From Chloroflexi bacterium GWB2_49_20 (GTDB lineage Bacteria > Chloroflexota > Anaerolineae > Anaerolineales > Villigracilaceae), in the NCBI GenBank assembly GCA_001796335.1, contig MGMF01000014.1, positions 9,982-73,981 on the forward strand: a stretch of DNA of 64,000 bases, written 5' to 3'. Positions 1-64,000 of the stretch are shown here, in pieces. Positions within the stretch are counted from its first letter, which is position 1. The number at the start of each line of letters is the position of its first letter. A model generated the notes under the pieces. It was not told where the DNA came from, did not search any database, and saw only the letters and a program-made list of their open reading frames with translations. The translations under genes and the position numbers were made by a program.

Positions 1-510
1 GGGGCAGAAATGTCCTTCTGTTTCCATCGGTTGTCCACACTGTGCACACAGGGGGCGCCCACGGTTGATGACTTCCTGGCTCCAGCGTGCCATGCGGCGG
101 ACCTGGGTGCGGGTACACCAGAAACGTGCTACCGATGATTCGTCGATCTGGGCACCCTCTGCCAGGATCTCCCTGGCCAATATAATCACCATGTCAGCCT
201 CACCATCGTATCCCAAGCCGATTTCACCAGCACGGAAGAGAGGGTCTACAGGTGGGGAGATGCGCATGAGCTCCTGATCATAATCGGTCTGGGCCTGGCT
301 TAGATCCGGTTTCTCGCGTTCCAGGTCGGCCATTAATTTTTCAACACCAATCGCCAATGATTGGAGCTGTATCTTATCAACAATAAGGGTAATAGGTTGA
401 GGGCGGTCTTCCTGCCAAGCTTGGATGTAAAAAACGCGCTGCCCGGGAATGCCGATGGCATCGGAAGTAATGTGACTGACAGGTTTCAGATCGATTTCAA
501 ATCGGGTCAT
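1..510 (-). CDS. DUF3090 family protein (C-terminus cut by window edge)
   Basis: This minus-strand gene runs off the left edge of the window, so its C-terminus is missing; 170 codons are visible. The ATG at 508-510 follows an AGGA about eight bases upstream. The last visible residues form a zinc-ribbon-like motif (CAQCGQPMETEGHFCP). The sequence reads like the DUF3090 family of Actinobacteria and Chloroflexota, about 170-190 residues long, whose biochemical role is not established. In actinobacteria the family often lies beside a histidine-phosphatase-like gene, but that side is outside the window. An IS element is inserted about 130 bases upstream of the start. Confidence 0.75.
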   Translation of the reverse strand, partial: MTRFEIDLKPVSHITSDAIGIPGQRVFYIQAWQEDRPQPITLIVDKIQLQSLAIGVEKLMADLEREKPDLSQAQTDYDQELMRISPPVDPLFRAGEIGLGYDGEADMVIILAREILAEGAQIDESSVARFWCTRTQVRRMARWSQEVINRGRPLCAQCGQPMETEGHFCP

Positions 511-713
511 GGGTGGGTTCCTGAAGATAAAAGGTGGATTGAAGGGTAGTGGAAGAAGATGAAAATAGTATACCAGAATCGCAGGCAAGTCGGATATGTG
601 CGTTGCACTTCGTAGATAAAAAAGCCCCACCCGGGTGAACTGACCCCCTGAAACAAGACACGAAAAGAAAGTACCCCCTGTGAGAAAATAAAAACACAGG
701 AGGTACTTTTATT

Positions 714-1058
714 ATGCCAGGGGAAAAAGGAATGGTTCACTATCCGTTGAAAATGAAACTTGAAGCCATACGGTTGTTTTATGAAGAGGGGAAGACTCAG
801 GCAGAAATTACAAAAGCACTGGGCGTACGCAGCGACAATCGGGTGAAAGCCTGGGTGCGTCAATTTCTCCGGGAAGGTGAAATGGTCTTTACCCGGCCAA
901 TCGGACGTCCTCGGAAAGTGAAGGACGAGGTTGCCCATATCAAGCAATTGGAGATGGAGAATGCGCTGCTAAAAAAATACCATACCGAGTTGCGCAAGAG
1001 TTTGCTCGCGAAACGCAATATCGGGTCATCTACCACTACAGGAAAGAATACGAAGTGA
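714..1058 (+). CDS. IS3-family transposase OrfA
   Basis: A 114-residue DNA-binding subunit of the IS3 transposase. Residues about 12-60 form the helix-turn-helix region (KLEAIRLFYEEGKTQAEITK), and residues about 75-105 form a leucine-zipper-like helix used for dimerisation. The ATG at 714 follows an AGGAGG ten bases upstream. The gene ends four bases into orfB (GTGA overlap). Its tail after residue 88 is the product of normal decoding; a -1 shift at the A7 run at 971-977 would instead join it to OrfB and make the full transposase. OrfA alone usually acts as a regulator. Confidence 0.9.
   Translation: MPGEKGMVHYPLKMKLEAIRLFYEEGKTQAEITKALGVRSDNRVKAWVRQFLREGEMVFTRPIGRPRKVKDEVAHIKQLEMENALLKKYHTELRKSLLAKRNIGSSTTTGKNTK
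971..977 (+). other. Programmed -1 frameshift site (A7) of the IS3 transposase
   Basis: Seven adenines sit with the zero-frame codons CTA AAA AAA, which is the classical X XXY YYZ slippery arrangement. Slipping back one base opens a frame that continues without a stop from the site into orfB (978-1055), encoding IPYRVAQEFARETQYRVIYH and onwards, which looks like normal IS3 OrfAB linker sequence. This is direct sequence evidence that the fused transposase can be made. No stimulatory stem-loop was worked out. Confidence 0.75.
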
Positions 1059-1861
1059 AAGCCATGTGTGCCTTCTTTCGTATTTCGCGAGCAGCCTTTT
1101 ATGCCTGGGCCAAACGGAAGGAAGGACCTGATCCCGATGCAAGCAGAAAGGAGTTGATCCAGAAAGCGTACCTGGCATCCCATCGGACGTATGGTTATCG
1201 GCGTGTGACCTGGTGGATCGCCCAAAAATGTGGAGTTACGATCAATCACAAGGCGGTTTTACGCTTGATGAACCGACTGGGGATCCGTTCCGTCGCCAGA
1301 AAACGTCGGATTTATAAGAATAGTGCGCTTGAGACCTATCATTCCTACCCTAATCTGCTCAAGCGTGATTTCACGGCCACGCGACCCAACCAGAAATGGG
1401 TCACGGATGTCACCTACATCCTCACCCAAGAAGGCTGGGCGTACTTGTCCACCATCAAGTATCTATTCGATAACTTCATCATTGCCCATCAATTCGGACG
1501 AGAGAATTCAGTCGCTCTGGTGCAACAAAACCTGCGCAAGGCCAAACAAAAAGAAAAGGTCCCTGATGGACTGATCCTCCACAGTGACCAAGGGCAGCAA
1601 TACACTTCGCAAGCATATTTTGTCCTTACCACAGAGTATAACATCACCCCTTCCATGTCCCGCCGTGGAAACTGCTGGGACAATGCTCCCATGGAGAACT
1701 TCTTCGGACACCTCAAGGAAGAAGCCATTCGCCAGTATCGAAATCCTACGTTTGAGGAGGCTCAACAGATCATTAATGATTACATTTGCTTCTATAATTA
1801 TGAGAGGATACAATTGAAAACAAGACAGACACCTTACCAAATCAGGTGTCTGTCCAGTTAG
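1055..1861 (+). CDS. IS3-family transposase OrfB (DDE integrase core)
   Basis: A 268-residue catalytic half of the transposase. The rve-type integrase core carries D118 (in WVTDVTY), D178 (in LHSDQGQQY) and E214 (in MENFFGHLK). The D178-E214 gap of 35 residues is the canonical DD(35)E spacing. An HTH_21-like segment (YGYRRVTWWIAQ) precedes the core. The GTG at 1055 is only the nominal start: in this family OrfB is normally translated as an OrfAB fusion by -1 frameshifting. No disabling mutation is visible. Confidence 0.92.
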   Translation: MKAMCAFFRISRAAFYAWAKRKEGPDPDASRKELIQKAYLASHRTYGYRRVTWWIAQKCGVTINHKAVLRLMNRLGIRSVARKRRIYKNSALETYHSYPNLLKRDFTATRPNQKWVTDVTYILTQEGWAYLSTIKYLFDNFIIAHQFGRENSVALVQQNLRKAKQKEKVPDGLILHSDQGQQYTSQAYFVLTTEYNITPSMSRRGNCWDNAPMENFFGHLKEEAIRQYRNPTFEEAQQIINDYICFYNYERIQLKTRQTPYQIRCLSS

Positions 1862-2073
1862 CTCATGCGGGGTCTTTCTTTTTTTGTCTTGCCGAAAGGG
1901 TTCAGTCTATGAGGAAGCAGCGGTTTTTTTATATGTCATAACTTCGGCATCCCCCAAGGGGGCAATGTTACCACTTTCGGAAAACACTTGCCAGCACATC
2001 GTCCCTGCAGGGAAATGACAATTCGATAAACAGGGCTACTCGGTAAATATGTCTCCCTTGTTTGTGATAGGAA

Positions 2074-3951
2074 TTAATTATCCAAGGCTCCGGCGTTGAT
2101 CCATTCGACGATGATCTGGATATCATCATCTGAAAGCTTGCCCATGGGGGGCATGAACCCGGTGGCAGTCTGGAGCAGCGTGATAAGCGGACTGTTGGCT
2201 GCATCACCAGCCACGATCTGCGGGCCGCTATCCCCGGAAGTCATCACGGCCTGGTAGGTGCTTGCATCAAAACCAGCTTGCCCTGAACTCGAGTTGTGGC
2301 ACGCAATACAGCGTGATTGGAAAATCGGTTGGACCTGATCTGCAAAGCTGACCTCCCCACTACCAGGTGAAGTAGTACCGGGAGTAGCAGTCGGGTTGGC
2401 TGTTGGAGTAGCTGGTATGTCCGGGATAATCGGCGGGATAATCTCCCAATTGCGTATGAACGCCACCAGGGCTGCGATCTGATCGTCATTCAGCGTTCCA
2501 CCATAGGAAGAGGCGAAGGGTGGCATACCAAATGTCTGACCCTCGGCGATTATATTGCGGATGGTGGTATCATCGCGGGTCTTCAGGTAATTGGGTGAGC
2601 TGATGGGTGCAATGGTATCCCCCGCAAAGGTTGGGTTGAGCCCCCCTTCACCATACTTGCCATGGCAAAATGTGCAATTTTCTGCGAAAAGCTTTGCACC
2701 GACAATAATGCCGGTTTCACTGCCAGATTCGAGGGTATAGGCAACAAGCGCATCCACCTGGTCTGAGGTCAAAATATCTCCCCAAACAGGCATGGTAATA
2801 TGGGCACCACCGGAGCCAATCATGGTCAGGGCACTCTCCTTATCAGGAGCAACCGGCACCTTGTCCCCATGGCATGTGGCGCAGTATATTCCAAAAAGCT
2901 TGGTTCCTGCGGGGTAGCCTTGTGGATCGGTCACATAATTTGCCAGCGTATCCAAATCATCCGTAGACAAGGTACCTTTCCAGCCGGGCATGGTCAATTG
3001 GTGACCACCGTCAACAATCAATTTGCGCAATTCTTCCTTGCTGCCCTTAAAGGCAATCCCTTCGCCGTGACAGCCCGAACAATTGATCACAAACAGGCGC
3101 TGTCCATCGGGTGCGGCCAAAAAGTTCAACAGGGCATTCTGTTCGTCCACATTTAAAGATTTCTTCCAATCGGTGACATCCTGGTCCTTGTGGGCCGGGT
3201 AAGCCTTGCCTTCGTCGAAGACGCGCTGCAGCTCAATTGGATTTCCGGTGGCCTGGATGGCATTTTTATGACAGCCGGCGCATTCCCGGGTGAACAGGGC
3301 GCTGCCGTTGGGGGACAAAATAAATCCGACCAGCATGTCAATTTCATCCGTGCTCAGATCGCCACCCCAGGCGGGCATTCCCTGGTGATTTCCTGCTGCA
3401 ATGATCTGATGCAGGTCAACTCCGGCAGGGACGTCTATTGTAGGTCCATGGCAATTGGCACAGTTCTTTGCATACAAGTCCGCGGCTTTGTCAATCACCA
3501 CCGTTGTCTGGGGAGTTGGAGCTGCATTCAATGCCAGAAGGGTAAGCCCCACGATCCCAAGCAGTACACCCACCGCCATCAGGCTGGCAAAAGGCCGCTT
3601 GAGAAAGTGGCGCTTTGGGCTTTTGTCCAGAAATGGCAACACCAAAAGCAAGCCGATGAACAAGGTGGGCAGGATCATCGCACCGACCACTTCCAACTTG
3701 CCCGGGAAGTATTTTAACATCTGGAAAAGGAAGAGGAAATACCATTCCGGGCGCGGGGTATAGCTAGCATCATTGGGGTTGGCGCGAGCTTCCACGGGAG
3801 CGCCAATAAAATAAGCCAACAGCACCAGGATAATCAGAATGAGCAGCGAAACAACTATATCCTTGAATATGATGTCCGGAAAGAAGGGCACCCCCTCCGC
3901 CTTGGCTTTTTTATATTTTTCCATGTACTCTTGCTGTTCTTGTTTTTTCAT
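2074..3951 (-). CDS. Cytochrome b subunit IV-like protein fused to six c-type heme sites
   Basis: This 625-residue protein joins a quinol-oxidase membrane module to a multiheme tail. Residues about 30-145 hold three transmembrane helices and the quinol-site motif PEWY at 68-71, as in subunit IV of b6f or the C-terminal part of cytochrome b. Six CXXCH heme-binding motifs follow, with first cysteines at 164, 224, 291, 357, 426 and 548. The first five lie in repeated mono-heme domains of about 60-70 residues, most with a late MP (Met ligand) motif. A Pro/Thr-rich linker at about 503-530 separates the sixth domain. It is the last gene of the Rieske-cytochrome b operon, three bases after its neighbour. 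The tail would face the outside and pass electrons from the Rieske centre to a periplasmic-side acceptor. Confidence 0.9.
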   Translation of the reverse strand: MKKQEQQEYMEKYKKAKAEGVPFFPDIIFKDIVVSLLILIILVLLAYFIGAPVEARANPNDASYTPRPEWYFLFLFQMLKYFPGKLEVVGAMILPTLFIGLLLVLPFLDKSPKRHFLKRPFASLMAVGVLLGIVGLTLLALNAAPTPQTTVVIDKAADLYAKNCANCHGPTIDVPAGVDLHQIIAAGNHQGMPAWGGDLSTDEIDMLVGFILSPNGSALFTRECAGCHKNAIQATGNPIELQRVFDEGKAYPAHKDQDVTDWKKSLNVDEQNALLNFLAAPDGQRLFVINCSGCHGEGIAFKGSKEELRKLIVDGGHQLTMPGWKGTLSTDDLDTLANYVTDPQGYPAGTKLFGIYCATCHGDKVPVAPDKESALTMIGSGGAHITMPVWGDILTSDQVDALVAYTLESGSETGIIVGAKLFAENCTFCHGKYGEGGLNPTFAGDTIAPISSPNYLKTRDDTTIRNIIAEGQTFGMPPFASSYGGTLNDDQIAALVAFIRNWEIIPPIIPDIPATPTANPTATPGTTSPGSGEVSFADQVQPIFQSRCIACHNSSSGQAGFDASTYQAVMTSGDSGPQIVAGDAANSPLITLLQTATGFMPPMGKLSDDDIQIIVEWINAGALDN

Positions 3952-3954
3952 GGC

Positions 3955-4614
3955 TTATTCATCCTTCCCCGGAACAGCCGAGATCCCATTGCGGATGACA
4001 AGGTAGAGATGCATACCCACCAAAATAATCAATGCTGCCGGTAGAACCCAGACATGCGTCCCGAAGAAACGCGCCAGGGTGACTGCCGAGAGTTCATCTC
4101 CACCGCGCGCAACGCGCAGCAGCCAGTCTCCCACCACGGGGGCAACGCCGACGATGCGGGTTCCAACCGTGGTAGCCCAATAAGCTCGCTGGTCCCATGG
4201 CAGCAGGTAACCGGTAAAACCGAAACCGATCACCACGATCAACAAGATCACGCCTGTCATCCAGGTGACCTCACGCGGGAACTTATATGCACCATAGAAG
4301 AAGACCCTCAACAGGTGTGCCACCGTCAGGATCACCATGGCACTGGCTCCCCAGTGGTGCAGACCACGGATGAACCAACCCATGGGTAACTGGGTGGTGA
4401 TATACACCACACTGTCATAAGCATGGTCCGGGGTGGGGACATAATAGAGGGTCAACAGGATGCCCGTAATTGCCTGGTTGACCGCCACAAACAGAGTGGC
4501 GCTGCCCAGGGTATAAAGCCAGTTCACATGCGGGATCTTGCGTAAAAAAATAGCTTCCCATACGCTGCGCCAGCCAAACCGCTCATTCAACCAATCACCA
4601 ATATTTGCCAACAT
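3955..4614 (-). CDS. Cytochrome b6-type cytochrome b, N-terminal (heme) half
   Basis: A 219-residue four-helix diheme cytochrome b. Heme-ligand histidines fall at H86, H100, H187 and H202, identical to the classical cytochrome b6 numbering. The last pair has 14 residues between them, as in b6, rather than 13 as in mitochondrial cytochrome b. The b6 cysteine (Cys35) that covalently holds heme c(n) is replaced by T35 in the aligned segment VNWLYTLG. It works with the Rieske protein (upstream, two-base gap) and the subunit IV-multiheme protein (downstream, three-base gap) as a quinol:cytochrome c oxidoreductase core. The split b6/subunit IV organisation is b6f-like. Confidence 0.93.
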   Translation of the reverse strand: MLANIGDWLNERFGWRSVWEAIFLRKIPHVNWLYTLGSATLFVAVNQAITGILLTLYYVPTPDHAYDSVVYITTQLPMGWFIRGLHHWGASAMVILTVAHLLRVFFYGAYKFPREVTWMTGVILLIVVIGFGFTGYLLPWDQRAYWATTVGTRIVGVAPVVGDWLLRVARGGDELSAVTLARFFGTHVWVLPAALIILVGMHLYLVIRNGISAVPGKDE

Positions 4615-4616
4615 GG

Positions 4617-5108
4617 TTAACCGCCTCGCTTCACGTAAAGGATGCCGGCTTCGACCTTGCTCTCAAAGCGATCCAAAGGGCGAGGGGGTGGGCCGCTGAC
4701 AACACTACCGTCCCTGGAAAAGACACCATTGTGACACGGGCAGAAAAATTCCCCTTGCTCTGCAACCCAACGCACCCGGCAGCCAAGGTGTGTGCACACG
4801 TTGGACATGACAATGTAATCCTGTCCATTCTCTGTTAATACATACGCCGAGATCTCTTCTTCAGATTTGATCCAGCCTGTCTGGGTCTCCACGACCGCTT
4901 TAAAAAGGGTGGGAGTATTCATCTCGATCTTGTTGACCGATCCCAACTGGATCCAGTCACTGGAACCTTGTTTTGCGGCCGGGCCAATCACATAAGCGAC
5001 AGCTGGAAGACCATAAGCAATACCGATCAGACCACCAATGCCGGCAATAGTCGCCTTCATAAAATCGCTGCGATTGATCTTTTCTTCTTTATTATCAGAC
5101 TCTCCCAT
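4617..5108 (-). CDS. Rieske iron-sulfur protein
   Basis: A 163-residue membrane-anchored Rieske protein and the first gene of the cytochrome b operon. A single transmembrane helix lies at about 20-42, preceded by a twin-arginine-like NRSDFMK segment with only one arginine. The [2Fe-2S] site is complete: CTHLGC at 105-110 and CPCHNG at 123-128, giving ligands C105, H107, C123 and H126, with the disulfide cysteines C110 and C125. A GPPPRPL proline loop follows at about 139-145. GGAGGAG lies a few bases before the ATG at 5108. It would accept one electron from quinol and pass it to the c-type hemes of its operon partner. Confidence 0.95.
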   Translation of the reverse strand: MGESDNKEEKINRSDFMKATIAGIGGLIGIAYGLPAVAYVIGPAAKQGSSDWIQLGSVNKIEMNTPTLFKAVVETQTGWIKSEEEISAYVLTENGQDYIVMSNVCTHLGCRVRWVAEQGEFFCPCHNGVFSRDGSVVSGPPPRPLDRFESKVEAGILYVKRGG

Positions 5109-5580
5109 AACACTCCTCCAACCTAAAATTTTGCATCTCCCTGATGAAAAAGAGTTGCAGTAATCCTTCCTTCCAGGGTCTCTTAAAAAACCCGCTGCAT
5201 GAAATTAAATATTTTAACCCCGCCGGGGATAGAGAGGATGCGAAAATGATCATTATGTTTTGCCAAACCAGTTCCTGGAGGTGAACAAAGATGGTACGCG
5301 ATCAAAACGTGCACAAGACACCTCCGATGTTCATGGGTTAATAATCCTTCCAAAAAACATATGTGTCTTCCCAATAATCCGGAGGAAGGTACCCCAATTT
5401 TTTGAGAAGTTACTAACGTGCTTATGGATTTGGACGATCTCCAGATGATCATTAACCTGATTCCTCTGGAGAAGAAATATTCGGTTAAACCTCGCCGCCA
5501 AGTTTACCATAAATATGAATCCTTTTCCCCATAAAGATTATGAGGAAAGTAACTCTGTATGGAACGAATCAAGGTGGTTT
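5109..5580 (+). other. Intergenic region upstream of the Rieske operon
   Basis: About 470 bases with no convincing gene on either strand. It should carry the promoter of the Rieske operon (reading leftwards), but no clear -35/-10 pair was found. One copy of a recurring motif lies at 5392-5414. The short reading frames here have no ribosome site or recognisable sequence. Confidence 0.5.
5392..5414 (-). repeat. Dispersed motif AGTAACTTCTCAAAAAATTGGGG
   Basis: On the minus strand this reads as a copy of the consensus GTAACTTCTCAAWAA followed by a G-run. Related copies are at 13311-13333, 16001-16023, 16591-16617 and 59667-59688. Here only one arm is evident; no matching arm forming a hairpin was found. 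Confidence 0.45.
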
Positions 5581-5988
5581 TCATTTCGCAAACCCCGGAG
5601 GAGGAAACAACGCGCGCAGCCTGAGCCAGTCAGCCGGTGGTCCCTGCCAGCCAAATTTTTTGAGATCCACCCGGCCACGTTCGTTGAACTCAACCCCTTC
5701 GGCTTCGAGCAACTGGCGCTGCTGCTCCGCCCCCGGGCGCAGGCTGAGTTTGCCCTGCGAATTGATGACACGCTGCCAGGGCACATCCTGGGGACAGGCA
5801 GCCATGGCAGCGCCCACCCAGCGCGCCACGAAAGCATCGTAACTCTTCGGGTCCATGCCCTGCGGAGGCGGGATCATGGCCGCGATCTGCCCGTAGCTGG
5901 TGACCTGCCCGGGCGGGACCTGGCGCACGATCTCCCAAACGCGGGTGTTGAAGACCTGTATGTTCGGTGGTGAAGTAAAACTAGACAT
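5581..5988 (-). CDS. Alkyltransferase-like (ATL) protein, MGMT DNA-binding domain
   Basis: A 135-residue protein with the C-terminal fold of O6-alkylguanine-DNA alkyltransferase, including the helix-turn-helix region VPPGQVTSYGQIA (24-36). The catalytic PCHRV motif reads PWQRV at 70-74, so tryptophan 71 replaces the methyl-accepting cysteine. Such ATL proteins bind O6-alkylguanine without repairing it and hand the lesion to nucleotide excision repair. The start at 5988 is chosen because GGGAG lies seven bases upstream and it gives the family-typical N-terminus; the frame is open for another 46 codons upstream without a comparable site. The replacement of the usual histidine by Q72 is a further deviation. 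Confidence 0.88.
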   Translation of the reverse strand: MSSFTSPPNIQVFNTRVWEIVRQVPPGQVTSYGQIAAMIPPPQGMDPKSYDAFVARWVGAAMAACPQDVPWQRVINSQGKLSLRPGAEQQRQLLEAEGVEFNERGRVDLKKFGWQGPPADWLRLRALFPPPGFAK

Positions 5989-6133
5989 ATCCAGCTCCCA
6001 TTTGTACAGCCAGATAAAGTATACAACAAGCCAGAGGAAACAAGAACGGTTGGCTGTTAACATTTCAGGAGGAATGAATCCCGCGAAATGAGGGCGGGAC
6101 CTTTGGCGGAATCGGAAGAGCCTCACCGATCGA

Positions 6134-6199
6134 GGGCGCAGTGCCTGCGCCCCTACACACCCTTAAGCCTTCACCTCTGCCCCTCTCCCGGTGGGAGAG
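6134..6199. repeat. Two short palindromes in the surE-side spacer
   Basis: GGGCGCA-GTGCC-TGCGCCC followed by CTACACAC occupies 6134-6160, and CTCTCCC-GGT-GGGAGAG occupies 6183-6199. The first belongs to the same GGGCG...CGCCCCTACA palindrome type seen at 31505-31537 and 31557-31580. Both look like dispersed extragenic palindromes rather than terminators, because no thymine run follows. Confidence 0.5.
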
Positions 6200-6264
6200 T
6201 GTGGAAATCATTCCACCCGGCAGGCTGACAGGATGGGAGCCAGGAACTGGACAGCCACCACCCG

Positions 6265-6773
6265 TTAGGCTGGTTGATAATGCCGGGTGTAACTCTCCGA
6301 ATGGTGGATGGCGGGGTAATCACGGCTGCGCATGTCAGACATGAAATCCGCGAAATCACTTATCGAAAATTGCAGGCCTGCTTGAGCCGGGATCTGGCTG
6401 ACCAGCGCGGCAAAATTCTCCAAGAGTTGCGTTGAACCTTCAAATTCATTGGCTGTGCGCACAAAAGCCCCCAGCAAAGGCTGCATGTTCCCGGTGGCTG
6501 CCAGGTAGGGTGCAGGTGAACCCGCACAATCCTTCGCTCCAGCCTGGCTTCCGGTGAGATCTGCTCCACCAGCGGCTGGTGCGCATCCGCCTTCAGGCTG
6601 CGCATTTCCTCTTCCAGCCAGGCCTGCGCCCGGGCTGCATCCGGGACGGCATGTCCGCTGCCCATGGCGGCCTGGTACAGAAGCTTGTAAACATCCTGCA
6701 CTTGCAGGTGCGGGTAACGGGCGCTGTGCTCAAGCAAAAGGCGGCTGAGGCGGTTGACCAGGCTGGCAGTCAT
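6265..6773 (-). pseudogene. Frameshifted conserved hypothetical gene downstream of surE
   Basis: Two consecutive frames together encode one coherent protein of about 165 residues. The first runs from an ATG that overlaps the surE stop (ATGA, 6770-6773) to about residue 87; near 6504-6512 (minus strand CACCCTACC) the coding frame shifts by one base and continues (PYLAATGNMQPLLGAFVRTA) to the stop at 6265. The protein resembles an uncharacterised bacterial family with motifs VQDVYKLLYQAAMGSGHA and a C-terminal YPAIHHSE. Either the gene is broken by a single-base indel or the assembly contains an error in the short C-run. Translational coupling to surE suggests they once formed an operon. Confidence 0.6.
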
Positions 6774-7555
6774 GCGGGTGTGTTTGTTGTCCAATCCCAA
6801 GTCTGCATCGAAACCATGGCCTCACGCGCGGTCAGGTCCAACTGCAGAGGCGTGATCGAGACATAGCCGGCCTTGAGAGCGCCGAAATCGGTGCCATTTT
6901 CGAGGACGCCGGTGGGCGCCTCGCCGCCGATCCAGTAATACGGGCGGCCGCGCGGGTCGAGACGGCGCTCGAGCACATCCTTATAGACGCGCAATCCCTG
7001 GCGGGTGAGCATGAAGCCTGTGAGCCCTTCAAACGGCAGGTATGGCACGTTGATGTTCAACAGAACCCCATCCGGCATGCCAAGGCGCATGACTTTTTCG
7101 ATCACCTGGCGCGCCACGCGGGCAGCCGTGCTGTAATCCAGAGGTCCCGTGTGGTATTCAGGTGCATCCAGGGAAACCGCAAAGCCCGGTACATCCCCGG
7201 TGATGACGGCCTCCATGGCAGCCGTGACCGTGCCGGAATAGGTGACATCATGCCCGATGTTGGCGTTCGGGTTGATGCCGGCCACCACCAGGTCGATCTT
7301 TTGCTCCACCAGGCCCATCAATGGCATGGCCACACAATCCGAGGGGGCGCCGTCGCAGGAAAACGCGGAGCTGCCGTCTGCCAGGAGTACTTCACGTACC
7401 CTCAGCGGGCGGTCGAGTGTTTTTACATGCCCAGAAGCCGACCAGTTCCGGTCGGGAGCACACACGGTCACCTGCCCCAGGCTACGCATCTCCTGAGCCA
7501 GCGCCAGCAGGCCGGGAGCCTGCACACCATCATCATTTGTCACCAATATATGCAT
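6770..7555 (-). CDS. surE: 5'/3'-nucleotidase SurE
   Basis: A 261-residue metal-dependent nucleoside 5'-monophosphatase, also known in the family to act on 3'-nucleotides and short polyphosphate. The metal- and phosphate-binding residues are in place: D8 and D9 in TNDDG, S39 in the NWSASG loop, and N95 in AGIN. The motif YSGTVTAAMEA at about 106-116 is typical of SurE. Length matches the family (about 250-265). The next gene overlaps its stop codon by four bases. It would act in the cytoplasm in nucleotide salvage or stationary-phase survival. Confidence 0.96.
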   Translation of the reverse strand: MHILVTNDDGVQAPGLLALAQEMRSLGQVTVCAPDRNWSASGHVKTLDRPLRVREVLLADGSSAFSCDGAPSDCVAMPLMGLVEQKIDLVVAGINPNANIGHDVTYSGTVTAAMEAVITGDVPGFAVSLDAPEYHTGPLDYSTAARVARQVIEKVMRLGMPDGVLLNINVPYLPFEGLTGFMLTRQGLRVYKDVLERRLDPRGRPYYWIGGEAPTGVLENGTDFGALKAGYVSITPLQLDLTAREAMVSMQTWDWTTNTPA

Positions 7556-7917
7556 TTTTTCGAAAGCCTTTCATTCGAAGAATGGTATCCATAAAGAGGA
7601 GAATGTATGGAAGTTACAAAGGATGGGATGATTATATCCGAAGGTCTACTTCAAAAGAAATGAATTGGCGGGATCCTTCAAGGTTTCACAAAGACTGAAA
7701 TCCGTTCTTCGAATTCACCCCGGGTCTGAAAGCAAGAGAATATTTGGGAATGGGGCGGATGGATCCATCCGGTCATATTCAATTAAATATGTTTAAGATA
7801 TAATTTATCCATTAACCGATGGTATCTACACCAGCGCTGCACATCACTGCCCTGCTGGCGTGAGTCCAAGGCACTCAACCCGAATTCGGCCATTGCCAGG
7901 GCCGGGAGGCAAATTTG
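7556..7917 (+). other. Intergenic region between surE and a lipoprotein gene
   Basis: About 360 bases between divergently transcribed genes, so both promoters should lie here. A TATAAT-like hexamer occurs near 7799-7804 in an AT-rich stretch, reading towards the lipoprotein gene, but its -35 match is poor. No gene or RNA was recognised. Confidence 0.4.
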
Positions 7918-10074
7918 ATGAAGACGCGCCATTCGCTCCCTATTTTGTTGGTAACCCTGATAATCATCTCAGCGGCCTGCAGCCCGACCCGCGGACTTTC
8001 CAATCCCAATCCCATTCCAACCGGTATAGCAGAATCTCAACCCACCCCCCCACCGGATATGCCCACCCAGGTGGTACCTTCCGGAGCAGCGCTCAGCCTG
8101 TCCCAACTATACAACAGCCGCGTAGGATCAGGCGAATGGGCAGCTGGAGATGGCTTGGTCAAGCTTCTGGGCATGTATACAGGCACATCCAAAGCCAGTG
8201 ATGTGTTGGGGAATGCCAGCGTATCCGACTTTGAGCTGACCGGGTTAATGAATTTGGCTGACCAATACCTGGCCGGGAATCCCACTGGCACCATTCATGA
8301 TGAACTGCAGCAGGAAGTCAACCGGTTGGTCGCACCCGTGGATCAATTGGAACGCTTCTCACAGAAGAGCGACCTGCTGACCAGTACTAACCCGCATAGG
8401 GCCAGCCTGAGTCAGCCAGCCGCACTGCCAATTGCCTCTGCTGATGAAGCGGAATGCCAGAGATTGTGGTCAAGCGGTTTTGAGTCCACCACTCCGGTGA
8501 TGTGTTTTCTTTATGGCGAAGAAAACGTGGATGGTACACGTGTACGCCTGTATTACCCAAATTGGTGGGCGGTGGACGATCCGCGCCTGAGTCGCATCGA
8601 GCCGATCATGCAGGCTGCCACACTGGCAGTCAGCAAATACAACGCCCTGGGACCCAATCCCCTGCCGGCAACCACCCTGGTGGTAACCGAATTGCCCGGT
8701 ATGGACCCCATAACCCGTCTTCGTGACGCGGATTTGTTGGCGCTTGCAAACTGGAGAAGGACCTCGTCATTTTATTGTTATGTAGGGCTCTTTCCAAGCC
8801 TTTTCACAACCGTCAATGTGCAGCAAGCCCAACAAACTCTAGCGCATGAGATGTTTCACTGTTACCAGTCAGCAAATTTATTTGCCCAGGGAAATAACCC
8901 TAATTATGATGCCAACAGATGGTGGGTGGAGGGTTCGGCAGAGTATTTCAGCAACCTGGTTTATCCTGATACCAATTATGAACATCGCTGGATGAGCCAG
9001 ACAACAACCGCAATGGTTGAAAGCACAAGCCTGACCACCTGGGAATATAAATCTTTTATTTTCTTCCAGTACCTTGAAAACCGCCCGGAGATGGGAGTGG
9101 CCGGGATATTAAATTTGCTGCGATCGCTGCCTGTGGTCACAGGCAGCGGGAATGATGCTCAACTGTCAGCCTTGTCGGCTTATCCGAATATGGGTACCAT
9201 TTTCCAGGAGTTCGTTGAAGCTGTTGCCGATCAGAATGTGATCGACACCAACCACTCGGCCATCCCATTGGAAATTCCATATAACCCCGATGTAGTCACG
9301 GAGCCAACATCAGGCAATATCTTTGGTGGGAGTCCCTTCACAGTTGATATTCGCCAGATCATATTCCCCCGGAATTATGATTACGATTTAACCACCTTGT
9401 TTGAAGGCATACCGGGACAGGTGCGCGTCCGAAAGGAAGGCAGCCCACAAACCTGGGAGGCCATCCCGGCTCGGGTGGCAGCCGGTTGCGGCGAGGAGCG
9501 TTTTGTGCTGGTTGAATCTCAAACCGGAGTAAGCGCTGACACCACTTATAATGTTCAACTTACCGCGACCCAAAGGGCAAGCGAGGGGCTATGCTCCTGC
9601 CTGGTCGGCAGTTGGAAGATGGATAACACCAGTTATCTAACCCACTTGAATGGGTTGATCCAGCAGGCAGCCCCGGGAATGATCGAATACACAGACGTGG
9701 ATGGCAGCATGACAGCCGAGTTCACCTCCAGTGGGGAACTCATCCAGTCGATTGATAACCTGACCGTGAATGCCAACATGAACGTGAGCGGACTTCCCAC
9801 CCAGACCATGGTGATCAGCCTGGATGGGAACAGCACGGCTGGTTATAGTATGACCGAAACCAGCATCAGTTACACTTCCATTGAAAGCCATTTATCCATA
9901 TCCACCATATTGAATGGTGCCGAGTTAAATAATAACACCCCAAGCGACTATCTATCCTCCGGCCCGTTGGGAACCGGCGCCAACTTCATTTGCAGCGAAA
10001 ACTCGCTCAGCCTGACACCCACCTACCCGAATTATTTAAATTTGCCCCCCCTGACTTTCAGCCGCGAGCCATAG
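7918..10074 (+). CDS. Putative zincin-type metalloprotease lipoprotein
   Basis: A 718-residue exported lipoprotein of no recognised family. A signal peptide ends in the lipobox SAAC with C21 as the lipidated residue, followed by a Pro/Thr-rich linker (about 28-55). In mid-protein an HEMFH sequence at 310-314 matches the HExxH zinc motif, and WWVEGSAEYF at about 335-344 could supply the third ligand (E338 or E342), as in gluzincin peptidases. The C-terminal third (about 560-718) has a separate beta-rich domain starting CSCLVGSWKM. I start at the ATG at 7918, after GGGAGG, rather than the TTG just before it. Peptidase function is inferred from the motif only. Confidence 0.6.
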   Translation: MKTRHSLPILLVTLIIISAACSPTRGLSNPNPIPTGIAESQPTPPPDMPTQVVPSGAALSLSQLYNSRVGSGEWAAGDGLVKLLGMYTGTSKASDVLGNASVSDFELTGLMNLADQYLAGNPTGTIHDELQQEVNRLVAPVDQLERFSQKSDLLTSTNPHRASLSQPAALPIASADEAECQRLWSSGFESTTPVMCFLYGEENVDGTRVRLYYPNWWAVDDPRLSRIEPIMQAATLAVSKYNALGPNPLPATTLVVTELPGMDPITRLRDADLLALANWRRTSSFYCYVGLFPSLFTTVNVQQAQQTLAHEMFHCYQSANLFAQGNNPNYDANRWWVEGSAEYFSNLVYPDTNYEHRWMSQTTTAMVESTSLTTWEYKSFIFFQYLENRPEMGVAGILNLLRSLPVVTGSGNDAQLSALSAYPNMGTIFQEFVEAVADQNVIDTNHSAIPLEIPYNPDVVTEPTSGNIFGGSPFTVDIRQIIFPRNYDYDLTTLFEGIPGQVRVRKEGSPQTWEAIPARVAAGCGEERFVLVESQTGVSADTTYNVQLTATQRASEGLCSCLVGSWKMDNTSYLTHLNGLIQQAAPGMIEYTDVDGSMTAEFTSSGELIQSIDNLTVNANMNVSGLPTQTMVISLDGNSTAGYSMTETSISYTSIESHLSISTILNGAELNNNTPSDYLSSGPLGTGANFICSENSLSLTPTYPNYLNLPPLTFSREP

Positions 10075-10172
10075 CCTCGAAATATCCTGGGACCACAAGG
10101 ATGATATCGTCCAGGTTGCCGGTCAGCTGCCTGAAATAAATTGGCGGTGACCATCTCCTGGCACTAACTACC

Positions 10173-10214
10173 CAGGGGATGTACCTTTTGAAAAGGTGCA
10201 TCCCCTGATTTTTA
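10173..10214 (+). terminator. Rho-independent terminator after the zincin lipoprotein gene
   Basis: The arms CAGGGGATGTACCTTTT and AAAAGGTGCATCCCCTG form a long hairpin with one mismatch and a very short loop, followed by ATTTTTATT. It lies about 100 bases after the stop codon and separates the two lipoprotein genes. Confidence 0.85.
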
Positions 10215-10299
10215 TTGGAACATTACCGCCGGGTGGAGCGTCTGATGGACGGTTAAGTCTTTAATCTCACGAATAAGACACCTTGAGAGGAAGATCCAT

Positions 10300-11601
10300 A
10301 TGAAGCCTGTTTATTTCTCGTTTGCACTTATTGGCCTGCTTGGCATCCTGCTGGCCGGCTGCGGCCAGGTTTCCCCGACGGCCATTGAGCAACTCATCTC
10401 CCCCTCTGCAATGGCAGATGTGAGTTCACCGGTAATTGAAAGCCCAACGGCAGATGCAAGCCCGGCCAGAGTTGTGTCCACCCCGCAGGAAATCAACCCA
10501 CACGAATTGCCTTCGCCCCAGCCAGTCCTCCTGCCAAACGGGATTACCTCCAACACTGGGGACGGTCTCGGCGTAAGTTTTTTTGCGCCGGATGGGCTGG
10601 CCCTGGGAGAGATACGCCTGCCTGAAGATACCTGGTCCGCCAGGAATTCCATGCATGCCGCGGGAGGCAATACCGGCCGCCCGGATTTTCCGCTGGTTCT
10701 CTTCCGATCCGAGTTTGAAGGAAATTGTGATGAGTGCGGAGTGTGGCTGCTGAATCAGGACCAGGCCACCTTGTTGCTGCATATTAATGAAATGGAAGGG
10801 TTGGTGGGTGTACCCGCTTCTGACCAGGTGGCGTTTGTGGAACGTACCTATTTATTGGATGACAACATTCTGCGCAGCAATTTGTACCTGGGCAACCCGG
10901 CCAGTTTGCCTGCTTCCGAGCCTGTCCTGGTTCTCGACAGCAATGAAAGCATGGTTCTTGTTCCAGTGGCCATTGCCATGAACGCAGAGGCTCCCGTGGG
11001 AATCTGGTACACACAGCGACCCTATGGGATTGGCGGAGAGATCGTCTTCGATCCGCAGCATGGGCTGTATTACCTGGACCTGGCCACAAACAGCTCCATT
11101 GAAATTCTGTCTCCCTCCAGTGCCTTCTCAAGCCTTTCAGCCAGCCAGACCCTGGCAGCCTATTCTGCGATGCCTCCACAGACTGCCGGCATCGTGGTCC
11201 GTACTTTAGCCAGCAATGAAGAGGTGGTCTTCCAATGTCTGCCAGACAGCGACCGTGGCGCCGGCTCAGCGGTAATATCACCGGATGATATTCACCTGGC
11301 CTGGCTGGAAGCGCGCGGCAGCCTTGTGGATGACAATTTCCATGCCACCGTGCGCGTGGCCAGCCTGGATGGACAGTCCATCCGTGATTACCCGCAGGAA
11401 TATTTTGTCAAGGCTGCCGGTCTGGGCGAAGAGATCTGGGTAACCCCGCTGGGTTGGCTGGACAATACCAGTCTGCTGGTGGGAGTGCGCAGCATGGGAA
11501 AGGATAGTCAATCCATCAACCTGCGCCTTGATACATTGACAGATGAGGTCAGTTACCTGGCAGCGGGAGTGTTTGCCGGGTTTATTTATGCGGGGAACTA
11601 A
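10300..11601 (+). CDS. Lipoprotein of unknown function, possible beta-propeller
   Basis: A 433-residue exported lipoprotein. The signal peptide ends in LLAGC with C21 as the lipidation site, followed by a low-complexity linker of about 70 residues rich in Pro, Ser and Thr. The remainder is beta-strand-rich with repeated patterns such as VISPDDIHLAWLEA and LYYLDLATNSSIEIL that recall TolB/WD40-like propeller blades. No catalytic motif is visible. The start follows GAGAGGAAG upstream. It follows another lipoprotein gene but is separated from it by a terminator, so it probably has its own promoter. The function is unknown. Confidence 0.6.
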   Translation: MKPVYFSFALIGLLGILLAGCGQVSPTAIEQLISPSAMADVSSPVIESPTADASPARVVSTPQEINPHELPSPQPVLLPNGITSNTGDGLGVSFFAPDGLALGEIRLPEDTWSARNSMHAAGGNTGRPDFPLVLFRSEFEGNCDECGVWLLNQDQATLLLHINEMEGLVGVPASDQVAFVERTYLLDDNILRSNLYLGNPASLPASEPVLVLDSNESMVLVPVAIAMNAEAPVGIWYTQRPYGIGGEIVFDPQHGLYYLDLATNSSIEILSPSSAFSSLSASQTLAAYSAMPPQTAGIVVRTLASNEEVVFQCLPDSDRGAGSAVISPDDIHLAWLEARGSLVDDNFHATVRVASLDGQSIRDYPQEYFVKAAGLGEEIWVTPLGWLDNTSLLVGVRSMGKDSQSINLRLDTLTDEVSYLAAGVFAGFIYAGN

Positions 11602-11794
11602 AAATCCTGCGGGAATTGGACCATGGAAGCGGTTGCAGGAGCGGCAAATGGGTGCCCACCGGAAGCTCCATCCAACGTGATGCGTAAGGCGTCAGCAGGT
11701 TCCGCTGGTGCAGCCATAAGGGGTTGTTCTGATTGCGCAAATCCCGTGCCGGTTCATTGAACGGCCATACCTGGTGGAGTATGTAGAATGACCA
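11602..11794 (-). pseudogene. Coding-like debris after the V4R gene
   Basis: Immediately after the V4R stop, a TAATG junction starts a 13-codon frame (MVILHTPPGMAVQ, then stop). From about 11780 a different frame reads like genuine protein (VWPFNEPARDLRNQNNPLWL and about 35 more residues) and ends near 11600. This looks like the frameshifted and truncated remnant of a gene once coupled to the V4R gene. I do not recognise the family with confidence, although the composition is strongly protein-like. The alternative is chance openness over about 190 bases. Confidence 0.35.
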
Positions 11795-12427
11795 TTAGTT
11801 AATAGGATTCTTCCTGACGCGGAGGGTACATTGTGGATCACCGCGGGCAATACAGAGGGTTTCTTCCACCTGGAATATTTTTCCCGCGCCAACCCAGTAC
11901 ATGGCTTCCTGCAGTAAACCAATCGTCAGTTGACAGGCCGAGGTTTCGGTGCGCTTCTCTCCGCAAACCAGGCAGGGTTCAATATTCCAATGGATATACT
12001 CGTCATCCAGTGCAAGTTCCACATGCTGACCAGTCTGCCGGTTGAACAGCGCTGCCAGGGACTGGCTGCCAACTTTTAGCCGGGTTGGCAGGGATAAAAG
12101 CCGGTAATCCAAACCCATCAAGCCCATCTCGGCGCCGAACTCACGCAGGATATGCTTGAAGCAAGCCCGTCCGGATCTGACCGCCAGGCCGCGTCCGGCA
12201 GCCAGGCCATACACATTTTCGAGGGTGGCCTGCAGTTGGGGGATTTTATCAAATGAAAAATCCACTTCCGGGTTACAGGGCGGGTCAGGCTGAATAACCT
12301 CCGCCAGGGAAGCCTGGTTGAGGACAGTGCATACCTGATTGTGACCGATTATCTCTTCCATCCCTAATAAAATAATCCGCCCCATCCGGTTCGTACAATT
12401 AAAGGTTGGTGCAGATGAATTCATCAA
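11795..12427 (-). CDS. V4R (4-vinyl reductase-type) small-molecule-binding protein
   Basis: A 210-residue protein whose second half is a V4R-like domain. It has the characteristic cysteine pattern CLVCGE at 152-155, C165, and the closing signature VEETLCIARGDPQC with C192 and C200. V4R domains bind hydrophobic ligands or metals and often serve as sensors. The first 60 residues are less conserved. The start is either the TTG at 12427 or the overlapping ATG at 12424; an AAGGAGAT lies about ten bases upstream of the TTG. It is downstream of a small GTPase and a DUF4388 protein on the same strand, a gene set suggestive of a GTPase-centred signalling module. The ligand is unknown. Confidence 0.75.
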   Translation of the reverse strand: MMNSSAPTFNCTNRMGRIILLGMEEIIGHNQVCTVLNQASLAEVIQPDPPCNPEVDFSFDKIPQLQATLENVYGLAAGRGLAVRSGRACFKHILREFGAEMGLMGLDYRLLSLPTRLKVGSQSLAALFNRQTGQHVELALDDEYIHWNIEPCLVCGEKRTETSACQLTIGLLQEAMYWVGAGKIFQVEETLCIARGDPQCTLRVRKNPIN

Positions 12428-12549
12428 ATTGATGTATCTCCTTGGAGAAAATTGGTTACTGTAATTGGAAAACTTTCCAGCTCATCCAGCATAACAGAAT
12501 GGCCGGGATTTGGAAAGAGCTTAACCAGGGGTTGAAGTATGGCAGCCAT
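12424..12549 (-). CDS. Candidate 41-residue ORF coupled to the V4R gene
   Basis: In the 222-base gap between the GTPase and V4R genes, an ATG at 12549 opens a 41-residue frame (beginning MAAILQPLVKLFPNPGHS) whose TGA overlaps the V4R ATG (TGATG). The composition is protein-like, but there is no clear ribosome site. A second protein-like stretch in another frame lies between it and the GTPase stop, so this could be the tail of a gene broken by a frameshift. Its existence as a gene is uncertain. Confidence 0.25.
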   Translation of the reverse strand: MAAILQPLVKLFPNPGHSVMLDELESFPITVTNFLQGDTSI

Positions 12550-12649
12550 ATAGAAGGAAAACCGGGTGGCCTGGCCTGTTTATTTCGGTTTGTACTTTGC
12601 CCTGGTCGGTTATTATCGAAAATATGTTTTCAATCACAGGGGGAAAACA

Positions 12650-13192
12650 TCAACGTTTGCCATTTTCCATCTCTGTCAGAATGCTGTACAACAATTCCAA
12701 GAGGACTTTTTTGACCGAATCACGATCGGTGGCAATACATGGCAGCAGTTTGACTTTGGGATCCAGGCGCAAAGCGTGGCGCATATCCTCAATCTCCCAG
12801 GCATCTTCTTTGTCCTGCTTGTTAGCAGCCACAACATAGGGTGTGGGTGCATAGGCACGAAAAGTCTCAAGGATTGATCGGGCTTCCCGATAGGTCTCCG
12901 GGCGGGTACTATCCACCATAACAATAAAACCCAGCATACCCTCGGAAAGGATCTCCCACATGAAATCGAATCTCTTTTGTCCGGGTGTACCAAAAAGATA
13001 AAGAACCAGGTCGTCATCCACTGTGATCCGGCCAAAGTCCATGGCCACAGTGGTAGACTCTTTAACAGTTCTCTCACCAGATGATGAGATCTTGCGCTCG
13101 GTTGAGACAACATCAATCTCACTCACCGATTGGATGAATTCTGTTTTACCAGCACTGAATGGGCCTGTGACAACCATTTTGACTGTTTGCAT
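12650..13192 (-). CDS. MglA/CvnD-like small Ras-type GTPase
   Basis: A 180-residue bacterial small GTPase. The P-loop GPFSAGKT spans 10-17, switch-I-like threonines are at 47-48, the G3 motif GTPGQ is at 68-72 in place of DTxG, and the G4 motif NKQD is at 124-127. This matches the bacterial family that includes MglA and the CvnD proteins. Such GTPases usually pair with a Roadblock/LC7 protein as activating partner, and none is encoded nearby. I start at the ATG at 13192, preceded by AAGGA; the frame is open to a TTG eight codons earlier that lacks a ribosome site. It lies between a DUF4388 gene and a V4R gene. Confidence 0.85.
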   Translation of the reverse strand: MQTVKMVVTGPFSAGKTEFIQSVSEIDVVSTERKISSSGERTVKESTTVAMDFGRITVDDDLVLYLFGTPGQKRFDFMWEILSEGMLGFIVMVDSTRPETYREARSILETFRAYAPTPYVVAANKQDKEDAWEIEDMRHALRLDPKVKLLPCIATDRDSVKKVLLELLYSILTEMENGKR

Positions 13193-13226
13193 AGTCACAA
13201 ATTCCTTGAAATCCAAGTTTGTTTGA

Positions 13227-13333
13227 TCTCAATAAATCAGGGGCGGTGTGTGTGTGGGGGCTTCGCACCCTTCGAGTATGCTTCACGACCGCTCACACAC
13301 ACCCCATTTTCCCCAACTTATTGAGAAATTACC
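13227..13333. repeat. Imperfect hairpin element between DUF4388 and GTPase genes
   Basis: The left arm TCTCAATAAAT-CAGGGG-CGGTGTGTGTGTG (from 13227) is mirrored by the right arm ending at 13333, which on the minus strand reads TTTCTCAATAAGTTGGGG, then ATGGGGTGTGTGTGAGCGG. The arms share the outer TCTCAATAA and the inner GTGTGTGTG stems. The same plan is seen at 15936-16023, so this is a dispersed palindromic element. It may act as a terminator or processing site inside the signalling operon, but no thymine run follows directly. Confidence 0.6.
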
Positions 13334-13391
13334 TAAGTCTCTAATAAACAATGCAGGGGATGATGCCCCGGTTATTTATTGCAGATCAAAT

Positions 13392-14207
13392 TTATAACGA
13401 ACGAATCCGGTCGATCAAACGGTTGACAAGCGACTTCTGTTCTTCTTTGTTTTCTGTTGGGAAAGAACGCATCGAGCCCGTAACAGGCTGACCGGCTGGG
13501 CGGACTATTTCCACCAGCCCGGCCTGTAACAGGCCAAAAATGATCCGGCGAATTTCAAGATCATTCATTTTGGTCGTGTGTGCAATTTGATGCATGGTGT
13601 TCTTGATGTTTATATATGAAACAACCCGCCATTCCTCCACACTGAGATTGATATTTTTTAGATTTGCACCCGGGCGATCGGCGAATTTTAAGGACATATC
13701 GAGGCTGGGGATCTCATCTTGCAGGTGTTCCCACTCCCGCAGTTGACGCGAGCCCTCAATGATCAAATTTTCCAGATCCAGGCGCACATTGATACGGTTA
13801 TCTGGCGGCAGCATGTCGTTCTCGAAGCGGAAGAAACCTTCCACCCAGGTGAACATGCGATGAGCAATATCCATGCAATGTTGCTGCAAACTGAGCAGGA
13901 TGTCATCCTTGCTGATATAGCCTGCATTGATGAGCATCAACCCAAGTTCTTTGTCCGAAATATTACTGCCATGCTGTACAATGGCACGGTATTGATTGGC
14001 AGATAATTTCTTGTTTTTATTGAGGATTACCGCCAGTCTGCTTTCCTCTTTTTCCACCTGGGCATAAGCCAGTTTGCCTTCGCGAAAAGAAACCTGGGCT
14101 GTTTCACCCGGACCTTCCACAACCAGTGTGCCGGTTTTTTTAGCCAGGTTAATTAGGTTCAGGATCTGTGTAAATGTGATATCTCGCAGGTTACCCCGTA
14201 GAGCCAT
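13392..14207 (-). CDS. DUF4388 (PATAN-like) domain protein
   Basis: A 271-residue cytoplasmic protein. Residues 1-100 form a DUF4388 domain, recognisable by MALRGNLRDITFTQILNLIN and TGTLVVEG, a fold found attached to response regulators and GTPase modules. The rest is helical, with a winged-helix-like segment at about 190-240 (EEWRVVSYINIKNTMHQIAH) resembling the C-terminal part of similar signalling proteins. A strong promoter lies just upstream (14249-14277) and GAGG precedes the ATG by eight bases. It is the first gene of the DUF4388-GTPase-V4R set. The molecular function is not established. Confidence 0.82.
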   Translation of the reverse strand: MALRGNLRDITFTQILNLINLAKKTGTLVVEGPGETAQVSFREGKLAYAQVEKEESRLAVILNKNKKLSANQYRAIVQHGSNISDKELGLMLINAGYISKDDILLSLQQHCMDIAHRMFTWVEGFFRFENDMLPPDNRINVRLDLENLIIEGSRQLREWEHLQDEIPSLDMSLKFADRPGANLKNINLSVEEWRVVSYINIKNTMHQIAHTTKMNDLEIRRIIFGLLQAGLVEIVRPAGQPVTGSMRSFPTENKEEQKSLVNRLIDRIRSL

Positions 14208-14248
14208 ATATGGGCCTCAATTTTGGCGGAATTCAGCAAAGTAAAATG

Positions 14249-14277
14249 ATTATACATGCAAGGTGTTCATGCGTCAA
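14249..14277 (-). promoter_or_regulatory. Sigma-70-type promoter of the DUF4388-GTPase-V4R cluster
   Basis: On the minus strand TTGACG (14277-14272) and TATAAT (14254-14249) are separated by exactly 17 bases. The -10 box lies about 40 bases before the DUF4388 ATG. The match to the housekeeping consensus is excellent. Confidence 0.75.
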
Positions 14278-14435
14278 ACCAAGTGGATTTTATCAACATG
14301 GTGCTTTTTTTCAAAGTTTTTTACTTGAAATATAAAATCAAAGATAGTTACTAAAACCCACACTTGAATTTTGAGCACGGAAAGCATCTTACAAAACCGG
14401 GGAATTGTTGGTATATTCACCTTTGAGGCATACAC

Positions 14436-15605
14436 ATGCGAATTCTTTTCTATGCAGATGGTCGTTCGCCGATCACATTGAACTGGCTGCGTCATTGGAT
14501 CGAGCGCGGCGACGAAGTCCACCTGGTTTCATCCTTCTCCTGCGAGACGCTGCCTGGACTGGCTTCCCTGCAGGTAGTACCGGTGGCTTTCTCCGGTGCC
14601 AAAACAACCGGCAGCCCAGCCAGTCAGAAAAAAGGATTGCTGCGGGGAACCGGCAGTTTACGCTGGCGGCTTCTGGTTCGCCAGTGGCTGGGACCCTTGA
14701 CCATTCCAGGTGCTGGGCGCGCGCTACAGGCAGCTGTCGAATGCATCCAACCCGATCTGGTGCATGCCATGCGCATCCCTTATGAGGGTATGACCGCTGC
14801 GGCAGCCAACTTGAAAAGGCCACTGTTGATCTCGGTGTGGGGAAATGACTTCACATTGCATGCGCGGTCTTCTCCCTGGATGATGTACTGGACACGCCGG
14901 GCAATGCGAGCCGCCCTTGCCTTGCATAGCGACTGTCAGCGCGATCAGCTCATTGCTCAACAATTGGGTTTTAAACGCGATCACCCCAGCCTCGTCATAC
15001 CAGGTAATGGTGGCATCAACCCGGACATATTCCACCAGCCCACCGAAGTGGTTATGCAGCCGGTTGTGATCAATCCGCGCGGCTTTCGCAGCTACGTCCG
15101 CAATGACGTATTCTTTAGATCCATCCCGCTGGTATTAAAACAAATCCCGGAAGCACGTTTTCTATGCTCCTCAATGGCAGGTGAACGTGAGGCTGAAGCC
15201 TGGATCGCCCGGCTGGGTATCGCCCACGCAGTCCAACTCCTGCCAGCCTGTTCACATGCCCAAATGGGGGACATCTTCCGCTCGGCTGCTGTTCTGGTTT
15301 CACCCAGCACACATGATGGCACTCCCAACTCAGTACTGGAGGGCATGGCCTGTGGTTGTTTTCCGGTAGCAGGCAGGATCGAATCGCTGCAGGAATGGAT
15401 CACTTCCGGGCAGAATGGTTTTCTGGTGAATTCGAATGATCCCATCAACCTGGCACAAGCCATCCTGGAAGGGCTGGAAGATACAGAACTGCGTCTGATG
15501 GCTGCGAAGCAAAATGCTGCCATAATTGCAGAACGGGCTGATTATGAGCATTGCATGGAACAAGCCACCACCTTCTACCAGGAAATTATCTTTCGGGGTA
15601 AATAG
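14436..15605 (+). CDS. Glycosyltransferase family 4 protein
   Basis: A 389-residue GT-B-fold glycosyltransferase. The N-terminal half starts MRILFYADGRSPITLNWLRHW and includes the acceptor-side glycine SVWGNDF. The C-terminal half holds the donor site, with SPSTHDGTPNSVLEGMACG at about 290-308, where the E of the ExxxxxxE-like motif contacts the nucleotide sugar. The donor and acceptor cannot be read from the sequence. It is transcribed divergently from the DUF4388 gene and ends at a strong hairpin terminator. It is not in an obvious polysaccharide cluster. Confidence 0.9.
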   Translation: MRILFYADGRSPITLNWLRHWIERGDEVHLVSSFSCETLPGLASLQVVPVAFSGAKTTGSPASQKKGLLRGTGSLRWRLLVRQWLGPLTIPGAGRALQAAVECIQPDLVHAMRIPYEGMTAAAANLKRPLLISVWGNDFTLHARSSPWMMYWTRRAMRAALALHSDCQRDQLIAQQLGFKRDHPSLVIPGNGGINPDIFHQPTEVVMQPVVINPRGFRSYVRNDVFFRSIPLVLKQIPEARFLCSSMAGEREAEAWIARLGIAHAVQLLPACSHAQMGDIFRSAAVLVSPSTHDGTPNSVLEGMACGCFPVAGRIESLQEWITSGQNGFLVNSNDPINLAQAILEGLEDTELRLMAAKQNAAIIAERADYEHCMEQATTFYQEIIFRGK

Positions 15606-15607
15606 AA

Positions 15608-15656
15608 AACACCCCGGTTAGCTGCGCACGGGGCGCGTACCGGGGTGTTCCATTTT
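15608..15656. terminator. Hairpin terminator between convergent genes
   Basis: The perfect arms AACACCCCGGT (15608-15618) and ACCGGGGTGTT (15639-15649) enclose a GC-rich loop and are followed by CCATTTTC; on the opposite strand the hairpin is followed by TTCTATTT. It lies between the stops of the convergent glycosyltransferase and YtxH genes and may serve both. Confidence 0.75.
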
Positions 15657-15677
15657 CAATTGATCTTCTGCGGGTGA

Positions 15678-15893
15678 TTATTGCTGCGGGGAGCGCAAGA
15701 TTTCCAGGCGTTCCTGTAGCTCTATCCGGCGTGTGCCAGCCGCGCGGCGGACTTCCGTGCCCAGGCTTTCGGCCCGTTCGCGGATCTGATCGCGCAGATC
15801 AGGACCCGATTCGGGGGCAAACAGCAGGGCAATGGTTGCACCGACCAGGCCGCCCATGATTACACCGATGAAAAAACTGATTGTACGTCGCAT
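15678..15893 (-). CDS. YtxH-like membrane protein
   Basis: A 71-residue protein with one N-terminal transmembrane or glycine-zipper helix (FFIGVIMGGLVGATIALLFA, 7-26) followed by the typical SGPDLRDQIRERAE segment of the YtxH / general-stress family and a charged amphipathic helix. The family is associated with membrane stress, but its exact role is unknown. An AAGGAGAT lies about six bases before the ATG. It stands alone upstream of a long spacer. Confidence 0.8.
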   Translation of the reverse strand: MRRTISFFIGVIMGGLVGATIALLFAPESGPDLRDQIRERAESLGTEVRRAAGTRRIELQERLEILRSPQQ

Positions 15894-15935
15894 TTTATTA
15901 TCTCCTTGACTTTTCAGAACGTATCTCTTGTATCA

Positions 15936-16023
15936 TCTCAATAAAGAGGGTGGGAAGTGGGATGCTTTTAGCCGACTCTCTCAGCTAAAAGCACCCCACA
16001 CCCCAGGTTTTTAAGAAGTTACT
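15936..16023. repeat. Hairpin element upstream of the YtxH gene
   Basis: The left arm TCTCAATAAAG, GGGTGGG and GTGGGATGCTTTTAGC pairs with the right arm, which on the minus strand reads CTTCTTAAAAACCTGGGG, TGTGGGGTGCTTTTAGC. The inner 10-base GCTTTTAGC stem is near perfect. The outer sequence matches the elements at 13227-13333 and the single motifs at 5392, 16591 and 59667. No T-run follows, so a mobile or processing element is as likely as a terminator. Confidence 0.6.
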
Positions 16024-16548
16024 CCAGAGCATCACAAAAGATTCTTTGTGGTAAATACCTACTCTATTATAGATTAAAAATCACACAGCGGGAAGATTGG
16101 CAGGTCTTATTAATCTTTAGTTTCCGCTAAAACCGGATAGTACCATCCACTGGAAATCATATCCGGCAGGTTTGAACCTTATAAAATAGCCCATTTTCTA
16201 CGTCAACGCACCAAGATGAAGCTGGGGCAGTTGGTTTTACACTTGGAGCCAGGTTTTCTCCAAGTAAAGGTTGGTACCTATCGGAAGACTTTCTCTGTGC
16301 TCAAAACAACCACGGCATGATTCATCACAATAATGAGTCCTTTACAATTTTATTGGTCTAAAACAAGATTATCACCTTTGAACCCAATCCCTCTTTTTTA
16401 TCCATACCAGTTGGCGAAAACTAAAGTTATTAAATTCCGTGTAATCTGCTTCACCCGCATTCTATTCTCTCATACCTGTCAAACTGGCAGACGGCTTGGA
16501 AATTCCTGCTTTCTAAAATCAGACCGCTGGCAGAGAGAATTTTCGATA

Positions 16549-16557
16549 TGTTATAAT
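16549..16557 (+). promoter_or_regulatory. Possible extended -10 promoter for selW-trpS
   Basis: TGTTATAAT fits the TGnTATAAT extended -10 consensus, about 100 bases upstream of the selenoprotein ATG. No good -35 hexamer is present at the usual distance. The predicted leader would include the dispersed motif at 16591-16617. Confidence 0.35.
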
Positions 16558-16590
16558 TTCATAATCACATGCAATTCGAAGAAACTTGGG

Positions 16591-16617
16591 AAGTAACTTC
16601 TCAAAAAAGTGAGCCCC
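16591..16617 (+). repeat. Dispersed motif AAGTAACTTCTCAAAAAAGTG
   Basis: This plus-strand copy of the GTAACTTCTCAAWAA...GGGG-type motif ends in GAGCCCC. It is in the opposite orientation to the copies at 5392, 13311, 16001 and 59667, and lies 40 bases before the selenoprotein start. Confidence 0.45.
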
Positions 16618-16655
16618 GGAATCAAAATTTGAAAAGAACCATTGGAAATCTGTTT

Positions 16656-16901
16656 ATGTTACTAAAGATCAATATTGTTTATTGTGCAGTCTGACATTAT
16701 ACCGACCGGGCCGTTGACCTGGTAAAGACATTAATCAAGAACTTTGAACCCGAAATCGACAGCATCAGCCTGCAACCTTCAGATGGAGGCAGGTTTGAAG
16801 TGGAAGTGAATGGATCCCTGGTCTATTCCAAGCTCCAAACCGGACGGCACGCCGAACCAGGTGAAGTGCTTGGTCAGGTAAGAAAAATTCTATCTCAGTG
16901 A
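16656..16901 (+). CDS. SelW/Rdx-family selenoprotein with in-frame UGA (CxxU)
   Basis: An 81-residue thioredoxin-like protein of the SelW/SelT/SelH (Rdx) family, read through a UGA at 16692-16694. The redox motif is C10-A-V-U13 in VYCAVUHYTDRA, exactly where the family has CxxC or CxxU. Downstream the family pattern continues without a stop: ISLQPSDGGRFEVEVNGSLV, then YSKLQTGRHAEPGEV, ending at TGA 16899-16901. A candidate SECIS hairpin starts 11 bases after the UGA. The ATG has a weak GGAA eight bases upstream. The stop lies eight bases before the trpS ATG, so the two genes are probably co-transcribed. UGA as tryptophan is unlikely because many genes in this window end in TGA; a nonsense mutation is the main alternative. 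Confidence 0.8.
16692..16723 (+). promoter_or_regulatory. Selenocysteine UGA codon and candidate bacterial SECIS hairpin
   Basis: After the UGA (16692-16694) and a 10-base spacer, ACCGGG (16705-16710) pairs with CCTGGT (16718-16723), one G-U pair included, closing the seven-base loop CCGTTGA. The loop contains a GU about 19-20 bases after the UGA, which fits bacterial SECIS elements that sit inside the coding region directly 3' of the UGA with a G-U in the apical loop. The six-base-pair stem is short, so folding should be computed. Confidence 0.5.
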
Positions 16902-16909
16902 GGCAAAGT

Positions 16910-17902
16910 ATGTCCGTCAAAAAAGGCCGTGTTTTCTCAGGCGCCCGTCCAACCGGGCGACAGCATCTCGGTAATTACCTGGGAGCCATCAAGAATTATG
17001 TAGCCATGCAGGATGATTATGAATGTGTCTATTGCATTGTCGATATCCATGCCCTGACCACGGTGGAAGATACATTCAACTTGCGCCAAAATACCTATGA
17101 TATGGCTCTTGATTGGCTGGCAGCCGGCATCCGCCCGGAAGAAACCATCATGTTTGTACAATCACAGGTACCCCAAGTGACGGAATTGCATACTTTCCTC
17201 TCCATGGTCGCACCGCTGGGTAAACTTACCGACCTGCCAACCTTCAAGGAAAAAATTCGTGAGAACCCCAACAATGTAAATTATGGCCTGGTGGGTTACC
17301 CGGTCTTGATGACAGCAGATATTGTCTTATACCAATCCAACCTGGTACCCGTGGGAATTGACCAAGCGCCTCATATTGAATTTGCGCGCGAGCTGGTTCG
17401 CTCCTTCAATTACCGTTATAACTCGGATGCCCTGATCGAACCGCAAATGAAAAATACCATTATCCCCAAAGTACTGGGAATTGATGGCGTCAATAAGATG
17501 GGCAAGAGCCTCAATAATCACATCGAACTGGCTTCCACACCTGAAGAAACACAGAAGCGTATCTCCAAGATGGTGACAGACCCGCAGCGCATTCGCAGAG
17601 ATGACCCCGGCGATCCGGATGTATGCAATGTCTTCTCCATGCACAAGATCTTCTCTCCCGCCGGGGAAGTGGAAATGATCAACGTGGAATGCCGCCGGGC
17701 AGGTATCGGTTGTGTGGAATGCAAGAAACGCTTTGCGGCTAATTTGAACGATCACCTGGCACCGTTCCGCAAGAAACGTATCGAACTGGATGCCAACCCC
17801 CAGGCTGTCTGGGATATCCTGCACGATGGAGCCAAACGCGCCCGTGTTATTGCCGATCAGACCATGGCAAAAGTGCGCGCAGCCATTCAATTGCCCCTCT
17901 GA
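16910..17902 (+). CDS. trpS: Tryptophanyl-tRNA synthetase
   Basis: A 330-residue class I aminoacyl-tRNA synthetase that charges tRNA-Trp. The HIGH-type motif appears as TGRQHLGN at about 15-22 within GARPTGRQHLGNYLGA, and the KMSKS-type loop appears as KMGKSLNN at about 200. A GAGG six bases upstream supports the ATG at 16910; a GTG at 16898 would overlap the selenoprotein stop. Length and order of motifs are normal for the bacterial enzyme. It is the second gene of the apparent selW-trpS unit. Confidence 0.95.
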   Translation: MSVKKGRVFSGARPTGRQHLGNYLGAIKNYVAMQDDYECVYCIVDIHALTTVEDTFNLRQNTYDMALDWLAAGIRPEETIMFVQSQVPQVTELHTFLSMVAPLGKLTDLPTFKEKIRENPNNVNYGLVGYPVLMTADIVLYQSNLVPVGIDQAPHIEFARELVRSFNYRYNSDALIEPQMKNTIIPKVLGIDGVNKMGKSLNNHIELASTPEETQKRISKMVTDPQRIRRDDPGDPDVCNVFSMHKIFSPAGEVEMINVECRRAGIGCVECKKRFAANLNDHLAPFRKKRIELDANPQAVWDILHDGAKRARVIADQTMAKVRAAIQLPL

Positions 17903-18014
17903 AATAGAACAACCGGGGCGCCACATTTAGCTTCCCTCTCTCGTTTGTTTGAGAGGACTTTGAAAAATTATTCTTTATACACCAGGATAAATCCTGTGGT
18001 GAGAGGGGCTGCCA

Positions 18015-18452
18015 GTGAGAGCACTTCTGCAAAGAATATCCCACGCAAAAGTGAGCGTCAACGGGAAGGTCATCGCCGAGAGCGGACCTGGCCTGGTCAT
18101 TCTGCTGGGCGTCGGCCATACAGATGGGGAAGAACAGGCCCTTTTTCTGGCGCAAAAGATATCCAACCTGCGCATTTTTGAAGATCAGGATGGCAAGTTC
18201 AACCACTCCATTCTGGATATCAGCGGTGAGGCCATCGTCGTATCACAATTCACCCTGTACGCGGATACACGCAAAGGCAGGCGGCCTTCCTTCACGGACG
18301 CGGCTTTGCCTGGGACCGCCAGCCCCCTGGTAGATCGTTTTGTGGAATTGCTGTCTGCCCAGGGAGTGGCAACCCAAAAAGGGGAATTCGGGGCACACAT
18401 GCTGGTCGAGATTCACAATGATGGCCCGGTTACCATCTGGCTGGAAAAATAA
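18015..18452 (+). CDS. dtd: D-aminoacyl-tRNA deacylase
   Basis: A 145-residue DTD-type enzyme that removes D-amino acids, and glycine mischarged on tRNA-Ala, from tRNAs. The two family signatures are intact: SQFTLYAD at about 77-84 and the cross-subunit NDGPVT at about 136-141. Translation starts at GTG 18015 after GAGAGGGG. It follows trpS by about 110 bases on the same strand, which groups two tRNA-charging functions. Confidence 0.96.
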   Translation: MRALLQRISHAKVSVNGKVIAESGPGLVILLGVGHTDGEEQALFLAQKISNLRIFEDQDGKFNHSILDISGEAIVVSQFTLYADTRKGRRPSFTDAALPGTASPLVDRFVELLSAQGVATQKGEFGAHMLVEIHNDGPVTIWLEK

Positions 18453-18481
18453 TCTCCTCAAATATCAGACCAGGAGCAAAT

Positions 18482-18637
18482 ATGATCCTCCTCAATCCCA
18501 CCCAACTCAACCGCTATTATCCGGATGAAAGATCCAAAGAGATCATGCACAGGGTATCCACAAAAACCTTCCTTTATTCCAACATATGGGTATTGACCAT
18601 TCATGCTATACTTAAAAAGTACTGCCTAAGTATCTGA
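18482..18637 (+). pseudogene. Stub of an acyl-CoA dehydrogenase-like gene
   Basis: A well-placed AGGAG five bases before the ATG leads into 51 codons. The first 22 residues (MILLNPTQLNRYYPDERSKE and onwards) read like the N-terminus of a large acyl-CoA dehydrogenase-type protein known to me from Chloroflexota, after which the sequence loses resemblance and stops at 18635-18637. I interpret it as the 5' end left after deletion of the gene body. The family assignment rests on memory of a short motif and is tentative; a genuine 51-residue peptide is the alternative. Confidence 0.35.
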
Positions 18638-18723
18638 ACCAAATGCTTGTCGATCGTGAGAAAAGAGATGATGACAAGTTCAGAGTCTAATGGAAGAATC
18701 AGTAATTGTGACAAGGAGGTCTT

Positions 18724-19068
18724 ATGCAGAAGGAGAGACGTTCCAACAAACGAATCAAGATTTCTTATTATGTGTCCGTTGTAAATGCCGAAACCTATGA
18801 ACAGTTGGGCATATTGTTGGAAATAACCACAAAAGGCTTTCTGATCGATTCTCAAAAAATACTGCCTATTGACAAGCCTTATAGACTGCGGCTCGACCTG
18901 ACCGACGAGAACTTTGAACAACCTTTCATAAACTTCACAGCCCAGGCCAAGTGGGTGCGTCCAGACCGCATGGAACCCAGCTTCTATAATATTGGTTTTG
19001 AGATACTGGAACTCTCTGAAAATGATAAAAAGATCGTAGATCTTATTATGGAAAAATACGCTGCCTGA
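18724..19068 (+). CDS. PilZ domain protein (cyclic-di-GMP receptor)
   Basis: A 114-residue stand-alone PilZ domain. The arginine-rich ligand motif is present at the N-terminus (ERRSNKRI), with a later partner segment around residues 35-45 (TTKGFLID) at the position of the D/NxSxxG motif. That second motif is degenerate, so cyclic-di-GMP affinity may be altered. AAGGAGG lies just upstream of the ATG. GGDEF and HD-GYP genes elsewhere in the window would make and break its ligand. The output target is unknown. Confidence 0.85.
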   Translation: MQKERRSNKRIKISYYVSVVNAETYEQLGILLEITTKGFLIDSQKILPIDKPYRLRLDLTDENFEQPFINFTAQAKWVRPDRMEPSFYNIGFEILELSENDKKIVDLIMEKYAA

Positions 19069-19206
19069 AATAATTCGAAATAATATCCTCCTGTTTTTCG
19101 TACAGAGCTTCTCCTGACGTTGAAAATCTCTGCATCTTTTCAAATCACCCCTCATTCCCGTCAAGAATTCGGTGCGGGGGTGATTTTTATCAAAAGGAGA
19201 ATTAAA

Positions 19207-19890
19207 ATGCTCCCTACACAAAATTTTGAACTTGACCGGTTTGCCACCTCGGCCGGCTCCCTGGAGATCACCTTCATAGGTCATGGCAGCCTGATCCTGG
19301 CGATCAATGGCTTGATCATCCATGTTGACCCGTATTCCAAACAGGCCAATTATGCCCTGCTCCCCAAAGCTGATATCATCCTGGTGACCCATGAGCATAG
19401 TGACCACATGGACCTTACCGCGCTCAACCAGGTACTCAAAACCAGCACGCAGATCATCTATACCAAGGCCTGTGAACGCCAGTTGAAAGGTGGGCTGGTT
19501 ATGAAAAATGGAGACAAACAAACCGTCAAGGGCATCCCGCTGGAAGCCGTACCCGCCTACAACCAGATAAATACCCGGGGAAATGGAGATCCCTTCCACC
19601 CCAAAGGAGAGGGCAATGGCTATGTGTTGACTTTTGGGGACCAGCGTGTTTACATCGCCGGAGATACCGAGAACCTCCCGGAAATGGGTAAATTAAAAGG
19701 CATTGATATTGCTTTCCTGCCCATGAACCTGCCCTATACCATGACACCTGAAATGGTTGCTCAGGCAGCCTTCTCTTTCAAACCCCGCATCCTGTATCCA
19801 TACCACTATGGGCAGACAGACACATCAAAATTGGAGAACCTTCTGCAGACTGAAAAGCAAATTGAAGTTCGTATTCGCAAAATGGCATAA
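19207..19890 (+). CDS. Metallo-beta-lactamase-fold hydrolase
   Basis: A 227-residue MBL-fold protein. The metal-binding signature THEHSDHMD at 61-69 supplies H62, H64, D66 and H67; further ligands are probably D in YIAGDTEN (about 157) and H in YPYHYGQTD (about 200). The N-terminus FIGHGSLILAINGLIIHVDPY is typical of the UlaG/UPF0173 branch. AAAGGAG precedes the chosen ATG by about eight bases; the frame is open 29 codons further upstream without support. The substrate cannot be predicted. Confidence 0.88.
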   Translation: MLPTQNFELDRFATSAGSLEITFIGHGSLILAINGLIIHVDPYSKQANYALLPKADIILVTHEHSDHMDLTALNQVLKTSTQIIYTKACERQLKGGLVMKNGDKQTVKGIPLEAVPAYNQINTRGNGDPFHPKGEGNGYVLTFGDQRVYIAGDTENLPEMGKLKGIDIAFLPMNLPYTMTPEMVAQAAFSFKPRILYPYHYGQTDTSKLENLLQTEKQIEVRIRKMA

Positions 19891-19910
19891 GTCAACCAAA
19901 AGGAGCCCAT

Positions 19911-20441
19911 ATGTCTGGAGAATTTATTCCCATCTTGTTTGCAAGCTTGTGCGGCGGCATCTTCGTTCTGGCGTTGCTGGCACTGGGCATCTATCTTGTG
20001 ATCTTCAGCCTGCGCAGCAAAAAGAAAGCCGAAGAAAGCCAGAATTGGCCGAGCACATCCGGTACGGTCACCCTGGCTGAGGTAAAGCGCAGTGTTAATC
20101 GAGATGATGATGGTAACGAGAGTTATGCCTATTATCCATCGGTTGAATACTCTTACCCGGTTGGCGGACAGACTCTCTCCGGTAAACGTCTTGCCTTTGG
20201 AGGCATGGTAGCCCAAAAGAACCCGGCCTCTGTTCAAAAGAGTCTCGAGCGCTACCCGGTTGGGGGACAGGTGACCGTTTATTACAATCCAGAGAAGCCA
20301 TCTGAAGCCGTCCTCGAGCGGCAGGCTGGCGGATTGAAATGGGGTCTCATTGTCGGCATCATCTGCCTGGTGCTAAGCCTGTGCATCGCCTGCCCGTTGC
20401 TGTTTGGGTTAATCCGAAGCCTGACATCCCTGGCTAATTAA
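19911..20441 (+). CDS. DUF3592 membrane protein
   Basis: A 176-residue protein with a transmembrane helix at each end (about 7-32 and 143-168) and an extracytoplasmic-type beta domain between. The central segment SGTVTLAEVKRSV ... YYPSVEYSYPVGGQ ... GGQVTVYYNPEKPSEAVLE is the hallmark of DUF3592, a family of unknown function. It follows the MBL gene by 20 bases with AAAGGAG before the ATG, so the two are probably co-transcribed. Confidence 0.85.
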   Translation: MSGEFIPILFASLCGGIFVLALLALGIYLVIFSLRSKKKAEESQNWPSTSGTVTLAEVKRSVNRDDDGNESYAYYPSVEYSYPVGGQTLSGKRLAFGGMVAQKNPASVQKSLERYPVGGQVTVYYNPEKPSEAVLERQAGGLKWGLIVGIICLVLSLCIACPLLFGLIRSLTSLAN

Positions 20442-20704
20442 GGCAGCGGCGCATTCTGTACGCCCCCAAAACCTAACGAGATATTTTCGTTAAGCTTACG
20501 CATCCTCCACTGCAGATTCATTATTATGTATTTATTTACCTTTTGGGAGATCAAAAAACCACGTTATGAAAATCCTCTGCAAACGTGGATGGCAACCCGG
20601 CCAAATTTACCCAAAAATTCAGTACATCTGCCTATTGTAAAGCATGTAAAAAAAAGTATACTGAAGCCACAAAAAGGTTAAAAGTTCTTAACGGCTTGGA
20701 AAGT

Positions 20705-21820
20705 ATGAAGAAAACATCCCTGAAAGTCAAAGCCCAAACCGATACGGTTCAGGCCGCCAAACGCCTGATTTTCCTGGTATCCACTCCCCTGGCAGTAATT
20801 TGTTTACTATTTTTATGGGGAGTCTCTTTTTATATTGGTGAACTTGCCTGGTTGGACCAGTATGCATACCCAATCATGGCATATTTCTTCTGCTTCATTT
20901 TCGTTCTATTGTGGTCAAAGCTCATATCAATAAAATCATTTGGGTATTTTACCTACTGTCTTACTTTCATCTATTTTTCCATAAAAATATACACTGTTTT
21001 GCAGGGCGCCATCTTCGATGGCACCCAGATTGAATCCAACTTTTTGCTTTGGATCCCATTTATTTATATTTTGGGTTTCAGCCTGTTGGATATTCGACGC
21101 GCATTGGTAGGCTCGTTAATATTTTTTATCCTGATAGCCTCGATGGGGGTCATTATCCTGGTACAGTCAGACTCAATCGGAGTAAACCCTCACAACTTTT
21201 ATTTGCTGATTGAGTTGTATCTGGCCAGCATGTTCTACGTCATCATTCTCTACATGATGTCTTACATACGCGAATACTATATTAATTCCCAGATGATGTC
21301 AGATGTCAATTCAAAATTGGCTATGACTGACTCCCTCACCATGATGGATAATCGCCGTCAACTCGAAATATATATCGATGAAGAAATAAAACGTTCCGAT
21401 CGTCATCGTCTTCCTCTGGCAATCATTATGTTTGATATCGATTATTTCAAACATATCAATGATCGCTATGGTCATGCCATTGGTGATCTCGTACTGGTGA
21501 AAACTGCCCGGCTTGTTCGCAATAGTTTGCGCAGTACGGATCGTTTCGGCCGCTGGGGAGGTGATGAATTTGTTTGTGTCGCGACCAATACTGATGAAGA
21601 TACTGCGAATTTTCTGGCCGAACGATTGCGCAAAGAACTTGAACAGGCACATATCTTGAATTCTTCCCCCATCACCTGCAGTTTTGGAGTCACCCGCTTT
21701 GTGAGTGGAGACTCAACGGATGACCTCATTCGTCGAGCAGATCTGGGACTTTTTCGCGCCAAGGCCAATGGCCGCAATCAGGTTAACACCATTTCTCCAG
21801 ACGCCACCCTGCCCGTTTGA
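20705..21820 (+). CDS. Membrane-bound diguanylate cyclase (GGDEF)
   Basis: A 371-residue protein. Residues about 20-200 contain six or so hydrophobic helices forming an integral sensor-like region of no named type. The C-terminal GGDEF domain has an intact active site at 285-289 (GRWGGDEF) and an RxxD inhibitory site (RSTD) exactly five residues before it, so the enzyme should make cyclic-di-GMP and be product-inhibited. I start at the ATG at 20705, preceded by GGAAAG. The frame stays open 40 codons upstream, including a CKACKKKY stretch, but without a ribosome site. Confidence 0.92.
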   Translation: MKKTSLKVKAQTDTVQAAKRLIFLVSTPLAVICLLFLWGVSFYIGELAWLDQYAYPIMAYFFCFIFVLLWSKLISIKSFGYFTYCLTFIYFSIKIYTVLQGAIFDGTQIESNFLLWIPFIYILGFSLLDIRRALVGSLIFFILIASMGVIILVQSDSIGVNPHNFYLLIELYLASMFYVIILYMMSYIREYYINSQMMSDVNSKLAMTDSLTMMDNRRQLEIYIDEEIKRSDRHRLPLAIIMFDIDYFKHINDRYGHAIGDLVLVKTARLVRNSLRSTDRFGRWGGDEFVCVATNTDEDTANFLAERLRKELEQAHILNSSPITCSFGVTRFVSGDSTDDLIRRADLGLFRAKANGRNQVNTISPDATLPV

Positions 21821-22023
21821 AAAATTAATCCCCGTGGGGTTGATAGTTGAGAATAATTGTTGTATATTACAGAGACCTGTGCGAATAGTTGATTCTCATC
21901 TTTGCTATTTGAAAATGACACTATAAGTGCAAGTTCACACAATGATGCAGAAAGCAGTATCCAAAAGTAAAATTCACATGCCTGCCCGAAAATTCCTTGC
22001 CCAGGATAAGGAGATTCTCCCCC

Positions 22024-23082
22024 ATGACTGATGAAATTTATGCCCGCCTGGCCGATGCAATGAATCGATTGCCAAATGGATTTCCCCGAACATCATCCAA
22101 TGTGGAACTTAAGATCCTGAAGAAAATCTTTCCACCCGAAGATGCTGCCCTGGCTGCCCAGCTGACCGGAGCCTATGAGCCGGTGGAGAAGATCGCCAGC
22201 CAGGCTGGTCTGCCCCCCGAAGATATCAGCAAACAACTCTTCAAGATGACAAGGCGTGGCATGGTCTGGATCGACAAGCAGGATGGGCAGGTGCTTTTTC
22301 GACTTGCGCCTTTTGTGGTGGGTGTGTATGAAGCCTCGCTGGAGTTGATGGATCACGAACTAGCCCACCTAACCGAGGAGTACTTTGCCAATGGCGGGGC
22401 GGCTGGCATCATGGGGTTGGAGCCTGCCCTGCATCGTGTCGTCCCCGCCCAGGCCGCAATAAAAACCGAATGGGTGCTGCCATATGATGACGTGCGTGCC
22501 ATCCTGCTGAAATCGAAAACATTCAACGTGCGTGATTGCATCTGCCGCGTGCAGAAGGCTCAAATTGACGAACCCTGTGATTTTCCTGTCAATATGTGCT
22601 TGAATTTTTCGGAGGTGGAACGGTCCTCGCCTCGCCCGGGCGATATCTCGCAAACCGAAGCCCTGGCCTTACTAGACCGTTGTGAGCAGGTTGGGCTGGT
22701 TCACACCGTCAGCAATGTTATGAAAGGTGTGGGCTATGTCTGCAACTGTTGCGGCTGCTGCTGTGGGATCCTGCGAGGCATAACCGAATATGGCCTGGAA
22801 AATTCAGTGGCGTTTGCCAATTATTATGCTGTCATTGACCCCCTTACCTGCAACAACTGCGGCACCTGCATTGAGCGCTGCCAAGTGAAAGCCATTTCAG
22901 AGGGGGATGGTTACTCGGTGGTTGATGTGGAGCACTGCATTGGCTGTGGACTGTGCGTTACCGGCTGCCCAAATGATGTGGCTGTGCTTGTGCGTAAACC
23001 AGAAGCCGAAATGATCCACCCACCAGCTGATTTTGGCGATTGGGAGCACGCGCGCCTGCATAATCGCGGCCTGGCGGATTAA
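22024..23082 (+). CDS. Cysteine-rich 4Fe-4S ferredoxin-type protein with winged-helix N-terminus
   Basis: A 352-residue soluble iron-sulfur protein. The N-terminal 110 residues look like a winged helix (EPVEKIASQAGLPPEDISKQ). A middle region has isolated cysteines (RDCICRVQ, about 170-175) and a dense cluster CNCCGCCCG at about 240-248. Two consecutive [4Fe-4S] motifs close the protein: CNNCGTCIERC and CIGCGLCVTGC (about 278-325). Similar proteins occur near anaerobic redox genes, but no partner enzyme is adjacent. AAGGAGA nine bases upstream fixes the start at 22024. A role in electron transfer or redox sensing is plausible, not shown. Confidence 0.8.
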   Translation: MTDEIYARLADAMNRLPNGFPRTSSNVELKILKKIFPPEDAALAAQLTGAYEPVEKIASQAGLPPEDISKQLFKMTRRGMVWIDKQDGQVLFRLAPFVVGVYEASLELMDHELAHLTEEYFANGGAAGIMGLEPALHRVVPAQAAIKTEWVLPYDDVRAILLKSKTFNVRDCICRVQKAQIDEPCDFPVNMCLNFSEVERSSPRPGDISQTEALALLDRCEQVGLVHTVSNVMKGVGYVCNCCGCCCGILRGITEYGLENSVAFANYYAVIDPLTCNNCGTCIERCQVKAISEGDGYSVVDVEHCIGCGLCVTGCPNDVAVLVRKPEAEMIHPPADFGDWEHARLHNRGLAD

Positions 23083-23110
23083 CCCAGCCAGGAAAGGATA
23101 GGTGGCGGCT

Positions 23111-23734
23111 ATGGCAAAGATCGATTACAAAAAAGAATATGGAGACTGGTACACCGCCTCCACTTCCCAGCCAAAATGGGTGCAGATACCTCCCTTGAAC
23201 TACTTGATGATCGATGGAAAAGGCGACCCAAATAGCGCACCCGAATATCAACAGGCTGTGGAAGCCCTGTATTCCCTCTCCTATGGACTCAAATTCAAGA
23301 TCAAAAAGGGTGAAAGCGGACTGGACTATGGCGTTCTGCCGCTCGAAGGCTTATGGTGGGTTCCAGACATGAACCAGTTCACTCAAACCAGCAAGGATGA
23401 CTGGCTGTGGACCATGATGATCCTGCAACCAGTATTTGTCACCTCCCAGCTGGTCGCCAGTGTACTGCTGGAAGTCAAACACAAAAAATATCTACCTGGT
23501 CTCGAGCGGATCCGTTTTGAAAGCTACCCTGAAGGTCAGGCTGCCCAGATCATGCACCTGGGTCCCTATTCTGACGAAGCGCCCAACATTGAAAAACTGC
23601 ATGCTTTCATCCAAACACAGGGCTGTATCCGGCGTGGCAAACACCATGAGATCTACCTGGGTGACCCGCGCCTGTCTGCTCCCGAAAAGCTGCGTACCAT
23701 CCTCCGCCAGCCGGTGAATACCCCCGCAAAATAA
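23111..23734 (+). CDS. GyrI-like small-molecule-binding domain protein
   Basis: A 207-residue stand-alone GyrI-like domain protein of the type starting MAKIDYKKEYGDWYTAS. The conserved blocks are YLMIDGKGDPN, DYGVLPLEGLWWV and the central W-x-W-x-MM-x-QP segment (DDWLWTMMILQP). A KHHEIYLGDPR segment sits near the end, matching GyrI-like proteins that bind or degrade lipophilic compounds. The ATG at 23111 follows GGTGG; a GTG nine bases earlier is possible. It is 28 bases downstream of the iron-sulfur gene on the same strand. Confidence 0.85.
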   Translation: MAKIDYKKEYGDWYTASTSQPKWVQIPPLNYLMIDGKGDPNSAPEYQQAVEALYSLSYGLKFKIKKGESGLDYGVLPLEGLWWVPDMNQFTQTSKDDWLWTMMILQPVFVTSQLVASVLLEVKHKKYLPGLERIRFESYPEGQAAQIMHLGPYSDEAPNIEKLHAFIQTQGCIRRGKHHEIYLGDPRLSAPEKLRTILRQPVNTPAK

Positions 23735-23781
23735 CCTGCCTGCCTCCCGCATCCTCTCTCTCGCGGTATAATCCCCGTGCG

Positions 23782-24699
23782 ATGATGGCAAGAAGAGTAA
23801 GACCCGAAGAACTAACCGAACATGAATTGCGCCGCCTGCTACTGGATAAGCGTCTTGTTTCCCGCAAGGATCGACTGGAACGCTTTCGCCAAACTGGTCG
23901 TGCGTTAAACCTTGCCCCCAACCTGCCCACTGAAACGCTGGAAGATTTGCAAACCCAGCCTGGCTCCCTGCCCGAAGAACAGCCGGTTGCAGCACCAATG
24001 CCCCGCTCTGCGCGGCGACGTTGGGCTGACCGCATTCTTTTCGCAGTGGAAGTCCTGGCCATCCTGGGGTTGGCGGGCATCCTCTTCAACGGTATGGGCT
24101 TGCTGCGCACCCTGAACCAGGAAGTAGCGGCTGCCTGGCAAATGACCACCCCGGAACCCACCCCGCTGGTCACAGCCGTGGTGTTACCCTCCGGCCATGT
24201 CTCTCCCGAGATCTCTGAAGTCAACCAGCAAAACTGGGGCGAGATCCCTGCCCACCTGCAGGATATTGCCAGATCGTACGAGAACCTGCCCATCCCCACC
24301 GCCGGTCCTGAAGCCGTCATTAATATTCAAATTCCGGCTATTAAAGTCGACTCAAGGGTCTTCCAGGGAGATAATTGGGAACAGTTGCGCAAGGGCGTTG
24401 GGCAGCACCTCGGGACACCCAACCCCGGACAGCCCGGCAACCTGGTCATGGCCGGACATAACGACATCTATGACCAAGTGTTCAAAGACCTGGATAGGCT
24501 TAAACCAGGCGATACCATCCTATTATTCACCATCACACACCAGTATGTGTACATTGTCACCGGCACCCAGATCGTGGAACCCACCCAGGTGGAGGTCATG
24601 GCTCCCACCAACAATTCGACTGTAACCCTGATTTCGTGTTATCCTTACATGGTAGACAACAAGCGCATTGTTGTCAAAGCCACACTTCAAAATCCTTAG
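23782..24699 (+). CDS. Sortase-family transpeptidase
   Basis: A 305-residue membrane-anchored sortase. One transmembrane helix lies at about 86-108, after a charged cytoplasmic N-terminus of about 85 residues. The catalytic triad is complete: H226 in MAGHNDIY, C286 in LISCYPY and R295 in NKRIVV. The TLISCYPY context resembles class D or E enzymes. No protein with a clear LPxTG-type tail is encoded in this window, so the substrates lie elsewhere; many Chloroflexota are thought to lack a classical thick peptidoglycan, which makes the anchoring target uncertain. It heads a tight gene row. Confidence 0.9.
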   Translation: MMARRVRPEELTEHELRRLLLDKRLVSRKDRLERFRQTGRALNLAPNLPTETLEDLQTQPGSLPEEQPVAAPMPRSARRRWADRILFAVEVLAILGLAGILFNGMGLLRTLNQEVAAAWQMTTPEPTPLVTAVVLPSGHVSPEISEVNQQNWGEIPAHLQDIARSYENLPIPTAGPEAVINIQIPAIKVDSRVFQGDNWEQLRKGVGQHLGTPNPGQPGNLVMAGHNDIYDQVFKDLDRLKPGDTILLFTITHQYVYIVTGTQIVEPTQVEVMAPTNNSTVTLISCYPYMVDNKRIVVKATLQNP

Positions 24700-24713
24700 G
24701 AGTACCCAGTATT

Positions 24714-24914
24714 ATGAGCAAGAAAAACAAACGCCAGGCTTCATACGGCACCAAGACCAGCGGGAGCGCCTTCTCCCGTGATGAATTCAACCCCGATTAT
24801 TCAAATATCAAACGTGAGTTGAAGCGCATCGGCATCCTGGCCGGTTCCTTCATCACGGTTTTAGTGGTCCTGTCTTTTTTCCAGAATAGCATCCTGGCGC
24901 TATTTATCAAATAG
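24714..24914 (+). CDS. Small single-span membrane protein
   Basis: A 66-residue protein with a basic, polar N-terminal half and one C-terminal transmembrane helix (ILAGSFITVLVVLSFFQN, about 41-60). It starts 14 bases after the sortase stop, with AGGAG upstream, and its stop codon abuts the GTG of the next gene. The family is not recognised. The position suggests co-expression with the sortase, but a functional link is only inferred. Confidence 0.7.
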   Translation: MSKKNKRQASYGTKTSGSAFSRDEFNPDYSNIKRELKRIGILAGSFITVLVVLSFFQNSILALFIK

Positions 24915-25640
24915 GTGCCTGCCACTTTCGATCTACTCATCCTGATCGGCAGACCTGCATCCGGGAAGAGTGAGATCATCGATTTTCTCAAACACCTGCC
25001 TGCCAAAACCCGCCGGGAGCGTTATCACCTGGTGAAGTTGGACATCCTGGATGATTTCCCCATGTTGTGGGCCTGGTTCGAAGAAGATGCCCTGCTCACC
25101 CGGCGTTTCAACCGTCCGCGCCTGCACACCGATGAGGATGGCTATTTCATCAACCCGGATCTCTGGCATGTGTTGATCGAACGCCTCGACCTGGATTACC
25201 AAAAGCGCCGGCGCGATCAACCGGCTTATCACCGCCGCAATACCACCCTGGTGGAGTTTTCACGCGGTAGCCAGCACGGGGGTTACGCTGGGGCTTTTCC
25301 ACATTTTTCGGATGAACTGCTGGGGCGGGCAGTCGTGCTTTACGTGCGTGTCCCATTTGAAGAAGCTTCACGTAAGAACCGCTTGCGTTATAACCCGCAG
25401 CGTCCGGACAGCATACTGGAACATGGGCTGTCAGACTCCAAGATGGAGCAGCTCTACCATTTGGATGATTGGGAGACTTTCAGCCAGGCAGACCCGGTGT
25501 TCCTGCATGTGCGGGATGTTTCCATCCCTTATGCGGTCTTCGAAAATGGTGACGATGTCACCACCGGAAAACCGGATTTACTTGCCTCCCGGCTGGAAAC
25601 TACGCTGGATTATCTCTGGAAACTTCGCCACAAGGACTGA
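24915..25640 (+). CDS. P-loop NTPase/kinase-like protein
   Basis: A 241-residue protein with a Walker A motif GRPASGKSE at 12-20 near the N-terminus. Later segments include RRNTTLVEFSRGSQHGGY (about 107-124) and YVRVPFEEASRKNRLRYN (about 143-160), which recall the LID-like basic region of nucleotide or small-metabolite kinases. I do not recognise a named family. The GTG start directly follows the stop of the upstream gene (TAG-GTG), implying translational coupling. The substrate is unknown. Confidence 0.7.
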   Translation: MPATFDLLILIGRPASGKSEIIDFLKHLPAKTRRERYHLVKLDILDDFPMLWAWFEEDALLTRRFNRPRLHTDEDGYFINPDLWHVLIERLDLDYQKRRRDQPAYHRRNTTLVEFSRGSQHGGYAGAFPHFSDELLGRAVVLYVRVPFEEASRKNRLRYNPQRPDSILEHGLSDSKMEQLYHLDDWETFSQADPVFLHVRDVSIPYAVFENGDDVTTGKPDLLASRLETTLDYLWKLRHKD

Positions 25641-25647
25641 AGGCACT

Positions 25648-26892
25648 GTGGCGGATGGATCCATCCTGGTCAGCCTGGACAAGTTCACTTATGGCGGTGA
25701 TGCCATGGGTCGTCTGCCCGATGCCCGGGCAGTTTTTGTGCCATTTGCCCTACCTGGTGAACATGTCCGCATCCGCCTGTTGGAGGAGAAACAAGGCTAT
25801 GCCCGGGCGGAGCTGCTTGAAGTCATCCAGACCTCGCCCGAACGCATCCCGGCGCGCTGCCCACATTTTGGGGTCTGTGGTGGCTGCCACTACCAGCACA
25901 TGCCTTACACATCCCAACTGGAAGTCAAAACAAGCATCCTGAGAGATCAACTGACCCGCATTGGGCAGATCCCCAACCCACCCATCCAACCCATCCAATC
26001 CTGCCCCAACCCGTGGAACTACCGCAACCACGTGCAATTCCACCTGCAACCGGACGGCCACCTGGGATTCCTGTCTCCCAACTCCAGGCGCATTGTACCG
26101 GTCAGCGAGTGCCATCTGCCGGAAGCTCCGCTGAATGCCCTCTGGCCCCAATTGGAGCTGGAAGCTGAGACCGGGATCGAGCGTCTCAGCCTGCGCCTGG
26201 GTGCGAATGAGGATATCCTGCTGCTGCTCGAAAGCCGCCAACCCGAGATCCCCGGACTGGAGTTACAGGCCGGGATTTCGGTAGTGCACCTGTTTGAAGG
26301 GGAGAGCCTGGTGCTGGCCGGAGATGACCATATCCGGGTGGAAATTCAACCCACCAGCTTATCTCAAAACCGCAGCTTCCATGTCTCAGCCGGTTCGTTC
26401 TTTCAGGTCAACACCCGCATGGCTGAGGAATTGGTCGATCACCTGCTGGCCAATCTGCCGGACAACCTGGATACTCTGCTGGATGTTTATTGCGGCGCAG
26501 GCTTGTTCAGCGCCTTCCTGGCTCCGCATGTCCGCCGTTTGATCGGCATTGAGGTTTCACCCACAGCCTGCGAAGACTTCAGCCTTAACCTGGACGAGTT
26601 TGATAACGTGGAGCTATACGAAGCCACGGCTGAACAGGCGCTGCCAGCCCTGCAGTTGAAGCCGGATGTCATCCTGGTGGACCCACCGCGCGCCGGACTA
26701 GAGCGCAGCGCCCTGGAGGCCATGCTCGCCATGCAGCCGAAAACCCTGGCGTACATCTCGTGTGACCCGGCCACCCTGGCACGCGATGCCCGGCGTCTGC
26801 TGAGCGGGGGCTACCAATTGCAGCAGGTAACCCCATTCGACCTGTTCCCGCACACCTTCCACATCGAGAGCGTCAGCTTCTTTACCCGCTGA
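25648..26892 (+). CDS. TrmA/RumA-family 23S rRNA or tRNA (uracil-5-)-methyltransferase
   Basis: A 414-residue SAM-dependent RNA methyltransferase. A TRAM-like beta-barrel occupies about 1-60. The [4Fe-4S] ligands are C71, C77 and C80 (CPHFGVCGGC) with C155 probably fourth. The SAM-binding motif LLDVYCGAGLFS and the catalytic DPPRAGLE and ISCDPATLARD follow; the cysteine in SCDP is the nucleophile. The start is GTG 25648, seven bases after the upstream stop; the frame is open far upstream but that portion lies within the P-loop gene. Which uridine (tRNA U54 or 23S rRNA) is modified cannot be told from sequence alone. Confidence 0.93.
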   Translation: MADGSILVSLDKFTYGGDAMGRLPDARAVFVPFALPGEHVRIRLLEEKQGYARAELLEVIQTSPERIPARCPHFGVCGGCHYQHMPYTSQLEVKTSILRDQLTRIGQIPNPPIQPIQSCPNPWNYRNHVQFHLQPDGHLGFLSPNSRRIVPVSECHLPEAPLNALWPQLELEAETGIERLSLRLGANEDILLLLESRQPEIPGLELQAGISVVHLFEGESLVLAGDDHIRVEIQPTSLSQNRSFHVSAGSFFQVNTRMAEELVDHLLANLPDNLDTLLDVYCGAGLFSAFLAPHVRRLIGIEVSPTACEDFSLNLDEFDNVELYEATAEQALPALQLKPDVILVDPPRAGLERSALEAMLAMQPKTLAYISCDPATLARDARRLLSGGYQLQQVTPFDLFPHTFHIESVSFFTR

Positions 26893-26955
26893 AACCTCCA
26901 CCTTGCAAACCGCTGCATATCCACATCATGCTGTTTTTTTATTTCTTAATATGTG

Positions 26956-26992
26956 GGCAGGTTTCTGCAAAGCACGCCTTTGAGGCATACCT
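26956..26992 (+). repeat. Dispersed repeat GGCAGGTTTCTGCAAAGCA, copy 1
   Basis: GGCAGGTTTCTGCAAAGCACGCCTTTGAGGCATACCT lies in the spacer after the RNA methyltransferase gene. A close relative is at 34098-34134 on the minus strand, sharing the 16-base core CAGGTTTCTGCAAAGC and the TTTG-GGC-TACCT end. Confidence 0.6.
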
Positions 26993-27034
26993 ACGTGTCC
27001 CCGCGTTGTTGGGGCCACATGGTCGGTTTACATT

Positions 27035-28966
27035 TCAGCTTTCCGCCAGCACAATCAGCTTATCCTCCGGGCTGAAGGTTACCAGGGAGGATTTCTTCGG
27101 GTTGGTGTGAACCCCGTAGGAAGCTGCCGGGTCGCCGGATTGATGGGCCAGGCGGTAGCCGATGGCGGTCTCGTTGCGCCGGCGGGCGGCCTCGACCAGG
27201 GTGTAGAAATTGACCGGCACGCCGCTCCTGACATAATTGCCCACAGGTTTGAGGTAGATCTCGGAGCCATCTGGGTCAAATATATCCGTGAATATGGTAT
27301 GCAGTTTCGGATTCTCTGAGAGCTGGCTCATCATCAGGCTGACCAGGTGCTCACTGATGATGAAATCGTCCACATGGGTTACTTCGGCCAGTTGTCGATT
27401 GCGCAGGTCAAGCATCTCGCTGACAATGGAGAAGGGGGTGGCGTCGCGTTCAGCCAGGTCGCGCAAATGCAGGAGCGTGACCAGGGTGCGGGCGTCCGCC
27501 TCCTGCACGTCCAGGCCGGCTTCGCTCAAGACGATGACATGATCATATTCAGCCACATTCAATTCGTTCAAGACTTTGCGATGGGTGGGGTCTGCCTGGA
27601 AAAAGCTGGCCTTCTGGTTTTTAAGGTTCTGGCAGCAGGTCTCAAACGCCAGGCGGGCATCCAGACTGGTAACCAGGTCCACCCGGGAACCAGCCGGCAC
27701 ATAATGATCCAGCTCTCTCAGCATGGTGCTGACGCACTCGTTCCAGCCCAAGATGAGGGTCCGCTCCGGAATGGGTTGGGAGGCTGGGCGGCTGGGTTGC
27801 AGCAGGGATTCGTCCACGGGATAGGCAGTCAGGCCGGAGGAACGCAGGGTGTCGTCATCCTGCGACAGGCCAAAGACCTGATCCCCCGTCTGGATGAGGC
27901 TATCCATGGCCGGGTTGAGCAGGGTGCTGCCATCCGGGCGGAGGAGACCCATAACGGCTGAATCTTCGAATGCCAGCAGGGTCTCACCATAGGTCTTGCC
28001 AGCCAGGGCTGAAGCATCATAAAAGTAGATCTCATCGCCGCCAAAATTGAGCAGCTCGGTGTACACCACCGACAGGCCAGACTGGCGTGAAGTCTGAGCA
28101 GTAAGGCGGGCGATCAGGTCACCGGTCTGGACGGCCTGAACATGATCCCTGCCGCTCAAAAGCTTGATAACCTCCATGTTATCCGGGTTATGCACCTGGG
28201 TGACGATGTGGTAAGGCTGCGGGTGACGCTTGGGGTTGTTGGTGATGGCCAGCACGGACTTGATGACATGCGAATCGGGGTCACTGCTTTCAGGTGGGAG
28301 GATGATAATGGAGCGGGCCGTATGCGGGCTGCCGATCTCGATGTCACCCAGGTCGATGGGCAGGCCGGAGCGGCAAATGACCCGTGTGTAGCCCCGGATG
28401 GTGACCCGGTCCTTGATCTCTTCCTCCATTTCGATTTTGTCCCTATCGGCCAGGATGACGATGCGGGCTTTTTTCTGGTTGAGGTTGGCTTCCATCAGCT
28501 CGGATAAGATGGTGAAAACCTGCGTGGACCAGCCCAGGATGAGGGTATGGCCGGATTCAAGAACGTGCGAGCGGCCTTTGCGCAGTTGCTCAAGTTTGGA
28601 TTCCACCCCGGCCGTCAAGACACCGATCAGTGTGCTGACGATCAGGACACCGCCAATGGTGACGACCAGCATGGCAAAACGGAAGCCCCAGCCTTCGTCC
28701 GCGCCCATGGTGCCGGCATCCAGCGTGCGCATAAGGGATTCCCAGGCGGCTTCGCCGAATGAAAGCCCTTGGGTGCTGCCAGCCGGTGCAAGGATCAGAC
28801 CACCCAGGCTGATGACCACCCCGGCCAGGAAAATGATGACCAGGGAGAGCAGTCCCAGTCCGCTGACGAGTGCCAGCGTGCCGCGTGACATGAAGTTGTC
28901 GAAGCGGTATTTCAGGCGTGCACCCAGGGAGGTGGGCGCTTGGGGGGATTTGTCAGAAGTTGTCAT
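27035..28966 (-). CDS. CASTOR/POLLUX-type ion channel with RCK domains
   Basis: A 643-residue membrane protein resembling bacterial homologues of plant CASTOR and POLLUX ion channels. Two hydrophobic segments (about 32-58 and 93-117) flank the pore-like region EAAWESLMRTLDAGTMGADEG (about 72-92), followed by the conserved IGVLTAGVESKLEQLRKGRS linker. Two RCK/TrkA-N-like Rossmann domains follow, each starting with TLILGW (about 140 and 408). Plant relatives conduct cations or calcium across the nuclear envelope; the bacterial ion specificity is unknown. It stands alone, convergent with the RNA methyltransferase gene. Confidence 0.88.
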   Translation of the reverse strand: MTTSDKSPQAPTSLGARLKYRFDNFMSRGTLALVSGLGLLSLVIIFLAGVVISLGGLILAPAGSTQGLSFGEAAWESLMRTLDAGTMGADEGWGFRFAMLVVTIGGVLIVSTLIGVLTAGVESKLEQLRKGRSHVLESGHTLILGWSTQVFTILSELMEANLNQKKARIVILADRDKIEMEEEIKDRVTIRGYTRVICRSGLPIDLGDIEIGSPHTARSIIILPPESSDPDSHVIKSVLAITNNPKRHPQPYHIVTQVHNPDNMEVIKLLSGRDHVQAVQTGDLIARLTAQTSRQSGLSVVYTELLNFGGDEIYFYDASALAGKTYGETLLAFEDSAVMGLLRPDGSTLLNPAMDSLIQTGDQVFGLSQDDDTLRSSGLTAYPVDESLLQPSRPASQPIPERTLILGWNECVSTMLRELDHYVPAGSRVDLVTSLDARLAFETCCQNLKNQKASFFQADPTHRKVLNELNVAEYDHVIVLSEAGLDVQEADARTLVTLLHLRDLAERDATPFSIVSEMLDLRNRQLAEVTHVDDFIISEHLVSLMMSQLSENPKLHTIFTDIFDPDGSEIYLKPVGNYVRSGVPVNFYTLVEAARRRNETAIGYRLAHQSGDPAASYGVHTNPKKSSLVTFSPEDKLIVLAES

Positions 28967-29581
28967 GGGGGGGGTCTCCTGTTTTTTTATTGACTATAGC
29001 GCGTATCCCGGGTTTTGGGAAGCGCACCCTTTGGGGACTCCATTCGGTCGTGAGCCTCCAGTCGGAGGAACAAACCCCGGAAAAAGAGGCCGGGACCTTC
29101 GGCGCCACCTACCCCATGCGGGGCACACGTCCCCCAAATCTCTATTTGGGGAAGTATGTGTAATTGGGGATCCATCCAAGACTGTTTCGGAGACCTTCCC
29201 CCGTTCCCCTTTCGGGGACCTGCGGGGGGACGCACGCGGTCGGTCTGGTGGGTGTGAGAGTCAGGAGACCAGCAACGAGCAAGTCAGGATATTTACCATA
29301 ATTAGGTATCTCATACTTTATCCTCTTGTTTTTGAATAAGGAATATTGTATATTATTTACAGGTTCGGTAATATTGTTTTGTTGAAGATTCGCTGCATAA
29401 TACGCTTATTTTTAATATTCTGCTATGATTTAAGCTGTATAAGAATGCTTTTTGCATAAAAAACAAAAACTTCGCAGCAAATATGGTATTAAGTTGGAAA
29501 AAAGCCATAGAAGCAGAAGGGCGGCAGCATTGTAATGAGTTTGTAAGCCAACAAGATGGCTTGCCAGTGGGAGACAGCAGC
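28967..29581 (+). other. Long spacer between the channel and HD-GYP genes
   Basis: About 615 bases between divergent genes. The left part (28985-29290) is GC-rich and holds several small palindromes, such as CCCCATGCGGGG (29112-29123) and CCCCCAAAT-CTCT-ATTTGGGG (29131-29150); the right part is AT-rich and should carry the HD-GYP promoter. The reading frames in the GC-rich part look like repeat debris, not genes. Confidence 0.5.
29131..29150. repeat. CCCCAAAT-ATTTGGGG palindrome
   Basis: CCCCCAAATC-TCT-ATTTGGGG. A near-identical palindrome is at 31474-31495 (CCCCCAAATCCCGATTTGGGGG) and a diverged one at 31612-31646, so it is a dispersed palindromic repeat. Confidence 0.55.
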
Positions 29582-31369
29582 ATGAAACGTGTATTGGGCG
29601 GGAAACCCAGTCTATTGACATCTTTTTCTATTCTCGGCGCTTTCATCACCGTAGTTATTGCCATCATCTTTGCATGGAGTCTCGAAAATCTTCTGGAACA
29701 AAACACCCTCCAGCAGGAGGCTCATAGCGCTGCTGACCAGGTGGCTCTCGTTGTGAGCCCTAACCTGAGCCTGGCAGATCTATCCGCTCCCTTAGAATCT
29801 GTCCGCTTCGCACAGATTGACGCGCTGATCCGCAAGGATATTCTGCATGGGCATATCGTCCACGTAAAGATTTGGAACAAGGGTGGAATGGTGGTTTATT
29901 CAGACGAAAAGAACCTGGCAGGCCAATACTTCCCCGTATCCGACGAGCTTGAGAAGGCGCTGGGCGGGGAGATTGCCGCGGAAGTTTCTACACTCGACAA
30001 GCTGGAGAACGTGGGAGAAAAAGACTTCTACCCACGACTGATAGAGGTGTATGTGCCAATCCAGCTTGCCGGTTCGAATGAGATTGTGGGCGTGTATGAG
30101 ATCTACCATGATTTCGCCGTTCTCGAGCCGATCATCGCCGCTACACGGCGCTTTGTCTGGATCGGCGTCGGGTTGGGTTTCCTTATTCTCTACGGCTCAT
30201 TGTTCACACTGGTGCGCAACGCGTCGCGTGAACTCATTCACCGAAACGAGGAGAACAAGCTTCTTTATGAACAGGAACAGACCCGCCGCACCGAAATTAC
30301 TGCTCTTTACGATCTCGCGCGCGCCCTGGCTGACACCCACGATTTCGACTCCATACTCGACCTCGTTACCCGTTATGCGGTTGAAACTGTCCATGTGACA
30401 TTTTCTCGCGTGGCTCTCCTTGAAGGCAACGAGTTTGTCATTCGCGCTGCCTATCCCATTCGAATTCTGGATTACAACTTGAAAGTGGGGGAGCGAGGCA
30501 CGCTTGGCTCCAGCCAGTTCTACCAGCGTGTATTGGACCAAAATACGCCCAGCGTGATCTTTACCGACAACCCCGATCTCTCAGATAGCGAACGGGAGAT
30601 GCTCTTTCTCGGCATGGCTAAAAGTGTGTGTCTAATGCCCTTGTGGTCCGGTGAACGCGCCCTCGGCCTCCTGATGTTTGCAGAGGAGCGCAGCGAGGAA
30701 CGCGAGCCATTCTCGCCGGATAAGATCAGACTTATCCACAGCATCGGCGAACAGACCGCCAGCGCCCTTTTCCGGGTTGAGCTCTTCGTACAACTCGAAG
30801 AGTCTTACCTGGCAACCGTTTTCGCACTGGCCAACACTGTGGATGCGAAAGATACCTACACCGCAGACCACGCCGAACGCCTGGCAATAATGGCACTCGC
30901 CATTGGCCGCGAGATGGGGATGACGGAGCACGAGCTGGAGGATCTACGCTATGGTGCCATCTTGCATGATATCGGCAAGATCGGTGTTCCGGACGCCATC
31001 CTGCAAAAACCATCCCACCTCAACCCGGCTGAATGGGTGCAGATGCGTGAGCATCCATCCATCGGTGCACGAATTCTGGCGCCCATCGCACACCTGGCAG
31101 GTGCGGCGCAGATCGTGCTGCATCACCATGAACGCTACGACGGCAAAGGTTATCCCGATGGGCTGGCAGGCGAGGCAACCCCCCTCGGGGCGCGTATCCT
31201 CACTGTAGTCGATTCGTACAGCGCCATCATAGATAAGCGCGTGTACAAAGAGGCACGCTCACATGCAGAGGCGATGTCGGAACTAAGAAAACACGCAGGG
31301 ACGCAATTTGACCCAGGTGTGGTGGAGGTGTTCCTGGAAAAAATCGTTGAACTGGGAGGAATTCCATAA
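29582..31369 (+). CDS. HD-GYP cyclic-di-GMP phosphodiesterase with GAF domain
   Basis: A 595-residue signalling protein. Two transmembrane helices (about 15-37 and 195-215) bracket an extracytoplasmic sensor domain. A GAF domain spans about 260-405. The C-terminal HD-GYP domain carries HDIGKIG and the signature HHHERYDGKGYP, so it should hydrolyse cyclic-di-GMP. I start at the ATG at 29582, with GGAGA six bases upstream; the frame is open 33 codons further with no ribosome site. With the GGDEF and PilZ genes it forms the window's cyclic-di-GMP set, although the genes are not in one operon. Confidence 0.93.
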   Translation: MKRVLGGKPSLLTSFSILGAFITVVIAIIFAWSLENLLEQNTLQQEAHSAADQVALVVSPNLSLADLSAPLESVRFAQIDALIRKDILHGHIVHVKIWNKGGMVVYSDEKNLAGQYFPVSDELEKALGGEIAAEVSTLDKLENVGEKDFYPRLIEVYVPIQLAGSNEIVGVYEIYHDFAVLEPIIAATRRFVWIGVGLGFLILYGSLFTLVRNASRELIHRNEENKLLYEQEQTRRTEITALYDLARALADTHDFDSILDLVTRYAVETVHVTFSRVALLEGNEFVIRAAYPIRILDYNLKVGERGTLGSSQFYQRVLDQNTPSVIFTDNPDLSDSEREMLFLGMAKSVCLMPLWSGERALGLLMFAEERSEEREPFSPDKIRLIHSIGEQTASALFRVELFVQLEESYLATVFALANTVDAKDTYTADHAERLAIMALAIGREMGMTEHELEDLRYGAILHDIGKIGVPDAILQKPSHLNPAEWVQMREHPSIGARILAPIAHLAGAAQIVLHHHERYDGKGYPDGLAGEATPLGARILTVVDSYSAIIDKRVYKEARSHAEAMSELRKHAGTQFDPGVVEVFLEKIVELGGIP

Positions 31370-31724
31370 CAGCTCACCCGCACTCTTGAGTTTATGTGTT
31401 TCTGCAGGCTACCTGGGCGGGCGAAACCCAGGTAATGGAAGGTGCTCCTTGCGGCTGGTTCCTGTTCGTGGTGCCCCCAAATCCCGATTTGGGGGAGGAA
31501 ATGCGGGCGGGTTGAAGAAACAAAACCCGCCCCTACAACTGAATAAGAACAAAAAAGGGCGTGGAGACCACGCCCCTACACACCCCGACGGACATAAACA
31601 GTTCCACCCCAGCCCTCCCCAAATCTCGATTGAGAATTTGGAGAGGGTGAATTGTTTGCAGTGGGCGGGTCGGAAAAACAGACCCGCCCAACCAGATTTA
31701 ATTTAAAGGGTGTAAGTTGGAAAT
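31370..31724 (+). repeat. Cluster of five extragenic palindromes
   Basis: This 355-base spacer between convergent genes is filled with small palindromes: CCCCCAAAT/ATTTGGGGG (31474-31495), GGGCGGGTT/AACCCGCCC plus CTACA (31505-31537), GGGCGTGG/CCACGCCC plus CTACA (31557-31580), CCCTCCCCAAAT/AATTTGGAGAGGG (31612-31646) and GGGCGGGTC/GACCCGCCC (31663-31689). No gene is present. They resemble REP-like dispersed elements; the last could also terminate rsmI transcription. Confidence 0.65.
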
Positions 31725-32561
31725 CTACTGAGTCTCAGCCTTGATCATGGCGACCAGCTTGTAGACCTCACGCCGCTCCCAGCCGGATTCGGATGCCAGG
31801 CGGGCGGCCAGGGAGGCGCTGGCTTCGTCTCGGTTGAGGGCAGCCATGATGGCCGACATGAGATGCGGTTCGGACCATTTTTCGGCTTCCTGTGGCTGGC
31901 AGCCAGCCACCACCAGGGTGAATTCGCCACGCGGAGGGTGTTCGTCAAAATGACGGCACGTACGGGAGATGGGCATGCGCAGGATCTCTTCGTGCAGCTT
32001 GGTCAGTTCACGCGCCACGGACATTTGCCGATCTCCCAAGATGGACTCCAGGTCGGCCAGGGCTTCCACCAGGCGGTGCGGGGATTCGAGAAAAATGAGC
32101 GTATAGGGCAGGTTTTCGATGCTTTGGATGAATTGGCGGCGTTCGCTGGCTTTGCGAGGCAGGTAACCCAGGTAGACGAAGGAGTCAGTCGGCAGTCCCG
32201 AAGCCACCAGGGCGGCGATCGGGGCGCAGGCTCCCGGCAGCGGGCTGACCGTGTGGCCGGCCTGCAGGGCGGCGCGCACCAGCTCGTAACCGGGGTCATT
32301 CAGCGCCGGGGTGCCGGCATCCGAGACCAGAGCCACGTCACCTGCCGCGAGGGCGGTCAACACCTCATCCAGCTTGCTGAGTTTGTTGTGCTCGTAATAG
32401 CTGGTGGTGGGCGTGTGGATATTAAAATGGGTCAGCAGCTTGCGGGTCTGACGCGTGTCTTCGGCTGCGATCAGCTTGACCTCCCCCAGGATGCGCAGGG
32501 CGCGGGCGCTGATGTCTTCGAGGTTGCCGATGGGTGTAGCTACCAGATAGAGAGTTCCCAT
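31725..32561 (-). CDS. rsmI: 16S rRNA (cytidine-2'-O-)-methyltransferase RsmI
   Basis: A 278-residue tetrapyrrole-methylase-fold enzyme that 2'-O-methylates C1402 of 16S rRNA. The N-terminal signature MGTLYLVATPIGNLEDIS is diagnostic, followed by the conserved AEDTRQTRKLL, VSDAGTPALNDPG and FLESPHRL. A C-terminal helical extension ends the protein, as usual. It is the last gene of the minus-strand run that starts at the acetyltransferase cluster, but a repeat-bearing spacer of 229 bases separates it from the MFS gene, so it probably has its own promoter. Confidence 0.96.
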   Translation of the reverse strand: MGTLYLVATPIGNLEDISARALRILGEVKLIAAEDTRQTRKLLTHFNIHTPTTSYYEHNKLSKLDEVLTALAAGDVALVSDAGTPALNDPGYELVRAALQAGHTVSPLPGACAPIAALVASGLPTDSFVYLGYLPRKASERRQFIQSIENLPYTLIFLESPHRLVEALADLESILGDRQMSVARELTKLHEEILRMPISRTCRHFDEHPPRGEFTLVVAGCQPQEAEKWSEPHLMSAIMAALNRDEASASLAARLASESGWERREVYKLVAMIKAETQ

Positions 32562-32628
32562 ATAACTTTATTGTACCGGATTTTGGAGGGAAAGAGGGGA
32601 CTTTGTGTGAGGGTTTTATCATTGTAGA

Positions 32629-32777
32629 CTGTCACTGCGAGAGCCGGATGTTTTTTACCGGTCGCCACAGGCCCCGATGTATTTTGGGGTGGCAGTCTCC
32701 TTCCCGGCGAGGAGATCCCACAAGGGGAAGAGATTGCTTCAGGCTGGAAAGAACGGCCAGCCTGAAGCAATGACATA
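32629..32777. repeat. TCACTGCGAG-type dispersed repeat, copy 1
   Basis: The segment starts GTCACTGCGAGAGCC, includes GGTGGCAGTCTCCTTCCCGGCGAGGAGAT and ends in a perfect 14-base inverted repeat TTGCTTCAGGCTGG / CCAGCCTGAAGCAA (32734-32770) followed by TGACA. A related copy lies at 63598-63681. This is the widespread TCATTGCGAGGAGCGAAGCGAC type of repeat seen in many unrelated bacterial genomes. Confidence 0.6.
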
Positions 32778-32790
32778 GGGGGGGTTATTA

Positions 32791-34065
32791 TCAGGCCGCA
32801 GATGGCTGGGGGCTGAAGCGCGATTTGTTGCCGAAGAAGACCCAGGTCAGCAGGATGGCCACGGCATACAAAATGGTTGTGATCAGGAAGAGCGGTGAGA
32901 AGCCGTAGCGCTGCTGGACGATGCCTGAGAGGTACGGCCCGACCGCCCAGCCCACGTTCCAGGCCCAATTGCGCAGGCTGTTGATGGTACCCTGCTCGGT
33001 TTCTGCCGTGCGCTCCATGGCATACGCATCAAAGAGCGGCGCCACCATGTTCATGAGCGTGCCGCGCATCAGGAATCCGATCACAGCCAGCCAGGCGAAG
33101 GGTGAGAATCCCAGCAGGATCAGGAACACCAGGCTGACGCCCTGTGACAGCACGATCATGCGGATCTTGCCGCCCAGGTTGCCCACCAGGCGCGGGCCGA
33201 TAAAGGTGGCCAGTCCGATCATCAGGGATGAGACCGCAAACAGGATACCCAGGGTCTGGTCGCTCATCTGGTAGCGTTCTGAGAAGAACACGTTCAGGTA
33301 CGGAACCACCATGGCCGCGCCAATACCGGTGATCAGGCCGGGCAGGGTGAGCTGGATGGTGAGCGGGCGCTTGAGGATGCCCCAGATGGAAGTAAAGGTG
33401 GCGTGTTTGATTGGGATGTGCGGGGTGTGGTTGACGTTGGGCGGCTCTTTAATGAACAGGATGGGTATCAGCACCACAAAGCTGGCCAGGACGCTGGTAA
33501 GCAAGACGGCCTGGTAGGCAGCCGCACTCTGGTCAGGCAGGTTGAACAGGCGGCTGAAGAAGCCGGGCAGCACTCCAGCCAGGGCGTTACCCAGCGTGCT
33601 GGCGAGTGGGAACACGCCAAAGGAAAGGCTGAAGAGCAGGTCACGGTTCTTTTCATCCGAGACCTTCATCATGAAGGGAGCCTGGCTGAGGAAATAGAGC
33701 TGCCCGGTGGCGCCCCACATGAAGGCCATGACCAGCATGAGGATGGGTTGATGCACAACCAGCATGCTGACAATGGCGATGTTGGCCAATGTAAAGCCGA
33801 TCAGCATGGAGCGCTTGCGCCCGATGCGGTCGGAGAGCATGCCCATGGGCAGTCCCAGGGCTAACGCGGCGATGGACGGCATAGCATTGATGAGACCCAA
33901 GTATTCACGGCTGTGCCCATCTGCCAGGATATAGAAGTTGAAGAACAGCCCAAAGGCGGTGAACAGGAAACCGTCCAGCAGCAGTGCCAGCAAAAAAAGC
34001 CTGGCCGGCTGGCTGAGTTTGCCCACCTGTTGGAACTGTGAGTGGAAGAGGTTAAAGATTTTCAT
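32791..34065 (-). CDS. MFS transporter
   Basis: A 424-residue protein with about twelve transmembrane helices and a cytoplasmic loop in the middle (about 215-245). The MFS signature between helices 2 and 3 is present as GLPMGMLSDRIGRKRSML (about 75-92). Length and layout suit a drug/metabolite exporter of the 12-helix class, but the substrate cannot be read. It lies downstream of an Eis-like acetyltransferase on the same strand, a pairing that would suit detoxification. Confidence 0.9.
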   Translation of the reverse strand: MKIFNLFHSQFQQVGKLSQPARLFLLALLLDGFLFTAFGLFFNFYILADGHSREYLGLINAMPSIAALALGLPMGMLSDRIGRKRSMLIGFTLANIAIVSMLVVHQPILMLVMAFMWGATGQLYFLSQAPFMMKVSDEKNRDLLFSLSFGVFPLASTLGNALAGVLPGFFSRLFNLPDQSAAAYQAVLLTSVLASFVVLIPILFIKEPPNVNHTPHIPIKHATFTSIWGILKRPLTIQLTLPGLITGIGAAMVVPYLNVFFSERYQMSDQTLGILFAVSSLMIGLATFIGPRLVGNLGGKIRMIVLSQGVSLVFLILLGFSPFAWLAVIGFLMRGTLMNMVAPLFDAYAMERTAETEQGTINSLRNWAWNVGWAVGPYLSGIVQQRYGFSPLFLITTILYAVAILLTWVFFGNKSRFSPQPSAA

Positions 34066-34097
34066 GACGTTATTCTCTAAAGATCGGTATCTCTATC

Positions 34098-34134
34098 AGG
34101 TAAGCCCAAAGGACATGCTTTGCAGAAACCTGTC
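34098..34134 (-). repeat. Dispersed repeat, copy 2 (minus strand)
   Basis: On the minus strand this reads GGACAGGTTTCTGCAAAGCA then TGTCCTTTGGGCTTACCT, close to the copy at 26956-26992. The spacer also contains GATACCTGTCC (34149-34159), which partly repeats the end of the unit. Confidence 0.6.
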
Positions 34135-34201
34135 CAACGTTTTTAATGGAGATACCTGTCCTATGGTAAGTAAGAAGAGGCCTGCCCGATAGTATGAAAT
34201 G

Positions 34202-35551
34202 TCAGGCCAGCGGCAGCACCAGGGAGGACTGTTTGGGGAAGAGCACATTCAATAGTATGCGAACTTCATCAGCTTTGTCCCAGCAATCTGCAAACGAGAG
34301 CTGGAGTTCATCGAAGGTGCGGTAGCCAAACAGCAGCTGCAGGAAGGTGAGATCGGGGAAGGCGGCGTCGCCATCCTGGCTGGAGACGGGGGCGAAAGTC
34401 TCCACGCTGGTCAGGCGGCCGGATTCAAAGGTCAGCTTGAGGCCGGAGCGGTAGAAATTTAGGCTGAGCGTTCCGCTGTGCCCGACCACCAGTTCAGACT
34501 CCGCCAACCGCTTTTCGAGGGCAGGCCGGATGTGGCGGATAAAGCCGGCCAGGTCTGGCAGGCGCAGGTAGAAGGCATACGTGTCACGCAGGCGCGGCAG
34601 CTTCTCGCGGAAGACTTCATAAGCCGGGTGGCTGAGGCCAAGCCAGAAGGCATAGGCCAGGCGTGGTTTGTCCGCACTGGTGGCATATTCGCCGCCGGTT
34701 TTCCACAGGTAGCGCGCCACGGCAGGGGTGACAGCCAGCCAGGAGACACCGGGCTTCAGCTCAAAAGAAGTCATGACCAGGCCGGTGTCCCAGTTGAACC
34801 AGGGGTGGGTCAGGTAACCGACCGGTTCGCCCGCGGCTGTCTGAATGATGCGGATCTCGAGGCGATTGACATTCTTGTGACTCATGCCCAGCAGCTCATA
34901 ACGCCAGGCGTTTTCATCCCGCAGGCAGATTACCAGCGAGCGGCGGCTGCCATATGCACTGACCTGCATGATGAAGGCGATGTCGCTCTCCACGGCCGGG
35001 CGAATGAGGTAGGCTTCGCTCTCGACGTCCTTCAAGCGGGGCAACTGAGCTTCAAACCCCACCCGTCCGCCTGAAAGATCGAGGGCCATTTCGTAGCCAA
35101 ACTGGCGATAGTAATAGGGAATGCCAGTGATGGCCTGCACCATCTGGCCGCGCGCCAGGCTCCATTTGTGGACCTCTGCAAACTGCTGGCGCACCAGTCC
35201 ACGCTTGCGGTAATCGGCATGCGTGCCCACCACTTCCGGGCGGCCGACTCCAAATGGGATGCCAGCATAAGACCAGGTTTGCGAGATCAGGTTGAGGGAC
35301 GAGACGATCTGACCGGTGCGGGTGTCCTCCACGATAGTGAAGTCACCCGGGTCAAAGGTGGGGTGTGGGCGGCTCAGCAGGTCACGCACCCAGGTGCCGA
35401 CACGTTCATCAGGCTTATCCGGGCCGAAATCGCTGTGCATCTTGCTGTTAAATTCTGCCAAGGCATCTGCATCTGCGGGTGTGGAACGGCGCAAGGCCAG
35501 CCCATCTCCCAGCTCGCACAGGAGGGTTTTGGTTTGTGTGATGGTACTCAT
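34202..35551 (-). CDS. Eis-like GNAT acetyltransferase
   Basis: A 449-residue multi-domain acetyltransferase. The N-terminal GNAT domain (about 15-160) has the acetyl-CoA loop VVGTHADYRKRGLVRQQF, which fits the R/Q-x-x-G-x-A/G motif as RKRGLV. A second GNAT-like region (about 180-310) and a C-terminal sterol-carrier-like domain (about 340-445) follow, the Eis arrangement. Eis enzymes acetylate aminoglycosides and other amines; whether this one does is unknown. It is in the same transcription direction as the other acetyltransferases, 141 bases after the HAD gene. Confidence 0.85.
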   Translation of the reverse strand: MSTITQTKTLLCELGDGLALRRSTPADADALAEFNSKMHSDFGPDKPDERVGTWVRDLLSRPHPTFDPGDFTIVEDTRTGQIVSSLNLISQTWSYAGIPFGVGRPEVVGTHADYRKRGLVRQQFAEVHKWSLARGQMVQAITGIPYYYRQFGYEMALDLSGGRVGFEAQLPRLKDVESEAYLIRPAVESDIAFIMQVSAYGSRRSLVICLRDENAWRYELLGMSHKNVNRLEIRIIQTAAGEPVGYLTHPWFNWDTGLVMTSFELKPGVSWLAVTPAVARYLWKTGGEYATSADKPRLAYAFWLGLSHPAYEVFREKLPRLRDTYAFYLRLPDLAGFIRHIRPALEKRLAESELVVGHSGTLSLNFYRSGLKLTFESGRLTSVETFAPVSSQDGDAAFPDLTFLQLLFGYRTFDELQLSFADCWDKADEVRILLNVLFPKQSSLVLPLA

Positions 35552-35692
35552 AGTATTGTCCCGTTGGGATATTATCCCGATGGCGAGGCAATCCGGAGGA
35601 GCGCCTTGCCATGAAAGTAGTTATGCTTATATTTTATTGTCCGGCCGTGCCTTCCCAAGAAAGCGGGGAGTTGGCCTGATACCAAGTGGTTA

Positions 35693-36295
35693 TCAGGCTG
35701 CCAGCAGAGTTTCCAACTCTCCAATAGCCTGTCCGGGTTGGACGAAATGAATGGCGTGCATGCCAATTTTTCGGGCGGCTTCAACGTTCCTGAGCGTGTC
35801 GTCCAGGAAGACAGACTCTGCCGGGAGGACCTGGAGATTCTGGAGAGCAGTCTGGTAGATGCGGGCATCCGGCTTGGCATAGCCCACTTCGGCGGAGATG
35901 ACCATGTCATCGAACACGTCAGCAAAATTATGAGCGGTGATCCAAGCACGCATCCCGGACCAGGCATTGCTGATGGCGCCCACCTTGATGGTTGGGCGCA
36001 GGTTGCGCATCAGATCCACCAATTTGAGATCAATCCGGTCTCCGGCGAAGAATTCGGTGCAAAGGCGCTCGCCCTCTGAGCCTGGCAGACCCAGGGAAAG
36101 GGCGACATTCTGCCAGTGCTGGTCTTCCGTGATGAAGCCCAGCGAGGCCTGCTTGCTGGACTCATTCTCAAAGACGAGTTTGTCGATGTCTGCATAGGTC
36201 AGGCCCAGGCTTTGTGCCAGTCTGGTACGCGGCTCACGCTGTTCAGTACGGGCAATGACACCACCGAGATCAAAAAACACGGCCCGAATGGTCAT
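35693..36295 (-). CDS. HAD-family phosphatase (YihX-like)
   Basis: A 200-residue HAD hydrolase. Motif I reads FFDLGGVIA with nucleophile D9; the usual second aspartate is glycine, as in the YihX-like DLGG subgroup. Motif II is SNAWS (about 108-112), motif III includes K at about 137 (GYAKPD), and motif IV is VFLDDTLRN (about 158-166). Its ATG overlaps the stop of the zinc-ribbon gene (ATGA), so the two are co-translated. The substrate is probably a small phosphometabolite, not identifiable here. Confidence 0.9.
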   Translation of the reverse strand: MTIRAVFFDLGGVIARTEQREPRTRLAQSLGLTYADIDKLVFENESSKQASLGFITEDQHWQNVALSLGLPGSEGERLCTEFFAGDRIDLKLVDLMRNLRPTIKVGAISNAWSGMRAWITAHNFADVFDDMVISAEVGYAKPDARIYQTALQNLQVLPAESVFLDDTLRNVEAARKIGMHAIHFVQPGQAIGELETLLAA

Positions 36296-36534
36296 AATTT
36301 CTTACCGGCCTGGCTGTCGTCAGCAGGGGCATCGGTGATGGCCTTCAAATCCGCCTGCCAGTTGGGGTAGGAGTGCTCGAGTTTGAGGCGTTCAACGCGG
36401 TTGGCCCGGCGGCACTTGGGACAGTGGGCATGGTAATACTGCAAGTTCTCGTCATTCATACTCTGAATGGCGATCAATTTTTCCTCGCGACCGATGGCAA
36501 ACATGGTCTGGCAATAGGTGCAACGTAGTTGCAT
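36292..36534 (-). CDS. Small zinc-ribbon protein
   Basis: An 80-residue protein with two CxxC pairs, CTYC (5-8) and CPKC (about 38-41), preceded by HAHC, forming a probable zinc ribbon. The tail is charged. AAAGGAG lies seven bases before the ATG at 36534; the frame is open upstream but overlaps the neighbouring acetyltransferase region. The family is not named. It is coupled to the HAD gene by a four-base overlap. A nucleic-acid or protein-binding role is possible. Confidence 0.8.
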   Translation of the reverse strand: MQLRCTYCQTMFAIGREEKLIAIQSMNDENLQYYHAHCPKCRRANRVERLKLEHSYPNWQADLKAITDAPADDSQAGKKL

Positions 36535-36646
36535 GGAATTACTCCTTTCTATGATCGGGACAATCGACTTTATTGTACCCGTTTTGAGTGGTGTTGTTTC
36601 CGGAGATTCTGCCTGTGGTACCAGGCTGGCAGAAACTTCGGATGTC

Positions 36647-37666
36647 TTAATCCAAGGGTTTGCGATAAATGGTGAACTGCTTGGTCTGGCGGTAACCCAC
36701 ACCCTGGTAAAGCCGCAGGGCGCCGCTCAGGTTTTGTGAATCCACTCCCAGGGCGGTTTCGGTCATGCCCATGTCCTTGAACATCTGGATGCTCTGGACG
36801 ATCAAGGCGCGGGCCAGACCCAGTTTGCGCCAGGGACGACGTACACTGATGCCTTCGGTGTAACCACGCAGGCGCTTGTATTCGTCATTTTCAGGCTGGT
36901 CGATAAAATTGAGAACCATGCCGGCCACCTGGTCGCCAGCCCAGGCCACTTTCCAGAGATGGGGTTGAAATATCTTCTGACCCTGCCACTCACGAAAATT
37001 CTCATCACTTTCAGGTACGTAGCCCCAGTGGTCTTTGAAGGCTTCCTGCATGGCATCCCAAATGGGGCGGATGTGTTCATCCTTCACCGGGCGCACTTCG
37101 AGACCAGCCGGCATAGGTGTAGCCGGCAGGGGATCATTGATGGGACGCTGCATATTGAACTCATAACGGGCAGGCTGGTAGCCGGCTTTCTCCAGCAGTG
37201 CTATGGTGCCTTTTTCGGTATCAGCCGCGCCTGCCTGGAAGAAACGAGGCCCTGTATTATCATGTTCAGAAGCCAGCTGGCGCAGTCGGTTTTCAGTCCA
37301 GTTCAACATAGCTGAACCGATGCCCCTGCGGCGCCATTCGGGAAGCAGGAAACCAAATGTTAAGTAGAAGGTGAGACCATCATCCTGACGGTTCCAGGTG
37401 AGGCGCGTGTAAGCGACCAACTGATTGTCGATCTCAGCCATGAGCATGTCCCTGGAAGGGTCACAACGCTCGAGGTGATTGTAAGTATTGGTGATATCCT
37501 GCAGAGTGGTGGAGCGCTCAACCCCATCCTGAGATTTGGAGCCGTTGATGACTTTCAGCATGAGGGGCAGATCGGATTCTCCGCGGTAGGAGCGGTAGAT
37601 GAGGCCGGGAATGAGCGGGGCATCTGGTACGAGGATGCGTTCATTGATCAATTGTTGTGCAGCCAT
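36647..37666 (-). CDS. Tandem-GNAT acetyltransferase
   Basis: A 339-residue protein made of two GNAT domains. The first (about 15-165) has the acetyl-CoA motif PEWRRRGIGSAML; the second (about 180-335) has RRPWRKLGLARALI and a typical C-terminal VDSQNLSGALRLYQGVGY. Such fused GNATs occur in mycothiol synthase-like and resistance enzymes, but no cognate substrate is evident. The start at 37666 follows GGAG seven bases upstream. It directly follows a related gene (22-base gap), suggesting duplication. Confidence 0.87.
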   Translation of the reverse strand: MAAQQLINERILVPDAPLIPGLIYRSYRGESDLPLMLKVINGSKSQDGVERSTTLQDITNTYNHLERCDPSRDMLMAEIDNQLVAYTRLTWNRQDDGLTFYLTFGFLLPEWRRRGIGSAMLNWTENRLRQLASEHDNTGPRFFQAGAADTEKGTIALLEKAGYQPARYEFNMQRPINDPLPATPMPAGLEVRPVKDEHIRPIWDAMQEAFKDHWGYVPESDENFREWQGQKIFQPHLWKVAWAGDQVAGMVLNFIDQPENDEYKRLRGYTEGISVRRPWRKLGLARALIVQSIQMFKDMGMTETALGVDSQNLSGALRLYQGVGYRQTKQFTIYRKPLD

Positions 37667-37688
37667 TTTATACTCCGTTGATATAGCT

Positions 37689-38603
37689 CTAAAGTGGTTT
37701 CTCATAGGTGAGCAACCGGAATGATTTTTTAAAACCCATGCTTTCGTAAAGTCGAGCGGCAGAGAAATTGTCAGATTCGACACAGACACTGGTCTGGGTC
37801 ATGCCCAGATCGTGCAGGCGCTGCAACCCGGCGGCCAGGACGGCTTTGCCCAAGCCGCGCCCCCGGAAAGCGGGGTGTGTGCCAACCGGCTCGAACAGAC
37901 CAACCCGAGTGACGGGATCCGGCCACAGGAGGCAGAAGGAGGCAAAACGCCCTTCGGGTGACACGGTCACCAGATCATTTTCGGGGCGGTAGACAGGCGA
38001 CTGCATAAAGCGCAGCATACGCGGGCAGTAATCTTCAAAAGATTTACTGGAACCAAAAGCGGCGTGGGAAGCAGCCGCCCGCAAGCGGACTTCGTGCTCT
38101 CCGGCCACCGGGCGGACTTGGAAGCCTTGTGGCATCTTTATTCCGGGCAGATCGGACTCAAGTGAGCGCTGCATGAGGAACATGCCCTGTGGGCTGGGCA
38201 GGAAGCCGCGCATTTCGAGCCAATGGATGCGAGACAGGTCAGTTTCAGCCACCCACATGGTGCGGATATCCCGGCTGTGCAGGTTTTTCAAGGTGCTGGC
38301 ATGGAATTCTTCGGCCCACAGCATGATCTTGGCTTCGAAAGAACGGCCATGCATTTCGGGCGTCACAAAAACGTCGAAGGTGCGGCTGGAGGTTGAGAGT
38401 AGCGACCAACCTGCCAGGCGTGAATTCCATTCCCACAGGCAGATCTTGTCCCGCAAATTTTCGTCGGTGTAGAACAACCACCAGCTCAGGTCGCCGGGGT
38501 GGACATAGTAGGCGTGGTTGGCCGCCTGCCGGCCTGCAGTCAGGACGGCTTGCATCTCTTTGAAATCGCTAAGATCGCGATAAGGGCGGGCGGTAATAGT
38601 CAT
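37689..38603 (-). CDS. GNAT acetyltransferase, first gene of the cluster
   Basis: A 304-residue protein with a degenerate N-terminal GNAT-like half and a canonical C-terminal GNAT domain: GTHPAFRGRGLGKAVLAAGL carries the acetyl-CoA loop and VESDNFSAARLYESMGFKK the closing signature. A GGAG seven bases upstream supports the ATG at 38603; an in-frame ATG four codons earlier lacks one. It is the first structural gene after an unusual 490-base leader with two short reading frames and a terminator, so its expression may be attenuated. Confidence 0.87.
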   Translation of the reverse strand: MTITARPYRDLSDFKEMQAVLTAGRQAANHAYYVHPGDLSWWLFYTDENLRDKICLWEWNSRLAGWSLLSTSSRTFDVFVTPEMHGRSFEAKIMLWAEEFHASTLKNLHSRDIRTMWVAETDLSRIHWLEMRGFLPSPQGMFLMQRSLESDLPGIKMPQGFQVRPVAGEHEVRLRAAASHAAFGSSKSFEDYCPRMLRFMQSPVYRPENDLVTVSPEGRFASFCLLWPDPVTRVGLFEPVGTHPAFRGRGLGKAVLAAGLQRLHDLGMTQTSVCVESDNFSAARLYESMGFKKSFRLLTYEKPL

Positions 38604-38675
38604 GGCAAACTCCATATTTTTTGGAGGCAGCGCCTGGTCTATGTGATCCGGAGAAGGCTGGCTGGTGTAGACCAA

Positions 38676-38798
38676 TCAGTCGTTCCGGTAAGGCCAGGGC
38701 ACAGCCGGAGGACGGGTGGGTAGGTTGCGGGTTGGGAAGTGAAGCTTTCCAACGGTCAATACAGGTGGGATGGCAAGGTGAATTCGATTTGTTGGCAT
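38676..38798 (-). CDS. Candidate 40-residue leader peptide (uORF2) before the GNAT gene
   Basis: An ATG at 38798 preceded by AGGA (nine bases) opens a 40-codon frame ending at TGA 38676. The peptide is proline- and arginine-rich, ending NLPTRPPAVPWPYRND, a kind of sequence that can slow ribosomes. The stop lies next to an imperfect hairpin (GGTCTA/TAGACC) that reaches to just before the GNAT ribosome site. Translation is inferred, not shown; it may be fortuitous. Confidence 0.3.
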   Translation of the reverse strand: MPTNRIHLAIPPVLTVGKLHFPTRNLPTRPPAVPWPYRND

Positions 38799-38888
38799 GT
38801 TTTTCGATCCTCATTTCTAAATTTACTTGTCGTTGTCCTTCTCAGGAAAAATCCTGTCAGGCATATGTTAATAATGGTTTGTTTGATA

Positions 38889-38970
38889 ATAAAAAACGAC
38901 CACGGTTCTTGCCCATGGCCGCCTTGGAGGAGGGGATAAAAAAGACCACGGGCTGAGTGCTCCGTGGTCT
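38889..38970 (-). terminator. Terminator with two alternative 3' arms in the GNAT leader
   Basis: On the minus strand the arm AGACCACGG (38970-38962) can pair with CCGTGGTCT (38951-38943), which is followed by TTTTT: a good rho-independent terminator with a ten-base loop. A second identical 3' arm, CCGTGGTC (38905-38898), is also followed by GTTTTTTATT. The same 5' arm could use either, an arrangement typical of attenuators or tandem terminators. It sits between uORF1 and uORF2. Confidence 0.7.
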
Positions 38971-38993
38971 GAAAAATCTATGCGTATATCTTT

Positions 38994-39083
38994 TCAGTCA
39001 ACAGGCGCACTCCGCGAAGGCAAAACAACACCGCTGCTGGCATCGTTGCGAACGCTTTTGGTATCAAGCAATGTGTTATTCAT
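38994..39083 (-). CDS. 29-residue small ORF (uORF1) with strong ribosome site
   Basis: AAAGGAGG lies eight to nine bases before the ATG at 39083, the strongest ribosome site in this region, and a consensus promoter lies 39 bases further upstream. The 29-residue product begins MNNTLLDTKSVRND and ends SRSAPVD; it has no cysteine and no membrane helix. The TGA at 38994 is 24 bases before a terminator hairpin. The layout is that of a leader peptide controlling attenuation, or of a short peptide gene with its own terminator. I do not recognise the sequence. Confidence 0.55.
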   Translation of the reverse strand: MNNTLLDTKSVRNDASSGVVLPSRSAPVD

Positions 39084-39121
39084 TAAGTGCGCCTCCTTTC
39101 AAAAGATAGTCTAACGGCGAG

Positions 39122-39150
39122 AGTTTACCATGCCTGTTTTGAATGGTCAA
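39122..39150 (-). promoter_or_regulatory. Sigma-70-type promoter of the GNAT leader
   Basis: On the minus strand TTGACC (39150-39145) and TAAACT (39127-39122) are separated by exactly 17 bases. Transcription would begin about 30 bases before the strong ribosome site of uORF1, giving a leader of about 510 bases before the first acetyltransferase gene. Confidence 0.7.
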
Positions 39151-39229
39151 GGGTTTTAATCTAATTTTAATATTTCTTATAAAGAACCGGGCGCGCATAC
39201 GTCCCTGGTTTGAGACGACTCTGGGAGAT

Positions 39230-39559
39230 TCAATCCACGATGAACAAACGCACACCCGTGGTGGTAGATGAGCGGTGAGGGTGGGTATCATCCGCCACCT
39301 GGTAGCTCATACCGGGGGTCAGGGTAAACTGCCGTCCATCTTCCAACTCTGTGTTCAGCTCGCCTTGCATGACCAACAAAACATGGCCGCGCGGGCACCA
39401 ATGGTCAGCCAAGTATCCGGGTGTATATTCGACCATGCGTACGCGTATGTTGCCCATTTCAAAAGTGCGCCAGTAGGCCATGCCGGTGGTGCCTTTGTGT
39501 TCGGTGGGTGTGATGGTGCTCCAGTCGATGGTGTTGAAGGGGACATCCTGTATTTTCAT
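39230..39559 (-). CDS. DHCW-type small cupin
   Basis: A 109-residue single-domain cupin. The family signature appears as YLADHWCPRGHVLLVMQGEL (about 49-68), and the second half has FTLTPGMSYQVADDTHPHRS. H53 and H58 with later histidines could bind a metal. The family is uncharacterised and widespread. AAGGAGAAG precedes the ATG. The gene lies just upstream of the leader promoter on the same strand, so some read-through into the leader is possible. Confidence 0.88.
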   Translation of the reverse strand: MKIQDVPFNTIDWSTITPTEHKGTTGMAYWRTFEMGNIRVRMVEYTPGYLADHWCPRGHVLLVMQGELNTELEDGRQFTLTPGMSYQVADDTHPHRSSTTTGVRLFIVD

Positions 39560-39637
39560 AAGGTTACTTCTCCTTGGGAATAATAAAGTTGAACAATTGA
39601 TAATAAGTAAAAACCAACCAGTGGAAAAAGCAGGTAT

Positions 39638-41278
39638 TTATGGAGCCACCTCAATAAAAACAGGGCTCGCTATGAGCGTGATGTCAAGCATAGTCAATGG
39701 AACTGTTAGATCCTGAACTTCCAGTTGGGATTGCCCGAATTGGGTGGGGGTCCTGGTCAGGTGGGCGAAACCAGCAGGTAAAGGCAAACTCACAGACTGA
39801 GAGGGAGTATCATCACCCGGCAGGTGGAGCTGGCCGTCATCGTACCACAAGACCCAGACCAGGCCATTCGGGGTTTCGAATTCGTACGCCCAAACATCCG
39901 GGCCCAGGTCCACCCGGGTAACCGAACTGAACTGGGCGATCTTGTTGATCACCAATCCCAGGCTGTAGAAGGCCGGACGGGGATCACTGGCGCGGCGGGA
40001 CTGGCTCCACTCCTTGCCATCGAAAGGCAGCTCCCCGCCCGGCTTTTGATTGGTTATATCTGTATTGGTCAAACCCATGAACATGGATGCGCCCAACATC
40101 GGCACTGCCAGCTTGTCCACCCCAGCCAGGCTGGTCTTCCAGTCTTCCAGGTTGCCAATGTTGATGCCGCGCAAGCCCTCCCCTGCGGAGACCACGAGCT
40201 TGCGTACCAGGCCGATGGCGGTTTCAGAATAGATCCAATCCCGGGCAGCCGGATAGCCAGGAGTGCCGGGATCCGCCATGTCTGTCAACAAGGCAACCAT
40301 ATCATCGCGTGTGGCGAGAGTGACCGGGGAGAAAGGAGTGGGTGGCACAAAGCCACCGAAACCGACCAGGCCGGACATGGGAAAGGCATCCCCGATCCAG
40401 ATCGGTTTTTCGCCGCAACCGTTTTGCTGCAATTGAGCACGGATCCAAGTTGTTGTGGGCGGGATCTCGGTGTAATTTCCCAGGGAGTGAAAATCGACCA
40501 TATCATAGGCGTCACAGGCAGCCAAGATAGTCTGGATCTCGGGCACGCTTTTACGCATGTAATCGACGGGTGTAGCCAGGCGCCGGTTCAGTTCGGTAGT
40601 ATCCGGAGCGCCATCAAAAATGTCTGTCATGAGCAGGGCTACCAACAGCACGTTCGCCTGCGGGTCAGCTGACTTGACAGCCGGATAAGCGATACGCAGT
40701 AATCGGACATATTCTTCGGCACTACCGGGCCAGAAACCGGTGAACTCACGCTCGATGCCATATTCCCGGACCGGAAACAGTAACCCGGGCATGTCTTCCA
40801 CCCCATCGGAATCGTAGCGTTCCACCGTGGCAGTCACAAAGGCGGCGTAATCATCCAAATATTCAGGTTTGGGGAAGGTATCGCCCTGGTCTCCGAGCGC
40901 AGGTGGTTTGGAGGCTGCCCAGGGTGAGAGGGCTGCCAGGTTCATTTGTAACCCGGTAAACCCGGCCTGCTGGTATTCCAATACCAGGGCATCCAGCGGT
41001 TCCCAGGTGTAAACACCCGGTTCAGGCTCGATGTTACCCCAGATGGCAAAGGCATCCTGCAGCTTGGCATATTTCACTCCGGTGGGAATGTAAAAATCTG
41101 CCACGCCCAAAATGCCATATTCGATGGCAATGGTGAAGTCCGGGTTGGCAAGCGGGGCTGGTGTGGTAGGTGTGGATGAGGGGGAAGGGCTGGGACTCGA
41201 TGCGGGGAGCTGCGCAGTCTGCCCGCAGGCCAAGCTTATCAAGACCAGAACTGTTAAAGAAAGAATGATCCGTTTCAT
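39638..41278 (-). CDS. Lipoprotein with glycosidase-like TIM-barrel domain
   Basis: A 546-residue exported lipoprotein. The signal peptide ends in SLACGQ (lipidated cysteine at about 17), followed by a Ser/Pro/Thr-rich linker (20-45). The following domain reads like a GH-type TIM barrel: LQDAFAIWGNIEPEPGVYTWEPLD, then VREYGIEREFTGFWPGSAEEY (about 170-190) and a later YDMVDFHSLGNYTEIPPT. The acid pair E in REYGIE is a possible catalytic residue. A C-terminal beta domain follows. The start at 41278 follows AAGGGG; the frame is open 26 codons upstream. The substrate is unknown. Confidence 0.65.
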   Translation of the reverse strand: MKRIILSLTVLVLISLACGQTAQLPASSPSPSPSSTPTTPAPLANPDFTIAIEYGILGVADFYIPTGVKYAKLQDAFAIWGNIEPEPGVYTWEPLDALVLEYQQAGFTGLQMNLAALSPWAASKPPALGDQGDTFPKPEYLDDYAAFVTATVERYDSDGVEDMPGLLFPVREYGIEREFTGFWPGSAEEYVRLLRIAYPAVKSADPQANVLLVALLMTDIFDGAPDTTELNRRLATPVDYMRKSVPEIQTILAACDAYDMVDFHSLGNYTEIPPTTTWIRAQLQQNGCGEKPIWIGDAFPMSGLVGFGGFVPPTPFSPVTLATRDDMVALLTDMADPGTPGYPAARDWIYSETAIGLVRKLVVSAGEGLRGINIGNLEDWKTSLAGVDKLAVPMLGASMFMGLTNTDITNQKPGGELPFDGKEWSQSRRASDPRPAFYSLGLVINKIAQFSSVTRVDLGPDVWAYEFETPNGLVWVLWYDDGQLHLPGDDTPSQSVSLPLPAGFAHLTRTPTQFGQSQLEVQDLTVPLTMLDITLIASPVFIEVAP

Positions 41279-41411
41279 CGGTAGACCCCTTTTCCAGTTA
41301 TTTATTCTTCTAGGTAGAACGCCCCGAAGATTGATGTGATTCAAGTCTGTTTTCACAGTACACCTGAGAGTTGGTGGATAACGTCAGATAATTTATTATC
41401 AACAATGCGGT

Positions 41412-42875
41412 TCACTTATCGCGCCGGCCCCAACGCAAACTCTTTCTCCCGGTTTTTGTTTTTCCACGTGTTGACTCTGAAGACGCCTCAGGGGGTTTGA
41501 CTGTTTCGGGTTGCGGAACTGGGGTATGCAGCATCTGCTGGTAATAATCGTCCAGCAGCATGGTAATGATGGCGGTTTCGTCTTCGTGTTCAGCCAGACT
41601 GTGTGCCAGGGGTGCCAGGCGGCGGCTGCGCTCGGTTTGCAGTTTGTCACGCTGGCGCAGGCGGGCTTCGAGCAGGGCAGTCAGCCGCTCAGCCACCAGG
41701 GCAGCCACATCTTCATCCGTAGGCAGGGATCGTTCCTGCATCTGGATGTCGTATTGCCGGGCGATCCGATCGAGGGCGGATTTTTCAACACTACTGACGA
41801 GCATGATAGCCACCCCTGTGCTCCCGGCGCGCCCGGTGCGACCGGCGCGATGGATATAGTTCTCAACCTCGGAAGGTGGTTCGTACTGGATGACATGCGA
41901 AAGCTCGGGAATATCCAAGCCGCGGGCAGCCACATCGGTGGCCACCAGGAAACGCAAACTGCCCTTGCGGACACGGTTAAGGACACGCTCGCGTTCATTC
42001 TGTGACAGGTCGGCGCTCAATTCATCGGCATCGTAACCAAAGCGCTTCAGAACCACAGCGATGTAATGAACCCGGGCCTTGGTGTTGCAGAAAATAATGG
42101 CAGAAGTGGGGTTTTCGGTTTCGATTATTCGTACCAGACTGCGGTCTTTATCCATACCGGGGGTCACATAATAAACATGCTCGGTATCGGTGACGTGAAC
42201 ATGATCACTGCTGAGTGACAGATATTCCGGGTTATGCATGAACTCGCGGGCGGTGTGCATGACCGAGGCGGGAAAAGTGGCTGAGAACATGCAGGTATGA
42301 ACGGCCTGTTTAGGAAGATAACGCTGCACCTGCTGCATATCGGGATAAAAACCCATGGAGAGCATGCGATCAGCTTCATCAAATATCAACATGCGCAGGC
42401 GGTCGAGATTGAAAGTGCGTTTAAGCAGGTGATCAAGCACCCGGCCGGGTGTACCGATGACAACCTGTGTACCTCCTTTTAAAGCTTCATTCTGTGCAGA
42501 GTAACCTACGCCTCCGTAAACAGCCACACTACGCAGGCCGGATGGGTCGAGCAGCAGGTTGGCCTGCTGCCAGACCTGATGAGCCAGTTCACGCGTGGGT
42601 ACGAGAACGAGCGCCTGCGGATGACTGCTTTTGGGATCCAGGCGTTCGAGCATGGGCAGCAGGTAGGCGCCGGTCTTTCCGCTGCCGGTGCGTGCCTGAA
42701 TCATCATGTCACGTCCCTTCAAAAGGTAGGGTATGCCGCGCATTTGCACCGGCATAAGCCCGGGCCAATCAGCCCTTTTTACCGCCTCGCGCAAGCTTTT
42801 TGGCAGGTCTGCCAGATTCACATCAGGCAAAGGGCTGTTCCCGACTTGTTCAGGGTCATTGGTTGAATTATTCAC
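41412..42875 (-). CDS. DEAD-box RNA helicase
   Basis: A 487-residue ATP-dependent RNA helicase. The Q motif precedes motif I ARTGSGKT (61-68), DEAD is at 166-169, SAT at 198-200, and the second RecA domain has ARGLDIPELSHVIQYEPP and HRAGRTGRAG. A basic C-terminal tail (about 400-487), ending in KTGRKSLRWGRRDK, probably aids RNA binding. The role is likely in ribosome assembly or RNA turnover. It follows holB with a seven-base gap. Confidence 0.95.
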   Translation of the reverse strand: MNNSTNDPEQVGNSPLPDVNLADLPKSLREAVKRADWPGLMPVQMRGIPYLLKGRDMMIQARTGSGKTGAYLLPMLERLDPKSSHPQALVLVPTRELAHQVWQQANLLLDPSGLRSVAVYGGVGYSAQNEALKGGTQVVIGTPGRVLDHLLKRTFNLDRLRMLIFDEADRMLSMGFYPDMQQVQRYLPKQAVHTCMFSATFPASVMHTAREFMHNPEYLSLSSDHVHVTDTEHVYYVTPGMDKDRSLVRIIETENPTSAIIFCNTKARVHYIAVVLKRFGYDADELSADLSQNERERVLNRVRKGSLRFLVATDVAARGLDIPELSHVIQYEPPSEVENYIHRAGRTGRAGSTGVAIMLVSSVEKSALDRIARQYDIQMQERSLPTDEDVAALVAERLTALLEARLRQRDKLQTERSRRLAPLAHSLAEHEDETAIITMLLDDYYQQMLHTPVPQPETVKPPEASSESTRGKTKTGRKSLRWGRRDK

Positions 42876-42882
42876 GGGATTC

Positions 42883-43890
42883 TCACTTTCTTTCTGATCC
42901 TACAAAAGGCCAATCCAGCAGCAATACTTCCAGCAACAGACGGGCATTTACATTTTTATCCAGGCGGTCGATGCCATTTTCGATGTCCATCACCAGGCGG
43001 CGAGCCCGGGAGAGATCGATCATTTTACCGAGTGATTCGATTTCCTGCATGCGGTCGATATTGGTAAGGTCAATACTTGATCCGGAGCTGAAAAGCATGA
43101 CATCCCGCCAGTAGGACCCCCATAGCTCCAGGACCTGGCGAGTTTCCTCTTTATCCCTGGTCAACTTCTCAGCATAGGCAAAGCGCCGGATGCGGTTGGA
43201 GGACAGAATCCCATGCAGCTCATCCAGCCAACGAGTGCGCAACTCCAATCCATGAGGATCATCCTTCAGACGCAGGGCATAACCGGGTCTACCGCCAGAC
43301 AGGTGCGCCAGCAGCCTGGCAGAATCCGGGTCGGTGCCACGCGATTGGATGAAAGTTTGCACCCTTTCCACAGGCAGTGAACGCAGGCGCAGGCCTTCGC
43401 AGCGCGAGACAATGGTTGGCAGCAACTGATCGGGGTTATCTGCCATTACTACCAGAACTACATGTGCCGGAGCTTCTTCCAGGGTTTTTAGCAGGGCATT
43501 AGCGGCGTTGGGGTTGGCTTCCTGAAAGCGCAGGAAGATGGCCACGCGATACCTGCCCTGGTAGGGTTTGAGTGACAATCCGTGCTGGATGGCCCGGATC
43601 TGTTCCACTTTGAGCGTTCCACCCTCGTGCTCGGCCTGCAAGATGGACAGGTCGGGATATTGCATGGCTTCGATTTGTGTGCAGGTACGGCAGGCGCGAC
43701 AGGCCTCTCCGGGCGCAGGTGGCTGCGGACAATTGAGAGCCTGGGCAAAACGCAGCGCCAGGCTGCGCCTGCCAACACCGGGAGGACCTGTGAAGAGGTA
43801 AGCATGTCGAACGGCATCCTCTTGAATATGCCTGCGCAGCATGTTCACGGCCCAATCGTGCCCCAACAGACCCCAGTTCTCTTCGATCAT
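42883..43890 (-). CDS. holB: DNA polymerase III subunit delta'
   Basis: A 335-residue clamp-loader subunit. The P-loop region TGPPGVGRRSLA (34-45) has arginine in place of the Walker lysine, as expected for delta', which does not hydrolyse ATP. A zinc-binding cluster (CPQPP...CRACRTC, about 54-70) and the SRC motif (SRCEGLRLR) with its arginine finger are present. The gene overlaps the rsgA stop by four bases and precedes the helicase gene. Confidence 0.92.
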   Translation of the reverse strand: MIEENWGLLGHDWAVNMLRRHIQEDAVRHAYLFTGPPGVGRRSLALRFAQALNCPQPPAPGEACRACRTCTQIEAMQYPDLSILQAEHEGGTLKVEQIRAIQHGLSLKPYQGRYRVAIFLRFQEANPNAANALLKTLEEAPAHVVLVVMADNPDQLLPTIVSRCEGLRLRSLPVERVQTFIQSRGTDPDSARLLAHLSGGRPGYALRLKDDPHGLELRTRWLDELHGILSSNRIRRFAYAEKLTRDKEETRQVLELWGSYWRDVMLFSSGSSIDLTNIDRMQEIESLGKMIDLSRARRLVMDIENGIDRLDKNVNARLLLEVLLLDWPFVGSERK

Positions 43891-44816
43891 TCTTCTCCTG
43901 CACGTAAACGGACATAAGATTCATAGCGTTCGGGATGTATCGAGCCTGCATTCACAGCGTTCCGAACTGCGCAATCCACCTCGTTGGGTTTATGCGTGCA
44001 ATTGTTGTATTTGCATTGGCTGACCAGCGGGGCGATCTCTGGAAAATATCCATCCAGTTCTTCCGGCTCGGTGTCCCACAGCGCCAGTGACTTCAGCCCG
44101 GGGGTATCGCCCACATACCCGCCACCTTGCAGGGGTAACAACTGGCGGAAATTGGTGGTGTGGCGGCCCTTATTCATGGCGCTGCTGATCTCGCGAACGA
44201 TCAAACCCAAACCAGATTGAACCTCGTTCAGCAAGCTGGATTTGCCCACCCCGCTTGGTCCAGCCAGGGCGGATATTTTTCCGGTCAATTGCATGCGCAA
44301 AGCATCCACCCCCAGGTTCTGCCTGGCCGAGGTGTAGATGACCGGATAACCCAGGGCAGGATAATGTCCAAACAGGTTTTCAGCCTCTGCCTGCTCCACC
44401 AGGTCAATCTTGTTGGCAACGATGACGGCGGGGATACGCTGCTTTTCGGCGATCACCAGGAAACGGTCGAGCATGCGCATGCGCGGGGAGGGCTGGGCAC
44501 AGGCAAATACAAACACGACCTGGTCGAGATTTGCCAGAATGACCTGCTGATAGACACCGCGCGGGCGCGGATCCAGGCGGATGAGCGCATGTTGGCGTTC
44601 TTCGATCGATTCGATCATGCCCGTTTGATCGGTGGTCAAGCTGATGCTTACCCGGTCACCAATGGCGGCGATGTCCCCCAGATGCCGGCCCTGTTTAAGG
44701 CGGCCACGTAACTGGCAGGTGACCAGAGCATCCGCGGTTTGGACAGTAAAAAAACCTGATTGAGCACGTACAATTAAGCCTGTGGTCGTAATAGTTTTCT
44801 TTCTCTCAGATTCCAT
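43887..44816 (-). CDS. rsgA: Ribosome small-subunit GTPase RsgA
   Basis: A 309-residue circularly permuted GTPase of 30S maturation. The motifs occur in the permuted order: G4 NKID (about 139-142), G1 GPSGVGKSS (about 190-198), then G3 DTPG (about 238-241). An OB-fold forms the N-terminus (residues 10-75), and a C-terminal zinc knuckle CKYNNCTHKPNEVDC completes the family pattern. Its stop overlaps the holB start (ATGA). It is upstream of holB and the helicase in what looks like one transcript. Confidence 0.96.
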   Translation of the reverse strand: MESERKKTITTTGLIVRAQSGFFTVQTADALVTCQLRGRLKQGRHLGDIAAIGDRVSISLTTDQTGMIESIEERQHALIRLDPRPRGVYQQVILANLDQVVFVFACAQPSPRMRMLDRFLVIAEKQRIPAVIVANKIDLVEQAEAENLFGHYPALGYPVIYTSARQNLGVDALRMQLTGKISALAGPSGVGKSSLLNEVQSGLGLIVREISSAMNKGRHTTNFRQLLPLQGGGYVGDTPGLKSLALWDTEPEELDGYFPEIAPLVSQCKYNNCTHKPNEVDCAVRNAVNAGSIHPERYESYVRLRAGEE

Positions 44817-44867
44817 CCGGGAATTGTTGGTGAAGGTGAGTTGGGTCCCGAATTTTTGAAAGGGCTC

Positions 44868-47093
44868 TTAGGGGACGGGGGTTTCTGTCGGTGGGGGGGT
44901 GGGGGTGCGTGTGACTCCGATGGAGGATTCCCACCAGTATACACTCTGCGGTCTCCCGTAGAAGTAGCTTTCCACAATTCGCCGGAAGATTGGAGCGGCA
45001 TAATAAGAACCCTCGCCTCCATTTTCAACAAATACAATGATGGCTATATCCGGCTTGTCCTCCCGATTGGCCAGGGTGTAACCGCCAAACCAGGCGTGCG
45101 GATCGGTGAAACCTGTCTCAGAGGTGCTGGTTTTACCTGCCACCGGAATGTCCAAACCGGAAAACCGGATATATGCGGTACCACGCGGATTCTTGATCAC
45201 ACTGATCATGGCATCCTGAATGACCTGCAAGTTTTCCGGTTTGACCGGCAGACTGCTGATCTTTTCGGGGGTGAATGTCAGGGTTGCGTCCCCGTTAACG
45301 TTCTCAACTTTTTCAATAACCTGCGGGCGGAAGAGTGTGCCACCATTGCCCAGAGCAGCCATGAAAGAGGCCACCTGCAGTGGTGTGACCTGCAGATTGC
45401 CCTGGCCGATGGCCAGGCTGGTGGCTTCCACGCCGTCACCCGGTACGGGCACAAACCCGGGAGATTCGTCAATCTGCTGGATGCCAGTGGACGCACCCAG
45501 GCCAAAACCCGTAGCCATGTCGGACACGGCAGTGGTTAACCCCTGATCAAAGAGTGTCAACCCGATGTGGAAGAACCAGGGGTCACAAGAGCGCATCAAT
45601 CCTTCCGGCAGGGTCAACATGCCGCTTGGCTTGACCCGGCAGGAGGTGACGGTCGGGTCGGCGGCTTTTTCCTGCTCACAATATCCCCAGGTCCAATCGT
45701 GCAGGATGTGAGTGTCACCCAGTTCGGTGAAATCATACTGGCAATCGTAAGTGCTTTCGGGAGTGAAGACTCCGCTTTCCAAACCAGCCGACATGGTGAT
45801 GATCTTGAAGATCGAACCCAGCGGATAGGTTCCCTGGGCAGCCCGGTTAATAAGGGGTTGATTGTAATCGTTGAACAGATTGTTAATACCTGTGGTGTTA
45901 TTATAGTTGGCCGGTTCAAACACATTCGGGTCGAAGCCGGGTGTGGAGGCCATGGCCAGCACGCGGCCGGTGTCGCGTTCCAAAACCACGACCGCACCGT
46001 TAAAAGCCCCCAGGGCCTGTTGGGCGTTCAGTTGTAAATCCCGATTGATGGTCAGATTGATGGATTGGGCAGGCTGTGCATCGACCTTGGCCAGGTTTGA
46101 TAGAATGGTTCCATCGGGTGCGACAACATACAGGGAGGCGCCGCTTTTTCCAGCCAGATATGTTTCTCCTGATTTTTCCACACCGGATGTGCCAATTTTT
46201 TCTGTTCCGCTGTAACCGAGGCGCCGGTAGGTATCCAGGTTTTCGGGGGAGATGTACTGAGTGTATCCGACCACATGCGGAGCAATGCCACCATCAAAAT
46301 AATAGCGGGCGGAGTAATCAAACCACCACAGACCCGGATAATTTGAAAGCACGGCAGCACGATTGTTGAAGTTTTCAGCAGTGGTTTCACCAACCGGGAT
46401 ATAAGCTGGATTTTCCGGGTAATTTTCGTATTGAGCCATGATGGTGCCGGCTTTTACGCCGGTGAGCTGTTCCAATTCATAAAATAATATACCGGATTGA
46501 TCCGGGATGATCTCGGAAGGTACGATGCCCAGGGAAATGGCATCCGCCTGGGTAACAACCGCGTCCCCATTGCTATCATAAATATCACCGCGCGCCGGGA
46601 TGCGGTAGTCCACCTGAAGCTTGTTGCCGCCCTGGAGTTCAGGCAGGATCAGGCCATCGTCCCATAATACATGCCACTCACCGTTTTCCAGGCTGAGTTT
46701 GGCCAGGGGTTCGCGTTGGATATCTCCCAATAAACTAGTGTGATAGGTAATGTGGTAGGCCACTTGGGCAGTGCGCGGGTTGGTCAGCGAGGAGGTGATG
46801 TTGTATTCCATGGAAGCTACATTCATGGCATTGAGAGCATTTTTGATGCGGCTGGAAAAATCATCCAGGGGTATGGTGTCACGGCTGGCCTGGGTCAGCA
46901 TGGGGTACATGGATGCGAAGTCTTCCACCATCCAGGCATCCATAAAGGTCTGCATGGCGTTCTCCACGCTGGGAGCCGCGGTGACACCCACCTGGGGAGG
47001 CGGGTTGGTGGTCTGACTGCCACCGTTTTGCGGCGAGCACGCCACCAGCAGAATCACGATCAGGATGATATTTAACCAGGTTGTTTTTTTCAT
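44868..47093 (-). CDS. Class B penicillin-binding protein with NTF2-like N-terminal domain
   Basis: A 741-residue D,D-transpeptidase of the PBP2 type. An export signal with lipobox-like VACS (C19) is followed by an NTF2/MecA-N-like domain (about 40-155), a dimerisation domain starting at YRIPARGDIYDSNG (163-176), and the transpeptidase domain. Active-site motifs are SIFK (427-430, nucleophile S427), SCD (502-504) and KTS (654-656); the last two differ slightly from SxN and KTG. A Thr/Pro tail ends the protein. It would crosslink peptidoglycan and be a beta-lactam target. The MecA-like N-domain is the odd element. Confidence 0.9.
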   Translation of the reverse strand: MKKTTWLNIILIVILLVACSPQNGGSQTTNPPPQVGVTAAPSVENAMQTFMDAWMVEDFASMYPMLTQASRDTIPLDDFSSRIKNALNAMNVASMEYNITSSLTNPRTAQVAYHITYHTSLLGDIQREPLAKLSLENGEWHVLWDDGLILPELQGGNKLQVDYRIPARGDIYDSNGDAVVTQADAISLGIVPSEIIPDQSGILFYELEQLTGVKAGTIMAQYENYPENPAYIPVGETTAENFNNRAAVLSNYPGLWWFDYSARYYFDGGIAPHVVGYTQYISPENLDTYRRLGYSGTEKIGTSGVEKSGETYLAGKSGASLYVVAPDGTILSNLAKVDAQPAQSINLTINRDLQLNAQQALGAFNGAVVVLERDTGRVLAMASTPGFDPNVFEPANYNNTTGINNLFNDYNQPLINRAAQGTYPLGSIFKIITMSAGLESGVFTPESTYDCQYDFTELGDTHILHDWTWGYCEQEKAADPTVTSCRVKPSGMLTLPEGLMRSCDPWFFHIGLTLFDQGLTTAVSDMATGFGLGASTGIQQIDESPGFVPVPGDGVEATSLAIGQGNLQVTPLQVASFMAALGNGGTLFRPQVIEKVENVNGDATLTFTPEKISSLPVKPENLQVIQDAMISVIKNPRGTAYIRFSGLDIPVAGKTSTSETGFTDPHAWFGGYTLANREDKPDIAIIVFVENGGEGSYYAAPIFRRIVESYFYGRPQSVYWWESSIGVTRTPTPPPTETPVP

Positions 47094-47129
47094 TCAGTAC
47101 CTTTCGAAACTGCGTTCATGTGGACGGGT

Positions 47130-47801
47130 TCAACCAAGCGGTTCGTCCATCAAAACAGTCTGCCAGACCGGGCAGTCGTATTCCAAGGCAGACTGGCATT
47201 GAGCCGGAATATCCACTTCTACCACAACACCCAATTTTTTAAGGCTGCGCGCCAGGTGGCACAACGGCAGACCCATGACACTGGCAAAGCAGCCGCTGAT
47301 ATTTTCCACAGGCCGAAAGTAGGAATGTTGAATGGCATACGCACCGGCCTTGTCAAGCGGATCTCCGCTATCGATATAAGCGTGCATCTCTTCATCTGAA
47401 TAAGCGCGCATGGGTACATCCGTGATGCACAGGTCGCTTACCAGGTTGTCTGTCCGGGAACGGCAAACTGCCAGCCCCGTGTAGACCTGGTGGGTATGAG
47501 CGCGCAACCCGCGCAACATGGAGGCTGCCTCTGCAGGGTCGGCAGGTTTACCCAGGATGACACCTGCGTCCACCACGGTGGTATCCGCCGCCAGGATGAT
47601 CCCGGATTCACCGGTCATGCGGGCAACTTCCCTGGCTTTGCCCTGCGCCAGGCGCACGACATAATCGCCCGGGTGTTCAGCAGGCAGCAGGTTTTCATTT
47701 ATATCCGCAGGTTGAACTTCAAACTTCCAACCGGTCAGTGCCAGCAATTGCTTGCGGCGGGGTGAGTTGGAAGCCAGGATCAATATGGGCGCAGTGCTCA
47801 T
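47130..47801 (-). CDS. maf: Maf-family nucleotide pyrophosphatase
   Basis: A 223-residue Maf protein that hydrolyses non-canonical or excess nucleoside triphosphates (dTTP/UTP class). The signature LASNSPRRKQLLALTG (10-25), AADTTVVDAG and the later GDPLDKAGAYAIQ with active-site D and K are intact. A C-terminal extension of about 20 residues, with cysteines, is unusual. Its ATG overlaps the stop of a short upstream frame by four bases. It follows closely on the same strand as the penicillin-binding protein gene. Confidence 0.95.
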   Translation of the reverse strand: MSTAPILILASNSPRRKQLLALTGWKFEVQPADINENLLPAEHPGDYVVRLAQGKAREVARMTGESGIILAADTTVVDAGVILGKPADPAEAASMLRGLRAHTHQVYTGLAVCRSRTDNLVSDLCITDVPMRAYSDEEMHAYIDSGDPLDKAGAYAIQHSYFRPVENISGCFASVMGLPLCHLARSLKKLGVVVEVDIPAQCQSALEYDCPVWQTVLMDEPLG

Positions 47802-47998
47802 GAATAAGATTCTAACACAGCCTCCAATTTTGCGTATTCCCCCTGTGGAAGAACAGAGAGGCTTTTACCAGGCGGCAGGTATGTCCCCTTTCCCATGGTC
47901 AGGGATGTTACGCGAAAACCTGCCAAGCGATCTGATATGAAAAAGTTTCTTTCACAACCAATCTCCCGAAATCGGACAATGTTAAAAAGACCACTCAA
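47798..47998 (-). CDS. Possible small ORF upstream of maf
   Basis: A 66-codon frame from a TTG at 47998, ending four bases into maf. The C-terminal half (FRVTSLTMGKGTYLPPGKSL) is protein-like, and the four-base overlap suggests translational coupling. There is no strong ribosome site and no recognised family. It may be the remnant of a longer gene. Confidence 0.35.
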   Translation of the reverse strand: MSGLFNIVRFREIGCERNFFISDRLAGFRVTSLTMGKGTYLPPGKSLSVLPQGEYAKLEAVLESYS

Positions 47999-48013
47999 TC
48001 AGCTTCTTCCTCT

Positions 48014-48031
48014 GGCAGGTTATGACCTGCC
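48014..48031 (+). promoter_or_regulatory. Short hairpin in the xpt leader
   Basis: GGCAGGT-TATG-ACCTGCC is a perfect seven-base-pair hairpin about 50 bases before the xpt start. No thymine run follows, so it is not a standard terminator. The region lacks the conserved core of a purine riboswitch. Confidence 0.4.
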
Positions 48032-48079
48032 GATGTAAAATGAACAGGACAATTATGAAAATAAAGTTGGAGGTTCATC

Positions 48080-48658
48080 TTGGAAGAGCTTAAACAACGC
48101 ATATTGAAGGACGGCAGGAATCTTGGCAGGGGTATTCTCAAGGTGGATGGATTCATCAACCACCAGGTCGACCCGGCCTTGATGGACGCCTGTGGGCGTG
48201 AGTTTGCGCGCCGGTTCAAGGACGTGGGTGCCACAAAAATACTGACTGCCGAAATATCCGGGATCGCTCCGGCCATTGCCACAGCCCTGCATCTGGGGCT
48301 GCCGGTGGTATATGCCCGTAAAAATAAACCGATCACCATGCCGGACCAGGTCTTTCTCACCCTGGCACCCTCCCATACCAAGGGGGTCATGGTCGAGTTG
48401 ATCATCTCTCCAGAGTATTTGCAGAGCGGAGAGAGAATCCTCATCATCGATGACTTCCTAGCCAGCGGTTCCACCATCCAGGGCCTGGTGCGCCTGGCAC
48501 AAACTGCCGGTTCCAGCCTGGTGGGCATCGGCGCCCTGATCGAGAAAACCTTTGAAGGCGGGCGTGACTTGCTGCGACCGCTGGGCGTTCCCATCGAATC
48601 CCTGGCCTGCATCACCTCGATGGATGGAGATCAGATCATCTTTGGCGGCTGTGATTGA
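48080..48658 (+). CDS. xpt: Xanthine phosphoribosyltransferase
   Basis: A 192-residue type I phosphoribosyltransferase converting xanthine to XMP. The PRPP-binding motif ILIIDDFLASGSTIQGL is at about 121-137, and the N-terminal DGRNLGRGILKVDGFINHQ is typical of Xpt. Translation starts at TTG 48080, with GGAGG six bases upstream. guaA follows in 40 bases, which would take XMP to GMP, so the pair forms a purine-salvage unit. Confidence 0.94.
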   Translation: MEELKQRILKDGRNLGRGILKVDGFINHQVDPALMDACGREFARRFKDVGATKILTAEISGIAPAIATALHLGLPVVYARKNKPITMPDQVFLTLAPSHTKGVMVELIISPEYLQSGERILIIDDFLASGSTIQGLVRLAQTAGSSLVGIGALIEKTFEGGRDLLRPLGVPIESLACITSMDGDQIIFGGCD

Positions 48659-48696
48659 GACCCATGCGGGTCGCAAATATTTGATAAGAAAAGGCA

Positions 48697-50241
48697 ATGG
48701 GCATGGATTCAATTGCAGTCCTCGATTTCGGTTCGCAATATGCACAGTTGATCGCCCGGCGGGTGCGTGAAGCCCAGGTTTACTGTGAGCTGTTCCCGTG
48801 GGATGCGGAAGCAGCCAAAGTGCTCTCCATTCAACCCAGGGGTTTCATCCTGTCCGGCGGACCGGCCTCGGTTTATACAGCAAATGCGCCGTTCATCCAG
48901 GATTTCATCCTGGCCTCCGGGCTGCCGATCCTGGGCATCTGCTACGGCATGCAGGCGCTTACCCAGGCGCTGGGCGGCCGTGTAGACCCTTCGAGTGAAC
49001 GCGAATTTGGCCCGGCAATAGTCACACCCCTTTCATCCAGTTCCCTGCTGCCCGGGCAGCCTTTCCCAGTGTGGATGTCGCATGGCGACCGCCTGACCCA
49101 GCTGGCACCAGGATTTTCCAGCCTGGCCAGCTCCGACAACAGTCCTTATGCTGCCATTGGGGATGCCTCCCAACATTATTACGGTGTGCAATTCCACCCC
49201 GAGGTGCGCCATACGCCGGATGGAGCCGAGATCCTGCGCCGATTTGTGGTCGACATCTGCCAGGCCAAACCGGATTGGACGCCGGAATCCATCATCGAAG
49301 AAAGCGTAAAACGCATCCGTGCCCAGGTGGGGGGCGAACGCGTCCTGGCGGCTGTCAGCGGCGGGGTGGATTCGTCTGTGGCAACTGCGTTGGTGCACCG
49401 GGCAGTCGGTGACCAGTTGGTGGCCGTGTTCGTGAATACCGGCCTGATGCGGCAGGGGGAACCCGGGCAGGTAACCTCCACCCTGCAAAAAATGCTCGGT
49501 CCGGAACTGGTGACGGTGGAGGCTGCCGGGGATTTCCTGGGGGCATTGGCTGGTGTGATCGACCCGGAAGAGAAGCGCCGCATTGTTGGAGAGAAATTCA
49601 TCCGTATTTTTGAGCAGCAAGCCAAGAATCTCGGCCAGCCAAATTTTTTGGTACAGGGTACCATATATCCAGACGTGGTCGAATCCTCAGCGCCTGACCG
49701 AAACAAAGCCGACCGGATCAAGACCCATCACAATGTCGGCGGTCTGCCCAAGGATATGCATTTTCAACTGGTGGAACCCCTGCGCTACCTCTTCAAGGAT
49801 GAGGTGCGGGCAGTGGGTGAAGCGCTCGGTCTACCAGAAGAGATGGTCTGGCGGCAGCCCTTCCCGGGCCCTGGGTTGACGGTGCGCTGCCTGGGCGAAG
49901 TCACTCCCGGGCGAGTGGAACGTCTGCAGGCTGCAGACGCCATCCTGACCCAGGAACTTACCGCTGCCGGTTTGATCGGTAAAGGAGCAGAAACATCCCA
50001 GGCGTTTGTGGTGCTTCTGCCGGTGCGTTCGGTGGGCGTGATGGGGGATGTACGCACTTACCAGGAAACCGCCGCCATTCGCGCAGTAATTACGGATGAT
50101 TTCATGACTGCAGATTGGGTGCGCCTGCCGTATGATCTTCTGGGGCGGGTAGCCAACCGAATCGTTAATGAAGTGCATGGGATCAACCGGGTGGTCTATG
50201 ATATCACGAGCAAACCGCCCGCCACGATCGAGTGGGAATAG
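48697..50241 (+). CDS. guaA: GMP synthase (glutamine-hydrolysing)
   Basis: A 514-residue bifunctional enzyme making GMP from XMP. The class I glutamine amidotransferase domain has the catalytic Cys in GICYGMQAL, plus HPEVRHT; the ATP-pyrophosphatase domain has the P-loop [10 protein letters not shown] (about 226-235), and the C-terminal dimerisation domain ends PPATIEWE. Both halves look intact. It lies 38 bases after xpt. A second ATG at 48703 is an equally plausible start. Confidence 0.97.
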
Positions 50242-52076
50242 TGGGCAGAACTTACTTTCGCAGCTTTCTTCGACTTCTGTGTGTTTTCTTTCTTCTCCTG
50301 CCGCAATCTGCACAGGCTCAAGATGCTCCTTCCGGCAGTCTGTATAACCTGAAAACGGCTTCCTTTCCAGTCATCACCGTGTCAGTGGATGTGTATGATG
50401 CCGCCGGCAATTTCATCCCTGACCTGACCAGCACAGACTTCACCATTTTGGAAGATGGGCTGGAACTTTCGCTGGATGTGTTGGACAATATTGATCCCGG
50501 GATGGAATTTGTAGCTGCCATCAACCCGGGCCGCAGTTTTGGCATCCTGGATAATGAAGCCAAATCACGTTACGATAAAATCGCTGCGGCACTGGGCATT
50601 TGGGCTGGAAATTTGCCTGGCACTGGCAACGATGCTTACAGTTTGGTAACTGCAGGGGGACCAAGCGTATTTCATATCAAGGATCCGCAATCCTGGCTGA
50701 CCAGCCTGGAGGCCTACCAGCCAGACACCAAGAACCTGGTCCCCACGCTGGACATCCTGTCACGGGCAATCGATATTGCCTCCGCTTCCATGCTGCAACC
50801 CGGCGCCAGGCAGGCCATCCTGTTTGTCACCCCCATGTCGGATTCGGCTGACTTATCCACCCTGCAAAGCCTGGCTCTGCGAGCCAGCCAGTTAAATGTA
50901 CACGTGTTTGTGTGGGTGGTGGCCGGAGCGGATTCACCGCTTACACCCGGGTACCTGGCCCTAGAAGACCTGGCCAAACAAACGGGGGGAAAAATGTTCC
51001 TGTACTCCGGCAGTGAGGCGCTTCCAAGCCTGGCGGAGTACCTGGCACCCATGCGCAGCAGCTATCAATTAACCTATACCTCAAGCCTGACCAGCTCTGG
51101 CAACCATACGCTGGCAGTGCGAGTCACCACCCCTGCCGGGCAGATTGACCTGGCTCCGCTTGAGTTTAAGATGGATATACAGTCTCCCAATCCAATCCTG
51201 GTTTCTCCTCCCGACCAAATCTTAAGGGAATATCCGGATGCGGGCAGCTACGATGTTAACAGCCTGGCACCTGCAGAACAGAAACTCGAGTTGATCATTG
51301 AGTTCCCGGATGGGCATCCGCGTCAATTGGTGAGTACCAGCCTGGTGGTGGATGGTCAGATAGTGGCCAAGAACACCTCCGAACCTTTCGATCAATTTAC
51401 CTGGGACTTGAGCGGATATATCACCAGCGGCAGGCATGAAGTGCAGGTGGAAGTTGTGGATATGTTCGGCTTGCAAAAAGCCAGCATTTCCATCCCGATC
51501 ACGGTTAATGTCACTGAGGCTCCAAGTGGTTTGGTGATATTCCTGGTACGTTATCGGAAGTGGATGGCCATGAGTGCAGCCATCCTGGGAAGCGTTGGCC
51601 TGGCCTGGTTGTTGATCAGCTTCAGCAGAAAACGGCGGATCAAAAAACGGACAAGTCGCGCAGAAATTCAATCAGCAGCCATTCCGTCGGAAGAGAAACA
51701 ATCCATCCTGCGCCGGCGTTCAAAACAGACTCCCGCGTACCTGGAGCCCATCCCTGCAAGTGAGCAAGGAAACCTTCAACTGGCAGCCAGGGAGATCCGT
51801 TTTGGGTCGGATCCCACAAAATCTACCTATGTATTGGAAGAGGCCTCAATTGAGCCACTACACGCCATCATTCGCAGGCAGGAGGACACATTTTACATTC
51901 TGGACCAGGGCTCAATTGCCGGCACCTGGGTAAATTACGAAATGCTCACCGAAGGGCAGCATCGCCTCAAACACGGGGATATTATCCAATTTGGGCAACT
52001 GGCTTATCGATTTTTGCTGAGCAAACCACCTGAACGCACAGGGCCACGAATCATTCCAGAAAAACCCGGGGCGTGA
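50232..52076 (+). CDS. Exported von Willebrand-like protein with C-terminal FHA domain
   Basis: A 614-residue membrane protein. A signal peptide (about 8-30, ending SAQAQD) is followed by a region resembling a VWA-type domain with DILEDG-like beta strands ([18 protein letters not shown]) and a long stretch about 85-270 that could be the VWA body. A beta-sandwich (about 300-430) precedes one transmembrane helix (about 437-460). The C-terminal cytoplasmic domain (about 510-605) is FHA-like, with [15 protein letters not shown] and the phosphothreonine-binding EPLHAIIRR and GTWVNYEML. It joins outside ligand binding to phospho-dependent signalling inside. The start, GTG at 50232 or 50241, overlaps guaA. 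Confidence 0.75.
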
Positions 52077-52342
52077 TCTGCAGGCAAACTGCCCACCTAC
52101 ACCTCTCAGTCTTCATCCGGGTGAGAGTGGCGGCATGTGTACTTGATGATGAAACCCGTGTAAACCAGCTGCGTACATATAATTGTAGAATGATAAGCCT
52201 TAATACACAAAAGGCTTTACCACGTCACCAAGTCACGAAGCTTCATTGTTAAAAAATATTGGTGCCTTCATGGTATGGTGGTGAATGAGGCTTTTTGCAG
52301 TAAGGTCATTTGTGCAAAAGGTATATTTAATAGGAGATGAAC

Positions 52343-52567
52343 ATGATTGAGAAGAAACACCATACCCACTGGATGTTATGGCCGTTTGTGGCATTGTGGA
52401 AACTTGTTACGGGTATTGTGACATTAACCGGGCGCCTGGTGGCTGCCATATTGGGGTTGGTTTTGATGTTCGTGGGCGTTGTTGTCAGCCTGACCATTAT
52501 TGGAGCCATCGTGGGCATTCCTCTGGTCGTTTTTGGGTTTTTGCTCATCCTGCGCGGCTTGTTTTAG
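52343..52567 (+). CDS. Small two-helix membrane protein
   Basis: A 74-residue protein with a short basic N-terminus (EKKHHTH) and two hydrophobic helices (about 10-45 and 48-70), rich in glycine and valine. GGAG lies six bases before the ATG at 52343; an in-frame ATG two codons earlier overlaps that site. The family is not recognised. A pair of promoter-like boxes (52628-52655) lies just after it, pointing at the next gene. Confidence 0.65.
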   Translation: MIEKKHHTHWMLWPFVALWKLVTGIVTLTGRLVAAILGLVLMFVGVVVSLTIIGAIVGIPLVVFGFLLILRGLF

Positions 52568-52627
52568 ACGAAAGGGATGTGAAATTTATACATATATATA
52601 AGGTGTTGAATACCCCAAAATACACCA

Positions 52628-52655
52628 TTGACTATCGCGTATAACTCATTAGAAT
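52628..52655 (+). promoter_or_regulatory. Sigma-70-type promoter of the first NBR1-Ig lipoprotein gene
   Basis: TTGACT (52628-52633) and TAGAAT (52650-52655) are separated by 16 bases, about 80 bases before the ATG at 52738. It lies directly after the small membrane-protein gene. Confidence 0.65.
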
Positions 52656-52737
52656 AGAGTATGAAGTTGGGAACTCTTTTAGGTCTTTAAGCGTCTACTG
52701 ATCGTTGTCTGCAATAGATCAGGCAAAGGAGAATATT

Positions 52738-54276
52738 ATGCGTACCCAAAGTAAATTTTTTATTCCACTGCTCTTAACCACCATTCTTGTGCTCGCGACT
52801 GCCTGTGGTCCATCAGGCACGCCCGATGCGGTTGCGACTTTCAACCCCCTGGTTACGGCCGCAGCCCAGACCATGGAAGCTTTGCTTACCCAAGCCGCCA
52901 ACCAGCCGGGAACCCAGTCAACAGCCACCCAACCAGGAGCCCAACCTACGGTTACCCAACCAGGAACCCTGCCCACCTCAACTCTGGCACCAACTTCAAC
53001 AAGTTTTGTATTGCCAGCAGTAACCCCACTCCCAACCTCCATCCCCTCCACTCCGACAGCCATCACACGCTGTGACTGGGTCTCCTTTATCGCAGATGTG
53101 AGTGTGCCGGATGGAACCACATACGCACCATCCGCAACCTTTGTAAAGACCTGGCGGTTGAAGAATATTGGCACATGCACCTGGACGCCATCCTACTCGT
53201 TGGTGTTCGCAAATGGGGACGTGATGGGCGGTCCGGCTTCGATGGCCCTAACCAGTAATGTGGCGCCCGGTCAGACCATTGATCTGAGTATCACCCTGAC
53301 TGCTCCAGCTACTGTCAAGGAATACACAGGCAATTGGATGTTGCGGAATGCCTCCGGTACCCTGTTTGGTCTTGGCCCCACTGCTTCAACCGCCTTCTGG
53401 GTGAATATCAAGGTCGCCATCCCGGCCGTAACAGCCATAGGTTATGATTTTGTAGCCAATTCCTGCTCAGCCACATGGGTTAGCGGAGCCGGTGCTCTAC
53501 CATGCCCGGGGACGTCCAGCGATGCAAATGGCTTTGTGATGAAATTGACCTCACCACACCTTGAAAACAACACCACCGGCACGGACGCAGCCCTGTTGAC
53601 CCATCCTCAAAGTGTCAATGATGGCTATGTCTCAGGCACATACCCGGCCTTTACCGTACAGAGTGGCGATCACTTCCAGGCAAATGTTGGCTGCCAGTAC
53701 GGTTCCACGGTTTGCTTCTTACGCTTCCGCCTGGATTACCAGGTGGGCTCTGATCCGATCAAGAACCTGGCAACCTGGGACGAAAAATATGATAACCAGT
53801 ATTACCCGTGGAATGTGGATCTTAGTTCATTGGCGGGCAAGTCGGTCAAATTCATATTGAAAGTCGAGTCGCTTGGCTCACCCACCCAGGATGATGCCCT
53901 CTGGTCGGCAGCACGTATCACCCGCACCACCCCGGTCTCCACTACGGGGTCCTGTGTGCTGGTATCACAAACCCCGGTCAACAATACCAAGTTTGTACCC
54001 GGTAGTGATTTTGATACCATCTGGACCGTCAAGAACACCAGTACGTTTGACTGGATCAAAACCAGTGTAGACTTTGTCTATGTCAGTGGTACCAAGATGC
54101 ATAAATATGCGGATGCTGTGGATTTGCCATTGGATGTTGTCAAAAATGGAACTATTGCGCTGACCCTGGATACGCTGGCACCCGCCACGACTGGCACCTA
54201 CTCTGAAACCTGGGCATTGAAGCAGGGCACCTCCACGATCTGTACCCTGGCTGTGACCATCAAGGTAGCCCCGTAA
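52738..54276 (+). CDS. Lipoprotein with NBR1-Ig-like domains
   Basis: A 512-residue exported lipoprotein. The signal peptide ends in LATACG (lipidated cysteine at about 23). A Gln/Pro/Thr-rich linker of repeated TQPG-type units fills about 55-105. The next domain (about 108-215) is an NBR1-Ig-like beta-sandwich with the hallmark FVKTWRLKNIGTCTWTPSYS. A second beta domain lies about 225-395, and a final Ig-like domain (about 405-512, FDTIWTVKNTSTFDWIKT) closes it. NBR1-Ig domains are carbohydrate- or protein-binding modules of unclear function in bacteria. CAAAGGAG precedes the ATG. Confidence 0.82.
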   Translation: MRTQSKFFIPLLLTTILVLATACGPSGTPDAVATFNPLVTAAAQTMEALLTQAANQPGTQSTATQPGAQPTVTQPGTLPTSTLAPTSTSFVLPAVTPLPTSIPSTPTAITRCDWVSFIADVSVPDGTTYAPSATFVKTWRLKNIGTCTWTPSYSLVFANGDVMGGPASMALTSNVAPGQTIDLSITLTAPATVKEYTGNWMLRNASGTLFGLGPTASTAFWVNIKVAIPAVTAIGYDFVANSCSATWVSGAGALPCPGTSSDANGFVMKLTSPHLENNTTGTDAALLTHPQSVNDGYVSGTYPAFTVQSGDHFQANVGCQYGSTVCFLRFRLDYQVGSDPIKNLATWDEKYDNQYYPWNVDLSSLAGKSVKFILKVESLGSPTQDDALWSAARITRTTPVSTTGSCVLVSQTPVNNTKFVPGSDFDTIWTVKNTSTFDWIKTSVDFVYVSGTKMHKYADAVDLPLDVVKNGTIALTLDTLAPATTGTYSETWALKQGTSTICTLAVTIKVAP

Positions 54277-54302
54277 AGCTTTTCAAAGACCGTAAATAAC
54301 CA

Positions 54303-54352
54303 GGGGAGTGGGGTGTGTGCTGTGGACTATAAGCACACACCCCAGGTTTTAA
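54303..54352 (+). terminator. Terminator after the first NBR1-Ig lipoprotein gene
   Basis: The perfect arms GGGGTGTGTGCT (54310-54321) and AGCACACACCCC (54332-54343) enclose a ten-base loop, followed by AGGTTTTAATAAAT. It lies 27 bases after the stop codon. The arms and the flanking CCCCAGG resemble the dispersed hairpin elements at 13227 and 15936. Confidence 0.75.
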
Positions 54353-54550
54353 TAAATAAGTGTAATGTCCTTTAAAAAGACGATTCGGTTAAGATATAAT
54401 GTTAGTTGAAGTCTCAAGTGAAAAGGTGGATAGGGTATCCCTTGAAGCGCAACCGCAATCCGCCTGTTTATTACGAGCGTACAAGAAGCCTCAAATTACC
54501 GAAGCATTATCCGGTTTTATTGTATCTTGCGTAAATAATTGAACTTCTTG

Positions 54551-54578
54551 TTGTCAAATTTCTCACAAATTTTAGAAT
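54551..54578 (+). promoter_or_regulatory. Sigma-70-type promoter of the second NBR1-Ig lipoprotein gene
   Basis: TTGTCA (54551-54556) and TAGAAT (54573-54578) are separated by 16 bases, about 48 bases before the ATG at 54626. The same TAGAAT -10 form is used by the promoter at 52628-52655. Confidence 0.6.
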
Positions 54579-54625
54579 TGTAGTTTCGTTATTTACACAA
54601 GTACCAAGTAGAAATGGAGAATGTT

Positions 54626-55300
54626 ATGAACCGACTTATCAAACCCATCTGGATGACCGCAGCCGTGCTCGTTCTGGTCCTGAGCGCCTGTGGCGGTAAA
54701 TCTACCACACCTGACGCTGCCAGTGTGGATGCTATCTATACCCAGGCTGCTTCAACAGTTGGTGCAAAACTAACCCAGACTGCAAGCGTTTTTACCAAAA
54801 CACCGGTTGCATCGCCTACTTCCATCGAACTTTCTACTCTTTCTGCCACGCAGACGCCTCTGATCACCAATACACCTGAATTTACCAGCACTCCACTCAA
54901 TATTAACACGCAAGTGCAACCCACCCAGGGTTCGTGTGACAACATGTCGTATGTCTCCGATGTCTCTATTCCGGATGGTTCACAGGTGGCACCCGGGTCA
55001 AAATTTGTTAAGACATGGCGCATCCGCAATAATGGGCAGTGTACCTGGAGTACGAGCTACCGTCTTATTTATGGCTGGTCTTCAGATAGCTGGAAAGAGA
55101 TAAAACAATTACCCCCTGCCGGTGTTAACCTTACCAAGGCGGTAGCTCCTGGTGAGGAATATGAGATCACGGTCACACTGGTTGCACCAGTCACCAGCGG
55201 CATCTACCAGGCTTCCTTCCGGCTACAAAATGACAAAGGTTTCAATTTTGGAACCATTCTGTACCTATTATTCCAGGTTAATGGAACGCCAACACCGTAA
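54626..55300 (+). CDS. Second, shorter NBR1-Ig-like lipoprotein
   Basis: A 224-residue exported lipoprotein. The signal peptide ends in VLSACG (lipidated cysteine at about 22), followed by a Thr/Ser-rich linker (about 50-100). A single NBR1-Ig-like domain spans about 105-222, with the hallmark FVKTWRIRNNGQCTWSTSYR, very similar to the first domain of the previous gene. The two genes therefore look like diverged duplicates, each with its own promoter. GGAG six bases upstream fixes the start at 54626. The binding partner is unknown. Confidence 0.82.
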   Translation: MNRLIKPIWMTAAVLVLVLSACGGKSTTPDAASVDAIYTQAASTVGAKLTQTASVFTKTPVASPTSIELSTLSATQTPLITNTPEFTSTPLNINTQVQPTQGSCDNMSYVSDVSIPDGSQVAPGSKFVKTWRIRNNGQCTWSTSYRLIYGWSSDSWKEIKQLPPAGVNLTKAVAPGEEYEITVTLVAPVTSGIYQASFRLQNDKGFNFGTILYLLFQVNGTPTP

Positions 55301-55302
55301 CT

Positions 55303-56349
55303 GTGTGTCAATCGCTCACCCAATTTATTAAAACCGAATCCCGGCGCCTAGGCTTCAGCCTGACAGGTGTTACCACACCTGATCCACCGCCCCATCTGTC
55401 AACCTTTGAAAACTGGTTGGCGCTGGGGCGGCATGCTGATATGGACTACCTGGCAACTGAACGCTCGCTTCAGCGCCGGGCGGATGCGCGTTGCATCCTG
55501 CCCGGGTGCCGTTCGATCCTGGCGCTGGGTATCCGTTATCCCAATCCAGCCTTGGTAACACCCGCAGCAGAGCACAACTCAACCGGGCGGATTGCTGCGT
55601 ATGCCTGGGGTCTGGATTACCACGTGGTGCTACCCGAAAAAATGGAAGCACTGGTTCATTCCATTCAAACCCATATCGGATACGCCTTTCCCTATCTATG
55701 CTATACAGATAGTGGCCCCATTTTGGAGCGTGACCTGGCACAACAAGCTGGCCTGGGGTGGATTGGCAAGAACACCTGTCTCATCCATCCGCGCCTGGGG
55801 TCATATATCCTGCTGGCAGAGATCCTGTTGGGTATTGAGCTTGAGGTGGATACTCCCTTTGAAGCTGACCGCTGTGGCACCTGTACCCGCTGTATCCAGG
55901 CCTGCCCAACTGGCTGCATCCTGCCCGGGCGCACCCTGGATGCCAGTCGCTGCATCTCTTATGTGAGCATTGAAATGAAGACATCCATCCCTTTGGAATT
56001 CCGCCCGGTCATGGGAAACTGGGTATTTGGCTGCGATATCTGCCAGATGGTGTGCCCCTGGAATCGCTTTACATCCCCGGATGAAGATGCTTTTTTTTCT
56101 CCAAACCGGGTTGCTGCTGCCCCTGTACTGATGGAAGAATTAGCCCTGGATGCGCAGGCTTTTAACCAGAAATATAAGAATACCGCACTTATGCGTGCCC
56201 GGCGCAACCGCTACCTGCGAAATGTGATCGTGGCGCTGGCTAACAGCGGATATTCCGAGGAAAAATTCCGTTCATTGAAGCTGATGATGAACGACCCCAA
56301 CCCCCTTATAAAGGAGCATGCCAGCTGGGCTATGGCACAATGGACATAA
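55303..56349 (+). CDS. queG: Epoxyqueuosine reductase
   Basis: A 348-residue cobalamin- and iron-sulfur-dependent reductase of the last step of queuosine synthesis in tRNA anticodons. Two [4Fe-4S] motifs are present: CGTCTRCIQACPTGCI (about 188-203) and CDICQMVCPWN (about 240-250). The N-terminal part has the QueG-type ILALGIRYPNP and TDSGPILERDLAQQAGLGW. A short C-terminal HEAT-like segment (about 300-345) is present. It starts at GTG 55303, two bases after the lipoprotein stop. No other queuosine genes are in this window. Confidence 0.95.
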   Translation: MCQSLTQFIKTESRRLGFSLTGVTTPDPPPHLSTFENWLALGRHADMDYLATERSLQRRADARCILPGCRSILALGIRYPNPALVTPAAEHNSTGRIAAYAWGLDYHVVLPEKMEALVHSIQTHIGYAFPYLCYTDSGPILERDLAQQAGLGWIGKNTCLIHPRLGSYILLAEILLGIELEVDTPFEADRCGTCTRCIQACPTGCILPGRTLDASRCISYVSIEMKTSIPLEFRPVMGNWVFGCDICQMVCPWNRFTSPDEDAFFSPNRVAAAPVLMEELALDAQAFNQKYKNTALMRARRNRYLRNVIVALANSGYSEEKFRSLKLMMNDPNPLIKEHASWAMAQWT

Positions 56350-56945
56350 AAAAATTACTGCTGGCAACCAACAATTCCGGCAAGGTGGATGAAATGCGCG
56401 CCATCCTAGTTCACTTGAATCTTCTTCTCTTGACCCCGGCGGACCTCGGACTTGACCTGCAAGTACGTGAGGACGGTGAAACCTACGCAGAAAACGCCTC
56501 CTTGAAAGCCATTGCCTTTGCAGAAGCCAGCGGTTTGACATCGCTGGCAGATGATTCCGGGCTGGAAGTGGATGTGCTGGGCGGCCAACCGGGGCTCCAC
56601 TCGCATCGTTTTGCCCCCTGGCCGGAGGCCACAGACTCCGACCGGCGCATTTACCTGTTAAAAAAACTGCAAGACAAAGTGCGCCCCTGGCTGGCTCATT
56701 TCCATGCCAGCGTGGCACTGGTACAACCGGGTGGTACGGTGCGGGTTGCCAATGGAGAATGCGCAGGGGAGATCATCCCGGAGGAGCGCGGCACGAACGG
56801 ATTTGGATACGATCCGATCTTTTTCTTCCCTTCCCTTGGGCACACCATGGCAGAACTGAGCATGCAAGAGAAAAATCGCCTCAGTCACCGGGCGAGTGCC
56901 TTGCGGAATGCTGAAGGGATCATTTCTGAATTATTGGGAATCTGA
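56340..56945 (+). CDS. rdgB: dITP/XTP pyrophosphatase (HAM1/RdgB)
   Basis: A 201-residue inosine triphosphate pyrophosphatase that removes deaminated purine nucleotides. The signature ATNNSGKVDEMRAIL (9-23), SLADDSGLEVDVLGG (about 68-82) and GTNGFGYDPIFFF (about 150-162) are intact, as is the C-terminal SHRASAL. It overlaps queG by ten bases, implying coupling. It converges on the hydrolase gene, with no clear terminator in the 50-base gap. Confidence 0.96.
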   Translation: MDIKKLLLATNNSGKVDEMRAILVHLNLLLLTPADLGLDLQVREDGETYAENASLKAIAFAEASGLTSLADDSGLEVDVLGGQPGLHSHRFAPWPEATDSDRRIYLLKKLQDKVRPWLAHFHASVALVQPGGTVRVANGECAGEIIPEERGTNGFGYDPIFFFPSLGHTMAELSMQEKNRLSHRASALRNAEGIISELLGI

Positions 56946-56994
56946 CCAATCTAAAACGACGTGCAGTTTTGAGAAGGCATATCTATTGAAATAA

Positions 56995-57771
56995 TCATAC
57001 CCCTGGTATGTAATTGATACTCTTGATAAAAATATTCAAGATGCCAGCCACCCGACGCGGTTGTTCAAGCATGACCATGTGCCCTGCAGTGTCGATGGTT
57101 TGCAATGCAGCGCCTGGAATTTGAACTGCCAGGGCTTCGGAAAAGCGCAGGGGTGTCATCCTGTCTTCGGTACCGCATACAATCAGGGTGGCTATATTGA
57201 TCTCCGGCAAACGCTGGATGACATCAAAATTATTACATGCCTCCAGGTCGCCAACCAAAACTGCCGGTCGGGTTTCCCCCAGCATACGGGCTGCCAATAG
57301 TTTAAGAGACTCATCCGCCTGTGGTCCATAACTCCAATCAACAATGGCCTGGATGGCTGCAGGGGTAGTGGTAGGGTGAGCCAATCCATTTAAAATAGCT
57401 TGAGCCACACGCAGGCGGGCGTTCGAAGCGATCAGACCGAGCCCGACCACACGCTCGGGATGATCCAGAGCAAGGTTCAGGGCAATACCGCCACCCATGG
57501 AATGTCCGATAATCACTGCTTTATATAAACCCAGCGCATCCATGAAATCCAATATACTTTGGGTGTAATCCGGGATGGAATGTTTACCCAATCCGGTTGA
57601 TTTTCCATGTCCAGGCAGGTCAACTGCCAGCATGCGCTGCCCATGCAAACGGCGGATCTCTGCAGGCCAGGATAGGCGCGTTCCTCCGGCGCCATGGATC
57701 AGGATGACCGGTGGGGAATTATGTTCATCAGGGTTGTGGGCAAAGTAATAGAGTCCAACCGCAACAGGCAT
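56995..57771 (-). CDS. Alpha/beta-fold hydrolase
   Basis: A 258-residue alpha/beta hydrolase. The oxyanion-hole region is HGAGGTRLSW (about 25-34); the nucleophile elbow GHSMGGG is at about 94-100 with S96 as nucleophile. The acid is probably D in GTEDRM (about 205) and the base H in DTAGHMVMLEQP (about 235). The substrate is unknown; the family includes esterases and C-C hydrolases. It is followed by a histidine kinase gene upstream on the same strand, 27 bases away. Confidence 0.92.
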   Translation of the reverse strand: MPVAVGLYYFAHNPDEHNSPPVILIHGAGGTRLSWPAEIRRLHGQRMLAVDLPGHGKSTGLGKHSIPDYTQSILDFMDALGLYKAVIIGHSMGGGIALNLALDHPERVVGLGLIASNARLRVAQAILNGLAHPTTTPAAIQAIVDWSYGPQADESLKLLAARMLGETRPAVLVGDLEACNNFDVIQRLPEINIATLIVCGTEDRMTPLRFSEALAVQIPGAALQTIDTAGHMVMLEQPRRVAGILNIFIKSINYIPGV

Positions 57772-57798
57772 ATCATTGATCCATATTAAGAGGGGATA

Positions 57799-59556
57799 TT
57801 ATCGATTGCCGACAGCGCGATGCATGCGATCGGCAGCTTCTTCGCTCAAAGGAAAAAAGACTTGAATTTTAGTCCCTTTGCCTGGCGCTGAAAGAATATT
57901 GAGAAACCCGTTGACAAGCTCGGCCCGTTCCCGTAGATTGACCAAACCCAGGCTGCCGCGTTCGTCATAAGCGCGGTTAATCTCGGCGACATCGAATCCG
58001 ACTCCATCGTCCTGGATTTCGAGCAAGGCTATTTCCCTTTCCACAGAATGCAAGCGCACCCAGATGTGAGTTGCCTGGGCATGTTTGCGAGAGTTGTTAA
58101 CCGCTTCTTCCACCAGGAAGAAAATAACACCCTGCTTGCCCATTTCAATCTCTTCCAGTAATTTTTCATCCAAATTGATGATGACTTCCTGAGAGAATGT
58201 TTCCTTCATTTTATCAGAGCTGGCTTGCAAAGCGGCTACCAATCCCTGTGACTCGAGCATCAGGGGGCGCAGGGTAAAGAGCATGTGACGGATCTCCTTC
58301 ATCGTGCGGCGTGCCAGGTCCTCAATTTTTACCAGTTCAGCAGCGGTCATTTTGACATCCTTATCCAACATGAGCCTTGCCAAATTTACCCGCATGGCTA
58401 TGGCAGATACGGATTGGGTGGGACCATCGTGCAGGTCGCGAGCCAATTTTTTACGGGCTTCTTCATGAATTTCAATCATGCGATCGCGCTCGTCGGCGAT
58501 GTTCTGGTAAAGGCGCGCATTTTGTATGGCGATAACAGCCTGCCGGCTGAGGATATCCAGGATATTGATGCGTTCCTGGGTGAAATAGCCTTCGGCAGGG
58601 TGTCCGAAGAGAAGGAGTCCATAAACACTGAAACCGCTGCGCAATGGAAAACAGTAAACCTGGTAACAGCCATGCAGGGTCACCATTTGGCTGAGTTCCG
58701 GGTCTTCAGCAATGTTATCGATCAAAATCGGCTCTCCACCCTCGACAGCCTTTACCAGGGCGCCTGTCTGGCAGGGCAACACAATACGGATATCTGATGA
58801 TGACAACCGGCGGGCTGACGCCACCTCCAACTTTCCATTTTTTGAAAACAGCATTACTGCGCTGATGATTTGGTTGTCGGGCGTTGAATCAGGGTCTGAA
58901 CTTAAGGCGGTCATGCTTATATCCAGAACTGAGTCTAGAACCACCTGATAGTTCAGGGTTGCCACAAGGGTGGAAGTCAGGTTGTATATGGCTCGCAGAC
59001 GTTCATTCTCGACACGGCGCTGTTTTTGCTGGGTATCCTGAATCTTCAGGCGCAATTGGCGCAGAGACTGAATGGCACCCTTCCCCAATAATCCAAATAC
59101 AAGGCTCACCACCATGGTGGTAATTACAGCATAAACGGAGACAGGTAAGGCATATCGGAGAGGATATTGCATAACTGTGAAAACCACCTGCAATACAGCA
59201 ATTAATATGCCAACCAAGAGAGCTCCAACCAGTTCAAAGTATATGGCTCCCGACAAAATAGGAATGATGCCCACCCAGAAAGCAGGCCCGCTTAATCCTC
59301 CCTGCATCCAGAAAAAGACAGCGGCCGCGGTCAGGTCGATCACCAAGCTGATCTGACGGTGAAAATTCAAACGGCGGTTAATACCAGCAATGAAGGTCAG
59401 TACCAGGTTCCAGACTGTCAATCCCACCAGGAACAGGTTGCGCGGCAACATCAACTGATCTCCCTGGGCAAGTGATACTGTCAATCCAAGGATAGCCAGC
59501 CATCGTAAAGATATGACAAACCAATCTGAAACATAAGGAGAATCATAGGTGTGCAT
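57799..59556 (-). CDS. NarL-type sensor histidine kinase with GAF domain
   Basis: A 585-residue kinase. About six hydrophobic helices occupy residues 10-165. A coiled-coil (about 165-185) leads into a GAF domain (about 190-360), then a HisKA_3 dimerisation region with phospho-acceptor histidine in ARDLHDGPTQSVSAIAMR (about 383-400). The HATPase_c domain has EEAVNNSRKHAQATHIWV and DDGVGFD. It lacks an adjacent response regulator, so it is an orphan or works with a distant NarL-type partner. The next gene downstream on this strand is the hydrolase. Confidence 0.92.
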   Translation of the reverse strand: MHTYDSPYVSDWFVISLRWLAILGLTVSLAQGDQLMLPRNLFLVGLTVWNLVLTFIAGINRRLNFHRQISLVIDLTAAAVFFWMQGGLSGPAFWVGIIPILSGAIYFELVGALLVGILIAVLQVVFTVMQYPLRYALPVSVYAVITTMVVSLVFGLLGKGAIQSLRQLRLKIQDTQQKQRRVENERLRAIYNLTSTLVATLNYQVVLDSVLDISMTALSSDPDSTPDNQIISAVMLFSKNGKLEVASARRLSSSDIRIVLPCQTGALVKAVEGGEPILIDNIAEDPELSQMVTLHGCYQVYCFPLRSGFSVYGLLLFGHPAEGYFTQERINILDILSRQAVIAIQNARLYQNIADERDRMIEIHEEARKKLARDLHDGPTQSVSAIAMRVNLARLMLDKDVKMTAAELVKIEDLARRTMKEIRHMLFTLRPLMLESQGLVAALQASSDKMKETFSQEVIINLDEKLLEEIEMGKQGVIFFLVEEAVNNSRKHAQATHIWVRLHSVEREIALLEIQDDGVGFDVAEINRAYDERGSLGLVNLRERAELVNGFLNILSAPGKGTKIQVFFPLSEEAADRMHRAVGNR

Positions 59557-59666
59557 GATCTAATAATATCGCAATTTGTTTTTTTTGCCCGGATTTGTAA
59601 CCTACCAAAATAGTAGGGTGTAGGGGTATGATAGCGAACGTAGCTCACTTTTGCAGCTCCACCTTT

Positions 59667-59688
59667 CCCCGAATTATTGAGAAGATGC
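59667..59688 (-). repeat. Dispersed motif CATCTTCTCAATAATTCGGGG
   Basis: On the minus strand this reads GCATCTTCTCAATAATTCGGGGAAAGGTG, a diverged copy of the GTAACTTCTCAAWAA...GGGG motif. It lies in the spacer between the histidine kinase and glycosyltransferase genes. Confidence 0.4.
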
Positions 59689-59807
59689 CCGTATTTTTTG
59701 GACCGTTTTAGATACCAGACTCGCTATTCCCAATATCTTGGGCAGGCTTGCAAAACCTGGGTCAGATCGACCGGGGAAGAGGAGCCAAACAGCCACGCTT
59801 TCACATG

Positions 59808-60578
59808 TCAGGAACCCTGTCTCATTTTATAGTGCAACCGTCTTCTCCAGAGAGGGGCTATCATTTTTCGAAGCAGGTACTTGGCTGACAGGATGGAAAA
59901 CCAGCTGCCTCCATTGCGATAGTGGACGCGCAACATTTCGGGCCAACAGCGTTCGTCTGCAACCACTGTTTTTCCCTGCGAGTGCAGGCGGAAATTTGCC
60001 CATAATTGCCGGGTGTACAGGAGGGGTGCGGTCGAAGCGATGCGTACCCAGAGATCATAATCCATTGCAAAGAAAAAGGATGCGTCCAGCGGTCCCACCT
60101 GCTTCCAGATGTCCGCCCGGAAGAAGGCCGCCTGCTGCGGGATGTGAACATAGCCTCTGCGCAAGCGCTTGTAATCTGTTTGTGCAGCCGGGAAGGTCCC
60201 AAGTATGTTTCCGTTTTCATCAATGAAATTTGTGTCCCCGTATACCAAGCCGTTTTCTGGATGTGCCTGCATGATCTCCAGGGCAGCAGCAATTGCACCG
60301 GGAGTGTAGGTGTCATCAGAATTCAACCAGGCCAGCACATCGCCATGTGCATGGGCAAAACCCTTGTTGATGGCATCCGTTTGCCCCTGGTCTTTTTCGG
60401 AAACCCACCAGGCCAGGCGGTGTGAATATTTCTTGATGATCTCCAGGCTGCCATCAGTGGAGCCACCGTCCACAATGATATATTCCAGGTGCGAATAATC
60501 CTGCTCCAGAACGGACTGGATGGTGGTTTCGAGATAGCGGGCTTGATTAAAAGAAGGGGTGATTATTGATACCAGCAT
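59808..60578 (-). CDS. Family 2 glycosyltransferase
   Basis: A 256-residue GT-A-fold glycosyltransferase. The N-terminus MLVSIITPSFNQARYLETTI and IIVDGGSTDGSLEIIKKY are typical, and the metal-binding DxD equivalent is LNSDDTYTPGA (about 86-96). There is no transmembrane segment, so it is probably cytoplasmic and peripheral. Its stop is three bases before the start region of the formyl-THF ligase on the same strand. The donor sugar and acceptor are unknown. Confidence 0.92.
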   Translation of the reverse strand: MLVSIITPSFNQARYLETTIQSVLEQDYSHLEYIIVDGGSTDGSLEIIKKYSHRLAWWVSEKDQGQTDAINKGFAHAHGDVLAWLNSDDTYTPGAIAAALEIMQAHPENGLVYGDTNFIDENGNILGTFPAAQTDYKRLRRGYVHIPQQAAFFRADIWKQVGPLDASFFFAMDYDLWVRIASTAPLLYTRQLWANFRLHSQGKTVVADERCWPEMLRVHYRNGGSWFSILSAKYLLRKMIAPLWRRRLHYKMRQGS

Positions 60579-60581
60579 GGT

Positions 60582-61166
60582 TTATCCGGGGGTGGCGTAT
60601 GAAGATGATTTTATTCCATCTTCGGTGACAAGAAACTGGACCGAGATATCGTATTCCAGGTGAGGCAGGTTTTTTTGCAGGAGAGCTTGATAGGTAACAC
60701 CGATACTGATGCAGGTGCGCTGCTCTGAAAGAAAACGATCGTAGAATCCACCTCCATATCCCAGCCTCCAGCCATGCAGATCATAGGACAGGCCGGGAGT
60801 CAGAACAAGTTTCACCTGGTCGGCGGGGATGACCGGTAGTGAGGGGTCCGGCTCGAGCATGCCGAATTGATGGCGCACCAACCGACCGGGATCATAAGGG
60901 TGAAAGAGCATGCGGCTTTGCGGCAGAGTGCGCGGCACCAGCCAGGTTTTTTGCGGATATTTCTCCACAAGTGATAGCAGGTCCACCTCGCCACGCATGG
61001 AAAGGTATGTCAGGATAACCGTGGCCTCCTGGAATACAGGCCAGACTTCGATGTGGCGGCAGATCATCCGGCTGGCATCCTGTTGGTAGCCCTCCCCCAA
61101 GGAGTTTCGGATTTCCCGGCAGCTTTTCCGTAATTGTTTTTTTAGTTCGGGAATATTGTCAGGCAT
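60582..61166 (-). CDS. 5-formyltetrahydrofolate cyclo-ligase
   Basis: A 194-residue enzyme converting 5-formyl-THF to 5,10-methenyl-THF with ATP. The N-terminal LKKQLRKSCREIRNSL and the C-terminal ATP/Mg signature LGYGGGFYDRFLSEQ (about 136-150) are diagnostic. The start at 61166 gives the family-typical length; the frame is open 45 codons upstream, into the neighbouring lipoprotein gene, but a weak GGGGGAAG lies nearer to 61166. It recycles a folate inhibitor and is not linked to its neighbours by function. Confidence 0.93.
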   Translation of the reverse strand: MPDNIPELKKQLRKSCREIRNSLGEGYQQDASRMICRHIEVWPVFQEATVILTYLSMRGEVDLLSLVEKYPQKTWLVPRTLPQSRMLFHPYDPGRLVRHQFGMLEPDPSLPVIPADQVKLVLTPGLSYDLHGWRLGYGGGFYDRFLSEQRTCISIGVTYQALLQKNLPHLEYDISVQFLVTEDGIKSSSYATPG

Positions 61167-61198
61167 GTATCCAATTATACTTCCCCCCGCATTGCATA

Positions 61199-62020
61199 TC
61201 AGGGAGCACCATCGGCATAATAAGGCAGGCTTATCAAACGCCAGATATCCATGCCGCCAAATCCGGTCAATCCCAAATCCCGGTTGGCAGGGTCTGGCCA
61301 AGTATAGAAGATACCATTCCCGGGGACAGTTGGGTCGTACAACAGGTATTCGAGCACCACGAAACCAGCTTCGGTATAGTTATTGGTGACCGTGTAAGCC
61401 CGTCCATCTGAATCTATACGGGTTACAACCAGAACATGTGAATAATCTCCTTGAATGCCGGAATAGATATATACCAGATCACCCGCCTTGAGCGGGAACT
61501 GGCTGTAATCGATCTGATCGATGGGCTGGTCGCTGTGCAGCCATTCGAAATGATCGACCGGGAAAGTGCTCTGCAACAATTGGACATCTTCTTCCGGGTT
61601 AAGCAGCCAGAAATCATGCAGGTCGGTTGTCTGGCTGACAATACCTGCATCCTTCAAAATGGAAATTGCCAGCGGCCCGCACATGTTGGATGGATAACCA
61701 CCCAACGGCGCATACCCCAGGCTGCCTGCCACCTGCCAGGTTTCAGCATCTGTTTGAGCAAGGTAATTTAACGAAGCCTCGTAAAGCCGCTGGAGTTGCG
61801 AAGCCGCCAGGTCCGGCGTGGGTAAGGCAGTTTGAGTTGGTGCGGGACTGGGTTTTGCTGGAACAGGACTTGGTGGCAGGGTTGCGGTCGCACTTACGGA
61901 TACAGTAGCAAAAATCTGTCCTCCCGGAAGGACATCGGGACGATGTGCTGGCTGGCAGCCTGCCAGGAAAAGGATGATTGCCAGCAAGACCACACTTAAT
62001 AATAGGGATACATGCTTCAT
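61199..62020 (-). CDS. Lipoprotein with putative cysteine-peptidase-like domain
   Basis: A 273-residue exported lipoprotein. The signal peptide ends in LAGCQP (lipidated cysteine at 22), followed by an Ala/Pro/Thr-rich linker (about 40-70). The main domain has an NMCGP (about 112-116) with a cysteine near its start, a later YSHVLVVTRIDSDGR (about 193-207) and an NNY segment at about 214-217, an order that recalls CHAP/NlpC or C39-type papain-fold domains with Cys-His catalysis. The assignment is by motif order only. Confidence 0.6.
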   Translation of the reverse strand: MKHVSLLLSVVLLAIILFLAGCQPAHRPDVLPGGQIFATVSVSATATLPPSPVPAKPSPAPTQTALPTPDLAASQLQRLYEASLNYLAQTDAETWQVAGSLGYAPLGGYPSNMCGPLAISILKDAGIVSQTTDLHDFWLLNPEEDVQLLQSTFPVDHFEWLHSDQPIDQIDYSQFPLKAGDLVYIYSGIQGDYSHVLVVTRIDSDGRAYTVTNNYTEAGFVVLEYLLYDPTVPGNGIFYTWPDPANRDLGLTGFGGMDIWRLISLPYYADGAP

Positions 62021-62066
62021 TTACTGAATAATAGAACAGGACGATATACTGTTGGTGTAAATCAAA

Positions 62067-63125
62067 CTACCCCATGCGCAATTTAAAATCCTGGATGGCC
62101 GGGATGGGTGTGGGATCCTCCCCATAGGCCATGGCCAGGTAATAAGCCAGATAATCGCCAAAGTGGAGCGCGCTCCATTGCTGGGCCAACGGGGTATCCC
62201 CCGGGGCAGTGTAATCGTTGGTGTTCAAGCCCTCAAGCATGAAAGCTTGCTGGGTCAATTGCGAGCGGAGTTGATTGCGTGGGTAGTCTGACCCGGCCCG
62301 CAGGAAGACAGTGGTAATGCGGCTGAGGGCGCCTTCCGGATTGGTCAGACCAGCCAGCGTGTTGTGGTCAGCCTCCGGCAAGCTGTCAAAACCTGCGCCA
62401 GCCTTGGCCAGCTCGTTAAATTGACCTTTCCAGCGCCGGGCCACCGGAGCCAGCAGGCCCGACCCCAGCACATTCACCCAGCGTCCCAGCAACTGCCCGG
62501 CCAGGCGTTTGGCTGGATTCTGACTGGCCGGGATGTGTGGAACCAGGAATTTCTGCTGTGCCCGCATATCTACCAGCGCTGCGGCAAGATCAGCCGATGG
62601 GTCAGATGCCAGCCCCAAGCGGGCAAAGATCGCCAGCAACATGCCAAATGAGAAACCAACTGCCGAACGCGGCTGGCCTTTATGTTCAAACAACCAGGCT
62701 GGCGCACCGATCTCTGCAGCCCGGGCGGCCAATTTCCCGCCGGTGGTGATCGCCATCAACTTGCAGAGGTTGTGGATGCCGGTTTCATAGGCGTCCAGGG
62801 TCTCTTCGGTATTTCCTGAATGGGATGATGCGATCAACAGGGTTTCAGGACCATAAGCCCAGGCTGGCAATCCATAATCCCGTTGGATACAGATTGGCAC
62901 CTTGCAGGTAGGCAGCAGGTAAGTTGCAATTAGATCGGCTGCGATGGCTGAGCCACCCATTCCAGCTATCACCACACGCTGGATGCCCTGCCATATGGGT
63001 AACGGTAGACGTTCACCCAATTGCCAGGCGAATCCCAGTTGATCAGGCAGGCTTTCGATCTCAATCAGCATATTTTGTGGATCAAGTTGTTGGAAGGTTA
63101 AGGGATCATCAAGTTGCATGGACAT
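62067..63125 (-). CDS. Bifunctional phosphoglucose/phosphomannose isomerase
   Basis: A 352-residue SIS-fold isomerase of the archaeal/bacterial PGI/PMI family. The first SIS domain has VVIAGMGGSAIAADLI and the phosphosugar-binding SSHSGNTEETL (about 95-105); the second half carries the conserved acidic residue in LPEADHNTLAGL (about 235-246). It interconverts glucose-6-P or mannose-6-P with fructose-6-P, linking glycolysis to sugar-nucleotide supply. The start could be 63125 or the ATG two codons later. Confidence 0.92.
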   Translation of the reverse strand: MSMQLDDPLTFQQLDPQNMLIEIESLPDQLGFAWQLGERLPLPIWQGIQRVVIAGMGGSAIAADLIATYLLPTCKVPICIQRDYGLPAWAYGPETLLIASSHSGNTEETLDAYETGIHNLCKLMAITTGGKLAARAAEIGAPAWLFEHKGQPRSAVGFSFGMLLAIFARLGLASDPSADLAAALVDMRAQQKFLVPHIPASQNPAKRLAGQLLGRWVNVLGSGLLAPVARRWKGQFNELAKAGAGFDSLPEADHNTLAGLTNPEGALSRITTVFLRAGSDYPRNQLRSQLTQQAFMLEGLNTNDYTAPGDTPLAQQWSALHFGDYLAYYLAMAYGEDPTPIPAIQDFKLRMG

Positions 63126-63209
63126 TATTATATTCCAAATTAAAAAGCAGGGCGGGATCGATCCCGCCAATGCTGCCTATTAACAAGATGGAGTTATACC
63201 CCCCATGTT

Positions 63210-63449
63210 TTATTCTTCCAGGGGGCGTTTGAACAGGTAATTGCGAAAATAAGCCGGGGATGGCGACTCAACCGTCACCAGTTCCCAACCTTCCTTGCCA
63301 AGTTTGGTCAACAGAGTATTTACCGGCAAAGTGGTTTTGGGCGCGGCGGGGAAACGTCCTTCCGGCCTGGGTGCGCTCAGGTAAACAACCCAACCATACA
63401 GCAGTTTTTGATCATCAAAGATCAACCTGGCATATTCCCATTTTTGCAT
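63210..63449 (-). CDS. DUF4177-like small protein
   Basis: A 79-residue protein with the pattern KWEYARLIF at the start, LLTKLGKEGWELVTVES in the middle and YLFKRPLE at the end, as in DUF4177-type proteins of unknown function. AAGGTTG lies about eight bases before the ATG. It sits upstream of the isomerase gene on the same strand. Confidence 0.8.
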   Translation of the reverse strand: MQKWEYARLIFDDQKLLYGWVVYLSAPRPEGRFPAAPKTTLPVNTLLTKLGKEGWELVTVESPSPAYFRNYLFKRPLEE

Positions 63450-63825
63450 ATTTCAACCTTTCCCAATACTACTTTCTTAAGAAAAAGCATGGCAAAGATT
63501 AATTCTAAGTTGAATACATGTATCTACTCACGTCCATAATTGCGATTAATTCCACAGTGGCAGAACGCTGCTGTTCAATGCAAAAAAGCTCTATCTTCTG
63601 TCTTTGCGAGGAGCATCCTCCCAGCGACGTGGCAATCCCCTTGCCGGAGAGGAGACTGCCACGCTGCGCTCGCAGTGACAAAATCTGATATGGTGAGTAG
63701 ATACGAATACATTATAGAACAAATATTTATATGAAGCAACTTTTATTCAACTCAATAGGTATATTACTTAGATTGAAAGAAGGATGCGCCACCAGCTCAA
63801 CTGTTATTTTCCCCCAAAATAAAAA
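63450..63825 (+). other. Spacer holding a dispersed repeat
   Basis: About 375 bases between two same-strand genes. It contains the TCACTGCGAG-type repeat at 63598-63681. The rest is AT-rich with no gene recognised; it should carry the promoter of the DUF4177-isomerase pair. Confidence 0.5.
63598..63681. repeat. TCACTGCGAG-type dispersed repeat, copy 2
   Basis: TGTCTTTGCGAGGAGCATCC, CAGCGACGTGGCAATCCCCTTG and the closing CTGCCACGCTGCGCTCGCAGTGACA form an imperfect palindrome whose ends (TGTCTTTGCGAG and CTCGCAGTGACA) are complementary. It is related to the copy at 32629-32777. This is a well-known dispersed repeat type with copies in many unrelated bacteria. Confidence 0.65.
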
Positions 63826-64000
63826 TTATTCCCCGCCTTTTTGACGACCTTCCCCTGCCAGGGATGCTGTGCGATCGAAGGGCAGGATCAAGGGGACTTG
63901 TAGGAATGGGTGCGAAACGACCTGTACGGGCAGGTGATATGCCTGCGAGATCCGCTCCGGGGTGAGCACCTGTATGGGGGTGCCGATGGCTTCCAGCCGG
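63826..64000 (-). CDS. C-terminus of an ABC transporter ATP-binding protein
   Basis: Only the last 58 codons are in the window, because the gene runs off the right edge. The visible part reads IGTPIQVLTPERISQAYHLP and VVSHPFLQVPLILPFD, the pattern of the C-terminal end of iron/siderophore or vitamin B12 importer ATPases (FecE/BtuD type), followed by a short basic tail. The nucleotide-binding motifs lie outside. The substrate cannot be told. Confidence 0.6.
   Translation of the reverse strand, partial: RLEAIGTPIQVLTPERISQAYHLPVQVVSHPFLQVPLILPFDRTASLAGEGRQKGGE

Follow-up and report, generated by a model that had tools for sequence, protein, structure and literature searches.

A b6-type Rieske/cytochrome b operon of Chloroflexota with a subunit IV fused to a chain of c-type hemes

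Introduction

The locus described here raises two linked questions: why would the subunit IV of a Rieske/cytochrome b complex continue into a chain of c-type hemes, and where might such a chain deliver its electrons? The window, a stretch of 64,000 nucleotides (positions 9,982 to 73,981 of contig MGMF01000014.1), comes from the genome of Chloroflexi bacterium GWB2_49_20, which is 3.37 Mb in size and 99.4% complete. In Bacillus-type b6c complexes, the QcrC protein is a subunit IV fused to a single c heme. In the open-licence literature, we found no recognizable description of a subunit IV that continues into a multi-heme chain.

Results

Operon and fusion architecture

The operon comprises three genes on the minus strand, in the order Rieske, b6, and subunit IV fusion, with intergenic gaps of 2 and 3 nt. 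Its features, in window positions, are as follows.

4617..5108, minus strand: Rieske iron-sulfur protein, 163 aa, first gene of the operon (PF00355, 6.6e-11)
3955..4614, minus strand: cytochrome b6 (split b), 219 aa (PF00033, 2e-49)
2074..3951, minus strand: subunit IV with six c-type heme domains, 625 aa
3502..3951, minus strand: subunit IV part, residues 1-150, with the PEWY motif (PF00032)
3313..3492, minus strand: heme domain 1, residues 154-213, closest to the membrane
3112..3312, minus strand: heme domain 2, residues 214-280, with His254 (codon 3192-3190) and Trp262
2914..3111, minus strand: heme domain 3, residues 281-346
2707..2913, minus strand: heme domain 4, residues 347-415
2428..2706, minus strand: heme domain 5, residues 416-508, cytochrome c6-like fold
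2359..2427, minus strand: Pro/Thr-rich tether, residues 509-531, disordered in the model; most relatives have an extra heme domain here
2077..2358, minus strand: terminal PSCyt1-type heme domain, residues 532-625, a head domain common to other proteins
639..1906, plus strand: IS3-like insertion element beyond the 3' end of the operon (ORFs 714-1058 and 1055-1861)

The first two genes encode the core of a Rieske/cytochrome b complex of the b6 type. The Rieske gene is preceded by a GGAGG-like ribosome-binding site, and its product has both cluster motifs (CTHLGC at 105 and CPCH at 123). The b6 protein has histidines at 29, 64, 86, 87, 100, 187, and 202. In an alignment to solved b6 chains, the b6 numbering is retained after one gap and His86/100/187/202 are unshifted; these heme-b ligands thus stand at b6 spacing on a separate b6, which makes this a split b. 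An earlier note on this DNA had described a Rieske protein and a split b with ligands at 86/100/187/202, and every sequence point of that description is correct. A scan for promoters and terminators gave signal at or below chance.

The complex differs from cytochrome b6f proper in two respects. In b6f, Cys35 of b6 is the site of covalent heme ci attachment. The GWB2_49_20 b6 has Thr35 at this position, and Cys35 is absent from every b6 whose region was readable. Cytochrome f is also missing from the three operon genes, in which Pfam detects no families other than those of Rieske, b, subunit IV, and c-type heme proteins. The best NCBIfam match of the b6 is PRK03735, with a score of 232.6 that lies below the model cut-off of 325.

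The third gene carries six heme domains on one chain. Pfam places Cytochrom_B_C (PF00032) at residues 57-151, followed by five Cytochrome_CBB3 stretches (4e-56) and PSCyt1 at 548-603 (9.5e-14), and CXXCH motifs start at residues 164, 224, 291, 357, 426, and 548. Membrane helices are predicted in the subunit IV part at 25-49, 85-108, and 119-143. Six heme motifs, each within a matching domain and kept in relatives, are far beyond chance. We regard the fusion architecture as near certain, and the PEWY subunit IV running into six CXXCH domains that the earlier note had read from the letters is borne out by Pfam and the motif positions. The Pro/Thr linker before the sixth heme domain is likewise real: residues 510-531 are predicted to be disordered, with a pLDDT of about 30.

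Five of the six hemes keep a methionine ligand. Ligands were counted in 29 proteins (GWB2_49_20 and 28 relatives), with gapped rows excluded for domain 5 and the terminal domain. Met192 of domain 1 is kept in 28/29, Met321 of domain 3 in 29/29, and Met387 of domain 4 in 27/29 (one Leu, one gap); the ligand Met is kept in 28/28 for domain 5 and 27/27 for the terminal domain. In domain 2, no alignment column has Met in more than 2/29 proteins, and His254 and Trp262 are invariant (29/29). The lack of a conserved Met, together with the invariant His254, makes a predicted bis-His heme the natural reading of domain 2.

Occurrence in relatives

The multi-heme fusion is real, rare, and patchy in its distribution. 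We scanned the genome_contigs collection (84,980 species) with an alignment of three multi-heme proteins; the scan returned 45 loci and, being based on short peptide patterns, is not a full census. The fusion is present in 28 of these loci (L051-L078), nearly all labeled Chloroflexota or a subgroup, with L075 labeled Acidimicrobiia. Seven CXXCH motifs occur in 23 of the 28, six in 2, and eight in 1, while 2 are cut at contig ends; seven hemes, not six, is the usual number in the family. Counted from PEWY, the hemes lie at +96, +156, +223, +289, and +358 in nearly all 28, and a b6 homologue stands directly upstream of the fusion in all 34 multi-heme loci examined. Domains 1-4 were found at E < 1e-80 in 14 of the 120 genomes of a family sample, and strong matches occur in 4 of the 396 genomes of a class sample, GWB2_49_20 included. 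All 4 are fused, and no separate gene for domains 1-4 was seen in the class sample; six weaker matches (E 3e-12 to 7e-11) span only part of the four-domain block.

These relatives bear on whether the gene is intact. The earlier note had proposed looking for the same domain order in other Chloroflexota, and had allowed for an assembly join or for a heme region that forms a separate gene in all relatives. The order is kept in 28 public contigs and in the 14 family-sample genomes, no separate heme gene was seen, and the 625-codon frame is uninterrupted. An assembly join, a chimera, or a pseudogene is therefore scarcely conceivable, and the identical order and near-constant heme spacing in relatives rule out an assembly artefact.

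A further locus has a different tail. L079 (7419-9494, plus strand; “Hainich-H43-bin172”) encodes a subunit IV that runs on into four class-I heme domains resembling a doubled pair, and a b6, a Rieske, and a multi-heme gene adjoin it. This fusion is apparently a separate expansion.

Structure models

Structure models place the hemes on one side of the membrane and relate the outer domains to known folds. The full-length model (mean pLDDT 72) has a pTM of 0.42, so that single domains are readable and the packing between domains is unreliable. It shows three predicted membrane helices followed by every heme on the positive side. Domain 5 finds its match in cytochrome c6 (1gdv; Z 12.3, 83 residues, rmsd 1.8), the terminal domain in the iron oxidase FoxE (5mab; Z 10.4, 91 residues, rmsd 2.7); by sequence, the best match of the terminal domain to solved structures has an E of 0.07, too weak to be informative. 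A separate model of domains 1-4 (pLDDT 81, pTM 0.67) aligns over 128 residues to the diheme CcoP (3mk7_C; Z 7.3, rmsd 3.9), which hints that the hemes of domains 1-4 may be paired as in CcoP. At E <= 0.001, Foldseek gave no match for the domains 1-4 model or the full model.

Ancestry of the heme domains

Domain 5 and the terminal domain are related to a widespread two-heme protein. Near matches in the class are mostly two-heme subunit IV fusions, one of which (478 aa) is also encoded by GWB2_49_20. These share the operon core and have neither domains 1-4 nor the extra domain of most relatives. In a tree of 233 domains and 67 columns, which included 19 of the two-heme loci that were fetched, the first domain of two-heme fusions clusters with domain 5 (support 0.926), and their second domain with the terminal one (support 1.0, 44/46 members). 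The widespread two-heme fusion is thus shown, at the level of sequence, to be the source of both domains. Domains 1, 2, 3, 4, and 5 each form one clade across relatives; the deeper order of the tree is weak because the domains are short. The tandem duplication that the earlier note had wished to see examined by such a tree did occur, and it is old: the monophyly of each of domains 1-5 across relatives rules out a recent one.

We suggest that the multi-heme form would have arisen from the common two-heme fusion when a four-domain block was placed between the membrane and the acceptor head, mostly with the gain of one further domain. A FastTree phylogeny of b6 plus subunit IV covered 62 of 65 loci (b6 pieces that were missing or shorter than 170 residues were left out, L051 among them). 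In this tree, one clade (0.94) holds 32 of the 33 multi-heme forms, with the eight-heme form placed outside it at a weak support of 0.68. The GWB2_49_20 protein clusters with the seven-heme L054, L052, and L053 (0.975), and L057, the second six-heme form, is nested within seven-heme ones. Given this grouping, the absence of domain 6 in GWB2_49_20 is most simply read as a loss, with the disordered tether standing at its site.

Gene neighborhood and the shared terminal domain

Multi-heme genes often accompany the long tail and are absent around the short one. Using mechanically called ORFs, we counted genes with at least four CXXCH within 8 kb, at loci with a flank of 3 kb or more; this took in 32 of 34 multi-heme loci (L074 and L076 had less than 3 kb), and L063 was left out as the same locus as L044. 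Such a neighbor is present at 23/32 multi-heme loci vs 0/26 two-heme loci (p 3e-9). The contrast persists when sequences are collapsed at 90% identity (19/28 vs 0/24), 80% (14/20 vs 0/19), and 75% (8/13 vs 0/14, p 6e-4). The neighbors in relatives include a NapC/NrfH-like heptaheme, a DmsE/MtrA-like nonaheme, b561, and a decaheme lipoprotein-like protein. Others are an octaheme accompanied by FeS and NrfD partners and multi-heme proteins that contain a collagen-like stretch. By their gene content, many of these clusters appear geared to exporting electrons past the membrane. No multi-heme neighbor was found at the GWB2_49_20 operon, L052, L053, or L054, within flanks of 14.1, 15.5, 6.3, and 8.8 kb, respectively.

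The insertion element in the window lies close to the operon, its end about 170 bases from the stop codon of the fusion. It has 38-nt imperfect inverted repeats at its ends and is present as a single copy in the genome; we take it to be IS3-like from reading the sequence, not from a search. It may have altered the neighborhood of the operon.

The terminal domain is found on other proteins. It stands at the end of 19 of the 22 NapC-like heptaheme matches (a count in which one locus, L044/L063, was entered twice); among the three exceptions, contig ends truncate two, and the third is a full-length homologue encoded by GWB2_49_20. It also ends 11 of 19 b561 matches, some of which are fragmentary. 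The earlier note had called this domain a mobile or donor-specific head. The disordered linker agrees with its being tethered, but the presence of this head on two-heme fusions, the heptaheme, and b561 lends no support to donor specificity and gives it the look of a shared plug. The strongest hint at function in the data is that three kinds of quinol module carry one and the same head.

Variants of this arrangement also occur. A b561 protein (L078:3886-5601) and a heptaheme-type protein (L057:9902-11959) have two consecutive head domains. On contig C26 of GWB2_49_20, a 110-residue protein (L012:6257-6589) consists of little beyond the terminal head domain and is a possible carrier or partner.

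Other redox genes of the genome

Multi-heme genes of the neighbor type are encoded elsewhere in the GWB2_49_20 genome. Contig C1 has a nonaheme gene adjoining a b561 protein with the terminal domain, C17 has a cluster of 9-, 8-, 7-, and 6-heme genes, and C14 has an octaheme gene adjoining an FeS protein and a likely NrfD, both named by likeness to L056 and L078. The decaheme lipoprotein of the relatives has only a weak 41-residue match in this genome. Also on C14, an octaheme Cytochrome_cB (PF11783) adjoins a 937-aa multi-heme/b561 protein (L190:14446-18674), possibly as a reductase pair, and C28 encodes a 686-residue protein with 26 CXXCH (L192:7560-9620). Contig C7 encodes a third Rieske/b complex (L011:5704-9583). 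It consists of a 370-aa protein (one CXXCH and a b6 part), a subunit IV, and a Rieske-like protein, together with a 630-aa protein that combines CCG, FeS, and nitrate-reductase-gamma parts.

Among terminal oxidases, GWB2_49_20 has one bd quinol oxidase; no heme-copper oxidase (PF00115) was found in its genome, with the control positive in 8/14. Across genomes, a heme-copper oxidase is present in 11/17 with the multi-heme fusion vs 17/27 with the two-heme fusion (16 above cut-off). There is thus no association by which its absence could be the cause of the tail.

Discussion

The multi-heme fusion combines traits that known systems keep apart or lack. Like the Bacillus-type b6c complex, it has a split b6, a Rieske protein, and a subunit IV with a C-terminal c-type domain; unlike that complex, it has six to eight hemes where b6c has one, its family b6 lacks the heme-ci cysteine, and its b6 falls below the PRK03735 cut-off. 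Anammox bacteria (Kustd1480-1485 and Kuste4569-4574) and Nitrospina have complexes with a b6-like core, subunit IV, and hexa- or octaheme c proteins (PMC12954380, PMC3578206). In these complexes, the heme c genes are separate, whereas GWB2_49_20 has class-I type hemes on a single chain with subunit IV. The bc cluster GSU2930-2937 of Geobacter sets Rieske/cytochrome b beside several multi-heme c genes (PMC2825233); these stand as separate genes, unlike in the present fusion. CcoP of cbb3 oxidase is a diheme class-I pair to which the model of domains 1-4 aligns; it has two hemes and is attached to an oxidase. A heliobacterial diheme cytochrome is covered in PMC7143216.

We lean toward reading the operon as encoding a complex III of the b6 type whose heme relay is built in and probably feeds a cell-wall or extracellular electron network. 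The complex would oxidize quinol by a Q cycle. Menaquinol, the presumed quinone type, would be oxidized at the Qo site; one electron would return via the two b hemes and the other would pass to the Rieske protein. Domain 1 stands where cytochrome c1 or f would and is the probable acceptor from Rieske. Transfer might then proceed through domains 2-4 to domain 5 and, across the flexible tether, to the terminal PSCyt1-type domain and a multi-heme partner. A relay on the positive side is likely and a role in export plausible; the order, direction, and acceptor of transfer are what we infer from this arrangement.

The earlier note's proposal that the fusion wires the quinol site to distant acceptors agrees with the topology and with the multi-heme neighbors of many relatives, but the GWB2_49_20 operon and its three nearest relatives have no such neighbors. 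This counts against a relay to export and favors an ordinary complex III, the tail of which would feed positive-side soluble carriers or reductases (nitrite- or tetrathionate-type); the added domains would then merely extend reach or store electrons. The octaheme Cytochrome_cB beside the b561/multi-heme gene would be a possible acceptor for such a complex. Genomes with a heme-copper oxidase have the tail too, and the oxidase is not rarer in multi-heme genomes, which again speaks against export. A relay of this length also has difficulties of its own: a short hop does not require so many hemes, and a second heme with bis-His ligation, if its potential is low, would impose an uphill step. Set against the ordinary complex are the lack of a heme-copper oxidase in GWB2_49_20 and the neighbor counts, which indicate that lengthening of the tail accompanies multi-heme networks. 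We consider it rather unlikely.

The complex might instead run in reverse, taking electrons from outside (Fe(II), a partner cell, or an electrode) through the terminal domain and driving them uphill to the quinone pool. The FoxE-like fold of the terminal domain fits this, although a shared fold shows no function. NapC-like and b561 modules in known systems mostly oxidize quinol. Their presence in the clusters and the retention of a bd quinol oxidase by GWB2_49_20 both oppose reverse operation, which we judge quite improbable.

Beyond the relay to an external network that we favor, a bolder reading can be put forward tentatively, as possible but on balance doubtful. Here, the fusion would give an energy-conserving complex III a covalent modular wire across the cell wall of Chloroflexota, for which no porin-cytochrome route is known, and the bis-His heme of domain 2 would act as a gate. 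The plug shared by the fusion, the NapC-like heptaheme, and b561 would make these three entry points to one external network.

The finding bears on a wider problem in this group. In two Anaerolineales genomes with an abundance of large multi-heme proteins, no porin-cytochrome conduits were detected (PMC7399161). This absence raises the question of how electrons from quinol leave such cells. A heme chain carried by complex III itself would tie proton pumping directly to electron export, and candidate partners can be named from the gene order of the relatives. The steps suggested here, a two-heme fusion, the insertion of a four-domain block, and later gains and losses, would be a route by which a respiratory complex may grow a wire.

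Follow-up and report, generated by a model that had tools for sequence, protein, structure and literature searches.

A reading frame in the window, the 64,000-nucleotide stretch of DNA from Chloroflexi bacterium GWB2_49_20 analyzed here, continues past an in-frame TGA, which raises the question of whether that codon is read as selenocysteine (Sec) or marks a broken or misread gene. The comparisons described below indicate that positions 16656-16901 almost certainly hold a functional gene for a SelW-like (Rdx family) selenoprotein in the Anaerolineales, with a predicted SECIS element, a predicted redox role, and a transcript that is probably shared with neighboring genes. The features of the gene are as follows.

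16656..16901, + strand: selW-like selenoprotein gene (translation; Pfam Rdx; TIGR02174; one TGA kept in 46/46 homologues)
16692..16694, + strand: UGA predicted to be read as selenocysteine in a CxxU motif, C10-A-V-U13 (aligned codon TGA, TGC, or TGT; Sec machinery)
16705..16723, + strand: SECIS-like mRNA hairpin with a 6-bp stem, 16705-16710 paired with 16718-16723, and the loop CCGUUGA at 16711-16717 (fold; comparative support)
16644..16647, + strand: GGAA ahead of the selW start codon, a possible ribosome-binding site (sequence inspection only)

From the ATG at 16656-16658 on the + strand to the terminating TGA at 16899-16901, the frame is interrupted only by the TGA at 16692-16694. When this codon is translated as Sec, the read-through product is a protein of 81 amino acids (MLLKINIVYCAVUHYTDRAVDLVKTLIKNFEPEIDSISLQPSDGGRFEVEVNGSLVYSKLQTGRHAEPGEVLGQVRKILSQ) with Sec as residue 13 and the redox motif C10-A-V-U13. 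The initial annotation had proposed this read-through, with coordinates and sequence that proved exact, and had placed the protein in the Rdx family. The family assignment was borne out by a match to the whole Pfam Rdx profile (PF10262; profile positions 1 to 74 of 74; E value, 1.3e-20; 73.8 bits compared to a cutoff of 22.6) and by a score above the cutoff of NCBIfam TIGR02174 (61.4 bits compared to 34.2). Seven sequences of solved structures were matched at E values of up to 0.001, the best of which is named selenoprotein W-related. Because standard gene callers stop at UGA, the gene is likely to be absent or shortened in annotations of the Anaerolineales, whose members are widespread and for the most part uncultured.

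An AlphaFold model of the product, built from 38 homologues, had a mean pLDDT of 96.4. The model matched the solved bacterial SelW-related proteins 2p0g, 2fa8, 2obk, and 3dex with TM scores of 0.85 to 0.92 and mouse SelW with a TM score of 0.73. A strand at residues 3 to 10 is followed in the model by the C-A-V-U motif, giving the product the arrangement by which members of the family are recognized, a thioredoxin-like fold whose first strand ends in CxxC or CxxU.

In order to evaluate the hairpin, which starts 11 nt after the UGA, its fold was compared with the published bSECIS model (stem, 4 to 16 bp; loop, 3 to 9 nt; UGA-to-loop distance, 16 to 37 nt; energy, ≤ -7.5 kcal/mol; quoted in PMC13188914). 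The window hairpin fell within these ranges, with a stem of 6 bp, a loop of 7 nt, a UGA-to-loop distance of 16 nt, and an energy of -8.0 kcal/mol; its pair probabilities were 0.95 to 0.99. No relevant match was obtained when the region was searched against Rfam at E values of up to 5.

It could be argued that the gene does encode a selenoprotein but that this hairpin is a by-product of the coding sequence, the true SECIS being another structure or an unpaired one. The window hairpin taken alone was not above chance (z, -0.45; 64 of 200 shuffles folded as well), and its loop agreed only marginally with the published rule that a G occupies one of the first two loop positions (quoted in PMC13188914). 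The G is at position 3 of the minimum-energy loop CCGUUGA in the window and at position 2 in relatives, in which the loop is CGUGA, and the window conforms only if a C-A mismatch or a weak C-G pair (probability, 0.11) is counted as closed. Among 34 same-family sequences, the window was the only one with A at the loop-closing position. A further point in favor of the by-product explanation is that the hairpin of other lineages within the order is displaced 4 to 5 nt downstream and takes a form like GCCGUC-AGUUU-GACGGC.

However, across the 34 same-family sequences the six-pair structure was paired in 95.6% of cells, compared to 3 to 53% when the structure was slid, and none of 500 shuffles reached its covariation score, a control that the relatedness of the sequences inflates. 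The Arg codon CGG pairs with the Leu codon CTG and CGA pairs with TTG, changes that are synonymous on both sides and keep the pairing as G-C becomes A-U (Fisher P value, 4e-5 where the grouping ignores that pair). The CGA/TTG state was present in only four sequences from two genera, three of them from one genus, and may represent as few as two events. This covariation was confined to sequences whose hairpin includes the pair; in those with a displaced hairpin, the covarying pair of the first register no longer covaries, which also argues against a coding by-product, an explanation that we consider unlikely. Because the hairpin is conserved in relatives with synonymous compensatory changes, the element at 16705-16723 is very probably the SECIS. 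The SECIS hairpin suggested in the initial annotation was thus upheld in its 11-nt spacing and gained comparative support, but the fold of the window copy and its fit to the loop rule did not lend it the same weight.

Shifted hairpins were found, for example, at loci L030, L031, L084, L085, and L105, with the protein still similar, and two cases were within the same family (L085 and L087). The comparative set therefore offers a case in which the predicted SECIS hairpin shifts position while the protein is unchanged.

The genome (3.37 Mb in 28 contigs) was found to encode the full selenocysteine machinery: tRNA-Sec with the anticodon TCA (67.1 bits compared to a gathering threshold of 47, with agreement from ARAGORN), SelB (340 bits; cutoff, 242), SelA (549 bits; cutoff, 268), and SelD (369 bits; cutoff, 125). 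Thus, the search for selA, selB, selC, and selD that had been proposed as a check recovered all four. The selD gene (L043; C1:30594-31523 of the same genome) likewise encodes a selenoprotein, its in-frame TGA falling in CAGU (SNCAGUASK), so that there are at least two UGA-recoded genes in the genome.

The distribution of the machinery was compared with that of the gene in a set of 61 genomes that comprised this genome and others of its family and order. SelB above the cutoff was missing in 10 relatives. In seven of these, full-length SelA and the SelB-specific domain were also not found, and none of the seven had the Rdx gene. The other three (G034, G038, and G054) had the Rdx gene together with either SelA, a fragment of SelA at the edge of a contig, or a fragment of SelB. 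Because each holds SelA or SelB genes or fragments, these three are incomplete assemblies, and they were dropped as possible examples of the gene without the machinery. The UGA-containing selW was present in 46 of the 54 genomes with Sec machinery (genes or fragments) versus 0 of the 7 without it (Fisher P value, 1.5e-5, with genome kinship ignored). The gene was missing in eight machinery-bearing genomes, which indicates that selW is dispensable.

These results bear on whether the UGA might be decoded not as Sec but as Cys or Trp, by near-cognate readthrough or under a changed code. Some homologues have Cys at this position, suggesting that Cys would be chemically tolerable there, and trpS adjoins selW. 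However, UGA is a normal stop codon here, ending 21 of the 47 long open reading frames in the window, selW included, and the gene is missing from all seven relatives that lack Sec machinery. Thus, decoding as Cys or Trp seems very improbable. The full machinery and its co-occurrence with the gene instead support the implication of the initial annotation that this lineage inserts selenocysteine, and they point to selenium insertion at residue 13.

The UGA itself was highly conserved. The Rdx gene was detected in 46 of the 61 genomes, with exactly one in-frame TGA in all 46, and in every extracted locus of the order the TGA aligned to one and the same codon. As the proposed alignment of homologues for Sec or Cys had anticipated, every searched relative within the order had Sec, and some Chloroflexota of other groups had TGC or TGT as the corresponding codon. 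In a wider draw, the gene was present in 138 of 301 Chloroflexota genomes. Among the matches listed in that draw, every one from the same order and class had TGA, and those without an in-frame stop were from other classes, with TGC or TGT where the codon was extracted. The closest named relatives of the protein were from metagenome-assembled genomes of Anaerolineae or Anaerolineales, the best at 74% identity. With these Chloroflexota as relatives, a deltaproteobacterial source, which the known distribution of the family had suggested, was set aside. UGA-containing SelW-like genes were also seen in planctomycete metagenome-assembled genomes (L111 to L115, four so named and one from an unnamed bacterium).

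In the relatives, the frame is open on both sides of the UGA. When the window was compared with 33 relatives of the same family, the changes after the UGA numbered 628, 482, and 1,282 at codon positions 1, 2, and 3, respectively, which is the pattern of a translated sequence. The initial annotation had named sister genomes with a stop codon plus other lesions as evidence that would count against the gene; in these genomes the UGA was kept and other lesions were absent, which rules out both a pseudogene and an error of sequencing. Any one genome could acquire a lone TGA in an otherwise open frame by mutation or error, but one TGA in every homologue from separately assembled genomes of many genera and families, at the same codon where extracted and followed by an intact frame under protein-level constraint, already refutes on comparative grounds a pseudogene or assembly error in which a nonsense mutation or the misreading of TGC or TGT produced the TGA, and the chance of either is negligible.

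If the codon is read as Sec, then at a ribosome arriving at the UGA at 16692, SelB with Sec-tRNA(UCA) would bind the hairpin at 16705-16723, Sec would be inserted, and termination would be avoided. Translation would continue to the UGA at 16899, which is expected to have no recoding role, and the protein would end there. The product would adopt a thioredoxin-like fold whose first strand ends in the C-x-x-Sec pair, where a selenenyl-sulfide is expected, and might serve as a small redox protein that handles thiol-disulfide exchange or peroxides. The same mRNA contains both the putatively recoded UGA and a terminating UGA, as is also the case in a sizeable minority of the relatives.

Two genes follow selW on the same strand.

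16910..17902, + strand: trpS, tryptophan--tRNA ligase of 330 amino acids (TIGR00233, 287 bits compared to a cutoff of 176.75)
18015..18452, + strand: dtd-like gene, which we take to encode a D-aminoacyl-tRNA deacylase (open reading frame, named by recognition)

An 8-nt gap separates the selW stop from the start of trpS, the only copy of that gene found in the genome. Among 60 distinct clade sequences, the next gene after selW on the same strand was trpS in 53, dtd directly in 5, and neither in 2, and one of the latter two loci ends at a contig edge. The usual order, selW-trpS-dtd (16656-18452 in the window), was found through most of the order, with trpS missing between selW and dtd in five relatives. 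Outside the clade, neither trpS nor dtd was found beside the Rdx gene. The spacing between selW and trpS was ≤15 nt in 30 of the 57 loci with an adjacent trpS, with longer gaps in the rest. A promoter scan upstream of selW did not find a forward promoter-like site. An operon is supported by the tight spacing and the conservation of gene order, and selW is probably transcribed together with trpS and dtd. The earlier suggestion of cotranscription with trpS was thus strengthened by the 8-nt gap and the conserved linkage, and it remains an argument from spacing and order.

Because only 8 nt separate the sole trpS from the selW stop, which its likely ribosome-binding site overlaps, read-through of the UGA in selW could be coupled with translation of this gene. 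Adjacency is what was observed, and the longer selW-trpS gaps in the remaining loci argue against coupling as a general rule; we regard it as decidedly unlikely. If coupling did occur, the supply of TrpRS would drop when selenium is short, which would amount to selenium-responsive control of tryptophanyl-tRNA synthetase. The conserved trpS and dtd neighborhood may offer a clue to the role of bacterial SelW-like proteins, which is not yet settled.

Bacterial SelW-like CxxU selenoproteins have been described previously. A part of a 2006 survey already lists them for Geobacter sulfurreducens, Desulfotalea psychrophila, and Symbiobacterium thermophilum and reports three Chloroflexi selenoproteins, with their families unstated in that part (PMC1794560). 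SelW-like proteins are the most abundant selenoprotein family in ocean metagenomic samples (PMC2398784), and a 2026 review describes SelW-like selenoproteins as predicted with high confidence (PMC13188914). The novelty is therefore lower than the initial annotation implied. Among openly licensed papers, nothing specific was found on Anaerolineae selenoproteins or a selW-trpS operon, and no report was found of a uniform Sec form in the order, the trpS-dtd linkage, or a SECIS hairpin with two positions. The selW-like gene is a solid, expected addition to the known SelW family and not a new kind of thing, and with it the Anaerolineales gain a clean, near-universal selenoprotein.

The gene shares with the known bacterial SelW-like selenoproteins (PF10262/TIGR02174) the Pfam family, CxxU encoded via an in-frame UGA, a hairpin 3' of the UGA, and Sec machinery in the genome. 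It differs from them in lineage (Anaerolineales, Chloroflexota) and in its linkage to trpS and dtd. The SelT/SelW/SelH subfamily of Campylobacterota (NCBIfam NF041051) was matched over nearly the whole model, but the score of 68.6 bits is below the cutoff of 88, and thus the protein does not belong to that subfamily. The structures 2p0g (Vibrio cholerae), 2fa8 (Agrobacterium), and 2obk (Pseudomonas fluorescens), of the Cys-type Rdx proteins, have the fold in common with the modeled product (root mean square deviation, about 1 Å) at 26 to 34% identity, and the window protein is predicted to have Sec where these three have Cys.
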